This document shows positions 1-64,000 of a DNA stretch of 64,000 nt, piece by piece; positions within the stretch are counted from its first letter, which is position 1, and the number at the start of each line of letters is the position of its first letter. The position numbers were made by a program, and so were the translations under genes. The stretch is from Deroplatys truncata. Taxonomy: Eukaryota > Arthropoda > Insecta > Mantodea > Mantidae. The notes below the pieces were generated by a model. It worked only from the letters and a program-made list of their open reading frames with translations. It ran no database searches and was not told the origin of the DNA. The stretch is taken from the NCBI GenBank assembly GCA_030765065.1, contig CM060984.1, positions 105,629,488 through 105,693,487 of the forward strand. Direction: 5' to 3'.

Positions 1-1300
1 ATTCAACCTTTTGTATAATTAACTTTACCATACTTGAGAATTTTCATAGCTCTGTTACGCGTAACCTGCAAATTGATATCCGAAGTGTGCCGTACAAATA
101 CTTTCGACGAACTGATGGGAATGCGACGTGTAGTGTACAAAGAACTTTGATGAACTGACGGGGTCTACCTCTAACCTAATCTTTTTATACTCATTCACCC
201 AGATATGCCTAAAGATTATAACTGAACTGCAATTGGCTAATAAAACGCGCCAACATTAGCGTCTATTTTAATATCCAATGAAAATTATGAATACATATGC
301 TCTAGGGAAACGTTCCAGAAGATTCTCAAGGAAAAAACGTGCCAACATTACGTAACTTCCTCGTTCCCAATAATAATAAACAGCTCACCCCCTCGCTGCA
401 TTATTGCGCGCTATTATTGTCAGTTTCAGTAAGGCAGTATAAACTTACTTCCCAACAATAATTACAATCAATAAACATCTCAAATCAATGTCACATAAAA
501 ATGCAAATATTCATACTATAATCACTCTTTACATGTAAATAATTTGTGATACCAATTACTGCATCAATCTTCCAGTTGTGTAAGATTTCATTAACTTAAA
601 AATTCAGTGTGATAAGTATAGACTAAAACATATAGACTACACTGTATTGAAAGCACGTACGGTCTATCTGCGTGCGAAGTATGAGTCTCAGTATGTAACA
701 TGTTTAAGACAATAAATACACCACTCTGCTCTACTCTACTCTACTCTATTCTACAAAAAATGTAAACAACAGAGATCAGGGGTCACTTAGGCAGATAAAA
801 CACGTCTGATGAGTCTGTCTGTAAACGCCAATAAACTGTACGAGGAATGGGGTGATTACTTACCTCCGACGTCCCTGCATTTTGCCCAGTGACAGTTGAA
901 CCTTATTTTCTTCCGTCCTGGCTTTAATGCTCAGAAATTTCTATGCCTGATCACAACTAAATCGGTAGTCAGACGTCCGTTGTACCTAAGTTAATGGAGG
1001 ACACAGGTTTTTGGCCAAAATTTGTCAGAAATTCAAAATTTAGTTTGCTGCATGTAGTATGAATTTGATTTGTCTAAAATTTTCTCGGCGAGTTCTTTAT
1101 ATTGCACATTTAAATGCATTTTTGTATTTTCTCAACTACATTATTACGATTTATGAGTGGTGTTTACGAAGCCGTTATCATATGATTGACGTAATATCTG
1201 GCACAAATAAGTTGCTTAAAAAATTGGGGTCAGATTTTTAATGTAATCTAAATATTGATCATATAAAGCCGATTTAAAATTTGAAAAAATTAAAAAAAAA
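1..1300. other. No gene recognised; AT-rich DNA
   Basis: Only short open frames without recognisable motifs are present. Apart from a small CTACT pentamer repeat near 725-754, I see no transposon terminus, tRNA-like box or coding signal. It ends in an A-run that borders the first family A copy. Confidence 0.6.
725..754. repeat. Imperfect CTACT pentanucleotide repeat
   Basis: About six units of CTACT or a one-base variant run in tandem. It is a short simple repeat with no obvious link to a neighbouring element. Confidence 0.75.
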
Positions 1301-2109
1301 ATCTGATGTGTTCCACTCAAATGACTTTCACCTCTCTTGTACGAACTATGTTTACAAACGCTTATTCTCCAACTACTTCACGTTAATCGAGATAAATATT
1401 TGCAGAAACTATCTTATTGCTAATTTTCTTGTAGGTGCAAGGGGAATATGACAGGCTTTAATCGATAGTCAAATCTTTTAAGAGCTGGTTGCTATGTGGA
1501 GCATTCTATTCTCTTTGCATGTCCAGGACATAAAGAAGGAAAAAAGAATTCCCGTTTGAGAAACAGTTTAAGTACTGGAAAATTCAAATAAATAACAAGA
1601 AATATCTCGGAAATGGTTTAGTTGACAAAAAATGTATATGACATAAATTATATGGTTTAACGACATCTACATTTTTTAAAGTATAATTTTGTCTATCTCT
1701 TACAGTTTATCACTGATGCAAAAGTTATTCCGAATAAAGAGAACTTTTGGGAGATTCCCAGAAAATTCAAGATATACATTTCATTTGCCATAAAAATATC
1801 TTAAACACATAATATTTTAATCAAAACGTTCCATGTAAAGGATAGTCCGGTGTGCGGGAGTTTACTTGAAAACGTTGTGTTCGCATCCCTGGCATATACT
1901 AAAGTCAATACCAAGTATGCTATTTATTCGACTTTTCGTTTTTGAGTTATGCTGTTCACAGACACTCGCAGACACACACGGACATGTTTCCAAAATGCTT
2001 TATTTGGATTCTGGGCACCTCAAAACATATATTTCCGGGAAATCTCGGTATAGAATTTTTGGGTGGAATGCAATAATTCCTTTACTTACTATACGTAGTA
2101 GAGAAAGTA
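1301..2109 (-). mobile_element. Family A element, copy 1 (near full length)
   Basis: It starts after an A-run with ATCTGATGTG and ends with GTAGTAGAGAAAGT, which is the reverse complement of the family's two termini. The middle carries the hallmark segments found in all copies: the antisense of 'gagatagacaaaattttac', a short ACAC tract near 1960-1985, and a block reading 'gggtggaatg' near the end. The open frame over 1866-2138 is part of the repeat and not a gene. Confidence 0.8.
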
Positions 2110-2124
2110 AACAAGAAATAGAGA

Positions 2125-2395
2125 TGTTAACTAAATGAAACCAAGTTTTATTAACTCGCCCACATATTGGACATACTTCTAAAACACACAAACATCTTCT
2201 CAACTGTGACCCTTCTCCTATGTGCGACCTCTGCAGATCTAACTTCACTGTTCATCACATCGCTTACAGCTTGCCGTCGCTATGTACAGCACGGAGAAAT
2301 ATGTGACATTCCCAACAGCCTATCAGACAAGCTAAACTTTAAACTTCATGAAATCGAAAAAATTGCACAATAATGTATAGCACACTTATCTAGTA
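2125..2395 (+). pseudogene. 3' end of a non-LTR retrotransposon ORF2 (C-terminal zinc-knuckle region)
   Basis: One frame from about 2140 reads a stretch like LTRPHIGHTSKTHKHLLN, then PMCDLCRSNFTVHHIAY. This is the pattern after the RNase H domain of jockey/I-type LINE proteins (leucine-threonine-arginine-x-x-x-GHT, then C-x2-C and a following HHI). The last cysteine of the knuckle appears replaced, and stops and frame changes follow. The element is heavily 5'-truncated. The A/T-rich sequence to about 2640 may be its 3' untranslated region. Clade is uncertain. Confidence 0.7.
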
Positions 2396-2745
2396 AATTT
2401 AATGTTAAAAGTATTGACACTGTTTCAAAATATTGTATTTCCCAATGTAATTTTGTCTTAATTCTAAAGACTTCTGCCACAAGGAAGAAGTCTAGAGTCA
2501 GGACACTTAAAGAGGTCGGTATTTCATTTTACAAATTAAACTTTAAATTAAAACAAATTACAAAAATTATATTAAACTTTTCTAAAGTTACTGCAATTAA
2601 TTTATGTTTACCTTTGTAGAACATGATGCTTTGAATGGCTGTAAATTATAGACGTGTGAGGGGCATTCAAAAAGCTTTGAGAGTGTCATCTTATAGCTCA
2701 AAAACTTATCCTCACAATCAATGCTTCAAAGTAGTCTCCATCTTT

Positions 2746-3547
2746 CTACACAGAGTTGTGCAACCACTTGTCAAAAGCACTACGATACTCAGACTGATGT
2801 ATTGTCAACAGAGCTGAGCTTAAAGCCTGAGCAAGGTCCTGGGTTGGTTTAAAAGGTTTTCCAGCAATGCAAGATTTCATTCGAGGAAACAGCCAGAAGT
2901 CGCACGGTGCAAGGTCAGGACTGTAGGGTGAATGGTCAAGCAACTGGACTTAGCGGCTTGCAGGTTCCTCAAATTTGCCGCTGTTCTATGAGGAGACGCA
3001 CTGTCACGCAAAAGCAACAGCCTTGTAGTTCCCGTCCTTGGACGCCGCTGCTTCAGCTCTTCAAATGAAGGATTCAAAACATAAGAGCCACAGTATTCTC
3101 CATCAATTGTCATTCCATCAGGCATGCAGTCAACCACTAATGGTCTTTCATAGCTGAAGAACACGGTTCAATACGGTTCGCTTCCGAGAACGAAAATCTT
3201 GTCGAAGAACGGCTGGTCTTGGACCATTCTCATTTACCCAGATACAATTCTGTGCTTTGTTTGGTGCGGTATAATAATAAAACCAACTTTTGTCACCAGT
3301 ATATACATCTGTCAAACGTTTAGGATCATAAGATGGAAACATGCTCAGCAGTTTTCTTGCGCAATCCTTCTTCTTCTTCTCTGCATTGATTAGCGAATGC
3401 GGAACCCCTTCTGCATAGATTTTTCGCGGCATTAAATGTTCAAGGAGTATACAGTCAATGCTGTCAACACTGATACTGACTTCCATAACATGTCGTTTTC
3501 CTCCACCAAGTTCCTGACTCTTTGAAGTTGCAGAAGTTTGTTGCTTC
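2746..3547 (-). pseudogene. Mariner transposase, central and catalytic part (decayed)
   Basis: Read on the minus strand, the first block (3547 to about 3150) carries a region like PRKIYAEGVPHSL and then the first-aspartate motif TGDKSWFYYY. A second frame holds the GxxTIxGEYC stretch and LLLRDSASPHRTA, where the second catalytic aspartate lies. A third frame ends with HSPYSPDLAPCDFWLF, the motif with the third aspartate of the DD34D triad. At least two frameshifts separate these blocks. The protein acted in cut-and-paste transposition and is no longer encoded intact. Confidence 0.88.
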
Positions 3548-3710
3548 ATGTATGGAAAGCCGATTTGATGAAGTTATTTTTACTTTCCCTACTACGTATA
3601 GTAAGTAGGGGAAGTATTGCATTCCACCCAAAAATTCGATACCGAGATTTCACCGGAAATACATGTTTTGAGACCTCCTGAATCCAAAAAAAGCATTTTT
3701 GGAAACATGT

Positions 3711-3730
3711 CCGTGTGCGTGTCTGTGTCT

Positions 3731-3762
<32 letters not shown>

Positions 3763-3791
3763 CTGTCTGTCTGTGTGTGTGTGTGTGTCTG
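3711..3791. repeat. (GT)n/(GTCT)n microsatellite inside family A
   Basis: About 80 bases of GTGT interspersed with CTGT. The equivalent tract occurs at the same internal position in most family A copies, for example 4387-4459, 9866-9895 and 62101-62145. It therefore belongs to the element and varies in length. Confidence 0.9.
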
Positions 3792-4257
3792 TGAACAGCA
3801 TAACTCAAAAACTAACAGTCGGATAAACACCAAACTTGGTATTTACGTTCAGTATCTTCCAGAGATGCGACACAAAGATTTTCAAGAAAATCCCCCCACC
3901 CCAGACTACCCTTTACATGGAAAATTTTTCGAAAATTTTAATTTTCTCAAAAATGGCTTTAACGATTTTGATGAAAATATCATATGTTTAACATAATGTC
4001 ATGAGAAATGAAATGTATATCTCGAAATTTCTGGGAATATCTCCAAAAGTATTCTTCATTATGAACGACTTTTGCATAACTGGTAAACCATAAGAGATAG
4101 ACAAAATTTTACTGCACAAAAAATGTAGATCGCGTTAAAATACACAACTTATATCCTATACATTTTTTTGTTGATTGAACCGTTTTCGAGATATTGCTTG
4201 TTATTTCCTTAAATTTTCCAATACTTTTACATTTTCTCAAATTCGTTATTCATTTTT

Positions 4258-5151
4258 ACTTTCTCTACTACGTATAGTAAGTAGGGGAAGTATTGCATTC
4301 CACCCAAAAATTCGATACCGAGATTTCACCGGAAATACACGTTTTGAGACCTCCTGAATCCAAAAAAAGCATTTTTAGAAACATGTCCGTGTGTGTGTCT
4401 GTGTGTGTGTGTGTCTGTGTGTGTGTGTGTCTGTGTGTGTGTCTGTGTGTGTGTCTGTGAACAGCATAACTCAAAAACGAACAATCGGATAAGCACCAAA
4501 CTTGGTATTTAGGTTCAGTATCTTCCAGAGATGCGACACGAAGGTTTTCAAGAAAATCCCCCCACCCCAGACTACCCTTTACATGGAACATTTTTCGAAA
4601 ATTTTAATTTTCTCAAAAACGGCTCTAACGATTTTGATTAAAATATCATATGTTTAAGATATTGTCATGACAAATAAAATGTATATCTCGAATTTTCTGG
4701 GAATGTCTCCAAAAGTATTCTTCATTATGAACGACTTTTTCATAACTGGTAAACCATAAGAGATAGACAAAATTTTACTACACAAAAAATGTAGATCGCG
4801 TTAAAATACACAATTTATGTCATATACATTTCTTTTGTTGAGTGAACCGTTTGCGAGATATTGCTTGTTATTCCCTTAAATTTTCCAATACTTATACTTT
4901 TTCTCAAATTCGTTATTCATTTTTTTTATGTTCTGGACATGCAAAGAGAATGGAATGCCCCACATAGCAACCAGCGTTAAAATATTTGACTATCGCTTAA
5001 AAGCTACCATATTCCCCTTGCATCTACAAGAAAATTATCAATAAGATTGACATTTCGATATCTCGATTAACATGAAGCATATGGAGAATAGGCGTTTGTA
5101 AAATTAGGTGGTACAAAAGTAGAGAAAGTTATGTGAGTGTAACACATCAGA
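4258..5151 (+). mobile_element. Family A element, copy 3 (inner, complete)
   Basis: A complete copy of about 894 bp inserted into the internal poly-T of copy 2. It starts ACTTTCTCTACTACGTATAG, has a (GT)n-rich tract at about 4387-4459, and ends ACACATCAGA followed by seven T. The T-run occurs on both sides, as expected for a target-site duplication of about five T. On the minus strand, 4268-4591 is an open frame of 107 codons rich in His-Thr from the GT tract. It is probably not a gene. Confidence 0.88.
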
Positions 5152-6407
5152 TTTTTTTATGTCCTGGACATGCAAAGAGAATGGAATGCGCCACATAGCA
5201 ACCAGCGATAAAATATTTGACTATCGCTTAAAAGCTACCATATTCCCCTTGCATCTACAAGAAAATTACAAATGAGATTGACATCTCGATATCTAGATTA
5301 ATATGAAGCATATGGAGAATAGGCGTTTGTAAAAATAGATTGTACAAGGGTAGAAAAAGTCATGTGAGTGTAACACATCAGATTTTGTTGTATTATAGTT
5401 CATATGGAAAGTCAGTTTGAAGATGATGCATTATATTTCAACTGTTGGGAACCGAACTTGTAGCAGTTGTTTGCAACCGCACGTATGGTACCCGGTTTCC
5501 GGTAGCCTTCACCCCAAATGTACTTTCAGGTGGCCTTTGCACCAAGTTTAAAAAAATATCAGCTTTGTAATTTGATAGTTTCTTTAGATATTTTATATTT
5601 ATGTTTGCCTCGGCTGCGTCAGTATTATTGTTAGAGACACTTTTCTCTTAGCAGGGTTGTGGTGCAACAAGAATGTAGGCTTACACAGATTTTAAGGTTT
5701 AATTCACTCCTTTTTATTAATCCTTGACGCAAATTAAATAGTACTTCACTGATATCGAGAGCTGTCAGGTTGTTTTATTTAATACTTGCACCTTTTATTT
5801 AACACGTATACTTATTTTTCGTCTCACAGGAATACAACTTATATTTCTTGAGGACGCACAAGCAACACATCCAGTTATGAGCACTGTCTGCAGGCAACAC
5901 ATCTGGTTATGAGCACTGTTTGGAGGCAACTGAATTGATTTCAACCGTCTAAACTTGTAAATTTCTGTATTTCAAGTCTCTGTTTGGCTAATCCTAGTCC
6001 AATAGAACACCTTCATTTAACTAAAGCTTTTTCTGGATGTTGATTGGCTATTTTTAAACTGTACCAAAATTTACATTATTGCTGTTCTAATAATGACTAG
6101 TAGCATTTATTAAACTTTCTTACTCATTATTGCCTCAAGGTTACCTCATTCTTATCTCCTTGTTAGCAACTTTTGACCTATTTCTCACAGCTCCTACATT
6201 ATTAAATTACGTAATGCATTTACATAACATTATTGAACATGTTTACAATAATATAAGCATATGCAATGGCTGTTACATACATTTTACAAATTATTACATA
6301 CACACATTGCTTCAAGGCGGGCTGTTATTGAATTTATATATGATATAATTTGACTGAAATCATTTAAGTGTTAAAAATACTGCCTTAAAGTGTTCTTTCG
6401 TTCACAA

Positions 6408-6600
6408 CTTCCCAAGGCCGGCCAGAATGAGGGTTTGTTTTCAAAGTCTCTCGCCTTCTTCAAATGATTGAATCCCATCTTGCAATGGTATCAAATGAAC
6501 ACACTTGGTCACCATAAACAGTTAATAAGTCCTCATGAATTTGTTTTTCTTTTTTTTGGGGGGGGGGAACTCCTTCATTAGTCTATAGCGTGTGAAAATG
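6408..6600 (-). pseudogene. Mariner transposase N-terminal DNA-binding region (decayed)
   Basis: On the minus strand from about 6543 the translation runs IHEDLLTVYGDQVCSFDTIARW and, after a stop, RRETLKTNPHSGRP. This matches the layout of the mariner paired-like helix-turn-helix followed by the GRP linker. Coding similarity stops just after GRP, where family B material begins. The following residues are found again near 3540, about 2.9 kb away. Confidence 0.7.
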
Positions 6601-7005
6601 TAGAACCTAATGTTCTTTTTAGAATTATACATGATGTTTCACCAGCTATTGACACAAGGCTGAACTCAACAGACTGTACCATTATGAATACTCAAATTTA
6701 AACTCGCTATTTTGATAGCTTAAGACCAATTGTTACCAGCAGTATTAGTTACATTTTTGTAACCATTACTCTCCAACAATGGATTATGCTGGTTGCAAAT
6801 TTTTTTGAATGCCCCTCGTAATCCTTATCTCATGCAGCAGCTTTAGAACTTGCTTCTCATTTAGAGCATATTGATGAAATTCGGAATAACTCGTATCATG
6901 ATTTGTTTTACCGGAAGTTCACTTTCCACGGATTTTATCTGAAGTATGGTTCTTTCGTCTGTATATAAGTTTTTCATTAACGAAAACACTCTTTCTATAT
7001 GCTGA

Positions 7006-7990
7006 GGCAGTATTTTTAACACTTAAATAATTTTAGTCTAATTATATAATATGTAAATTCAATAACAGCCCGTCTTAAAGCAATATGTGTATGTAACAAT
7101 ATATACAAAATGTATGTAACAGTCATTGTATATGTTTGTATTATTGTATCCAAGTGTAATAATGTTATGTGAATATATTACGTAATTTAATAATGTAGGA
7201 GCTGTGAGAATAATAGGTTAAAAGTTGCTAACAATGAGGTAACAATGAGTTATCCGTGAGGCAATAATGAATTTGAAGGTTTAAATGATACTAGTCATTA
7301 TTGGGGCAACGATAATGAAAATTTTGAGACAGTTTAAAAATAGCCAATCAACAACCAGAAAAAGCTTTAGTTAAATGAAGGTATTCTATTGGATTAGGAA
7401 TAGCCAAACATAGACTTGAAATACAGAAATTTACAAGTTTATGCGGTTGAAATCAGTTCAGTTACCTGCAGACTGTGATTGTAACCAGACGAAAAAAGTG
7501 TCCTGTAGAGATTTAATACGTATTCTGTGAGACGAAAAATAAGTTTACGTGTTAAAAAGTACAAGCAATTAATAAAAGAATCTCACATCTCTCTATATCA
7601 GTCAAGTGTTATTTTAATCGTATCAAGTATTAATAAAAGGAGTGAAGTCAAATTATAATCTGTGTAAGCCACCATTCTTGTCGCACCACAACCCTGCTAA
7701 GAGAAACGTGTCTCTAACAATAATACTGACGCAGCCGAGGCAAACACAAATATATAATATTTAATGAAACAGTCAAATTACAAAGCTAATATTTTTTTTT
7801 TAAACTTGGGAAAGGCCACCTGAAAGTATATTTGGGGCGAAGGCTATCGGAAACTGTTTACTATATGTGCGGTTGCAACTACTTCAAGTGTTAGGTTCCC
7901 CAACAGTTGTACTATAATACAATTCCTTCAATACAACAGAATTATCTTCTTCAATGAGCCATACTGAAAGGCATGGAGAACATAAACTGT
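7006..7990 (+). mobile_element. Family B element, copy B2
   Basis: It begins GGCAGTATTTTTAACACT, which contains a near-perfect short hairpin (AGTGTT-TTT-AACACT in copy B3). It continues with the blocks shared with B1 in inverted orientation and ends beyond 'ggttccccaacagttg' at about 7990. Together with B1 it forms an inverted pair around a spacer of about 0.6 kb holding the mariner 5' end. There is no recognisable coding capacity. Confidence 0.7.
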
Positions 7991-8489
7991 ACTATTTTTT
8001 AGTAAAATAGGCGCTGCGTATTTGCTTTTTCAGTTGGTAAATCTAAATTTAAACAGTTATCAAGATGACGAAGATAATTTTAAAGTAAAAGACAATAGAT
8101 ATTACAAAAATGATTTAACGTAAATCTTAGAAGATTCACTAACAAAATTCTGCTTGTAACCTAAAACCAGAAAAATAGGGGGCAATTGGGCGTCACGTCG
8201 CAAAAAACGAAATCGGAACAGGTGGCAACCCTATTTATTGTTGAAGCGACATTAAAAAAATGAAAGAAAGAGAAAAAACAACAAAAAATTAAGAGGGAGG
8301 GAACTAAAAGCTTATTAAGTTAAAAACTTCGATGCTAAGGAAGTTTTTTTTAATGTTCCATTTAATATCGCCTTTAGAATCTAGGATACATTTGCGGATT
8401 TTTACCTTTGCAACAATAATTGCTCATTAGCAATGATGTTTATTCGCTTATAGTAGTGTTAGTCTTTGGGTTGGTAGTATTTTGTTGTT
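7991..8489. other. No gene recognised
   Basis: AT-rich sequence with no transposon end, coding motif or RNA gene that I can identify. Confidence 0.5.
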
Positions 8490-8600
8490 TCACTCACAGT
8501 TCCATACTATAGGGAGGGTGGGGAATAATAATGGTTAAAAATAAATCCCCACCCTCCAGCTGGAAATCGAACCCGGGAACTCTGGATTTGGAGCTTAGCA
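8490..8600 (-). mobile_element. SINE family H head fragment
   Basis: The minus strand reads a tRNA B-box-like GGGTTCGATTTCC followed by a G-rich segment and the antisense of 'cactcac'. The same order occurs in the H copies at 14468-14722 and 50164-50440. Only the tRNA-like end is present. Confidence 0.5.
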
Positions 8601-9739
8601 TAAGGAATTCTTAATAAACAAAATATAAAAACCTGGGTTTATGTGCAATATTCGTTTCGGAATGAGGATTTTTGAGTTTCCAAAGTAATTTGCTATTGCC
8701 TTAAATACCTTAAAATGTGTTTTAAATATCTTTAAAACTGCATAACCAGTAGGACTGAAATGTTGCACTGTAGGTTTCCCTTTATTCCTCTTGCATGATT
8801 CATTGCATCAAAATGCCCAAGCTAGAAAACTCGGTGGTGTTTCCCAGTAAAGGAATGAATAAAGCATAACAGAGCCCATGAAACTGGAGGTACATTGCCT
8901 AAAGTAAACTGTATTTTTAAACTCCAAGGGCGCGTTCAAACCATGCAACAGGCGTTGGCTCTGCGCTTTCACACACGTTCTGCAAATGTGTGGCGGGCAG
9001 CAATGATTGTATAGGTGGTGTATTATGAATCCCTTTACAAATATCCTTTTCTGGCCATATGGCTGTGACGTCAGCTCATATTTTTCTGTATAACTTACGT
9101 ACAAAACGGCAATAGTAACGTTAGCAAACTGCACGTCAATGTCCTGCAGCCATGTTGTGAGAAGAGCATAAACTCGACATCTGGAATGAACAGCGGTAAA
9201 ACATGACAGTCAGTACTATAGTAAGTAGGTAAGTTTGAACCATTACCACCGGTGTGTGATGCAAATGACAGCTAAACAGTAATACGCTTCCGCATTGTTC
9301 TCTCATCTGTTCTTCTCAAATCATCACAAAGTAATGTACAAATCAAGATGTTTAATGGTACAAATAGGTGAAATTGTAAATCTTGCAATCCAAAAGTTTT
9401 CAACATTTGGCACACATTTTTTCCTCAATTATAAACGTGTTTTAAATTCCATGCAGATATATTTAAAATTTTTTGATAAACAATTATATATTACTTTAAT
9501 TATGCTAATTATTCAAATGTTCTATATGATGCAGAAATCGAAAATGAAAGCACTACCACATTATTTAAATAGTAATGTACAAAACTGACATATATAACAT
9601 TTCATTACTCGGACTGTCTCAGAAAAAAAACTTTAAGCCTTAAAATATAATTTTTAAACAATTCATCCTCAGTGGCCAAATTAATTAATCGTATCCGAAG
9701 CAATTTAAAAGTTTAGCAAAAGCCATACGCCAGTTTTTT
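8601..9739. other. No gene recognised; two unassigned open frames
   Basis: Open frames of 108 codons (8808-9134, minus) and 97 codons (9295-9588, plus) occur here. Neither shows a domain, signal peptide or repeat that I recognise, and their composition follows the AT-rich background. I read both as chance frames. Confidence 0.45.
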
Positions 9740-10634
9740 ACTTTCACTACTACGTATAGTAAGTAGGGGAAGTATTGTATTCCACCCAAAAATTTGATAC
9801 GAGATTTCACCGGAAATACACGTTTTGAGATCCCCTGAATCCAAAAAACATTTTTGGAAACATGTCCGTGTGTGTGTCTGTGTGTCTATCTGTGAACAAC
9901 ATAACTCAGAAACGAACGTCAGATAAACACCAAACTTGGTGTTTAGGTTCAGTATCTTCCAGAGATGCGACACAAACGTTTTCAAGAAAATCCCTCTACC
10001 CCAGATTACCCTTTACATGGAAGAGTTTTTGAAAATTTTAATTTTCTCTAAAATGGCTCTAACGATTTTGATTAAAATATCATATTTTTAAGATATTTTC
10101 ATGACAAATAAAATGTATATCTTGAATTTTCTGGGAATGTCTCCAAAAGTATTCTTCATTGTGAACGACTTTTGAATAACTGGTAAACCATAAGAGATAG
10201 ACAAAATTTTACTGCACCAAAAATATAAATCGCGTTAAAATACACAATTTATGTCATATACATTATTTTTGTTGAGTGAACCATTTTCGAGATATTGCTT
10301 GTTATTCCTTTAAATTTTTCAATACTTATTTTCTCAAATGGGAATTCGTTATTCATTTTTTTGTCTTGGATATGCAAAGAGTATTAATCTGTGGCAAAGG
10401 GAATGGTGCTGCACCTAGCAACCAGCTATTCAGAGATATATATGTGCTTAAAGGCTACTGTATTTCTATATTGCCCTTGTAAATATATATTACCCTTACA
10501 TCTACAAGAAACTTAGCAATAAGATAGAGTCTGCAAATGTTTATCTCGATTAGCATGAAGTAGATGGAGAATAAGCGTTTGTAAAAATAGTTTGTACAAG
10601 AGTAGTGAAAGTCATGTGAGTGTAACACATCAGA
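9740..10634 (+). mobile_element. Family A element, copy 4 (complete)
   Basis: It starts ACTTTCACTACTACGTATAG after six T and ends ACACATCAGA followed by eight T, for a length of 895 bp. Internal order matches copy 3 block for block: 'ccacccaaaaatttgatac', a short GT tract, 'gagatagacaaaattttac', 'gagatattgcttgttatt' and a modified 'tatgcaaagag'. Confidence 0.88.
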
Positions 10635-11328
10635 TTTTTTTAAATTCATTCTCTCTGAGCTTGTGCTGAAAATTTGAGCAAGATTAGTTACAAACTGTAT
10701 AGAACATTTTAATGCGCAAAAGTGTAAGAAAAACAAAAGTTGAGTAAAACGCATTGGAAATAAATACAGACCATTAGACCGTTTGCTCTCGGGCATTTAA
10801 ATGGTCACATGTTGAAACTTTTAAACGGCTCTGAGAGCATAAGCATTGGTATGTACTTGAAGCCAAAGATTCAAAATAATTTTGGACATAAAACTCTTTT
10901 TTAATTTTTTTCAAAATTTTGACCAAATTTCAGCTATGGGTACCCTTAACCACATAACCAATTCTACTATGCTAAAATATGTCCTATTTCGTTGTTTAGA
11001 CTTGCCTGTTCCAGTCTTCTGTTAAGTCCGCCGTAACCTAGCTCATCCAATCGAACTTCATTCTCTTTCCGTACTGTATGGTTTGTTTAGGACATCTCCC
11101 GATATTCCTTATAGATACCCAGACCTAAGATTTCAGCATCTATACGCCTATTGTGATTCTGGAAATCTCCGGAAGGAAAGGGTGAAGCGAAGCAAAAGAC
11201 GCAGAAGGCAACCAGATTTAGGGCAGCAGGTTGTCTTTGAAATATTGAAGAAATAGATTTTTACACTTTCTTTTAGCTATACTTTGTCATCTCTTTGTCA
11301 CTGTGGTAGGGGTTTAAGGGGTAATTAT

Positions 11329-11382
<54 letters not shown>

Positions 11383-13084
11383 GTGGTAGTGGTAGATTAA
11401 GTTTACTAAATTCCACTATACCCTTAAAAAGTATAAACTGTAAACATTATTTCATTAACCCTTCGGTTATTATAATCAGTTACCTTATCATAAGTTTTCA
11501 ATTAATTTTTCTCTTAAATATGTTTTTCACTCCCACCCTGGTTTGTAACTGAACCTGTTATGTATTATTGTTAAACAGGCTATTACTGCGTTCGCAATGA
11601 AATAAGTCTAGTCCTTTTAGGTCAATACTGTGTTTTCGCCCACGTGGAAATTATAAAACAGTAAAGCCGTCATATTAATGAACAAAGCGATCGCTTAATA
11701 CCAAAATGATTGATTTCCTAGTCAAAACTAATAGTTTTCTGTAGTTTACCGTTTAGCTACGCTTTATTACACTACATAGTCACTATTTCATTATTACTTG
11801 AAAGAATGTAACTGCTGATGTTAAGGAAGGAATGCCGTATTAAAAACTTCCTCAGGAACGTTGTCAACAGTGGCTCCTTTGCTCAGAACGCGAAATATTA
11901 ATTTTGAAGCCGTTCGTGGTGCGACAGTTTTGAAGCCGCACCCTTTGCTTCAAAGTTTGATGCTGCTATCTCAAGTTGAATCAGTTGAAATAACGTTTAA
12001 TGTTACCTGTTTTGTTGTCGAATTCTACCATGTCGTCATCTCCTAGCTGGTTCTGCGTTGTCTGATCCGCCAGCTGCTTCTGTGGTATAGCTATGAATTT
12101 TTTTATCTCAGGGTATGCACGAGTGTAGTGTGAAAGGATAACACCAGTTTCGTTAGCTGATAAAATGTTGACTCAAATATTCTGTATGAAAAGGATCGCC
12201 AACTGTTAAATTAAAGAATTAAGTTATTTCTAGAATAATAATTATGCCAAGTGTCAGTTACTGTAAGTCGCAGAAATGTTATTCAGAAAGATGCCTAGCA
12301 ATAGCCGTTAAATCTTTTTAACTCAAGCCAGTCACTGGGCACGACACAACTTAAAAATGAAACTAAATACCACATAAGTAATCACAATCATTGTCACACT
12401 AGTACGTCACAGGATTTAGTAAGCAAGTCAGATTAAGTAAAGTCTCATTTAGAATTTACGCTCTTTTCTTAAGCTCCATCTATTATCGTTACACCTACCA
12501 ACGTTCCTACTCGCGCGGTCCAATCTTAAAACTCTACTTATGCGTATTTGACACTTTTACTGTGCGGTCGAACCTCAGAATTTCATTCCCTTTCTAATTT
12601 ACAGAGGTCCTGCCTACATGACTTTGCAAACGTACTGAATATGCCCTTTAACCGCATTCCAGAAATCTCAGGCTAACGCGGTTTTTACTCGGCTGTTCCT
12701 AATGTATTTCCTTAACATGTTTCGCTAGTGACCTTTTTTCTCCGGACAAATCTTTAAACTCAGGCTAGTTACATCGTACTATGATTTAGTATACAGAAAT
12801 TATTTATTACAATTATTTGTATATCTTATTATTTATTTATTTAATTATTTATATATTCCTGTCAATAATATCGTTATCAACTGAAATACTAAGTTTAACG
12901 TCACATGAATGAATAATATCACTAAATAACCGCCAATAAGAGATTTAATGGAACCACGGTAAGCAAAAATCCTGATAAAGGTTCCCATAACAACAAAAGC
13001 CACAATAGGCTCTTAAGCTACGTAAACACACAATAGGAAAATAGGATGGATATATACAATTTTCCGTCACCCAAGACTACAGTT
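10635..13084. other. No gene recognised; AT-rich with one ATT array
   Basis: About 2.4 kb without motifs. It contains an ATT microsatellite (11330-11382) and an AT-rich patch at 12784-12860. Short open frames, for example 11861-12046, show no family signature. Confidence 0.5.
11330..11382. repeat. (ATT)n microsatellite
   Basis: About 17 uninterrupted ATT units. Confidence 0.97.
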
Positions 13085-13850
13085 TTTAACATCTTAACAG
13101 TTTTCTTCATTCCTGCCTATTGGACCATAAATCTCCAATTTCCAAAACCATCATTGCCCCTCTAATTCCTTGTATCCACGTGCTATGCGGTCTTCTTTTT
13201 ATCCTCCTTCCTGGTGGAGTCCATTCCATTATTTTATTTTCATCTTCCATTCTTTTAGGCGTGCAATACGATTCTAATGGTTTCTGTTGAACAAAATCTG
13301 AAATTAAGTTATAAAAATTTGTTTTCTTTTATAATCTCAGTTCTGATTTTCTTTCTCGTTTAGATTCCTAGCAGATCTCCAATAATTCATTTCGCTACAA
13401 TAAACTTTCTTTTCAACTGATAGTTCAGCGTTCACACGTCGGAGCCACAGGTTATAATACTTCTATTGTTTTAAAAATTGTAGTTTTAATTTCTTTTGTG
13501 ACGTGTTTATCCCATAAAATACATTAAAGATAGATATAACATACTTTCCTGAGTTTAACTTTGATCTTATTTCCTTTGCTTGTTTCCCATATTGTCTAAT
13601 AATTACAGAAATGTATTTACATTCCCCTGTGTGTTTAATTATCCCCATTTCGTCTTCCAGTGCCAAATCTTGATGTATATCTCCATCTGGACATATTTTT
13701 GGTTTTATCCATGTTTACGTTTACACAATTTGTTACATTATTGAACGAATCTCCTTGTAGATATTATATGTCTTTATATTCTTGAGCCAGAATTAACTGA
13801 TATTCCGCAAATTGCATATAGATCTATAAAATCAGTATATCTACTCCAGG
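13085..13850 (-). pseudogene. Non-LTR reverse transcriptase C-terminal part (decayed)
   Basis: Read on the minus strand from about 13840: a stretch corresponding to the end of the active-site loop (LILAQEYKDI), then NVNMDKTKNMSRW. Next comes GIIKHTGECKYISVIIRQYGK (13463-13666 frame), matching the thumb region after motif D. Further on lie YWRSARN and, near 13257-13155, RMEDENKIMEWTPPGRRIKRRP with STWIQGI. The last is the basic C-terminal tail seen in many RTE-like and related insect LINE proteins. Several frame changes and stops make it inactive. The clade cannot be fixed by eye. Confidence 0.8.
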
Positions 13851-14467
13851 CCTACGATTCTAAACAAAGGAACAAAATAGGGAAGTAGGTAAATACCGAG
13901 CTCTAATAACAATAAAAATAATAATTAAAGTAACAATAATAAAGAATGATGGCCCGTCTTTAGATTATGCAATTGAATTTGCATATCTGAAGGATTTCAG
14001 ATAGGTTTTGTGATACATTAATGGGAGTAGGTATACCATAAAAAGAGGTAGTCACATAACGTCTGTATTTTGCAGAATATCTCTGAATATACTGCATCAC
14101 TATTAGAATATTCCCTCCGGTAGCAGGACTCTCTAAAAACAAATTTCGCAGTAACTCCTGGCGCTCTTTAATGGGCTTGGTCGTTGAAGTTACCGTAAAA
14201 ATTCACTATAACGACAACCATTTCTCCTCAGAACACACTGAATTGCGCCGGAAAAACCCATAAAGTTATTTCACAAACCTTTGCGGATAACTTTTCGTAT
14301 ATCCGGATATATTTTGCGAAGTGCCTCTCATACAGTCCGTCCTAAAACTTACGGAATATTTTCTACTTGTGTAAGTTCAAATCGTGCTATTTAAATTGAA
14401 GGTTTTATTTCTGTATTTTATAATATTAATTTAACACTTATACGTTAAAGAGGAGTTAATTTTTAGT
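13851..14467. other. No gene recognised
   Basis: No coding or repeat signal that I can name. It may hold upstream LINE sequence too decayed to read. Confidence 0.45.
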
Positions 14468-14722
14468 GCTATTTATACCCCGCCTTCAAATACATTGGTC
14501 ATTACCGGCGGCCTTTCCTTTGGAACCTATTGCCTAAGGCAATGGTGTTAACTCGTATTCTCTTGTCCTAGAGTTTCTTCTTCATTATTAGATGATACAC
14601 CTATTCACACTCTCATTCATGCTTCCAGAATCTGTGAAGGATGGGGATTAATCTTGGCTAGAGAAAAATTCCTACCCCCAGCCGGGAATCAAACCCAGGA
14701 CCCGTCGCACAGGAGTTAAATT
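14468..14722 (-). mobile_element. SINE family H, copy 1
   Basis: The minus strand has a tRNA-like head with a B-box near 14685-14705 (GGGTTTGATTCCCGG). The body matches 50164-50440: both share 'cccgcctt', 'ccgg-cgg' and the 'cactctcattcatgcttccag' region in order. Both copies start with TGCT-ATTTATA on the plus strand. Confidence 0.65.
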
Positions 14723-14999
14723 GTTTTCAAACAATAAGTAAAATTGCTTGTAAAACATGAGCTTTCGAATCAACAGTTTTTGGGATAATAAAACGTTATT
14801 TTAAGATGGAACTTTTAAAAGGGTTTATCCAGTTTGGAAAAAGGTACTATTATAACTGTACAGCTAAAGTGATATAACTTAATATATCAATAAGTACTAA
14901 GAATGTGATTTAGGCAAATACGTGGTGTTTTTAAAGCAAGTACGGATAATTCTTTTAAAAAAATAACACAACATTATTTTCCAAATGCTTTATTGCCAT

Positions 15000-15235
15000 C
15001 ACCTTTCACTACTCCTCCACATAGACACTACCGTTATTCAGGCACTTATCGTCACATGAAACCAGTTTTTGTAAGAATGATGCCGCCAGTGATGAAAGCC
15101 AACTCTGCACTTCTTGTTTCCCATCATCGTCGCCTTTGAAATGTTTTCCACCAAGGAATTTCTTCAGATGAAGAAATAGTTGAAAATCGCTTGCTGCCAA
15201 ATCAGGGACGTGGTCGAATTGTTCCCAACAAATGA
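15000..15235 (-). pseudogene. Mariner-like transposase C-terminal fragment
   Basis: The minus-strand frame reads AASDFQLFLHLKKFLGGKHF, then QSWLSSLAASFLQKLV and DDKCLNNGSVYVEE. This is the arrangement after the third catalytic aspartate in one group of insect mariner transposases: S-D-F/H-LF, then K-K-LGGK, and a C-terminal W-DKC-N-G-YVE. The fragment is 5'-truncated and I could not find its terminal repeats. The 330 bases to 15565 hold no readable part of the protein. Confidence 0.85.
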
Positions 15236-15569
15236 TGCGATCAGATCTTGAGTTTGTTTTCTGTGTGTGGCATTGTCACTCATTATTGTTTCCCCATAAA
15301 CCTCACACAATAATTGGCGATGAATGTTTGCTGGTCTCGCATTAAACTAATCTGACTTCACAGTCGGCGGGTCGTTCGATTGTTTTGGAACATTTTGAAC
15401 TCTAACAACAGGAAAACATAAAAGTGACGATCGTTCATAGCTGCGTCTGTCTTTCTAATGCATGGAGGAACTCGTCGCGCATGCTCCAAATCGCGACTGC
15501 AGCGTCAAAGTATTAAAACGGTTCATAATTTAAAGTGATACCTGGTACTTTGCACAGAACCGCGTGAAA

Positions 15570-15960
15570 TGTTTCGCAGTAAGGTGGGAGACTAACATTT
15601 GGGAGTTCTGGTTCGATTCCCTTTGAGGACACTAGACCTTGGGTTTCTTGTGATTTCCTGGTGGGTAGGCGAATGCTGGTATAATATCTCATCTACCCGA
15701 TTACTTTCATTCAGTTTCCTTCACGTTTCAGGTGCGTTTCTAGGTTTTGTGACGTATGGTGGTGCCGGACAGGTGCTTGCTCAAAAGAAAGAGTACTCCC
15801 CGCAAACACTAGAGGACTGCTTGGTGACGGTCATTCATAGCCCTCTCTGGGCAGCTCCAGTAGTGGGACGGGTCTTGAACCGAGAACTGTAAAGGACTTC
15901 CGCGTGTCTCTATGGCCTATACTTTATTCTTCCTCGGGGTGGTAGGAACAATAGATTTTT
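15570..15960 (+). mobile_element. SINE family G, copy 1
   Basis: A tRNA-like head near 15575-15625 has a B-box GGTTCGATTCC. It is followed by 'ccttgggtttcttgtgatttcc', a middle 'ttcatgtttcaggtgcg'-like block and a 3' part shared with 46148-46565 (ggtgacgg, gaactgt, gcgtctctat, caatagat). The 97-codon frame at 15599-15892 lies inside this repeat and is not a gene. Confidence 0.75.
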
Positions 15961-16588
15961 CGTAGGTAGTAGTGTGCAAGGTTATGTAGACTATACTGTT
16001 GCACAGCCAACGCCTATTATGCCCCTCATATATTTTGATAGCGATTGCCGGAACCATGAGGAAAGTTTCCCTACGACGTAATAATCCTGAAAAATATTGA
16101 ATAAATAGGAGTAGTTTTCTTTTTAGAAAACTTTAATTATAATAACTCACTTTCATACTAGTAGATTTCAACAAAAAAGGGTTATTAATTAGTTACAGTG
16201 CAATGTATCAGTTCCGAAATGTATATACCATAATACCCCCCATATCATGCTATCATTACTTTGAAGACCTTTAATTTCTGTTATGGTCAAAGAGTTCTAA
16301 GTTCAAAAATCTAAACACACCAATATATCGCGTGAGTCTTCTCATCTTGCGGGTTGGTAACCAGGCAACCCTTCATTTTACAGACGATGCAAAATGTAGA
16401 TGCTGACACCAAATTCACCAGGCCGCTGAGTAGGGCTACGGTGGTGCTTGTTAACGTATTCTAGTAGCGCAATGATTAACATGCTGGAAAGTCTTGGCGA
16501 AGCTCGGAAGTTCAAATCACGCCTCCGAATATACAACTGTATAACTTCTCAATCCGTAGGCTGAGAAAACTCACCCAGTATATTAATA
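15961..16588. other. No gene recognised
   Basis: No coding motif or repeat terminus apart from the TA at 16587-16588 that borders the next element. Confidence 0.5.
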
Positions 16589-17500
16589 CGAGGGTGAGTC
16601 AATAAATAAGTCGCAAACATCAGTTTGCGTTTAACATATTTATATTCTACGTGTGTATTTTGCCGACAGATAGTAGCATATGTATGCTTGTAGCGGGTAC
16701 ACGAATTCACGTAGGCACCGGTCAGTTAGTGGCAGCTAGAAGAAGATAGGGGGTGTGTTGCAAGAGTGTACACGAGAAGAATAGTGTATGTGGTGAGAAC
16801 TGTTTATCACTGAAAGCTGTGTTCAGTTGGATTCAGAAGTTTAACGCGGGGAGGCGAAGCATCAGAGATTAGAAAGTGTTGGTCGTCCTTCGGAGGTGTC
16901 AAATGAAACCACAGTGCAGCGGGTGGAAGAAATCATTCGTACTGACAGGCGTGTGACGATCGATACCCGTGCTGTAGTTGTCTACATGGAACTGCTTACA
17001 GCATCATCTATGAGCAGCTGAAGTTTCCCAAAGTTTGTGCACGGTAGGAAACATACCACCCCTCTCAAAAAAAATGTTCAAGACGATTCTATCTGCCCAC
17101 AAGGTTTTGCTCACCGGTTTAGAAGCGCTACTGCTGACACCTCCAAAGGACCACCAGGATGCTTCAGATCTGTGATGTTTCGCCTGCTCGTGTTAAACTT
17201 CAGAACCCAATTTGTACGCACCATCCCCTGATAAACAGTTCTCACCATACACGGGTGCGATGCACTTCTTCTGTGAACGTCCTTTTGCACACAAAAAATG
17301 CACAACACACGCTGTTCTCGTGTACACTCCTGCAACAGACCCGCCATTTTCTTCTGGCTGCCACTGACTGAACCACGTGATGTCGGCACTCACTACGACA
17401 AACATACATATGCTGGTATCTGCTGGCAAAATACACACGTCGAATTTAAAAATGTTACTTGGTAGGCTGACGTTACGTTTTACTTATTGTTTCACCCTCC
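16589..17500. mobile_element. Palindromic mariner derivative (two 5' halves head to head)
   Basis: The element is bounded by TA on both sides (16587-16588 and 17501-17502). The left end is CGAGGGTGAGTCAATAAATA and the right end, reversed, is GGAGGGTGAAACAATAAGTA. The two arms stay similar for over 300 bp: both carry 'cgtgtgtattttgcc', 'gcatatgtatg', 'ttgca-gagtgtacacgag' and 'gtgagaactgtttatca'. Each arm encodes the N-terminal part of a mariner transposase: the left arm on plus (GENCLSLKAVFSWIQKFNAGR, VQRVEEIIRTDRRVTID, YSIIYEQLKFPKVCA), the right arm on minus (FLCAKGRSQKK, VYGENCLS). There is no catalytic domain, so it could move only with an enzyme supplied from elsewhere. Confidence 0.88.
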
Positions 17501-18054
17501 TAAAATTCAGTCATTTGGTATTTTAAATCATTAATGTTTAAGCGTAATAAAACAAAAAATTGGGTAAATTTTTTGGGATGTTTTGGTTCTAAAATTATTT
17601 TACTTAAAGAGACTTCAGTATATTCCCACAAAATACACATGTTTTTATAATACGTTAAGCGTTTTTAGTGCATCACATTAGTCTCAATTTATTGATCGTA
17701 TCACAGAAGTCTCTATTGGTCCTTTGCTTTATTTAGAGATTTTTATATCAGGTGATTTAAATTTTCCTTCTAATCTGTATAATGGTATCTGCAAATCATC
17801 TTCTTGTCTTTGCGTAGTTATTTTATTAGCTATCTAATGGGCGCGGAAAAAAAACAATGAGCAGTAAATTGTAAAGTAGAAAGACAGTACCAAAAATAGC
17901 ATTTTGAGGATAGAAACAAGGGGTCGCAGAATCCTTTTTACTGCGTTACATGCGTCAACATTAAATCCGTTATATTACAGTCTCCAATTGTGAAACCAGT
18001 GGTGGACCAGATGTAAACAAAACGCACTCTTGTACAGTATTAGTCACCGTCACT
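17501..18054. other. No gene recognised
   Basis: AT-rich sequence without features that I can name. Confidence 0.5.
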
Positions 18055-18175
18055 AGGACCCGGCGGAAGGAGATAGATATTTTCGAGCGTAAAAATCTTT
18101 AGTATGGCTTCCTTCGGAAGAGAAGTAAAACCGGTGGTCTTGTGTCGTAGATTTACGGCGCGCAAAGCATTTCAA
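18055..18175 (+). mobile_element. SINE family I body fragment
   Basis: The block 'taaaaatctttagtatggct' through 'aaaaccggtggtcttgtg' matches the region just after the tRNA-like head in the copy at 63852-64000. Here the head is missing. Confidence 0.6.
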
Positions 18176-19834
18176 GCCTGATAAAGAGGTCTCTGAGCAA
18201 AATTACCGGTCTTCCATGCCCAATATAGAATGGGAATCTACTGATCACAGCAGTTAAAGAGCGTCCATAAATGAAGCTCAGCTTCAGTTACTGTCCCTAG
18301 GTGTGTCTGATGTTAAATGCCGGATTTGTGTTGTGAAGCCTACTGTATGGATGTTAATACCGAATTCTCGTCTTGTTCAGTACAAATAGTACAACACAGT
18401 ACAGTACATGCATGTAATGGTTAGTTTCTCATTGTATACTATCACTCACTAGCCTAGACGGTAAGTACACACTTTTCGTGTGAGTACTTTTCATGTTGAC
18501 TGCAAATGAAAATGTACCTAATGTTTCATAGCCAGATTTCAATTATGTTCATGCAGCGCTAGGGTCATTATACTGCATCCATCCCTCTAACCTCAAAATT
18601 CTTGATGTTGTACTTCCTTTTTTACTCTACAGTTTTCAACATATTATATTTTAGCGGCGTAGTCTAAAAGTAGAACTTCTAACACGGTGCATACGAGCTA
18701 AAATCTTTAGATGCGATGTACGAGTCCAATCACATGTCAATTACCCTTTGTATTTTCACATGTTTAATAACTCGACTTGGTTTGATTAGGTTTTGCTTTC
18801 CATTGCCTTTTTACAGCTTAATTTCTTATGGCACTTGCATTATCTGTTCACAATACAAATCCTATACTTCAATTTATCGCAATTCGCTGGAGTTAATATA
18901 TATTTTATATTGGTAGCGTTAGCTTTCTTTGGTCTAAAGCGTTACTCTTTTATTTATTATAACTTACCGAATATTAAATTATGGAAATTATGAATTCAGA
19001 AGAAACGGAAATTGAACACCAGGTGAAATTACAGAAGAAGCGAAAAGAATAACACTGGAAGTACTTATTTAAATAATCCAGAATGCAATATGATATAGTG
19101 TTTAATCGCTTCACTGAGAATGACTGCTAGTGAATCAACAAAACACCAAAACATTTGAGATCGCATTTTTCAACGTCATTTCTATTGCTTCAAGGTGATC
19201 TCCGTTAGTTTCAGTAATCAATGTAATATTATTGATATTTTACAAATTCGAGCGCTGTCTGAAAAATAGTATATGACACACGGTTAAAAGTGGTTATATT
19301 TTGCTTGTAGGATTACGACACAAAGATCTAGGTCTTTGTTTTGTTAACATTCCTGTTGGAAAAATACTACCCTACTTTTATCCCTTGTATCCTAATTTAC
19401 TATTTCCGCCCTCCATAAAATGCAAAACCGCATGCATGTGCGTATGTTTGCATGTCCAGTCCACAGAGTATACACAAATGCTGAAAGCTGAAAACATTAC
19501 ATGTTTATAGTAATTTAAATTTATACACCATAAAAATTATATTTTTTTCACTTATAGCGGTGGTTTTAGAGATACGAAACCTTTGACAAGGACCACGTAC
19601 CAGTTACAACCATGCAAGTGATTGGATCAGCGATCAGTCTGAATATCGGAATATAGTGTGGTGTGTTTTAAAATGCAGTTAAAACTACATTTCACCCTTG
19701 TTTTCAAGACTTCGAAACAGAGCTACACCGTTTCACAAATCGAGTCCCAAATTTGCACATTTGGCCTATGGTTATCAGGAAGCGGAGAAGGATTTCGGCA
19801 CTTAAGAGCAAACAAAGGACTATTGTGCTTCTGG
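18176..19834. other. No gene recognised
   Basis: About 1.6 kb of AT-rich DNA. Open frames at 18716-18993 and 19301-19510 lack recognisable motifs and overlap in different frames, so I do not call them. Confidence 0.5.
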
Positions 19835-20255
19835 AAACTTTCGGGAGGAAGGGTTAAAGTCAAGGACATAAAAGACCACCAGATTCGGAGTGACAGGCTC
19901 CGACGCAGGGGGGTCCCTAACGTCTCCAGATATAACATTGAATCCGATGGGACCTCCTAGATAAGCAAGCCTACCTCTCCCCACAGAGAGGTATCTCTGA
20001 GAACCTGTCGCACATCGAAAGTCAGAACAGACGTTCCTCAAAACAAACTCCACTGCCACCTCATCACTTGCCATCCATTCGCCTGATCCTTGACCTTGAA
20101 GCATAAGGGAATTAAATAACACGAATTTGACGGCAGGAAAATTTGCAGCATTGTAATAATCCACGCATTGAAAGCAGCAAAAAGAAAAAAAAAACAAGGT
20201 GAGATCAGCCAACACACCGGAAATCGAACCCGGGACCTCGCACGTTACCATCTTT
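19835..20255 (-). mobile_element. tRNA-headed repeat J (SINE-like)
   Basis: The minus strand from 20255 starts with a tRNA-like head containing a B-box (GGGTTCGATTTCC) near 20240-20225. A pyrimidine-rich run then leads into a GC-richer body to about 19835. The open frame over most of it (143 codons, minus) begins in the tRNA-like head, so coding is unlikely. I see no second copy in the window, hence the moderate score. Confidence 0.5.
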
Positions 20256-21102
20256 GTTGTTGCACTTGAGTTATAGGACTCGCAAAAAATTATAGATTTT
20301 GTGAAACACTCTCTACTACAATTGTGAACCCTTATCTACAAATCTCCACCATTTAACTAATCGAAAATAATGGGACACTAGACTTTCGAAAACTACCCTT
20401 AATCCGTGCAACGACGGATAGCACAGTATTCTAATTGGTGCCTGTTTTAATGACAACTCCTGAATTTATCTCAAGCCGTTGGATCTAAATGAAGCCAATT
20501 GTTAGTAGGGTTAACAGTTTTTAAATGTAAATACGTCACTCAGCATTACGGATTTACAGTCAAAATGATACTACATATAAACAAATAATGATGTCCATTT
20601 TAATGGTACTTACAAAATCGATGTCTACAGCCAAGATTAACAGATATGTTTCTCGATCTACTCATCAGAAAGTCCATCATCTTCCTCTGAAATGCTGCAG
20701 AAGCATACAGACTTTTGTAGTCGTAGAGCTTAACATCACCTCGGCGACTTGAAAGTTTTCAGACACGTTCTTCCACAATCTGCGATGACAGAATGAGCCC
20801 ATGTACTCCGTCTAGTACTCGTCTGTGCCAAGTTTAATTTTATTAAAAACATTTTAGAATCAAACTTTTACAAGAAGCGTTACTATAAAGCAATGAAACC
20901 GCTCAGAGTGCAAATTCCGCTAGTTGTTTGAAACCATTATGTTCATAAAGTTTGCAAATGTGTTAAATAGCACCACAAAAGCTATCAGATCCAGAGATAG
21001 GGAATTCCATTATTCCGAGTTCTTTTTCACTGATCAGCAATTTTCTGGATAGAAGTGTATGCATTGGGATTAACAATTCTAGGCACTCTGGCATTGAAGG
21101 GG
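20256..21102. other. No gene recognised
   Basis: No coding motif or known repeat that I can name. Confidence 0.5.
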
Positions 21103-21972
21103 AAAAAATTGTTTCATTCACATGACTTTCTCCACCCATTCTTCAAAAAACTATTCTTACAAAACCTTATGCTTCTATCTACTTCATGCTAATCGAGATA
21201 TTTTGTTGTTGCAGAAATGGCGTTATTCTATATTTCCTTGTAGGTATAAGGGGGAATAAGAGAATACAGTATGATTAGGCTCTTTAAGAACGGGTTGCTA
21301 TGTGATATCTTCGAAATTACGTTCTCTTTGTATGACCGCGAGAAAAAGAGCGAACAGCGATTTTGCAGTTAAAAAAGTTCAAATTATTTGATAATTCAAA
21401 CCTACAATGAATAATATCTCGGAAATTGTCAACTCCACCAAAAAGGGCAGAAATTATTGCTGTAACAAGATCTACATTTTTTGTGCAGTAAAATTTTGTC
21501 TATCTCTTACGGTTTACCAGTTATGCAAAGGTAAATCAGAATGAAGAGGACTTCAGAGGCTGTTCCTAGAAAACTCAGATATACATTTGATTTGTTTTAA
21601 AAATATCTTAAACATACAGTATTTTAATCAAAATCGATATAGAAATTTTTGAGAAATCAAAACTTTTGAAAAATGTTCCACGTAAAAGATAGTTTGGGGT
21701 GGGGGATTTATTGAAAATCCTTGTGTCGCAACCTGGAAGATTCTGAACTTAAATGCCAAGTTTGGTATTTAACCCATTTTTCATTTTTGAGCTATGCTGT
21801 TCATAGACACACGGACATACATACATACACACACGTGCGCGCACACATGCAACTTTTCTAAATTGGTGGGGATTGGTTCGGGAACCTCAAAACGTGCATT
21901 TCCATCAACATCTGCATATCAAATTTTTTTAGCAAAGTGCAACACTTCCTTTACTTACTATTAGTATAGTTA
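21103..21972 (-). mobile_element. Family A element, copy 5
   Basis: Diverged, near full-length copy. It begins with a degraded GTTTCATTCACATGACTTTCTCC and ends 'cctttacttactattagtatag'. Internal blocks 'tttgtctatctcttacggtttaccag' (split by variants) and an ACAC/GCGC tract at 21815-21850 identify the family. Confidence 0.75.
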
Positions 21973-21975
21973 ATA

Positions 21976-23232
21976 AATGAAGTCCCTAAATCTTTAGATA
22001 GTGACAGTAAAACAGCAGCTCTAATATCTGGTATATTAAGCCGTATGATTGCTTAAACCATAGAATATCATTAAAGAAATGAAATTATTATGGGGTTGTA
22101 AACAAAAGCTTGAAATTGTTTGAATCTTATTTAAGTGGTAAGAGATAAAAAACTGTAATAAATACACACAATCACATTGTGCACTCAAGTTGGCAAAATA
22201 GTTATGCATATGTTCCGCAGGGTTCTGTACTGGCACCTTTACTTTTTACAATATATACAAATCGTTTACCAGAACATGCTCATAATAGTGTTGTATTACA
22301 TCAGATAATACTACAGTTATAACAAAAGAACAAAATACAAGATATGAGTAAGAGAACAAAATACGTTTTAAATAAGATGAATGAATGGTATCAAACAAAT
22401 GGAGGGAAATTAAATAAAGATAAAACTAACCTTTTAAAGTTTATAATATGTATTATGGTGTAAATCAACAGAATGTGGATACAAAACTGATACATTCAAC
22501 CAAATTACTTTATATATTTTTAGACAACCTACTTAAACGGAAGGATCATATTAAATATTTAGGTAAGAGGCTAAATAGTGCCCGCTTTAACATGTTATGT
22601 AAGGTCAAATAACTACGTTAGCGGTGTAAATGTTGTCTATTTCAGTTAATTTTCAGTCACTAATCAACTATGGAATAATAATATAGGAAAAATCAACTGA
22701 TTGTGAAACGGTGTTTAAAATACAAACAAAAACAAAATATCGAAAAAATGACATTGTCTAGCTATTGAACATCTGTAGAAAATTACTTTAAAAAACAAAA
22801 ATCGTAACCCTTACGTCATATTTGTATAATCCAAAGTTCATGGTGATTATAATAATTACATCGCATCAACAAACACATAGATACAACACTCACAACAGCC
22901 AACTCTTAAAATACCCCCAACATAGATTAAAGATATTAGAAAAAAAAACATATCATATGGCATTAAAAATATGTGAAAAGTTACCCAAGTAAATTTTGTA
23001 AAACTATAAAGACTATACTATTAAAAAAGGCCTACTATAGTATTAATGAGTATTTGGAGGATGTAGCATTTTTATACTAGCCATAAGTATAGGAATATTA
23101 AATTTTGACAAATGTATTTTAATATGTTGTTCTTTAAGTACATATAATTCTTGTATATACTATTTGAGTCACCAGGCTGAAAACTGATTTTATGCAAGTG
23201 AAAACGTGACAAATTGAATTGAATTGAACAAT
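21976..23232 (+). pseudogene. Non-LTR retrotransposon reverse transcriptase fragment (decayed)
   Basis: From 21976 the frames give SLDSDSKTAALI, then KPYDCLNHRIS (motif A with its aspartate), LKLFESYLSG, and VPQGSVLAPLLF at about 22196 (motif B). The expected A/DD catalytic box near 22298 reads SDNTT, so the second aspartate is lost. Later come MNEWYQTNGGKLNKDKT (motif D region), LKRKDHI-like residues, and a C-terminal RYNTHNSQLL-KYPQHRLKILEKKTYHMALKI stretch. Stops and frameshifts are frequent. It ends near an ATTGA pentamer tail at 23214-23231, consistent with a LINE 3' end, and is 5'-truncated at the family A copy. Confidence 0.85.
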
Positions 23233-23381
23233 AGGTAAGCAATAGAGAAAGTAAGAAGGAAAGAATGTTTTGTGGGATGTAGTAGGGTAGAGAGAGATCA
23301 TGAGGGCAAAAATTCAGATAGGAGTCAGGTTTGGTTTCATCATCCAAAATGCAACATTAGTATAAGAAAGAAGATTATATT

Positions 23382-23787
23382 ACCGAGTGGGATGGCTCAG
23401 GCGATAAAGTCTGTGGCCCGCATTTGGGAGGTGCCGGGTTCAAATCCCGTGGGCCGACCAATCTGTCTGAGGTTTTTTCGTGGTTTTGCTCAGTCATCAA
23501 GGTATATACCGGATTGCATATTTAATATCACGACCCAAAGTTCCATCTTAAGTTTAAAACAATAGTAAAATGAAAAATAAGTGGCAATAGTGAATGCTAT
23601 GCCATCAATCTACAGACAATGCAAGCAATTAGACTGGACGGCACCCTAATGCCATCTGCACGTCATGAAGAAGGGGTTACAGGGATGAGACCTAGAAGGC
23701 TAACTATCCATCACATATCGTTCTAAGAGATATCCACCAACAGATCCGTCGCGATATGAACAAGGAGTTAAAGCGACGTAAAATAAA
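23382..23787 (+). mobile_element. Repeat family D, copy 1 (tRNA-derived SINE with 3' body)
   Basis: The head reads GAGTGGGATGGCTCAGGCG (A-box region) and GGGTTCAAATCCCG (B-box), a clear tRNA-related RNA polymerase III promoter. It continues with 'ttttttcgtggttttgctcag', 'taatatcacgacccaaagttcca' variants, then a segment of about 75 bp that loosely matches one unit of the 76-bp satellite at 37.4 kb. A 3' part 'gacctagaaggctaac' follows, and it ends in an A-rich tail. It is the intact-layout reference for the expanded copy D2. Confidence 0.8.
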
Positions 23788-23801
23788 AATAGAATAAAAA
23801 A
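23788..23801. repeat. Target-site duplication, left copy
   Basis: AATAGAATAAAAAA, identical to 24618-24631 across the family A copy. Confidence 0.9.
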
Positions 23802-24617
23802 ATCTGATGTGTTACACTCACATGACTTTCTCTACCCCTGTACAAACTTTTTTACAAATACTTATTCTCCATATGCTTCATGTTAATCGAGATGTTAATC
23901 TTATTGCTAATTTTCTTGTAGGTACACGGGGAATATGGTAGTATTTAAGCGATAATCAAATCTTTTAAGAGCTGGTTGCTATGTGCGCATTCCATTATCT
24001 TTGTATGTCCAGAACATAAAAAATGAATAAAGAACCCTATCTGAGAAAAAGTATTGGAAAATTTAAGGGAATAACAAGCAATATCTCGAAAATGGTTCAC
24101 TCAACAAAAAAATGTATATGACATAAATTGTGCATTTTAACGCGATCTAAATTTTTGGTGTAGTAAAATTTTGTCTATCTCTTATGGTTTACCAGTTCTG
24201 CAAAAGTGGTTCACAATGAAGAAGAATACTTTTGGAGACATTCCCAGAAAATTCGAGATATACATTTCATTTGCCATGAAAATATCTTAAACATATGATA
24301 TTTTAGTCAAAATCGTAGGAAATTAAAATTTTTGAAAAATGTTCCATGTAAATGGTAATCTGTGGTGAGGGAATTTTCTTGTAAACCTTCTTGTCGCATC
24401 TCTGGAAGATACTGAACCTAAATACCAAGTTTGAAGTTTATTCCACTGTTCGTTTCTGAGTTATGTTGTTCACAGACACACACATGGACATGTTTCCAAA
24501 AATGCTCTTTTTGGATTCAGGGGGTCTCAAAAACATATATTTCCGGTGAAATCTGGGTATATAATTTTTGGGTGGAATACAATACTTCCCCTACATACTA
24601 TACGTAGTAGAGAAAGT
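23802..24617 (-). mobile_element. Family A element, copy 6, with 14-bp target-site duplication
   Basis: It begins TCTGATGTGTTACACTCAC and ends CTACGTAGTAGAGAAAGT. The 14-mer AATAGAATAAAAAA occurs directly before it (23788-23801) and directly after it (24618-24631), a perfect target-site duplication. The target is the A-rich tail of repeat D1. This fixes both termini of the family to the base or nearly so. Confidence 0.92.
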
Positions 24618-24631
24618 AATAGAATAAAAAA
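24618..24631. repeat. Target-site duplication, right copy
   Basis: AATAGAATAAAAAA, identical to 23788-23801. Confidence 0.9.
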
Positions 24632-25565
24632 GACTGTGTCTTCAGCATCGCTGTGGTAACAAACACTACAGAGATGTTATCGTATATATAGCCGGTATCA
24701 TACAACGTACCACTGTGTAAATGTTCAAATTATCGTATGCCCCTACAATTATGGTGCGAGTTGGCAACCCTGATTCTCAGAATGATGAGTTGCTTCCAGA
24801 GATTAACAATAACACTTGATAGAATTCTTTACCTTCACGTTGATGGACGACTTGATTCTGTAGTGAAAGAACGAATTCCCATTACTCACTGAAAAATCAG
24901 TATGTGGTGGGTATCTGTTTCTCTTCTGTAAGAGCAAAGAAAAGAAATCTATACATTTTTTCCGCTACCCGCTGATATATTTGCTAGCATTCTTTTGATG
25001 CGTCTTTTTTCTGTCTTCAAGTTCTTTTGTCTCTGGAATTCAATCTTCTTTTATAAATTTCGCTGCCGTTTTTTATGTCAACCAAGAGAGAAACGTGAGA
25101 TAAAGTTGGCCTTCTCTTTTCCTCTGCGATCGTTAGTTATTCTTCAGCGGGCTGCTTTTATCCCTCAGGTATTGCCAACATCTCCCCTGGTAATGTCATG
25201 GATAGTAATTATATTTTCCTTCAAAGTTTTGTCTCCTCGTTGACCTCCTTCTTTTATTATAATTATATCCTCTAGAGTGCTCAGTGTAATGGCACGTCTA
25301 CCATGTAACGGTAAAAAATGGGGAAGAGTTAATTGAATTTTTTGTGCAAGCAAAAACTGAAAGTATTTCAATTGCCTTACTGTATTTTAAACTTTATTTG
25401 AAAAACAGCCTTCCAGTGCACATTTTTCACTCTACTGGAAGAAAAGACAAAAATTAAGATATACCAAATGGCGATATGCATAAATAGCATCTACATTATA
25501 GGTACAATGGCTAAACAGGTGCTTTTATTCAGGAATTAGCAGAGCCTGCAGCTTTGCTCGCGTTA
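24632..25565. other. No gene recognised
   Basis: Overlapping open frames at 24995-25371 lie on both strands with no motif. I see no repeat boundary. Confidence 0.45.
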
Positions 25566-25790
25566 TTGCGTTAAAGAGTGTTCTTCGCTTTCCCCCGCTT
25601 TCTCACAGTTTCGCCCTGCTACTCTTCCTCCTCCCCCTACTCCACTCTTCTATCTCCACCTCTCTCCCTCTTTTTCTCCTTACTATCCCTTCTTTTTCTT
25701 GCTCTTTCGCTTTCCGCTTTTTCATAGTAAGCTCATTCATCACCCTCTCCCTTTCCTCTCTTTTCAATTTACTTAGTCGCCTTATCCTCC
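25566..25790. repeat. Polypyrimidine tract
   Basis: About 225 bases strongly enriched in C and T on the plus strand, with only scattered purines. It abuts the 3' end of SINE copy E1 and could be that element's expanded tail or an independent tract. Confidence 0.75.
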
Positions 25791-25794
25791 TTTT

Positions 25795-26135
25795 ATGGAA
25801 GGCTTACACCCCCTAGGTCTTACAAGCGTACCTAGAGTTAGAGGCCTGTCGAAGAGCAGACGAATATTGAATCAGAAAATAAAGAACCAGGAACGGGGGA
25901 TCAGCCCGTAACCAAATATGAGAGTAAAGAACAAAATGATATGAAATGAAGGTGAAATGGATGAAAGGAAAGATGATGTGGAACAATTAGTGGAATGATG
26001 GGAGGGGAAACCGGAGAAAGTCCGCTCAGACCACTTCGTCCAACACTAATCCAACACGTGTGTCCCTGGAATAAAACCTGGGTCGCTTCGGTGGGAGGCG
26101 AGGGGTTTAACCATTTGGCCACGGCCAACTTGCAT
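25795..26135 (-). mobile_element. SINE family E, copy 1
   Basis: The minus strand begins near 26135 with a tRNA-like head: GCCGTGGCCAAATGGTTAA (A-box area) and a B-box-like CAGGTTTTATTCC. The body ends with the antisense of 'cttacaccccctaggtcttacaagc'. The distal part matches 60605-60835. The 75-codon open frame at 25901-26128 lies within it. Confidence 0.7.
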
Positions 26136-26705
26136 GTTAAGTGATAATTTTTTTCTGGGCTTTGATAGAAATTAAAATATAACTTAAAGGTTTAACGGTA
26201 CACAAACTTGTGGTAATCGGTTGGAGTATACGAATGAAAGTAATGAAAAATTGTCATAAATTCTTGAATATTCATCCTATCGACACTGTATAAATAACAA
26301 AACTTGTTAGAAACATTATCTTCACGAGCTTTTTAATGTAGAGCTTTTCGAAAACTGGATAACTAGCAAGGTATTTCGATTTCTATTATTTTGCGCCAAT
26401 TAGAACCCTCCGCAAGTCAATTTGATAATTCTTGCGTGAAAGACTAAAAGAAAAATTAGCCTTAGGTTAACCATTGTATACGTTGATATGAATTATTCAC
26501 ACAAAATAAAAAATTAGTATAACATTTTGCTTATAGTTTTGTTATAGTATATGCAGTTGATTTGAAAATCTTAAAGATAACTTGGAGACGATGTTATTTT
26601 ATTTAAGGAAATATATACCACCCATAAGAACATAGTTTAAGATAAATGACGTTACATCACTTTCAAGAATAAAAATATAATTAAAATTAGACTAGTAGTT
26701 AAATC
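26136..26705. other. No gene recognised; AT-rich
   Basis: No motif seen. Confidence 0.5.
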
Positions 26706-26974
26706 TTTCATGTAATGAGTAGTTTGGGTTGGGGTTTTTTCTTGAAACTCTTCGTGTTGCATCTTCGGAATATATTGAACATAAATGCCAATTTGGTGTT
26801 TATCCTATTTTCATTCTTGAGCTATGGTGTTCACAGACACACACGCAGACATATTTCCAAAAAATGCTTTATTTGGATTCAGGGGTCTCAAAACACGTAT
26901 TTCCTTTGAAATCTCGTTATCGAATTTTTGGATGGAATGCAATACTTCACATGCTTACTCTACGTAGTAGAAAG
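26706..26974 (-). mobile_element. Family A element, copy 7 (truncated)
   Basis: Only the ACTTTCTC-proximal third is present, ending 'ctctacgtagtagaaagt'. The part nearest the ATCTGATGTG end is missing. Confidence 0.8.
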
Positions 26975-26984
26975 TAAAAATTGT

Positions 26985-27091
26985 TTTGGATTGAGGGGCC
27001 TCAAAACATGTATTTCCGTTGAAATCTAGATACTGTATTTTTTGGTGGAAATGTAATGCTCCTATACCTACTATATGTAATAGAGAAAGGA
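26985..27091 (-). mobile_element. Extra family A terminal segment
   Basis: Directly after copy 7, a second, diverged copy of the last 110 bp or so of the family: 'ctcaaaacatgtatttccg' to 'aatagagaaag'. A similar duplicated end is found at 31591-31704. Confidence 0.75.
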
Positions 27092-27582
27092 GACGAATGG
27101 GGGCGACAATGTGCCAGCCTTGATTACATATGAATAACACACAACATAATTTTATACAAATCCGAGGACTAGTTTCAAGTTCCATGCGATGGAATGGCCA
27201 ACCTAACAACACGTAAAAAAAGAAACGATGGAGGAATAATAAGCAAGCATGCGCAGGAAGTAACGGGCAAGGTTCGATTTCTGACTTCACATCGATTCCA
27301 AGTCCCTCCTCCTGCTTTCACCCTCCTACACTCATTCCGCATCCCCCACAATTACGCTATTATTGCCGAAGCGAACGAGATATTAAAAAAAATCCCAGTG
27401 GTCAGACAAAAAACAGCGACCAGTATATGGCAGAGTAATTGGATTCTTGGGACAGATTTCTCATGATTCAAACTTTATTTCTGGTTTTCATCTACTTTCG
27501 CAGATACAGATTGCCGGAGTATAGGAAATGCTTTTATTTCCTCTCCATGATTTAAAACTGTCAGGGACAATTTTTAAAAGGC
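27092..27582. other. No gene recognised
   Basis: An isolated GGTTCGATTTC near 27272 resembles a B-box but has no convincing A-box partner, so I do not call a SINE. Confidence 0.45.
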
Positions 27583-28100
27583 TCATGTGTTACATTCACA
27601 GGACACTCTCTACCTGCTGTCGTTTATTACCTTCTCTACCAGGTACATAGTAGGTAGAGAAGGTATTACGTTCCACCCAAAAATTCGATGCCGTGATTTG
27701 TAGAAAAAGGTTCGTGTGTGGCGTATATGTCTGAATGTGTATTGCATAACTCAAAAACTAAATGTCAGATAAATACCAAGCTTGTATTAAATACTGAACT
27801 GGTTTCAACACTTTACAAAGAGCCCTACCCTTTACATGAAACGTTTTTTGGAATGTTTTATTTTCTAAAAAAGGCTCTAACGATTTTGATTAAAATACCA
27901 TACACTAAAGGTATTCACAAGGCAACTAAAATATATATCTTGAATTTTCTTGGAATAATCTGTGAACCCCGCTTCATTCGTAAGGAATTTTGTATAATCT
28001 TGTATAACGGTCAAGGTTAACTGATAGACGAAGACGTATTATACAAAAAATGTAGATCTCTTTAAAACATACAATTTATTTCAAGTACGTTTTTGTGGCA
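27583..28100 (+). mobile_element. Family A element, copy 8 (partial), with short inverted stub
   Basis: 27583-27627 is a short minus-oriented start (TGTGTTACATTCACAGGAC). It is followed at 27628 by a plus-oriented copy beginning 'accttctctacc' and running to about 28100. The 3' third is missing. The layout suggests insertion of one copy into the start of another. Confidence 0.65.
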
Positions 28101-28142
28101 TCAGCCTTTTCACTTTATTCCAAGCCGAAGTACTTTCAATTT

Positions 28143-29165
28143 GAGGCAGTGTTTTTAACACTAAAATGATTTCAGTCAAATTATATAATATGTAAATTCA
28201 ATAACAGCCCGCCTTAAAGCAATATGTGTGTTTAATTCATTGTATATGCTTATATTATTGTAAACATGTTCAATAATGTTATGTGAATGCATTACGTAAT
28301 TTAATAATGTATGAGTTGTGAGAATAATAGGTTAAAAGTTGCTAACAATGAGGTAACCTTGAGGCAGTAATGAGTAACAATGTTTAATAATGCTACTAGT
28401 CATTATTGCAGCAACAATAATATAATTTTAGTCACAGTTTATAAAATAGCCAATGAACAACCTGCAAAGGCTTTAGTTAAATGAAGGTATTCTATTGGAG
28501 TAGGATTTGCCAATCAGAAACTGAAAAGGACAAAATTTTACAAATTTAGAGTTCAGTTGCCTGCAGACAGCGTTACTAACCAGACGCAAAAAGTGTTCTC
28601 TCAAGAAATATAATACGTATTCGTGTGAGACGAAAAGTAAGTTTACGTGTTAAATAGTGTAATTAATTAATAGAAAGAATCCCACAGCTCTCTATATCAG
28701 CAAAGTGTTATTTAAATGTGTCAAACATTAATAACAGGAGTGAAGTAAAATTATAATCTGTGTAAGCCTACATTCTTGTCGCATCACAACCCTGCTAAAA
28801 GAAACGTGACTCTAACAATAATACTGATGCAGCCGAGGAAAACATAAATATATAATACTTAAAGAAACAGTCAAATTACAAAGTTAGTATTTTTTTAAAC
28901 TTGGGCAATGACCACCTGAAAGTACATTTGGGGCAAAGGCTACCGGAAATTGTTTACTATACGTGCGGTTGCAACTACGTTAAGTTTGGTTCCCCAAGAG
29001 TTGAAATATAATACAACTTCTTCAATACAACAATACAAACTACTTCAAATTGACGCCCAAAGCGTGTTGCAAACAATTTAAAACAAAAACACGTTCTTCA
29101 AATAGGCTTCCATACGTGGGACAACAAGATACGTACTTCAAATTGAAACCTGTGTCAGAGAGAAT
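28143..29165 (+). mobile_element. Family B element, copy B3
   Basis: It starts GGCAGTGTTTTTAACACT, a perfect 6-bp-stem hairpin. It runs in the same order as B2 and includes 'cctacattcttgtcgcatcacaa' and 'tgacgcccaaagcg' segments. The end from about 29025 is a tandem minisatellite. Confidence 0.75.
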
Positions 29166-29217
29166 CTAAGAAGGGTCTACAAGGTGGCAACATTGGATTT
29201 TCTCTGATAGTTAGGCA

Positions 29218-29680
29218 GCGAAGTGTTATTTATATCTATCAAGTATTAATGAAAGGAGTGAAGTAAAATTATAATCTGTGTGGGCCTACATTCTTAGTCG
29301 CATCACGCCCTGCTAAGAGAAACGAGTCTCTAACAATAATACTGCGGAAACCGAGGCAAACATAAGTATTTAATACTTAAAGAAACAGTAAAATTACAAA
29401 GTTAATATTTTTAAAAAAAATTGGGGCAAAGGCTACCGGGTACCATACATGCGGTGACAACGAATTTAAAGTTCGGTTCCCCAATAGTTGAAATATAATA
29501 CAACTCCTTCAATACAACCTAATTCAAATTGACGCCCAAAGCGTGGTGCAAACAACGTAAAAGAAAACGTACTTAAAATTGACGCCCAAAGCGTGGTGCA
29601 AAATAACGTAACAAACCAACTTCTTCAAATTGGCGTCCGTACGTGTAGCTAACAATATACGTCTTCAAAAGCAATTGCAA
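29218..29680 (+). mobile_element. Family B element, copy B4 (5'-truncated)
   Basis: It starts inside the family at 'aagtgttatttatatctatc' and follows the second half of B3, ending in the same minisatellite. With B3 it forms a direct, partial tandem duplication. Confidence 0.75.
29520..29680. repeat. Family B terminal minisatellite (about 50-bp units)
   Basis: Units centred on 'ttcaaattgacgcccaaag' recur about three times here with 45-55-base spacing. They also occur at 29045-29165 and, in single inverted form, at 3548-3581 and 5395-5430. Confidence 0.75.
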
Positions 29681-29689
29681 GCTATCAGA

Positions 29690-30220
29690 TAATCTCTGGC
29701 TTGCTCTGGAACTGCCTAATAAGCCTTCTACAACTACAAAACACAAGGTTACTCTTGGGTGGGTACCCGGACACGAGAATTTTAGGTAATGAAAAAGCAG
29801 ATGCCTTGGCAAGGAAAGGCTCTGTACAATTATTCACTGACCCTGAACCAGCTTTTGGCATCCCTATAAATTCTGTTCGAAAAATCATTGATGAGAGGAT
29901 TAAATATTACTACCTACAAAAATGGGTGCAAACAGAAGGATGCAAGCACAGTAAGAGAATGAAGAGAATGACCAGTATAACACCTTTTTTATTAACTGAA
30001 GACGTACCTAAACTCAACAGATCCCAAGCGATATTGACGGGTAATTGTAGATTAAGGAAACATCTACATACAATGGAAATATTAAACAAGAACCAGTATG
30101 CAGGTTGTGCAATGAAGAGAAAGAAACAGCTTCTCATATAATCTTCAAATGTGAAGCTCTGGTTAGGAAAAAATATAAACTACTGGGCTTAATAAACCCA
30201 AAATATTATCTTCTTAAAGA
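29690..30220 (+). pseudogene. Non-LTR retrotransposon RNase H and C-terminal fragment
   Basis: The frame gives VTLGWVPGH, then LGNEKADALARKGS, the end of an RNase H domain with its conserved GNEKAD. After PAFGIPINSVRKII come a W-x-x-x and KLNRSQAILTGNCRLRKHL with HTMEILN. After a frameshift near 30100 follows a zinc knuckle, CRLCNEEKETASHIIFKCEAL. The 146-codon open frame at 29701-30141 is the longest readable LINE remnant here. It is 5'-truncated at the B4 minisatellite. Confidence 0.9.
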
Positions 30221-30364
30221 AAATTAGTTAATAGCGTACCGTCTCTCTTAGAGATACAGGATATTTAACTAAAACCATAAAGAAAGAAGATAATACAATA
30301 AACCTATAGGTTCCAGTGTTAAGGGTAAATAACCCAGCTCCTCCCTCATGAAACGTCAAGTCAA

Positions 30365-30665
30365 GCCATTCCCGAGATATCCGTTATTAATGGTTCGAAT
30401 TGGTCAATGCTTAGGCATTCTTTTCAAAGCTCCGTCGATTTCTAGTTGTTTCTCCGATTTCTAGTTGTATGGAAGATTAAGGCCAGCGTATAGCGTCCAA
30501 TGCTTAAACATTTGACTATCGCTGTTTCTTTACCCTAAAGAAATGTGTAATGTAACTGCTTCTGCAAAGGTTATCTCGATTAAAATGAATTAGATAGAAA
30601 AATAAATCTTCGCAGGAATGGTCATTAATAAGAAACAGAAGGCGAAGAAAATTATGTCTCTAATA
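30365..30665 (+). mobile_element. Family A fragment, distal part, diverged subfamily
   Basis: It matches 51400-51720 in order: 'gagatatc-g', 'tctagttgtttct'-like, 'agcgtatagcgtccaatgct', 'gactatcgc' and 'ctcgattaaaatgaa'. It belongs to a diverged subfamily also seen at 50878-51722. Confidence 0.65.
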
Positions 30666-30667
30666 GT

Positions 30668-31588
30668 ACATCAAATTCTTTTTATATAAGTTCCAAAACT
30701 ATTCTTATGAGAGTTTATTTTTCAACTACTTCATGTTATTTAGAAAAACTATTGCACAAATAGTTTCATTAAAATATTCGTAGTAGGTACAAGGGGAATG
30801 GAAGAAACAAAATATATCAGATATTTAAAAGTTAGTCGCTATTTGTTGGACTAGAAATTCCATGCTCATTCCATGACATATATAAAGCTAGACAAAATTG
30901 CTTCTGAATGAAGAGGACTTTTCAGGCTCTTCCAAGAACATTCAAGATACACTTTTTATTTGAAACAAAAATATCTCAAACATGTTATTAATTAATTGTT
31001 CTTTCGTACAAGGCCGTGTATAGGACAAGGGTTGAAAGGTAGAATCAGACTGAGAAATTCAATGCCTTAGCCGGGGTTTGAACCAAGGATCATCCTTGCG
31101 GTTGCTCTAACCACTGAGATATTATGGCAACATACCGGTAGGCCATTAAATGCGGGCAGTTGGGGGATTTAGTGGCCTGCCGTCATGTTGCCATGATAAC
31201 TCAGTGGTTAGTGCAACCGCACGGAAAGCGGAAGATCCGTAATTCAAATCCCGGCTATAGGATTGAATTTCTCAGTCTGATTCTGCCATATGGGTATTTT
31301 AATCAAAATGTTAGAGCCGTTTTGAGAAAATCGAAAATTTCTAAATATCTTCCATAAAAAGAATAGTTTGGTGTGGGGGGTAGGAAGACGTTGAATTTAT
31401 ATACCAAGTTTGGCATGTACCCAACTGTTTGTGTTTTAATTATGGTGTTCAAACACTAACACCCAGCTTTTTCTAGAAATGGATTCAGGCAACCTCAAAA
31501 CGTGTATTTATAGAAAAATCTCAGTATTTAATTTTTGGGTGGAATGCAATACTTCCTCTACTTGCTATATATAAGAAGTAGAGAAAGT
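30668..31588 (-). mobile_element. Family A element, copy 9, interrupted by fold-back element F
   Basis: Diverged copy ending 'tatataagaagtagagaaagt'. Between 'atatctcaaacatg' (about 30983) and 'ggtattttaatcaaaatg' (about 31291), sequences contiguous in other copies, lies the tRNA-like palindrome at 31037-31312. Confidence 0.7.
31037..31312. mobile_element. Fold-back tRNA-like element F
   Basis: Two arms of about 120 bp are inverted around a short centre (about 31151-31168). Each arm reads outward as a tRNA-like head: right arm ATAACTCAGTGGTTAGTGC (A-box) and AATTCAAATCCCGG (B-box); left arm, on minus, ATATCTCAGTGGTTAGAGC and GGTTCAAACCCCGG. Both end with 'gaatttctcagtctgattct'. The arms look roughly 80% alike and could form a long hairpin. 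It may be two head-to-head SINEs or a single palindromic element. Confidence 0.8.
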
Positions 31589-31590
31589 AA

Positions 31591-31704
31591 AAATGTCTTT
31601 CTGGGTTTAGGTCGCTTCAAAACATGTATTTCTGGTGAAATCTTGACAGAAAAATTTTATATGGAATAAGTACTTGCTCTACGTACTGCAAGTACATAGT
31701 AGAG
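31591..31704 (-). mobile_element. Extra family A terminal segment
   Basis: A second, diverged copy of the last 110 bp or so of family A directly after copy 9: 'cttcaaaacatgtatttctgg' variant to 'catagtagagaaagt'. Confidence 0.75.
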
Positions 31705-32191
31705 AAAGTAAAACGTTAAACTTAAACTGAAAAGGCGGTGTTAAACCAGCATTCTATGCAGTTTACACATAGGCCTATAGCTGGCTACACGGAGTCTTTT
31801 GCTCGAAGTAGACGGAAGCTTCAGCAAACCGTCTAAGCCGATTGTTCAAAGCGTTTTCACCTGAGCCACGCCACATTAAATCCATGCTCTGTTGAGAATA
31901 TACAGAACCGCAAATTAAACGTTAAAATAAGCGGCATTAAGGAAGCAGATGGTTTCTGCAAATTAACGTCTAGCGAACAAAGGCTGAAGACTCAAAGGCG
32001 CAATGCTGCGCTTTCAGTATGTAAAGCAGTTTTTATTTGGACATCATGTTTATATAAAACGTTGGTTCCATTGATAATACAGACCAGAAGATTTAAAACT
32101 GAAGAAAAGAGGGTGGTGGAATTTGAGCAACTATTCACTCTCGCCTGATCCTTCGACACTCAAAAGAGGAAAAGAAAAATTCGCGGTATTA
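31705..32191. other. No gene recognised
   Basis: No motif that I can name. Confidence 0.5.
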
Positions 32192-32849
32192 TACAGGATA
32201 GGCCATTTAAGTTGAGACTATACAGTGTCTTCAAAACGTCAGCGTTATAGAAACAAATGCCTTTAATGGAAGTTGCTTGGTGTTATGTGGGAGAAATTAA
32301 ATGACAATAATCGTGTTTTGTTTGGATGATGCTTTTGATGGTCATTTTAGAGTCAATTTAATTTTTTTAAGTGGGAATCTGCATTTTGTATGCTGTTTTG
32401 TGATTAGAACATGATTCATAAACAGCTGTTTATTTTGTGATGAGGAATAAGGAAACAAAATAAAAAATGTTGGTTCCCAATTACGAAACGTAACTTGACC
32501 CTCAAATGGTCATCCATTGTTGGTCCAACCATTCATTGCGCTCTTCATACACTGCCATTCGGAACTTTCGTTGTTATTTACGTTGGGTAAAAAGAATTGC
32601 AAAGTGCTTTATACAAATGTTGCTTAGTTTTTTATGAGGGGTGATAAAACAACATAAAAATGTAGGTTCCCATTTAAAAAAATTAAATTGATCCTAAAGT
32701 GACTATCACAACGTCCTCCGAATAAAACGCAACTAATTGTATTTACTTTCTCCCATAATATCAAGCAACTTTTATTCAAGACATTTCTTTCTACAACACT
32801 TAGTATTGGAGATATTGTACTGTCTCAACTTAAATGGTCCACCCTGTAT
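32192..32849. mobile_element. Inverted-repeat element C, copy 1
   Basis: It begins TACAGGATAGGCCATTTAAG and ends with the inverse CTTAAATGGTCCACCCTGTA. The arms remain similar for about 200 bp (for example 'agaaa-aaatg-cttgaat', 'gttgcttg', 'gggaga-a--aaat'). TA is present at both outer ends. The centre repeats, as a direct copy, the segment around 'atgttggttcccaa' and 'atgtaggttccca'. Termini starting CAGGGTG with a TA target point to a non-autonomous Tc1/mariner-group element. No coding part is seen. Confidence 0.75.
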
Positions 32850-32857
32850 AATGCATT

Positions 32858-32945
32858 TGCCTATCAGCCAGGGAAAACCATAGAAAAACCCAGGTCATCG
32901 TGGACAGCCCAACGGGAAACGAACCCGGAACCTACCGAATGCGGA

Positions 32946-32946
<1 letters not shown>
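32858..32946 (-). mobile_element. SINE family G head fragment
   Basis: On minus: GCATTCGGTAGGTTCCGGGTTCG (tRNA-like, B-box), then 'gacctgggtttttctatgg' and 'ttttccctggctgatagg'. This follows the order of the G copies at 15570 and 46148. Its tRNA end directly abuts the ATT array. Confidence 0.65.

Positions 32947-33034
<88 letters not shown>
32947..33034. repeat. (ATT)n microsatellite, about 29 units
   Basis: Uninterrupted ATT run of about 88 bases, the longest perfect simple repeat in the window. Confidence 0.97.
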
Positions 33035-33035
<1 letters not shown>

Positions 33036-33036
<1 letters not shown>

Positions 33037-33300
33037 TGCTGAAACATTCTGGAATATCTATCTGTTTTAAATCTCGTATAGGTATGAATTATTTTCTCGG
33101 AAGAATTTTCTGATAATTGAGATCCCCGTTATAACTGCTACAACAATATAGGCAATCTTGTAACCAAAGCCTGGCTGTCCCAAGCGCTCACGGAAGTACC
33201 CGATTTGAGCTGCGTCTCTAGATGCTGGTCAGGTTTATATTGACTGAGTGTACGTCCCATTTTGTTTACTTCGACTAACACAAGAGAATGATCCACTTTT
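33036..33300 (+). repeat. Dispersed segment K, copy 1
   Basis: Matches 47945-48160 in inverted orientation. Shared blocks are 'tgaaac-tt', 'aatctcgtata', 'atgaattattt', 'cccgttataactgctacaac' (with changes), 'caatcttgt' and 'agcgctcac-gaagtac'. It is not open in any frame throughout. It could be an old transposon or a duplicated host segment. Confidence 0.65.
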
Positions 33301-35879
33301 GATGTTAGCTTATTGTATATTTGTTACGTATGTCTGGGCATGTCTTTCGTTATCAGTTCCTAGACGAGATGATAAATAGGGCAACATTGCAACACAAAGT
33401 TAAACCTAAATATATTCATAATCCCCCTAAATGGTACACAAGCTGTTAATAGGTGTGCACTGTTCTTACTAAATAATCAGAGGATTGTATTAGCAATATG
33501 CTGCGTTTTTCTAAGAATCCGTGTAGTTTTATAAGAACATTTAAGATTAGTAAGTGATATATATACTAAAATTTCATTGCATCTATGGTGTCTGGTGGAT
33601 ACTATTATTAAATTATAATATAATACTCCAAGTGTTGATGTGCTTGGAGGTAGTCAAGGAATCCAATAAAAATAGACTTGCAACCGACATTTATGGCAGA
33701 TACTTACATACTAAGAATCCTTTCGAATTCAATAGCAATATCATGCAGTAAATAATGAGGTTTCAGGCAAATACTGACGCATTAATTAAGTTTGAATAAC
33801 AACATTGTAGAAGCTTTTTTGGTCACGTAACGTAACTCAACTGTTATGAGATCCATAATACTTCAGCAACTCATTATGATCTTATTAGTTGATGCGCACA
33901 GCTCCCCTATCGCCCATATATTTTAGCACCTTCAAAGCAGCAGGCCACTGGGCTACCTTCCAGAGAAACAATGAAATATGTGTATTTAAAATAGAGTTAG
34001 TTTCCTTTGCTTCAATGTGTGTTGCCTTCACGTTAGCCTCAAAAATCAATAAATATGACGTGGACTCAATAGTACTGGCATCTGTTGTACTACCCGCAAA
34101 CATCTCAAGGCCCTTCTATCAGTTCTGGCATCCGATCAGCATTAAATTGAACACAGATAGCAAGGCAAGTTCTTTTTGTAAAAATTCAATGTTTTGAAAT
34201 TATAGTGTGGCGCATAGCAGTATACAAGTTGACTATAACGGTAATCAAGACGCTCGTTTCATAAACATACTCGCATCTTAATTACCAGCATTATAGTCTT
34301 GTTGCTTAATATACGATTACGTGTAAAGGCAATAAATACGATACTGTGAAAAATTCCAGGTCATGGACAGAATACGAACGATACATATTTCCAGTATCAT
34401 ACCTGTGCAGTAACAGTGTACTCGTAAACAAAACTACAAATTGCTGCTATATCATGTTATATGTTTTTCTGCGTCACGGCACCTTTGTAGCGCTATGGCC
34501 TATCGCCCTGGCTTCCGGTCTCACGGCTACAGGCGCAAGGCATGTACAGATTGAACGATCATCCAATCGATTTAGGAAGGTGATGTGATCACCATCATAT
34601 TTCCCGAAGAGGGATGTTGGTTTACTCAGAGGCTGAGTTGACACCAGTCCTCTACTTGGGTTAGAAAATTCACACCGTCATGGCTGAACTCTAGCTTAGA
34701 AGCAGGGAACCGGAGCACTATGTTCCCAAAACTGCGTAGCCTAGAAATTTCAATTAATAACTTTAAATTATATTCGAAGAAATGCAATTTTCTTGTGCTT
34801 TCCGGTCAGAAAAATGGTTTTGGCCACAGTGTCGTCACGAAATTACTGCAAACAAAAATGATATTATTTATGAGAAGTTACCTCTGAAAAATATTGTTAG
34901 GTTTGGTAGCTGTGAGTCCTCTTGTTTCTATCTGCAGGGAAACTAGTATGAATAGTGTTAAATAGTAATAAAAATTCCTTATCTAACTTTAAAGAATATT
35001 TAATTACTTATTCGTTGAACGGTCTTAATATAAGAACAATATTTTAGCACAGGGCTCCATTATGCTCTATATTTTCTATATGCGTTTAATGCATCACAAA
35101 TGATATTTAAACTTTACTATAACTCTAACGTCTGCTTCATACGGGGTGAAAACAAGTAATGTGAAGGGATTTCCCACGTTGCTGCTGTGCGATGGTGGGT
35201 GTAGTGAAGGTATTGGCGGGTCTCTTCCTGTTTCCTGTGCGGTGGCCTTCTCGATGATCTCAAGTTCTGAATACGCCGGAAGGTTTCTCAGGGTCCGTCT
35301 CGTCGCATGTATGTTGTGAATGTTACCATAGCGAATGAAGGAAATAGGATGTCGGTTAATGTTCTGATGCTCAACAATTAACATATCCACACATAGTTTA
35401 ATTTCGTCAACAGTTGCGCAATATTTTTGCAAGATTCACTAGATTCTAGTCTTGTCTCTCCACACCACTCTTGTCTCCACTACCGATCACCACGTAATAA
35501 ATATGGTACGGTCTGGAGGCTGATAAAATTACTGATACCCCTCACTATTAGAGGCTGCACTATAACACTTTATGCGTGAAGTGTACAGTGCAGTCTGTAA
35601 CCCGATAATCAAGCTACTTAGGCCATGATATCTTAATAAAAATACTTGACGGAGAACAAATATCAATGAATCGCTGTATAGACAAGCAACATCTCGTATT
35701 GACAACTGGCGAACTAGCCACGAATCTGGACAGTCATAGCCGTATATACCTTTTCAGAGCAACCTTCTCAAGATCTACTCACGGCCAAGCACTGTTTGTT
35801 TGTTTGGCTCTTTCATCTTATGTTTAGGCTGACTTTTATCTGATTGGGCGACACATTTTGGATCCTAAACATGCTCACA
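33301..35879. other. No gene recognised; several unassigned open frames
   Basis: Open frames at 33885-34197 (both strands), 34346-34588 (plus) and 35094-35432 (112 codons, minus) show no domain that I recognise. Around 34480-34700 a GC-richer patch could be a decayed SINE, but I cannot identify both promoter boxes. Confidence 0.4.
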
Positions 35880-36560
35880 AGCTTGGCAGAACAGAATGAA
35901 GCTTAATTCATCTGGGTACCGGGTCATAGAGACATAGAGGGTGTGAAAAAGCTGATGAAATCTTGCAGCTTCACAATTTATTGGCCAGAGACGGCTCTAG
36001 GAACATCTTGATGTTTAGTAAGAAAGGCTATTAAGAGCTAGTCCAAGTAGATCATGAAACCTGACATAAAACTCCTGGAAACAAACTCCCATTAAGAAGA
36101 CATCTGAAAGCTTACTTAAATGTAACAGACTTCAGCCGAGAACAATTATTGCATTTCTCACACGACATGCTGCTGTGAAAAAGCATCTTAACTTGATGGG
36201 AGTCTTTCAAGGTATCTTAGAATGCAGATTGTGCAAGAAAGAAACTGAAACAGCCCAGCACATTGTATGCTACTGTGAGGCCTTGGCTTACAGGAGATAT
36301 CTTGTTTTTGGGAAAATGCCTTTAGAACAGAAGAATTTGAAAAACCATAACTGTTATGAGACTGCATTGCTTGATGAAAGTTGCAGGCATAATAAATTGG
36401 CTTTAAAACCAGACAGGTAGCACAATAAGCCCAAGGCTAATGTGTGCCCGGAGCAATGATGGAAATCACAAGTTAATACAAGACACATTTCGGAACCCAA
36501 AGTTTCACCCTAGGCAGTGGAACTACCGGGCAGTACAATAAAAAGGTTGAATAAATAAAG
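35880..36560 (+). pseudogene. Non-LTR retrotransposon RNase H and C-terminal fragment, second copy
   Basis: Near 35908 the translation reads FIWVPGHRDIEG, then residues like the ADE of RNase H. After many stops, RLQPRTIIAFLTRHAAVKKHL leads to HLNLMGVFQGILECRLCKKETETAQHIVCYCEAL (36175-36420 frame), an intact C-x2-C-H-C knuckle. The layout matches 29690-30220, so the two belong to related LINEs. The A-rich stretch to about 36560 is probably its 3' end. Confidence 0.85.
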
Positions 36561-37189
36561 CTTCATGTCGACGATGTTTATTGAACAACCGTTAAAAAAC
36601 CTAAAAAGCTTGTTACTATGTATAAGAGCTCTTCAATAATATATTAAAAATGCTGATGAGGCTAAACATACACGAAACAAAGAAATTGAAGATATGAAAA
36701 TTATTAATAAACTTTATATAAGAAATACTTATCTGCGACTTTTTATCAGTCGGGAATATCTCTTCAAATGAAAGGTCAAGATGTCTGCACATCATTGGTT
36801 TAAACAATAGTTATTTACCTAAACTTCATTGGAATCTAAAGATGATTTTTTTCTCCTTCCTTGATATTATATGCATTGGTTCAGCATCCTTCTGGAATTT
36901 TGCATAATGAGTTTACACAATTTCCAAAGCATGTTTCGTGTTGTGTACGGTAGCTCAGGGCGCACACATGCAAGAAACTAAAGCTATGCTTGTTTAATTA
37001 GATTAAATATGCTTATTTTTGACATGTGTTTGTATGCCCTTTACGCAATGTTTAAAAGTAGCATTGAAATTAAATAAAATTGAACACAAATAATAAACAA
37101 AACAATACTCTTGCTCGGAAGTGCTCGTTCCCTTAGCCCTTAACAGATTAATATAAAAAGGCATTTCTAATAATTATGAATAAGAAATA
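36561..37189. other. No gene recognised
   Basis: AT-rich DNA with no nameable feature. Confidence 0.5.
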
Positions 37190-37440
37190 CTGAGCGGGAT
37201 GGGTTAGGAAGTAACGTCTGCGGCCAGGATTTGGAGGTCTCTGGTTCAAATCACATGCGCCGATCAATCTGTTTTTTTTGGTGTGTGTGTGTGTGTGTAT
37301 GTGTGTGTGTGTGTGTGTGTGCAGGTTTCCCTTAGTTACCAAGGAGAATAGATATTTAATATCACAATTCAAACTTCCACCTTAAGTCTAAAGCAACAGA
37401 AGCAAAAAATGAAAATAAATGGTAATGGCGAATGCTTCGC
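37190..37440 (+). mobile_element. Repeat family D, copy 2, tRNA-like head
   Basis: Starts GAGCGGGATGGGTTAGG, with a B-box TGGTTCAAATCAC near 37241-37253. It then matches D1 through 'tatttaatatcacaattcaaa', 'ccaccttaagtctaaa' and 'atggcgaatgct'. A (GT)n run (37279-37321) has grown where D1 has 'ctgaggttttttcg'. Its 3' part resumes only after the 76-bp satellite. Confidence 0.8.
37279..37321. repeat. (GT)n microsatellite
   Basis: About 21 GT units with one AT interruption, inside the D2 head. Confidence 0.95.
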
Positions 37441-39575
37441 CCAGCACTAAGGTCTCTGTGGACACGTGTCGAAGTAATCAGTTTCCCGGCACGTGTAGAA
37501 GCAGAGATACAGTTGCCTGTCACTAAGGTCTCTGTGGACACGTGTCGAAGCAATCAATTGGCCATCACGTGTGGAAGCAGAGATACAGTTGCCTGTCACT
37601 AAGGTCTCTGTGGACACGTGTCGAAGCAATCGTCTGGCCATCACGTGTGGAAGCAGAGATACAGTTGCCTGTCACTAAGGTCTCTGTGGACACGTGTCGA
37701 AGCAATCATCTGGGCATCACGTGTGGAAGCAGAGATACAGTTGCTTGGTAATAAGGTCTCTGTGGACACGTGTCGAAGCAATCATCTGGCCATCACGTGT
37801 GGAAGCAGAGATACAGTTGCCTGTCACTAAGGTCTCTGTGGACACGTGTCGAAGCAATCATCTGGGCATCACGTGTGGAAGCAGAGATACAGTTGCTTGG
37901 TAATAAGGTCTCTGTGGACACGTGTCGAAGCAATCATCTGGCCATCACGTGTGGAAGCAGAGATACAGTTGCCTGTCACTAAGGTCTCTGTGGACACGTG
38001 TCGAAGCAATCATCTGGCCATCACGTGTGGAAGCAGAGATACAGTTGCCTGTCACTAAGATTTCTGTAGACACGTGTCGAAGCAATCATCTGGCCATCAC
38101 GTGTGGAAGCAGAGATACAGTTGCTTGGTAGTAAGGTCTCTGTGGACACGTGTCGAAGCAATCATCTGGGCATCACGTGTGGAAGCAGAGATACAGTTGC
38201 TTGGTAATAAGGTCTCTGTGGACACGTGTCGAAGCAATCATCTGGCCATCACGTGTGGAAGCAGAGATACAGTTGCCTGTCACTAAGATTTCTGTGGACA
38301 CGTGTCGAAGCAATCATCTGGCCATCACGTGTGGAAGCAGAGATACAGTTGCCTGTCACTAAGGTCTCTGTGGACACGTGTCGAAGTAATCATCTGGCCA
38401 TCACGTGTGGAAGCAGAGATACAGTTGCTTGGCAATAAGGTCTCTGTGGACACGTGTCGAAGCAATCATCTGGGCATCACGTGTGGAAGCAGAGATACAG
38501 TTGCTTGGCAATAAGGTCTCTGTGGACACGTGTCGAAGCAATCATCTGGCCATCACGTGTGGAAGCAGAGATACAGTTGCCTGTCACTAAGGTCTCTGTG
38601 GACACGTGTCGAAGCAATCATCTGACCATCACGTGTGGAAGCAGAGATACAGTTGCCTGTCACTAAGGTCTCTGTGGACACGTGTCGAAGCAATCATCTG
38701 GCCATCACGTGTGGAAGCAGAGATACAGTTGCCTGTCACTAAGATTTCTGTGGACACGTGTCGAAGCAATCATCTGGCCATCACGTGTGGAAGCAGAGAT
38801 ACATGCCTGTCACTAAGGTCTCTGTGGACACGTGTCGAAGCAATCATCTGGCCATCACGTGTGGAAGCAGAGATACAGTTGCTTGGTAATAAGGTCTCTG
38901 TGGATACGTGTCGAAGCAGTCATCTGCTCGTCATGTGTAGAAGCAGGGATACATTTGCCTGGCACTAAGATCTCTGTGAATAGGTGTCGATAAAGTCATC
39001 TTCCTGTCACATGTTGAAGCAGAGATAGTTTTCTAGCACTAATGTCTCTGTGGATACATGCCGAAGCGGTCATCTGCTCGGTATGTGTAAAAGCAGAGAT
39101 ATAGTTGCCTGCCACTAAGATCTCTATGGACAAATGTCGAAGCAGTCCGTATAGAAGCAGAGATACAGTCGTCTAGTACTAATGTCTTTGTGGATACATT
39201 TCGAAGCAGTCATCTTTCCGTCACGTGTAGAAGCTGAGATACAATTGCCTAACACTAAGGTCTTTGTGGACATGTGTCGAAGCAGTCATCTGCTCGGCAC
39301 GTGTAGAAGCACAGATACAGTTGTCGGGCCCTAAGGTCTCTTTGGACAGGTGTCGACGCAGTCATTTTCCCGCTACGTATAGAAGCAGGGATATAGTTGC
39401 CTAGCATAAGGTATCCCTCTGTGTGATGCAGTCAATTGCCCGAATAGGTAGATGCAGAGATAGAGTTGGCTGGCCCTAAGGTATCTGTGGACACGTGTCG
39501 AAGCAGTCAGCTGTCCGTCAGGTATAGAAGCAGAGGTATATGTCTAGCATCAAGGCTTCTGTGAACATGCGACAA
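37441..39575. repeat. 76-bp tandem satellite, about 28 units
   Basis: Units repeat at exactly 76 bases through 37450-38940 (about 20 nearly identical units) and continue as about 8 strongly diverged units to 39575. Each unit has two CACGTG palindromes 27 bases apart (in 'gacacgtgtcgaagca' and 'atcacgtgtggaagca'), so it may itself derive from a shorter repeat. Two variant junctions alternate ('ttgcctgtcact' and 'ttgcttggtaat'). One unit near 38805 lacks a few bases. The many overlapping 60-120 codon frames arise because 76 is not a multiple of 3. They are not genes. Confidence 0.97.
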
Positions 39576-39680
39576 AGTAAGGTGGTAAGGTACGGGGATG
39601 AAACCTAGAAGGCTGTCGGCCACGCGCCGATCCAAGAGGAATCTCCTAACAGATATGTGACGATATTACAAATTTTCGTA
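39576..39680 (+). mobile_element. Repeat family D, copy 2, 3' part
   Basis: The segment 'gggatgaaacctagaaggct' through 'cctaacagatatgtgacgat' matches the 3' part of D1 (23680-23765). The satellite therefore lies between the two halves of one D element. Confidence 0.75.
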
Positions 39681-40497
39681 GGAAATGTCCTTTTCTGGTC
39701 AAAAAGGAAAAACGATGTCAAAATACTGAAATATTTGCTATGTTTGAAATAAATTCTTCGAAACACATTGGTTAATCGGCATTCGAATTCTTATTTGAAC
39801 TCTTGTGAGAACTCATGGTACCAAAAAAAAAATAGACGGTCAGAAAATGTTCGGAAACTTTAAGCCCATCTCTAGGAGAATCATATAGAAAGATACTTTA
39901 TGGTCTTTTTCCCCTCAAGAAGGTGTGCTCTTGACCCTTGGGAGTACAACGAGAATCCAGCTGGTTACACGTGACGCGACTTTCTGTGTGGTAATCAGCT
40001 GAGTACTGGCCAGAATGGTGTTCTTTGCCTTCTCTAGTGCACCAAAGAGACTTTTTCGGATGAAGAAGTGGGTGGAGATTAATGCATAGCGGTTCGTGCA
40101 CAGATTCCAAACTCCGGAAACTATTTCTTCAAACATGAGTACGCGACCTGAAATGTATGGCCTGATAAACACGCTTCTCAACGTCGTCTGCTTGGAATTT
40201 CATACCTCTAAGTGGGTGTAATGTTTCTCCTTGACATAGAACCTGGAATTTAACCTTTCATGTATTCAAGTTCATTCGCTACAATTCGCTACACAAGTTT
40301 ACTGTGTGGGTTGACCAGAAGCAATCAGCTAGCAGAACTGAGCAACTCTGGACTTTAAGAGCAAATAACCAACAGAGAAAGAGCATTTCTTTTTGATTTC
40401 TCAGCCACTAACTAGTTTAGTAATTTCCGAGGCAATTCCTACTTTTTAAAAACAAGCGAGCGAAATACTTCTTCTTTATATCTTAATAGAACCATCA
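39681..40497. other. No gene recognised; unassigned minus-strand open frame
   Basis: Open frames at 39898-40181 (88 and 70 codons, minus) lie in slightly GC-richer DNA. I recognise no domain. They could be a decayed transposon or host exon, but nothing in the sequence decides it. Confidence 0.4.
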
Positions 40498-43400
40498 GGG
40501 CTATTCTGTAGTTTCGTTACTAAGAAGGTGACTACAATTATTTGTTAAGCTTAAAGAACCATTTTTAACAAATATGCGGCTATTTGGTATTCTGTAACTC
40601 GTTTGTTGTCACGATATTTGTTTTCTCGTGATTTGTTAGCCACCTCGGGTGACTAATCGAAAACTCATGCGCTCTGCGACACTGCCACTGGCACCGGTAT
40701 ACCGAATACCGAGTGCTTTTGTTACTTTTCGTTGCCAAGATGGAGATAAAGCGTCCTGTGAAAACGTTACACGTAACATATAAAATATATGCGGAGTTTT
40801 AAAATTCACACCCAGTGCTTAGAGTAACGAGACTTATGGTCGAATTCATAGTCCTCGCTTATTTCAAGGAAGTTCTTAAGCAACGATTTTCTAATACACA
40901 GACGCTACTCTTTCAGGCGAATAAGGAAATGCTTATTCATATAAGGAAACCCCGATCACCGCTTATGTGCAATGAGAGCCGACGCCATCTTGAATCAACC
41001 GCCTACAACGGAGGTTAAGGACAATAGCTATTTAGTTGAGTAAGGGGAACTTCATAACGAAATTGTACTGCACATTAATATACGAATTTGCGTGAATTCA
41101 CTTGAAGCGCATAGGAATGTTGAATTTAAGAAGCGGTATCGGCTTACCAAAACCCTGTTGTAGTAATCTAAAACCTCTGGTAAACAACGTAATCTTAACA
41201 AACAGAGGTTATAAAGTCGTTACGTGAGACAGACTTACTTTAAAAAATAATGTATAGAATCTAAGTGCGATGATACATTCATATGTTTTCTGTTCAGAGT
41301 TTCCCTATTATGTTGTCCAAAGTCCTTAGATCCCTAGAATTCGATATTCCGCTGCACATATTCAGAATCATTTAATAAAATCCTAAAAATTAAATGCGGA
41401 AATAAAGTACATCTCTGCAGCGCTTTTCTTGATCAAATTGCCTATTTTGCATCACCACCACTGCAATGGATCACTTAACAAGTCCACGTCTCTAACATTT
41501 ATTCACAAATATTGAGTTATCAAAATCCTGAACAATCTTGCGTGTAAAACCGCTGTTAAAGACAAACATTGTAAGCTATTGGGTACTTTTGCTTTTCTGA
41601 TTACTGCTAGATGGTGTAGTAATTGCATTTATTTGTTTCCATGCATTCATATACACAGTGCGCATATTGTAAATACTTCTAGCTACTAACAGTTTACGCT
41701 AGAAAGACAGATTTTCAGTTTTAAAACAGCCCAAGAATAAATACCACTAAAGGCGAGTACATCACACAGCGTCCGATTGCCTGCATTCTACGATGTCTTT
41801 GTCTTGGCACCAACCCTTTTAGTTATTTCTTTCCTGCTCCCTGAAATGTTTTTCTTTTGGCATGTTTTCGATCTAACTAATGTAACTCTACAGCTGTTAC
41901 TACAAACCCTTAAATAAATTTACAATCTGCTTGATTATAAACGAAAGTTAACTAACTAATAAATGTATCATTTAAAATTCGCAAACTTCTACCACGTACT
42001 CAACAGCTGTTGTGAACAAGACAACAACGAAAATGAAAATGACGGCTGGCTATATGGTAACCTGCATGTTCGTTTAAACATACCTTCGCGCATCCAAGGG
42101 GCTGTGAAACAGTTGAACCATGTTGCCACATGTAGTTCGCAAATAAATGAGCGTTTAGCGTTGAGCATATAAGTACCGTCTATGTATAACAAATGGTAAT
42201 AAGAGTTTCCTTATCAGAAGGAAATACTTACTGCTTAAGCATCTCCTTTTCACATAAGCGACGACTGTGAATTCGACCCTTACAGCTTCTTGAGACCCCA
42301 AATAATTAGATATTTTTATGGAGAAAAATTGCCCAGCTGTTGAGTTGAAGTGGAAGTGGTTGTGTAAAATGAATTTAGTTTTAGGTTAGGAAAGAAATAG
42401 TAACACAGCTTAATACTCTTTTGATGTAAGTTTCACTAACTATATTAACCCGCAATTATTACTTAGTTTCCTTTATGGTTTTGGCTTTTAATTACAATTT
42501 GTAAAGATACCAGCTGCCATGCAGATTTGTTCTAAAATTTTATGTATATCATCAAACATAAGTAGGTACTTATTTATTTACTCATGATTTGGCAATGTTC
42601 AGTTTTAATTCAGTTCTGTGTAATTATTACTGCACCTTAAGAATCTTTGAATGAAAATCATAACTGATATTTAGTAACAGCCATTATTACTTTAGGTAAT
42701 CGTTACGGGGAAGATTATAGTGAAAAGAAAGGTTTTGTTATCTGGGGAAATGTCTTTTATTTCGGATTATTTTTCATATTCAAATGTACTAAGTATGAAT
42801 TATCACTTTATAACCCAAATACCTGTTATGTTATTCTCTTTCAGCTGCATCGGTATAAATTAAATGTTACCATGGTTACAACAGGATGGTAAATAGCTTT
42901 CTGATAACCACTTCCTTTAGCAGATTGTACATTGATTTAAAATGATTCTCAGAACAAAAACGTATCGCTGTAATATTCTCAGCTCTCAAAAGTACTCAGT
43001 TCCTAACCTTAACTTAAAAATGTGGCACACAAGGTTAATTACTATTTTAACCTAAAATTCTTAAATCAATAACTGTTACGTTTTATTAGGATACAAGATT
43101 ACACAACATTTATTTTCCTATTAAAATGAATTTGTCTCTTAAAAGTTATGTTGGGAGCATCATTTACCAATGTTATTATACGGAACATTGCTTATTTAAG
43201 CGCAATACGTGGCATTTTATTTTACGCTACAACGATAAACAGACACTTTATAATTAAAATATCAAATTTCTATCATGCCTTTCCTCTTACAGTAGCATTA
43301 AAACGACATCTATGCGAATTCATTGCGTAACAAGCGCATTAGCAAGATGTTCTCGGGCCTTGTTGCGTTAACAACCAAAACTTTATACTTAACAACATTT

Positions 43401-43499
43401 TGTTTTATTACGAAGTTACAGAATACCGAATAGCCCGTAACAATTGATTAGCGGCTTTAACAGGTTGTTAAGCCTTAACAAAACATTACAGAATAGCCC
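40498..43499. mobile_element. Element L, 3 kb, bounded by inverted repeats
   Basis: The left end GGGCTATTCTGTAGTTTCGT and the right end, reversed, GGGCTATTCTGTAATGTTTT are inverted repeats. About 90 bp in, both sides repeat a similar block (left 'ggctatttggtattctgtaact', right reversed 'gggctattcggtattctgta'). The interior holds short frames only, for example 41963-42192 on both strands, without a transposase motif that I can identify. Terminus style is Harbinger-like, but no clear target-site duplication supports this. Confidence 0.65.
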
Positions 43500-43559
43500 T
43501 GTATGTGTAGTAAAGCTTCGAAGAGCCATAATATATCCCTCATCCAATGAGTAGGTGGA

Positions 43560-43870
43560 GATACCAGCCTGAATATTTGCTTCCTGGAATTTATTTGCCT
43601 TTTTATACTTTATCTGCCGTTTTGATATGGGAAGTATTCGACCCAAAAACTGTATTTGGAGGTTTCACAGAAGTACTTAATATTTCTAGGAGTAATAATT
43701 TTAACTTAACTACAGTGAGCTTATATTACTTATTCGGGGAAAAGCTATATCTGGAACTCCTAATATTAAAGGCAGGCCCCTGATTCCAAACACTGTATTT
43801 TTAGAAGTTTCGTGTGTGAGTGTTATATGTGTATGTGTGAATAGCATAACTAACCGCTGATGGGTTTTAT
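43560..43870 (+). mobile_element. Family A fragment, proximal part, diverged
   Basis: Contains 'ggaagtattcgacccaaaaa' and, later, 'gtgtgaatagcataactaac', the order of the first 250 bp of family A, with losses. Confidence 0.55.
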
Positions 43871-44655
43871 TCGCATGTCTTTCTCTACACCCTCTTCTGC
43901 AAACTATTGTTATGAAAGTTTATCTCGATTACTATTGATAATCGAGATAAACTTTCATTACACATTTACACACTGCGTTGTAGGCATAAAAGGATAGAAT
44001 AGGCTAAAGCGATATTGAGATTCTTAAAAAGCGGATCGCTATGTAATGGCTTTGAAATTCCTTGCTTACCAGGAGAAAAAACGAATAGCGAACTTAGCAG
44101 TTGAAAAGGTCCAAGTATTTGAAAATCCAAACCATTAAAAACAATATCTTGGAAATGGTTAACGCCATAAGCATTTCTATTTGATATAAATGTGGTCTAC
44201 CTATGTTTTGCAATAAGATGTTGTTTATGTCTTACGGTTTAAATGCTATACAAAATTCATTCAGAATGATGAGGACTTCACAGGTTATTTGCAGAAAACT
44301 CTATATATACGTTTTATTTGTCATGCAGATATCTTAAACATGTGGTATTATAATAAAAATCGTTTAAGGCAATTTCGAGAACATCAAAAATACGAAAAAG
44401 GGTATTAAGCTTAAGGAAATTTTCTTGATAAATCACTGAAATATACTGAACTTAAATATTAAGTTTGGTATTTCACAGAGGTTTCGTTAATGTTGAGTTA
44501 ATGTTGTTCACACACTCACGCACACGCGCACATGTTTTCTAAAAAGACATTCTTGGATTCAGGGAGCCTCAAAGCGTGTATTTCGGTGAAGTCTTGGTAT
44601 CGAATATATGGGTGGAGCGCAATATTTTCCCTACTTACTGTAGGTAAGAAGTAGA
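43871..44655 (-). mobile_element. Family A element, copy 10
   Basis: Runs from 'catgtctttctctacaccc' to 'ggtaagaagtagagg'. It carries a local 20-bp perfect inverted repeat at 43912-43958. Confidence 0.75.
43912..43958. repeat. Perfect 20-bp inverted repeat with 7-base loop
   Basis: The arm ATGAAAGTTTATCTCGATTA is followed after CTATTGA by its exact reverse complement. Other family A copies have only one of these arms, so the second arose by local inverted duplication. Confidence 0.95.
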
Positions 44656-44659
44656 GGAG

Positions 44660-45225
44660 CGGCGACAAAGATTCGAATAAATAACAAACTTTGCGTTTAA
44701 GGTTAGTATCTCCAAAAGATGCAAAACGAAGATTTGTAATAAAATCCTCCTACCCTAAACTACACTTTACATGAAAAGTTTTCCTAAAAAATTGTCTCCA
44801 ACAATTCTATTAAAATACAAATAATATGTACGGAACAAATAAAAGTATATTTTGATGATGATGATGATGAAATGGAGTTTATGGGCGTTCAACTACATAT
44901 ATATTTTGAATTTTCCGGAATATCCTGTGAAGCTCTCTTCTTTCAAAAGGAATTTTAATAGCCTTCTATAACTATTAAACCTTAATAGATGGATAAAGCA
45001 TATCGCAAAAATATGCAGACCTCTTTAAAGTACAGAACTATTAAAATAACCCTTCTTTAGCATTATCCATTTCGGGCATATATATTATTATTATTCGTTT
45101 TAATTTTTCAACACTTTTGTCCTATCTACCTTCTCGACTACTTACCTATAGTAAGTAGACTAAGTATTGCATTCTACCCAAAAATTCTATAGGTACCGAG
45201 ACATTTAATAGTTGCAGTGAAATAC
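44660..45225 (+). mobile_element. Family A fragments in + orientation
   Basis: 44660-45120 follows the middle of family A ('gtatctccaaaagatgc', 'ctacactttacatg', 'gaattttccggaat') and contains a GATGAT run near 44855-44870. A second start follows at about 45131 ('ctcgactacttacctatagt', 'cattctacccaaaaattc'). Confidence 0.65.
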
Positions 45226-46147
45226 TTTTTTAGATGAACCCTGATCCCTTCTAATGGTGGCACACAGACAACCTTTAACAGAGTCCAACACTTGGATTAT
45301 CCCTAGAGACGAAACAATAAAAGAAAGTGAACAGTGTCCTTTATGAGAGAGTATACAGCATTTAATGCAAAAATATAATGTTCTAGAAATCCTAAGTGTT
45401 TAGTAATGGCATTATACTGAACATATATAAGAACATTTTCGGTTTTCGCCATCAACTTGGGTGTCAATTTCACATATTTGGATTTAATTAAACGTCACAC
45501 CCAGTGAGAAGGATGCAGAATTTGAAAATGTAGCCCAAACTTCCATCGGTAAGCTTGAAGGAGATGATAATATCACCGTTTAGTACAATACATTCTATGC
45601 CATGGATTTACGGATTTTATTACTATTATAACTTCAATGAAGGTATACAAATTAATTCGAAAAATGAAGATTTAGAAAAACTTTCTATTGAACTACTTAA
45701 ATTCACATAAGAAAATCTTCACTTCATCTGAATGGCATTTACAACCCAACTTTTGCTGCATTAAAGCATACAGCTGCACTATAAAAACCCAAAAGTGTGC
45801 AGAAACTTCTCAGGCTTCTACAAAGTGTTCTAAAAAAAACAAATATTTATGATGCTTGCTGACATGTCTAAAGGGGTCAAGGCAAAGTAGTAACAATGAA
45901 AACGATTCAGCCTATTATATAATACTGAGGGTTTAATAAGTGTACCTTGGCGTCATTGTTTTGAGTCAATTGCTTGATGCTAGTGTCAGTTCCTAGAGGA
46001 ATGACGTAACGTAATACACGAATGACGGAGAAGTTGCCTATAAAGCACGGCGTTGAGTACGAAGAGTACTAATACCGTAACGACCTGTCATGGCAGGAAT
46101 GTGAATTGTTTTGAAACACTGAGGCGAGTATCTGCTTTGAACCGAGC
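45226..46147. other. No gene recognised
   Basis: No coding motif or repeat boundary seen. Confidence 0.45.
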
Positions 46148-46565
46148 TAGATGGCTCCGGGGTAACATGTGAAACACGCATTCTCGAGCTCGTTTTGTGG
46201 TGACCGTCCCTCTGACCATGGGTTTTTCATGCTTTTCCCTGACTGACAAAGGCAGTGTATTCTACCACGGCTTTCCTCTCATTTCATTTCCCGTTCATGT
46301 TTCAGGTTGACTCTGTAGCTGTGGTTCGGTCGATGTCGGGCAAATGGCGCAGAGACTTGCGTTTTGGAAATGTTTCCCCAGTCCTACTGGAGAGACTCCT
46401 CCGAGCGGCCCTCCTTGGCACGGTGGTCAAGCCTAGAACTGTTAGGGAACTCTGTGCGTCTCTATCCAATTGCGCCGGCTTCGCTCCGTAATCCCGTGTC
46501 TCCTATGGTTCCTTCACCTCATCCGTTCTTTCCGGGGTATATGTACAATAGATCCTTTTGAGGAT
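46148..46565 (+). mobile_element. SINE family G, copy 2
   Basis: The head CGAGCTAGATGGCTCCGGGG has an A-box-like segment; the B-box is degraded. The body has 'gggtttttcatgcttttccc', 'ttcatgtttcaggttgac', and a 3' end 'gaactctgtgcgtctctatcc' to 'caatagatccttttgagga', matching G1. Open frames at 46255-46561 follow the repeat. Confidence 0.75.
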
Positions 46566-47944
46566 CGCAGTGCCAGGTGCCCCCTCCGTTTTCTAGTACA
46601 GTTCAGTCTGGAAAGAGGATTAAAACCATTGATTATTTACATCTCTTCAACGCTCCTAGCACTTGACACTCGTTCAGACTGTATGCCGTGCTGCTTAGGC
46701 AACTTTTCTGACACAGATGTCAAAGATTCTGCGGAAGCACTAGGAGAATTGAGTTCCAGGTCCAGAGGCTACACAAGTGACGTCATAAGCAATTATTATA
46801 TCAAACTTTGAAATGAACATCCATTATACGATATATACATATAATACGTAATTTATGTCATGGAATTAACTAAAGAGAATATACATCTGCGGAATGAATG
46901 CTGTGTTAAGGCCCGATTACTCTCTATGACGTCACAAGGAGAATAGTTTCTAATTTCAATCAGTGCTTTGTCCCTACTTGTAAGCTATACATCTGAGTTA
47001 TCGGATATAGGATGTGGGTACGTATGCAGGTAATATGGTAATATAAAGCACGTTCGACCCAAGACCGTGGGGGTAAAAGTTATGAAAAAGGGAGTTTCCT
47101 TACGCATTAAAAATATATATGTGATGGAAGATGGAAGGGAGCTAATTTATGAAATGAAAGATCAATGGTAACCATGATATATTCTGCCTACGTAATGGCC
47201 ATTTCCGCAGATGGCATTTCAACTATGCTATGCTCGCCTCGCCAAGCCATGTAGACCTAAGCCCAAACACATACTTGTGTTTCACACGCCCACGGTCACT
47301 TGAAAGCTGAAGTGTAATGGCCAGAAGACTTGCTGATAGCAAAGGCGCGGTCATGCAAAGTCTTCACTCCGATTTCCCTCATCGCATCGAAGCACTTTGC
47401 AGGGTTTACACTGGAATGATCCATTCTCTTGATTATACATGGGGATATTCTGCGGTTGATTATGGAAGCCGATATAGGGATCATAACGGATTAATTATTA
47501 GGATCAGGAAGCCATGTAGAGGAGGTTAGACTTTAACCTCGTATAGTTGGCTAGCGTGGGTAGAGACAAAAACCGTAATTCTGTGTATGATCTGTACAGT
47601 CCTCATCCAGCCTGGCTTCCTAGAAACAACACATAAAGTAAATATTGCCAACAGTAAACTATAGTATTTCCCAACTTTATGGTAGATGAATGTTTGATAG
47701 CGCGTTTTTAACATACCAAATTTTCTCACAATGGTGGAGTATTTTAGTATTTTAAATAACACGTCTGTTTCATCTGCTATACCTAATACTTGAGCGCAGA
47801 TTACAAAAGTGTAATTAAATACATTCTAAATAAAAATGCAACATTTTATTTAAAAACTTTAAAAACAGGGCAAACGAACTAGAGTAAATTACCACAATGC
47901 CTTTGATCATAGTGTAACTAAATAATGTACGTACATTTAGTGAA
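46566..47944. other. No gene recognised
   Basis: Open frames at 46470-46811 and 47296-47529 (both strands) lack motifs that I recognise. No repeat ends are seen. Confidence 0.45.
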
Positions 47945-48160
47945 TTTATAATCGGCTGGCGATTGAGCTCGAATCGAGTACTTCTGTGAGCGCTGGGGAC
48001 AACTAGACTTTGTTCACAAGATTGTGTACATTATTGTAGTAGTTATAATGGGGAACACAATTATAAACACAAAAGTCTTCCGAAAAAATAATTCATATAC
48101 GAGATTCCAAACAGATGCTTTACAACGTTTCAAGAAGGAAAATTTGTAAGCAAAACGCAC
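47945..48160 (-). repeat. Dispersed segment K, copy 2
   Basis: Inverted relative to 33036-33300. On minus, a short hydrophobic frame (RKTFVFIIVFPIITTT) is open here but interrupted in copy 1. Confidence 0.65.
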
Positions 48161-50163
48161 TTTATTGATTTATGGCTCTCAAGTGAAGTATTACTAAAGG
48201 TCGTTACAGTGCCACGCTCACTGCAGTACTCTTAGCTCATTAGTAGATAGTTAACTTCTATTCTTAAGGTTAAAGTTTAAATCTCCGTGGAACTACTCAA
48301 AGTTTTTGTTTTTCATTTTAAACACATGAGTAAAAACATAACAGGTTTTATTCATTTTATGTATGTGGTGTTTATTTTGTAGTCCGTCATACTGGTAGAT
48401 GGAAATCATGACATTAATTTATCGTTCGGGAGGAGGTTTCATATTTAGTCAATTTAATTTTATGATAAAAACCTTCACCATTATTGTAATTATATTTGAA
48501 AGTAAAATAAAGTAACACGAGTAATATTGTTAATCAACTATTTTGCAGTAAAACGAGTTTAAATAAAATATAACAATCCACTATAGAAAATCAAACTCAA
48601 GTTGTTTGCGTAGAAGCTAAATAGTTTAACCACCGCTCCATGCCAAGCGAGGTATCGAGGTAGCCCAAATCGGTGCCTTGTGACTGGTATTATAGAGTTA
48701 GCCAAAGAAGCGCACAGAAGCTGACGTTTGTGAACTTCGTCTCTTCACTCGAAGAACTGAAAAAAAAATTAACTGTTGAAGTTTAATCACATATGTGAAG
48801 TTTTTCACATATAATCTGCTTATTACCGATGACGACTAAATAAAAGCATGCATTTGGATTGTGGTTAATTTATTCCCTACCCGAACGCCATGCGAAGGAT
48901 TTGTCGTTCACAGAATTTGTAACACTCACTTGTTTATATACGATAAAGATATAGTCTGTGTGTGGACTTTAGAAGGATAACCTAAAGTCCCCTTTTCTCC
49001 ACGCATTGTTTTGAAATTCCTTAGCAGTCCCTTTGCAGTTACAAATGGATACTCATTAAAAAAGTAATTATCAATTAAATATTTTCAGATAAGATAACAT
49101 ACGAAGGACAAAACGATTAAAGATAATAAACGCTATATCTTTTAATATCGCAGTATGTCGCACATCTAGAACAGGGTTGTTACTGGAGGGCGCACGAGGT
49201 TTAACCAACTTCCCCTGTTTTGTTCATCGATTTGCCTATAGCCTAAGGAGCTTCTATTCTATTAGCACATTGCCGCTGTGAAGTTCGACCATCCCCAACA
49301 TACAAAGCTGGTGGGAGAAAAGAGAATGACACCGAATGTCACAAAATAGCACGCCTGATCTATCTATAAAATCTACAGTATGAGATTGTTAGTTTCGCGA
49401 TCATTAGCATGCAATACATGTCGGGAAATGAATTATCTTTCCTTCTTAAATTCTGTTAATGATATTCCCCTGTTTTCCTTTTAGACTGTAAAAAAGGTGT
49501 TTTTGTTTCTTGTTAGTGGTGAGCTTTGGAATAAAGAAGCAATGACGGCGGTATATTTTATTTCTGCTAATCTCACAACACAACATAATTCCACCTTCTA
49601 GAGAAAGGGGTGAGGAATTATTCGCATACGCCTTAACCTGGACGACAGCGGCGACATTTATATGAGAGCCTTCATTTGGAACATGGAGACGAAGGTTAAA
49701 GTTATTGACACCATTGAAGGCATTAGGAAAACATACTTTAAGATAGTGTAGCATGAAAATACAACGTTTAAATGTATTAAAACACTTTCGTCTTATTCCT
49801 TCGTTTTTATTATATTACCTACATTTTATTTTTGTGCTAAAATTCAATGAAGCATACCTTAACGGTATTTCGGCAGTGGTAACTAGCTTGTAATGTTACC
49901 CTTCAAAGTTCGGCAATGTTTTGTGGAAGGCAAAGTACCCTGCTAACCCAATGGTTATGCTTCAAGAACACGAGAAGGTCACGCTGGCAGAGGGTTGCGC
50001 TAAATTTGTCAGTACCAACATAAAACGCTGCTTTCCATCATAGGCCAATATTTATGTACAACTATATACATTACAAATATGTATAATACCGAATTTTTTC
50101 ACGTTTGGGGGAAACTTATATAAAATGCTTGATAAATCAATATTTTCAAACAGAAATTTTTAT
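48161..50163. other. No gene recognised; one unassigned open frame
   Basis: A 102-codon minus-strand frame at 49446-49754 is less AT-biased than its surroundings and not obviously repeat-derived. I recognise no family. Confidence 0.4.
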
Positions 50164-50440
50164 TGCTCCATTTATAACCCGCCTTTAACTGCATAGTTAT
50201 ACCGGGCGGTCTTTTTCCGTTGGAAAATATTGGCAATGGTATATACTCGTATATATTGTACTTGGATTTCTAGTTTTTCTTTGGTTTTTACACATTAAAT
50301 CACAGTTACACTCACACCCTCACTCATACCTCCAGACTCTGGTGAGGATAGGCAATAATTGTGGCTAGAGGAAATATTCTCACCCCCCAGCCAGGAATCG
50401 AAACCGGGACCCTTCCCACAGCAGGTAGGTACTCCAAAAC
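50164..50440 (-). mobile_element. SINE family H, copy 2
   Basis: The B-box on minus (CCCGGTTTCGATTCCTGG) lies near 50395-50412, and the body is collinear with 14468-14722. Confidence 0.7.
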
Positions 50441-50877
50441 AAAATTTATAACAACAAATATGTAGTGTTCGATTATTACTAAGGAACTTAAAATATTCTT
50501 TATTGTTCATTTTTGAAAAAGAATGCTTAATAAAGTTAACAGTAAGGAATGCAAACTATAGATGCACTACAAAACGACTATTTAAATGATTTATAACAGA
50601 ATTCCATAGTTTTCTTGCAAAACTTTGAAATGCCTCTATAAAACTAATGTGTTTATGGACTGAAATTCTGAGGGGATCTTTTCCTTTTTATTGGAGGTAA
50701 ATATGAAGCATACCAGTTCCTCGAAAATGGGATTGAAGATTGAAATGAAATGGAAGTGAAAGAGCGTAGAAATTTTAAATGGCAATTATCGTGTTAGAAA
50801 GGGCCTAACAGATTGGCACTTTCAGAGACACTAACAGGACTCGAGATATTTTTACGAGTAGAAAATTCATTTTTAAT
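50441..50877. other. No gene recognised
   Basis: Nothing nameable. Confidence 0.5.
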
Positions 50878-51722
50878 TTTCTATATAGTAGGTAGAGAAG
50901 CTATTGCATTTTATCGAAAATCCGATACTGATATTCTACCGAAAATATATGTTTAGAGGTCCCCTTAATCAAAAGGTTTTAGAAAAAGTTCGGGGTATGT
51001 ATGTGTCTCTGTCTGTGTCTTTGAATAACATAACTTAAAAACAAAAGTCGGATACACACCAAACTGGTATTTCTGTTCAGTATCTTACAAAAATGCGAAT
51101 ATTTTCAAGAAAATCACGCACCACCAACTACCCGTTACATTGTTTAATTTTCTCAAAAATTGCTCCTACGATTTTGATTAAAACACCATACATTAAAGAT
51201 ATTTAAATGACTAATGAAACGTATATATTGAATTTTCTGGAAATAGCCTGCGAAGCTCTCTTCATTCAGAAGGAATTTTTCTATAATATTGTATAACTGG
51301 TAAATGTTAAGCTATAGATAGAAACACACTACATAGAAATGTAGATTTCTGTAAAATATACATATTTCAAATAACCTTTTTATGGCGTCATCCATTTCCG
51401 AGATATCTGCTGTTATTGGCTTGATTTGTTCAAATCTTTGTCTTCTTTTAACATCCTTCGACATTCAGTTGTTTCTTGCAATTTCATGGGAAGAGTAAGG
51501 AATTTTAAGGCGAGTATATGGCGTCCAGTTCTTAAACTCTTGACTATCGTAATTGTTCCTTGCATTTATAACTAAAGGTGTAATTTAAATGCTTCTGCCA
51601 AGGTTTTTCTCGATTAAAATGAAGTAGATAGATAGAAAAGTAAGATTTCCTAACAATTTTAATACTCATTAATAAATGATAGACGATACAGGAAGCCATG
51701 TGAATGTAATACATCAGATATT
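50878..51722 (+). mobile_element. Family A element, copy 11 (diverged subfamily)
   Basis: Runs from 'ctatatagtaggtagagaag' to 'gtgaatgtaatacatcag' plus a T-run. It shares with 30365-30665 distal blocks that differ from copies 2-4 and 19, defining a second subfamily. Confidence 0.8.
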
Positions 51723-52117
51723 TTTTTTTCAGTTACCCTTAGGACACTCCTATTCGTCTTCGACAAACGATTCGTAACCCAATGTAATATCATTTCTCCT
51801 GTATGTTGTTGCTCTTTGTATCTGAAGTAGAAAGAAGGCTATCTCCAGGCTTCTCATCCAGTACATGAGGTTGGAGAAGTATAATGGAAGCATATAGCGT
51901 TTCATCTGTAGCTGGCATCAGCAGCAGAAGTTGATAACACTGCTTTATTCGCAATATACCTACATCATTTTTGTTGCAACTATAATGAACATTCTGAACA
52001 ATGTGTACCATAGAGCTGTCAAACATTGTTACTGTTTCGAAAGAGTCCCCTGTTTAAGGAGCCTAGCTTCAAAGGTACCCCAATCAAGTTTGAACGTATA
52101 GCCTAATTTAGGTAGTA
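51723..52117. other. No gene recognised
   Basis: A 78-codon minus frame at 51790-52026 has no motif that I recognise. Confidence 0.45.
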
Positions 52118-52885
52118 ACAAAATCTGAAGTGTTACATTCACATGACTTCCCCTACCCTCTATAGTTTATTAATTAGTACAGAAACTATTCTTTATGAAG
52201 CATAGTTTTCTGTCTACTTCATTTTAATGGAGATAGAGTCAGATGTTTAAGAAAGACTCTATTAAAACTTCATTCTTTTTCCATGCAATCGGGAAAAACA
52301 CTTAAAAATCGATAGGACTTGAAAAGAATGATAAAAGTATTGAACAATTCGAACCATAGCTAATGGATATCTCGGAAATGGCTTATGCCACAGAAAAAGT
52401 TGTTTGAAATAAATTGTTTTTTTAAAGAGATCTACATTGTTTGTGTAGTACGTTTTCGTCTATTGCTTATCGTTTACCAGTTATACAAGGTTACACAAAA
52501 TTCATTCTGAATGAAGAGGTCTTCACAGGCTATTCCCAGAAAATTCAAAATGTAAATTTTGTATATCATGTGAATATCTTTAACATATAGTATTTTAATC
52601 ATAATCGTTAGTGTAATTTTTTTAGAAAAGCAAAAAGTTCGGAAAATGTTTTATCAAAAGGATAGTTGAAATAGGGGGGATTTTCTTGGAAATCTTCGAT
52701 TCGTATCTTATACTTGACTTTTCATTTTTGAGTTATGCTGTTCAGAAACAGACACACAGAGACTCCTTTCTAAAAATGTTTTCTTTTGGGTTCAGGGGGC
52801 TGAAAACATATATTTCCCGTGAAATCCCGACAATGAATTTTTGGATGGAATACAATGCTTTCCCTACTTACTACACGTAGTAGAA
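52118..52885 (-). mobile_element. Family A element, copy 12
   Basis: Begins ATCTGAAGTGTTACATTCAC and ends 'actacacgtagtagaaaaga'. Near full length, second subfamily. Confidence 0.8.
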
Positions 52886-53419
52886 AAGAATCATCCTCTA
52901 TATTGATCAGGCTAACCAGATCCAGTCTACTGCTGGATTATGCTAAAACTCTTTCCTAGATAGTCTGTTTTCATCGATAGTGTGGCATGGCATTTTGATA
53001 TAGATAAACATTAAAATGTCAGTTTAAAATGTTCACCTACCTAAGCAGACAGATTTCCTTATAATAATGTTTCATAAAGCTTCATCAATATTTGAAATTT
53101 CATTCAACTTCGTTGTAGACCACGTTATCACCATCATTGTGCACAAAATGTTGAAAATAAGTTGCTTTATATCCAGAGAAAGTGATAAAAACTTTTTATT
53201 CACTGTCTCTGTGATCTGGTATTGTCATGCTAGCCTTCAAATACAGAGGTCTCGGGTTCTACCACTAACAATTGTAATTCGAATACCGTATATTGTAGAT
53301 ATTTGCAGAAGAAAATGTACTTTTTAAATTTTCTGCGAACAACCAGTAAATAGCTGAATGATTTTTGTTTACTTTTGTTAATCTGGTAAACCGTAAGATA
53401 TGGGCTAAACTTACTACAT
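52886..53419. other. No gene recognised
   Basis: An 86-codon plus frame at 53067-53327 without motif. Nothing else. Confidence 0.45.
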
Positions 53420-53695
53420 CACTACATGTCAGGGGTCCTAAAAACATGTATTTACGTTGAAATCTTGGTATCGAATTTTTGGGTGGAATGAAATACCTTC
53501 TCTTTCTACTATGTATCTCAATAACAGCTTCAATGTTATACTCTCTATAAGATATTTAAATAAATACAAAATATTATTATGAGTTTTTTCTTCTGGACGT
53601 AAACATTTATTAGTAACTTTATTAAGTTTAGAATTTATTGTTTTAAGATTACTTTTTTAGTGTGTAATCCTTGATACGTGGTAGAGAAAGTAAAA
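53420..53695 (-). mobile_element. Family A terminal fragment with about 150-bp insertion
   Basis: 53420-53514 gives the usual 'catgtatttacgttgaaat' to 'tttctactatgta'. The last bases 'tacgtggtagagaaagtaa' appear only at 53672-53690. The intervening AT-rich piece is an insertion of unknown origin. Confidence 0.6.
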
Positions 53696-54369
53696 ACGAT
53701 ATTTCTTATTGCGATCTGTAGATTTGTAACATTTGGGATCCATAGAGTGGAGCGCAGTGATTTCAGGTTAATTTCCCCCTTGACTGAGTGCATATGTAGA
53801 GTAAGTAGACATGACCCTCTTATTTCCACAGTGCAGTCAACATTTGTTATTGGTGACCAAGATTACAAACCTAGTGATCAGTAACGACAAACACATAAGC
53901 TAAAAACCCTATAGGTTCAGAGAATCATAGTGAAATATTAGCTTAACTCCTTACAGCTTTATTATGCAAACTTATGAGACAAAGCTATGCTTATAAGTTT
54001 TTGTTATGCGACAGTTTTTACAACACTGGGATTTTGTGCTTCATTTAAGTCTCTCCCATTAAAGAGTGATTAAAACCTCCTGGAAATAGGACGCAACGTA
54101 TGTTATACATCAGGCTCAGAGAAAACGGTTCTCTCTCTCTGTCTCTCATACACACATTCGCACACATAATTTGTACTTAACCAAGTACATAAAACAGTAA
54201 TCACAGGTCGTAGGAAGTTTAGCTTTTGTAATTAGGTTCGCCGCATTCAGTCCGCTGTGGTCTGAGAGTAATTAACTTTGCAACAACATAACACATAACA
54301 GAGTAAAAATAAAATATTTTACTAAATCTTATTCGTCTAATTAGGTACATGTGGAACATGACTTGAAAC
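53696..54369. other. No gene recognised
   Basis: Contains a short CT run near 54131-54147. No coding motif seen. Confidence 0.45.
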
Positions 54370-54497
54370 TTAAATGAAAAATATAGTGTTACATTCACAT
54401 TTATCTACCCACTCCTCAACAAACTAGTCTCACAAAAGGGTAATCATCTAGTTCATGTTAATCGAGAATAATATTTGCTGAAAGGCTTTATTATATA

Positions 54498-55220
54498 GGT
54501 TGTCTAATAAGTTCGTTCGCTTTTCGTTACGTTTCAACCACTAAGAACGCCTGGGAAGACACCTCACCCGCAACATAGCTACGACAGCGTAGTTGCCGAA
54601 CTTTCCGTTTACAAACTTTAAACACAAAGTCGTTCAAAAGATAAATAACTATGGCAGTTAGGTTTTGTAAATAAACTATTTATTTCCAGAATATACACCA
54701 TTATTGTAGACAACACGTTGTATTGCTAAGTTCCTGGCTACAGTAGCACGAACTAAATTGCGCTCCAATGCCAACACCCAGTTGTAATTCGTGGATTGTT
54801 GACTATCGTTTCATGAATTCTTTTCACGTCCCTAACCATTGTCTTTTAGGAAGAAATTCCCAGCTCGAAATCGACTAAACCACTTTTTATATGCTCGCTT
54901 CGTAACAGCATCTTCCCCGTAGACAGCACAAATTTTCTGCCGGCATTGTGAGGCGGTTTTACCCTTAGGATAGTAAAACAGCATAAGATGTCGGAAATGT
55001 TCCTTTTTGCTTTCCATAGTTTGTAAACACAAGTTCACGCCGTTCTATCCGACGTCAGTCACAAATACATACTGACATATCCAATAGTGAGTCTGGTTGT
55101 TCTCTAAGTTGTAGGGTGGTTAGGCAACTGGGTTAACTTGAGTGTACAGAGGGTTCAAGGTTTTCAGGCGCTATAGGTGGCACTTGCGAGCAAAATGAAC
55201 GAATTTATGAGACAACCCAA
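54498..55220 (-). mobile_element. Internally deleted mariner
   Basis: Bounded by TA on both sides. The left end GGTTGTCTAATAAGTTCGTTCG and the right end, reversed, TTGGGTTGTCTCATAAATTCGTTC are the terminal repeats. The total of 723 bp is about half an intact mariner. It retains both transposase ends but lacks the middle, including all three catalytic aspartates. Confidence 0.9.
54655..55038 (-). pseudogene. Mariner transposase remnant (N-terminus joined to C-terminus)
   Basis: 54832-55038 encodes MESKKEHFRHLMLFYY, GKTASQCRQKICAVYGEDAV and KKWFSRFRAGNFFLKD, the helix-turn-helix region of one mariner group. Directly after the deletion point, 54830-54655 encodes a C-terminal stretch with QRVVYNNGVYILE, the usual last residues. 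It is non-functional. Confidence 0.85.
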
Positions 55221-55793
55221 TACATTTTATTACAAGTAGAAGGAGGATGCAGTAGACTTAAGCGAAAGTAATCTCCATCGCTATGTGATGGCTTTGAAAT
55301 TCCGTTCTCTTTGCATTATCACCATAAAAAGGAACAAAAAAAACCAAGAGCTTCACTTAGAACTCGAAAAAGGACTTAAAATATTCGGAAATTCAAACCA
55401 ATAACAAAGAATATCTCGGAAATGGCTAACGGCACAAAAATTTTATTTTACATAAATTGTGTGCTTTGAGATAATCTACATTTTAGGTGCAGTAAAATTT
55501 TCTTCCATCTCTTACAATTTAACAATTATACAAAAGTCACAAAATGAAGAGGACTTCGTAGCTATTACCAGAAAATTCAAAATATGCATTTTATTTTTAA
55601 TGCAGACATGAATCATGCAGATTTTTGAGTTATGCCGTTCACACACCACACATACATTCATTTTTCTAAAAATATTTTTTTATATTTAAAGATTCTCTAA
55701 GCTTGTATTTATAATGAAATGTCGATATAGAGTTTAGATGGAATGTTATACTTCCTCTATTTCCTATAAGTAACTATTAGAGAAAGTAAAAAT

Positions 55794-56674
55794 GTAATTT
55801 TGGGCAATTTTTGCCATCTATTCTTTCCACAAACGGAAAGAATCCTTGCGAATTAAAATTGCTATCAAGCCACCAATTCGCTGAAACCCAATTTCAGAGT
55901 TCACTAAACACTTAGCATATTAAGATTTCCAGACCACTCAAAGAACATCTTTTGGTTTTAAAGGCAGCGGTTTGCTTTAAAAACAAAAAATCTAGGTAGA
56001 GTTAAAGTTGCGAGTGGAACTATAAACTGTTCTGATAGCCCCCTTGAGCTGGAGCGTAGTCGAGTATGAAGCGGCAACTCGAGTTAAGCCATGCGCCAGC
56101 AATCGATATCTATCGGAACTTTCCTTCATATATCACGCCTTAAAATTTTAATCAGTTTGTGCTGCATCTTGAGTTGGTAAAGCGGAGCTTCTCGCTGTGG
56201 GAATTAGATTCTGTTCCTCGTGAGAAGGTAGTTCGCAGTGCATAACAGCTCTGACTACATCTGTCGCGAGTGCGCCTGAGGGGATATTAACAATGGAACT
56301 ATTCTGTTGAGGAAGATAGGCCTTTTAGAACAATGTTGGTAGGATTTCTACCGTGTTGTTGGCAATAAAGGTCCAACCCATACCCTGGGGTTAACCTACC
56401 GGGGTATTTATCCTCAGAGCAAAACTTCAGCTTGCTGAAAGGAAGTTTATCGCTATTTACACGGAAACTGAGCTACTGGCTTATGCAACATTATCCAATC
56501 ATCCTTCAACAAGACTGTTTAATATAATGTTTAAACAAAATATAGGATTAGTAGATTATATACGCGCTTTCACTTTGATTTCTTATACCTAACTATACAT
56601 TTTGATTCCTCATAATTAGACATCGGATTTGTATCCACTGAAATAATTAAAGTATACACTATAATTTAAAAAAA
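55794..56674. other. No gene recognised; possible decayed tRNA-like SINE
   Basis: Around 56165-56230, 'gagttggtaaagcggagc' followed by 'ttagattctgttcctcg' resembles A- and B-boxes but is too degraded to be sure. Nothing else is nameable. Confidence 0.35.
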
Positions 56675-56729
56675 AATCTGATGTGACACACTCACATGAC
56701 TATCTATACTTTCTATCGTTTATTACTAG

Positions 56730-56761
<32 letters not shown>

Positions 56762-57390
56762 CTTATTAAAGCTTGTCTTTTCTATTCGCTTCATTTTAAT
56801 CTAAATAAATCTTTGCTGAAATACCTGCATTACACATTTATTTATAGATACAAAGAGAACAGCAATGGTCAGATGTTTAAGCACTGGACGCTATATGCTA
56901 GCCTTAAAATCCATACTGTTTCCATGCAATTGCGAAAAACAACTGAAAATCGATTAGACTTGAATACTTACAAGAATCACTTTCTTATTAATTCTAATCC
57001 TTGGGTTACTCCATGAGTGAAATCAAGGATCTCTCTAAGACAATGACAAGTATTTAACAGTTCAAACCTTTAATAAGGAATACCTCAGAAACGGCTTATG
57101 CCACAGAAAAACTTATTTGAAGTAAATTGTGTGTTTTAAAGAGATCTATATTTTCTGTGTAGTACGTTTTCGTCTATCGCTTAACGTTTAACGGTTATGC
57201 AAAATTATACAAAATTCTTTCTGAATGAAGAGGGCTTCACAGGCTATTCCCAGAAAATTCAAGATTAGATTTTAATTGTCATGTAAATATCTTTAGTATA
57301 TAATATTTAATGAAAGTCGTTAGAGCCACTTTTTAACAGATCAAAATGTTCGAAACATATTCCATTTAAAGTGTAGTTTGGTGGGGGAAA
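56675..57390 (-). mobile_element. Family A element, copy 15 (truncated)
   Basis: Starts after an A-run with ATCTGATGTGACACACTCAC, contains a (TA)n run at 56730-56758, and is cut off near 'aaagtgtagtttggtgggg', so it lacks the ACTTTCTC end. Confidence 0.75.
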
Positions 57391-57835
57391 ATGTAAATTT
57401 CATTAAAACACACAATTTATGTCTTACACTTTTTTTGTCGAGTGAACCATTTCTGGTATATTCCTTGTTATTTGTTTGAACTTTCTAACACTTTTTCTCA
57501 AATCGGAATTCGTTATTCTTTTTTTAATTCCTCTACTGGGTATAGTAAGCCGAGGAAGTATTGTATTCCACCCAAAAAAATCGATATTTGGAGATTTCAT
57601 CGGAAATGTATTGAGGGCTCTGAATCCAATAAAAGCATTTTTAGAAAAAAGTCCGTGTGTGTTTGTGTCTGTCCGTCTGTGTGTCTGTGAATAGTAGATA
57701 TAACTCAAAAGCTAAAAGTCGGATCAACCCCAAAATCTCCTCACACCAAACTACCGTTTACATAGAATATTTTTCAATTTTTTTTTATTCTGAGAAGTGG
57801 CTCTAACGATAGTTAGAGTTAGAGTTATAGTTATA
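57391..57835 (+). mobile_element. Family A fragments, nested
   Basis: 57391-57524 is a middle fragment ('cattaaaacacacaatttatg' to 'ggaattcgttattctttttt'). At the same internal T-run used by copy 3 a new start follows, 'cctctactgggtatagtaag', running to about 57835. It seems to be another insertion at that T-run. Confidence 0.65.
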
Positions 57836-58084
57836 TATAATGTCTGAAATGTATTTATTTTATAATCAATATTCATTTCTATATTAAAGCTGATATCTAT
57901 GTAAAGGTTGCAAGCCTATTACCGCTACACCTTTTTAATGTAAAAAAGACTACAATGAAACATACTATTGCTAAAAAATACAATTCTATAATATTTATGA
58001 GTATTTCAAATATAATATCCCTAATTTTTAATTGCTTTAGCTTATTATGAAGATCCAAATTATACTGTCCTGTATGATGTATAT

Positions 58085-58625
58085 AAACATATAGCAGGTA
58101 GATGATGAGCTATATTCCAACTAATTTCGATATTGAAATTTCATTGGAAATAAACATTTTGTGGTCCACTGAATACAAACGTGTTTTTAGAAAAACTGCG
58201 AATGGCTAAAAAAAAATTAGAAATGTAGCAAATTCCATAATTGAGTCGGACACTATTTAAGCAGGCTAGGCGAAGATTTTAAAGAAAATCCTCCACTCCC
58301 AACTGCCCTTTACCTTGATAATGTTTCGTTGTTTTTTTAGTTTCTCAGAAATTATTCTTAAAGACTAATGACTAAAATACCGTATGTTTAAAATCCTTAC
58401 ACACTAATAAGATGTATATCCTGAATGTTTAGCAACTACTAATCTTTTTCATTCTGTATATATTGTGTATAATTTTTAAAAACGAGGATACCAAAATAAA
58501 CAGACAATAACGTACTTCAGGAAAAGTGTACGTATGCTTATTAATACAAAATTTGTGTCAATTGTTTTTCAAAACGTTGCTCGTTTTCGGAATATTTCAT
58601 GCTGTATTCATATTACAGGGTATTA
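58085..58625 (+). mobile_element. Family A element, copy 17 (old, partial)
   Basis: Strongly diverged: 'agcaggtagatgatgagcta', 'ttgaaatttcattggaaat', 'ccctttaccttgataatgttt' and 'gcttttcggaatatttc'-like blocks in family order. Confidence 0.5.
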
Positions 58626-59932
58626 TCCTACAAAAGATGCCCGAAGATTTCCGATTTTTCTTTTTTCTTTTCCTTTTAAATAGGTCGTTATTATGACTTC
58701 TGTATTCATTCCTCCGCGCTCCCGAAAAACAAGAATATTTATGCATGTTGTATACAATTACTCAAGGTTTTAAAAAATAAAACTTACGTTCTATTACTTA
58801 TTGATGCCATTATGCCGTACAAAAAATGAAATTGAACGATGTTGCTTTTAAGGATGCTGGAAATTGATAATAGCCCAATTTTCATTTTAAAAATCAGCAT
58901 TATTTAATAACCTTAATGGTATGAATGTTTATAGAAACATTATATTGCACTTAAAGTCATTAATTGTCTATACGATAACGAAATAAATGTTTATTCCGGC
59001 ATATTTTGGTATAGAAACTTTTAAGAAGAATATCATCAAACTTAATGCCGAATTTTACCGATAACTTAGGCACACTTTTCTGCCATAGTTTTGCTTTAAT
59101 ATTCTCTTAAGATCTCTTTAAGGTATTAAAAACATAAAAGTTGAAAAAATTAAAAGATAATTTTTAATAATTTTGTTTTAAATACCTTTTACAGCATAGC
59201 AATATGTCAAGGGAAATTTTGTATCAAATTTCGTATAATTCGGTTCTATTAGATTAAAATGTACTAACTCAGTAGAAAATGACTAACGTTCACTTTGGCG
59301 TTCTTATTTTTTATACACAGCAATTTTAACATTATATTTTTAATAATTAAAGAGATAAGTGTATCTAACGTTGCAAGAACTGAACTTGTAGAAAAATGGA
59401 AAAAACTAAAAGCATTCTCATTTATCCACTCTAAAATCTCTCTGCACTGTGCCCATCTAGGGATGTTTACATTTTCAGTTATATAAATATGGTAGGATCA
59501 CATGCAGATAGATCTGGCAATTCATAACTAATAAAAGCTAAAACTTATTCTTTTGATGACTTTTCTGACGTCTAAGGATGGATAAGCTTTATCCCAGGCC
59601 TATTCTACCCAAGCGGCAATGTTTTCACGTTGCGCGGGCCCCTTAGGCGACAAAAATGGAAATAAAATAATGATTCTTGTCCCCCAAGTTGTTCACTGGA
59701 CACAAGAACGCGATCGGACGTGTTAAATACTTGTCGCTCCGGTGAAAAGAAAACAAACGCATGAAGCAGCGATAAATCGCTTGGTAGCATGCACCGTTTC
59801 CAGCTCAAGAGATTACATATCTGTCCTTTCTGTAGTGCTGAGGTAACTTATCTTTAGGGTTGGACTTTGTTCCTGTACAGCAGGCCATTGTTGATGGCAC
59901 AGTTGTATTCTTTCTGCTTGTATACAGGGTAG
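58626..59932. other. No gene recognised
   Basis: About 1.3 kb AT-rich. Short frames at 59295-59486 and 59605-59808 lack motifs. Confidence 0.5.
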
Positions 59933-60303
59933 GGTTTTATGGAAATAATCCTAAGCCAGGACTATTTTTAAAATATAACCTCTAGTGAATAGCTTCACTA
60001 TGCTCCATTCGCTGCGTGGTATGACCCTTAAATGGTTTAACACCCACTAGTGATCACATTTCTGACAAGAAAATTAAAGATACAGTGTGTGCTGTTTGTA
60101 CATGTAACTTCAACATTAGAAAAATGAATACATTTAAAAAAATAAACAGACCCTAAAATGTCACATCGTCCTCCAAACAAAACATGACTAATGGCCTTTA
60201 CTTTCCCACATAATAGCAAGCTACTTTTATTCAAGACATTTCTTTCTACAACGCTTAGTTTTGAAGATATTGTACAGTCTTAAATTAAATGGTTCACCCT
60301 GTA
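59933..60303. mobile_element. Element C, copy 2 (partial)
   Basis: Starts TACAGGGTAGGG and ends GGTTCACCCTGTA. The right 170 bases match the right arm of copy 1 closely ('caagctacttttattcaag', 'catttctttctacaac', 'gatattgtac'). The left arm is not similar beyond its terminus. Confidence 0.65.
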
Positions 60304-60604
60304 TATTTATGAGACACGCAATGAGAACATTAAAAGTAATTACTACGATTACAAACAGCTTTAATTTATAATAAGTAAACAATTTTATACGCTCACGAAC
60401 AGGTTCTAATTTATGAATTGGAAGTTAATTTACAAAAAGCGCTTTATCAACTGAAAAAGTTTTAATACTGCATAGTTTAACATAGAAAAGAACCAATTCA
60501 TTGCATTTTAAGGTAAATGCCCCATACATGCTAGGCTAGTTCATAAAATAAAGGGATAGAACAAAGTGATTCAATCAGGCTGACTAATAGCTCTTCTTTT
60601 TCTG

Positions 60605-60835
60605 CTTCTCTAACGGACTATCCTCCTCCTTATAGCACTTGTACCCCCAGGACTTACAAGCCAATGCCTTGGATCTGTAGCCTGTCGAGGAGCAAGCAAA
60701 CTCTGGATCATAGCATATCCAGGATGAGTGATCAGACTGATGCCTTGTAGGTCGGGAAGAAGACGGAAATGAAATGTGATGAAAGCGAAATAGGAAAATT
60801 CGCGGATCAAATTATCCAATCCAGCATTCTCCTAG
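60605..60835 (-). mobile_element. SINE family E, copy 2 (head missing)
   Basis: Matches 25795-25960 in order ('cctccttatagcacttgtac', 'cccaggacttacaagc', 'tagcctgtcgaggagcaa', 'ggaaatgaaatg'). Confidence 0.65.
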
Positions 60836-60837
60836 CG

Positions 60838-60947
60838 ACCATGGAAAACCGCGAAAAAACTGCAAATTGTTAGCTTCGGGAGGTATGAATCCGGTACCTC
60901 CCGAATGCAGGTCATAGACGTTACCGCCTGAGCCATCCCGCTCGGTT
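60838..60947 (-). mobile_element. Repeat family D head, copy 3
   Basis: On minus: CCGAGCGGGATGGCTCAGG, a GGTACCGGATTCATACC B-box region, and 'gttttttcgcggttttcc'. It is the best preserved A-box of the three D heads. Truncated after about 110 bp. Confidence 0.8.
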
Positions 60948-61227
60948 GCCTAGTATATAACAATCTAAAATATGATACTAATAAGAACATTTCATTTCCA
61001 AAAAATGTGCGTAACGATTTTACGGAATTTAAAAAAGGAAACATCTAAAGACGAAGTATTAACTTATGGTGGTTATACTACTATACTTACTATACTCTAC
61101 TGTATACTTATTTGGTATGGTATGGACATAAACCAAGAAAGGAAAATCAAGAATACAAGTAGCAGCAATGAAGTTTATAATGTTAGTGGCAAGATGCATT
61201 CTGAATGACAAAAGAAAGAAATAAAGG

Positions 61228-61560
61228 TCTGATGTAATAAATTCATATGACTTTTTTACCCTCTATCATTTATTTGTGGGTATACAAATTATTCTTACAC
61301 AAGCTTATTTTTTAACTACTACATATTGATCCAAATAAATCTTTGCAGGAATAGCCACATTATATGCTTCGTTATAGATATAAAAGAACAGAGATAGTCA
61401 TATGTTTAAGATCTGGACGCTATATACTGGCCTTAAAACTCCACACTGTTTCCATACAATCGCGAGAAATAACTGAATGTTGAAAGAATTTCAAGAGAAT
61501 GACCAAGAAATGAACAATTCGAACCTTTAATAAGGGATATCTCACAAGCAAACATAAAAG
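61228..61560 (-). mobile_element. Family A element, copy 18 (truncated)
   Basis: Starts GTCTGATGTAATAAATTCAT and ends abruptly near 'ataagggatatctcac'. Second subfamily. Confidence 0.7.
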
Positions 61561-61902
61561 TGCTGTGCACTCAAAACTTCAAAGATAGCCTCTTTCGGGA
61601 AGACTATGTTATAATTTGTGCTTATGTTTGCATGTCTTACTTACTATACCTGATGCATGCATAATTTAAGATTCCAACAAATGCCCACGCTGACACGACA
61701 ACGGACGGCAGAGGTTTCGTGCCATTCCCGGACAGAGGGGAATGCTGCTGTATGAATATGCAGCTGAGCTATTCACATGCTAATGCCGGTTTTGCAAAAG
61801 CCGCTTTTCCAAGATCATACATAAGCGGTTGTATGTCCTCAACCTTCTCCAAGCACTTTCCTTGCTGACTGCAGAAAGAGTTCTTTTGTACAAGTACAAA
61901 AA
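61561..61902. other. No gene recognised
   Basis: Nothing nameable. Confidence 0.5.
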
Positions 61903-63215
61903 TCTAATATGTTACATTCACAAGACTTTCATTACCCACTAGCGTTTAGTTTTATACACTTCTACAAACAATTTGCGAAAACTTATTACTTTCTCTACTA
62001 AGTATAGTATTGTATTCCACCCAAAAATTCGATATCAAGATTTCACAAAAATATCTTTTTGAGGTCCCCTGAATCCAAAAAAAGCATTTTGGAAACACAT
62101 CCGTGTGTGTGTGTGTGTGTGTGTGTGCGCGTGTGTGTGTCTGTGAACAGCATAACTCAGAAACGAACAGTCAGATAAACACCAAACTTGGTATCTAGGT
62201 TCAGTATCTCCCAGAGATGTGACACGAATGTTTTCAAGAAAATCCACCCCCCAGATTACCCTTTACATGGAACATTTTTCGAAAATCTTAATTTTCTCAA
62301 AAATGGCTCTAACGATTTTGATTAAAATATCATATGTTTTAATATATTCTCATGACAAATAAAATGCGTATCTTGAATTTTCTGGGAATGTCTCCAAAAG
62401 TATTCTTCATTGTGAACGACTTTTGCATAGCCATAAGAGATAGACACAAAATTGTACTACACAAAAAATGTAGATCGCGTTAAAGTACACAATTTATGTC
62501 ATATACATGTTTTTGTAGAGTGAACCATTTTCGAGATATTGCTTGCTATTGCATTAAATTTTTCAATACTTATTTTCTCAAATGGGAATTCGTTATTCAT
62601 TTTTTTGTCTTGGATATGCAAAGAGTATTAATCTGTGGCAAAGAGAATGGTGCTGTACATAGCAACCAGCAATTAAGAGATATGTCTATGCTTAAAGGCT
62701 ACTGTATTTCTATATTACCCTTGCAAATACAAAACAAGGGGAACATAGTACGTCTTAAGCGATAGTCAAATATTTTTAGACTATGTGTAAAGTGTAATTC
62801 TGTTTGCATGTCAAAAGATCGTTTCTGCAAATGTTTATCTCGATTAATATGAAATAATTGGAGAATAAGAGTTTGTAAAAATAGTTTTTACAAGAGTAGG
62901 GAAAGTCATGTGAGTGTAACACATGAATTTTTTTCCATTTACTTCGTGTTAATACGTGTCTTTGCAGAAATACTTTCATTACAGACTTCCTTGTAGGTAC
63001 AAGCGGGTTAGAGGTAACCGAAATAGATGTTTAACACGGAATCACTCTGGCCTTGATATCCAATAATAATTTTATGATATTGCGAGAAACAACGTAATAG
63101 CGACAGTACCTTAAAATGACAAAAGTATTGAAAAATTAAGCCAATAATAACGGATATATCAGAAATGGCTGATGCCACATAATACATTATTTGAATAAAC
63201 TGTGTTTTAAAAATT
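61903..63215 (-). mobile_element. Family A element, copy 20 (outer), holding copy 19
   Basis: 61903-61987 is a minus start (ATCTAATATGTTACATTCAC) cut at 'gcgaaaacttatt'. 62932-63215 continues it with 'ccatttacttcgtgttaat', which is contiguous with that point in other copies. The outer copy was later truncated at about 63215. Confidence 0.7.
61988..62925 (+). mobile_element. Family A element, copy 19 (complete, inner)
   Basis: Starts ACTTTCTCTACTAAGTATAG and ends GTGAGTGTAACACATGA plus a T-run. A (GT)n tract lies at 62101-62145. It resembles copy 4 closely, even in the distal 'gtcttggatatgcaaagag' variant, so the two share a subfamily. Confidence 0.85.
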
Positions 63216-63221
63216 TAAACA

Positions 63222-63272
63222 TTTTGAAGCTACCTAAACCCAATAAAAGCATTTTTAGAAAGGCCCGCGCGC

Positions 63273-63308
<36 letters not shown>

Positions 63309-63850
63309 ACAGCTTTATAACGAAAAACTCAATAAATACCAAACTTGTTATTTAAGTTTAGCATCTTCTAAAGATGTGGCACATAGATTTTCAACAAATT
63401 CCCCGCACTTCAAACTACACTTCACATGGAAAAACGTTCGATATGTTTTATTTTCTCAAAAATAGCTGAATCGTTATGATTAAAATACCATACATTTAAG
63501 ATATTTGCATTGCAAATAAAACGTATATCTGACTTTTCCATGAATAGGCTGTGAAGTCCTCATCATTCTGAATGACTAGTAAAGTAAGAGATAGGCATCT
63601 TACCTACTATACAAATAAAGATCTCTTTAAAGGATACCATTTATGTCAAATAAAATTTCTTGTGGTGTTAAGCTATGTAATGGTTTTAATTTTCAAATAC
63701 TTTATACTTTTCTCAACTGCAAATTAGTATTTCTTCATTTTTTTATTCATGCATAAAGAGTTTAATTTTAAAGCCATCACATAGCGACCGGCTTTGAAAA
63801 CATCTGATCGTTTTAGGTTTAGCTTACTGTCAACAACGAAATGTATAAAT
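63222..63850 (+). mobile_element. Family A element, copy 21 (first about 100 bp missing)
   Basis: Begins at 'ctacctaaacccaataaaagc' and continues through a GC/GT/GA run, 'caccatatctt' region equivalents and 'gagataggc'. Second subfamily. Confidence 0.7.
63266..63308. repeat. Compound (GC)n(GT)n(GA)n microsatellite
   Basis: Three dinucleotide runs in succession at the normal GT-tract position of family A. Confidence 0.95.
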
Positions 63851-63851
63851 G

Positions 63852-64000
63852 TCGTTCTCCGTGGTGCAGTGGTTACAATGCTAGCCTCTAGTTTCCGAGT
63901 TCGTAGGTTCAAACCCGACGAGGACGATGGAATTTTTCGGGTGTAAAAATACTTAGCATTGCTTTCTTCGGAAGGGTAGCAAAGCCGGTGGTCTAGGGTC
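63852..64000 (+). mobile_element. SINE family I, 5' part (cut by window end)
   Basis: The tRNA-like head CCGTGGTGCAGTGGTTACAA (A-box) and TAGGTTCAAACCCGACG (B-box) is followed by 'gtgtaaaaatacttagcatt' and 'agccggtggtctagggtc', which match 18055-18175. Both promoter boxes look close to consensus. Confidence 0.8.

Follow-up and report, generated by a model that had tools for sequence, protein, structure and literature searches.

The window that we analyzed—the whole stretch of 64,000 nucleotides from the mantis Deroplatys truncata—was placed at C10:105629488-105693487 of a genome of 4.29 Gb. Within that window, one copy of the dispersed repeat D, here called D2, contains a tandem array of a 76-bp unit, which was delimited by Tandem Repeats Finder (TRF) at 37445-39535 (period 76, 27.8 copies, score 2799) and counted as 28.4 units by wrap-around alignment. 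On the forward strand, D2 begins with a head whose first part resembles a pol III promoter (37188..37271; 81% over 85 columns to the D head consensus) and which includes a (GT)n microsatellite (37281..37321; TRF, 20.5 copies), continues through the body preceding the array (37324..37436; 79% to the D consensus and 76-84% to 40 genomic copies), and resumes beyond the array with the tail (39591..39669; 77% over 83 columns), from which the 3' terminal part, corresponding to GTTAAAGCGACGTAAAATA in other copies, is missing. Since head and tail both match the D consensus—and can also be aligned to D1, the second copy in the window—the array lies between parts of one element, as the first-pass annotation of this DNA had described it, and the approximately 28 units are confirmed at 37443-39578 by both TRF and wrap-around alignment.

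The array itself (37443..39578, forward strand; about 28 units, or 29 unit matches if partial ones are counted) starts with a truncated unit, and our own reading against the printed middles of other copies suggests that D2 lacks, between 37436 and 37443, a stretch of body sequence of roughly 90 bp that reaches unit position 42. There follow, on the same strand, a homogeneous block of 18 units that is the youngest part of the array (D2a, 37559..38918; mean pairwise identity 0.955), a diverged, older block of 8 units (D2b, 38921..39505; mean pairwise identity 0.789), and a final unit carrying the B-type base, as defined below, at unit position 68 (39508..39578). Apart from D1 and D2, the window contained no D tail and no unit, and only two head-like fragments were found, these being SINE heads devoid of a D tail at 32872-32944 and 60810-60946, both on the reverse strand. 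No inverted repeats of at least 14 bp were found at the D2 locus, and the DNA-folding z-scores (-0.75 and -1.43) gave no support to the idea that growth was caused by a strong hairpin in the unit. Of the 13 open reading frames listed, the 10 submitted to Pfam gave no match, and the locus had no meaningful match in Rfam, the best being SCARNA7 with 21 bits versus a gathering score of 65. At 4921-5386 of the window, TRF also reported a 231-bp tandem repeat in two copies, with 93% matches.

Repeat D is SINE-like and probably has a tRNA-type promoter, in that the consensus of its head fits the A box TRGYNNARNNG and the B box RGTTCRANTCC, motifs that we took from an excerpt of PMC9191728. The single copies have decayed, with an A box in 15 of 39, a B box in 13, and both exactly in 6. 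The designation of the repeat as tRNA-derived in the first-pass annotation stands as regards these canonical boxes of the consensus, but no tRNA was called at the D heads: ARAGORN found none in the window or in 16 loci and, with lowered thresholds, made only weak or inconsistent calls on the D consensus, while the Rfam tRNA model matched none of the D heads in 9 loci. Near one D copy, a tRNA-like sequence occurs on the reverse strand (L006:1966-2038; Rfam RF00005, 37.3 bits). For target-site duplications we considered 40 copies (39 plus D1, with D2 left out), 21 of which were testable; flanking direct repeats of at least 8 bp were present in 8 of the 21, versus 4.0% in shuffled pairings, and those of at least 10 bp in 4 of the 21, versus 0%, and one of the eight brackets the array copy L022. 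D thus exhibits the target-site duplications of a tRNA-derived SINE, and A-rich 3' ends follow GACGTAAAATA in most of the copies printed.

A genomic search with the head of D2 provided 1241 candidates, whose 40 best-scored—D2 and 39 others—constitute a sample that is not random, being biased toward D2-like heads, and in whose choice the middle of the element played no part. By wrap-around alignment and a class assignment of our own, those 40 copies comprised 1 without a unit (L011, 0.37 by that alignment), 6 with about one (0.53-1.0), 14 with about two (1.42-2.21), 4 arrays (L012, L022, L019, and D2, with 8.3, 10.0, 17.0, and 28.4 units, respectively), and 15 with duplications in other registers. 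The first-pass annotation had predicted such a series of unit numbers, and the series was found, at approximately 0, 1, 2, 8, 10, 17, and 28 units among the 40 head-selected copies. The D head and tail were both present in all four arrays, and unit-like sequence occupied the same place between head and tail in the 6 one-unit and the 14 two-unit copies; as in a SINE-derived satellite, the unit is homologous to part of the SINE and the array is bounded by the SINE termini. In L011, the junction of the contraction would fall, by our own reading, at a short GAAGCA motif that is present twice per unit. Among the copies with other registers, TRF revealed a second tandem unit of 105 bp in 5 of the 15 (L002, L014, L015, L016, and L027), which belong to a sister subfamily of the same SINE and have 1.9 to 4.8 copies of that unit, the maximum being in L015 (L015:343-841). 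In L037, about 1.07 kb of foreign DNA separates the D head from the units.

Two further searches widened the series. A query of units plus tail, which favors copies running from unit into tail, gave 2394 candidates; the 40 scored all ran from unit to tail, about 25 of them with two units, 8 with about three, and 7 with about four or more (approximately 4, 6, 7, 8, 9, 9, and 21). A dimer of the satellite unit gave 1035 candidates, 40 of them scored, with 191 matches; from the 150 matches listed we drew at least 35 loci, D2 included, which among those matches spanned about 2 to 42 units (the longest covering 3.2 kb), and D flanks were seen at 2 of the 35, D2 and C4:24768567, these being the two that the flank check covered. 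At two places (G000:C6:74702325-74703440 and G000:C9:14004043-14004381) successive matches lay about 71 bp apart instead of 76, which spacing points to a shortened variant of the unit. In a small random sample of the genome, 20 stretches of 10 kb (200 kb), neither the unit nor the D tail was present; nine head-like matches occurred within 7 of the 20 stretches (L041-L060) and, since these lacked a D tail or unit, the head is common to other, more abundant repeats.

D1, for its part, has a head at 23381..23610 (90% to the D head consensus) and a tail at 23678..23787 (91% to the D tail consensus), between which lies a middle of contracted form that contains about 0.34 unit (23611..23677), all on the forward strand; the wrap-around alignment retains about 26 of the 76 unit columns. 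The claim that D1 contains some 75 bp loosely matching one unit did not hold: the match of the middle was not above that of shuffled sequences, either against the unit dimer (score 20; shuffle mean 15.6, 95% point 21, p 0.11) or against the array's diverged 3' end (score 22, p 0.09), where the reverse strand was equally good (p 0.08). Because of this shuffle-level match, the retention of only about a third of a unit, and the place of D1 on the tree, where it adjoins L006 in a subfamily of different history, we rejected D1 as a one-unit copy or ancestor; the tandem expansion of a segment inside a dispersed repeat, as originally proposed, is supported by the other genomic copies and not by D1. 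On the 3' side of the element, D1, L015, and L035 share the sequence CTGATGTGTTACACTCAC... (window 23805-23847 for D1), from which shared flank D may be suspected of inserting beside or into another repeat.

The two units of the dimeric copies are not equivalent. Across 12 two-unit copies, a consistent difference separated the first unit (A) from the second (B), the observed within-class identity being reached by A/B label swaps in 1 of 1000 permutations. At unit position 12, 9 of the 12 A units had G and 10 of the 12 B units had T; at position 68, 11 of the 12 A units had T and 8 of the 12 B units had A. Among the inner units of the four arrays, 49 of 56 combined a T at position 12, as in B, with a T at position 68, as in A (L012, 5 of 6; L019, 15 of 15; L022, 8 of 8; D2, 21 of 27); among the two-unit copies, that combination was found in 2 of the 12 A units and in none of the 12 B units. 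At the edges, the B base occupied position 68 of the last unit in 3 of the 4 arrays, and the A base occupied position 12 of the first unit in 2. In L012 the last unit lacked the B base and the first had neither state at position 12; in D2 the first unit is truncated, and six of the 27 inner units are not of the T..T type. Inner units that start as B and end as A give the pattern A(BA)nB, the one expected when two units pair out of register.

We judge the expansion inside the element to be real and well supported, and regard it as quite probable that a 76-bp segment of D expanded in tandem inside single insertions by way of the two-unit A-B form. In the scheme that we propose, one 76-bp segment would have resided in the body of the SINE-like retrotransposon D, in some of its copies, and a subfamily with that segment doubled, A then B, would have spread to many places. 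Because two adjacent homologous units allow misalignment, and indeed would suffice for it, unequal exchange or replication slippage in single insertions might then have turned A-B into A-(BA)n-B, the presumed order being from one unit to two and from two to many; further local rounds would have enlarged and homogenized some of the arrays, D2 exhibiting an old diverged and a young homogeneous block, and the instability may be continuing.

If the units dated from the insertion of the element, they should have diverged about twice as far as the flanks have from the subfamily consensus (JC). The observed versus expected divergences were 0.127 versus 0.344 in L012, 0.085 versus 0.266 in L019, and 0.177 versus 0.396 in L022, and for the two blocks of D2, 0.047 versus 0.496 in D2a and 0.249 versus 0.496 in D2b; thus, with the caveat that the rate of evolution may differ between flanks and units and that the head distance to the consensus is a rough clock, the units in all five blocks were 2 to 10 times less diverged than the age of the insertion predicts, D2a the most so, which contrast argues that turnover continued after insertion. 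As a partial control, A and B units from the same two-unit copy differed by 0.235 (12 copies), close to double the 0.118 that the flanks of such copies averaged (14 copies), although this control is not clean, as the difference between A and B predates the spread. In L019, seven consecutive units have an identical 7-bp deletion, which run appears to be a local amplification, and the young block D2a adjoining the old block D2b indicates at least two rounds in D2.

These divergences also weigh upon the possibility that the arrays were born at insertion, during a reverse transcription in which the enzyme slipped or re-started on a repeated template. Such a process, akin to the cDNA re-initiation proposed for the repeat variants of German cockroach SINEs in an excerpt of PMC9191728, would yield A(BA)nB as well, but the units would not then be so much more alike than the age of their insertions predicts; with L022 as the least extreme case, and with later homogenization able to mask such an origin, we consider that possibility unlikely. 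Even less probable is an origin of the satellite before its association with the SINE, which would then have captured one unit and spread it. The at least 35 loci found through the satellite alone, with about 42 units in the longest among the matches listed and flanks seen at 2, would accord with that course of events, but the constant place of the unit-like sequence between head and tail in the 20 one- and two-unit copies, the A and B states kept by the edge units in part of the arrays, and the absence of the unit from the small sample of 200 kb of random genome all speak against it.

The mean identity within arrays was 0.843 for L022, 0.884 for L012, 0.920 for L019, and 0.876 for D2 (0.955 in D2a), these being the only four arrays so compared. 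The tree of heads plus tails had one well-supported branch and distributed the four arrays by three label changes; separate origins of the arrays were not demonstrated by that tree, since shuffled labels gave as low a number in 50 of 500 trials. That the expanded elements were themselves copied, so that many arrays descended from one expanded source, is the least probable of all, for though three label changes on a weak tree suffice for the four arrays, the consensus and the unit variants are particular to each array, and the identity within exceeds that between arrays for L019 and D2a (0.798 to 0.875 between), and less clearly for L012 and L022.

Returning to expansion inside single insertions, we would give about even chances to the broader notion that the two-unit D subfamily constitutes a mobile satellite seed, whose retrotransposition has scattered dimers ready for recombination across the genome and many of whose insertions develop independently into arrays, every stage of satellite birth thus being present in one genome, in separate registers of 76 and 105 bp. 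The beginnings of satellites are usually inferred from finished arrays; here, the copies of one SINE family in one genome range from none through one, two, and a few units up to dozens, and the A and B units mark the site of growth, so that the step from dispersed to tandem becomes countable and datable copy by copy, and the copies of D provide a natural test of growth at insertion versus growth after it. D shows in this manner one way by which a mobile repeat can become satellite DNA.

That route was too strongly termed rarely documented in the first-pass annotation. SINE-derived satellites (sSats) are described in 56 squamate genomes by PMC10702118, with SINE parts in arrays that run from a few units to about 1000, subvariants, and rising homogeneity, and the tables of the reviews PMC9659126 and PMC6947457 include numerous satellites of transposable-element origin, together with short-repeat and unequal-exchange models. 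D is a good example of a known route, through its graded series and its unit mosaic. In the open-licence PMC literature, mostly at the level of abstracts, we found nothing on the D SINE, nor on A(BA)nB arrays that go back to a two-unit seed in dispersed copies. As in the squamate sSats, a SINE part is in tandem at dispersed loci (with a few to hundreds of units there), variants are locus-specific or alternating, and one SINE family may have several registers; longer arrays are more homogeneous in the squamates, a trend that the four D arrays may share; D is another SINE in another genome, and unlike those sSats, most of which keep one SINE terminus and a minority both, it has the array between head and tail, a dispersed two-unit subfamily, and A and B units at the edges. 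The SINE Sbg3 of the German cockroach likewise has copies with different repeat variants, but its repeats are short, and the excerpt of PMC9191728 describes no arrays of satellite length. Comparable, too, are the central tandem repeats of the DINE/Helitron elements of Drosophila, where, according to the excerpts of PMC9659126 and PMC6947457, an internal repeat region gives rise to a satellite, in a DNA transposon, however, and not in a SINE with A and B boxes. The same two excerpts cite the Alu and mouse B1 minisatellites, in which an internal SINE segment also grows in tandem, the units there being short ones such as GGCAGA, as opposed to the 76-bp body segment of D.
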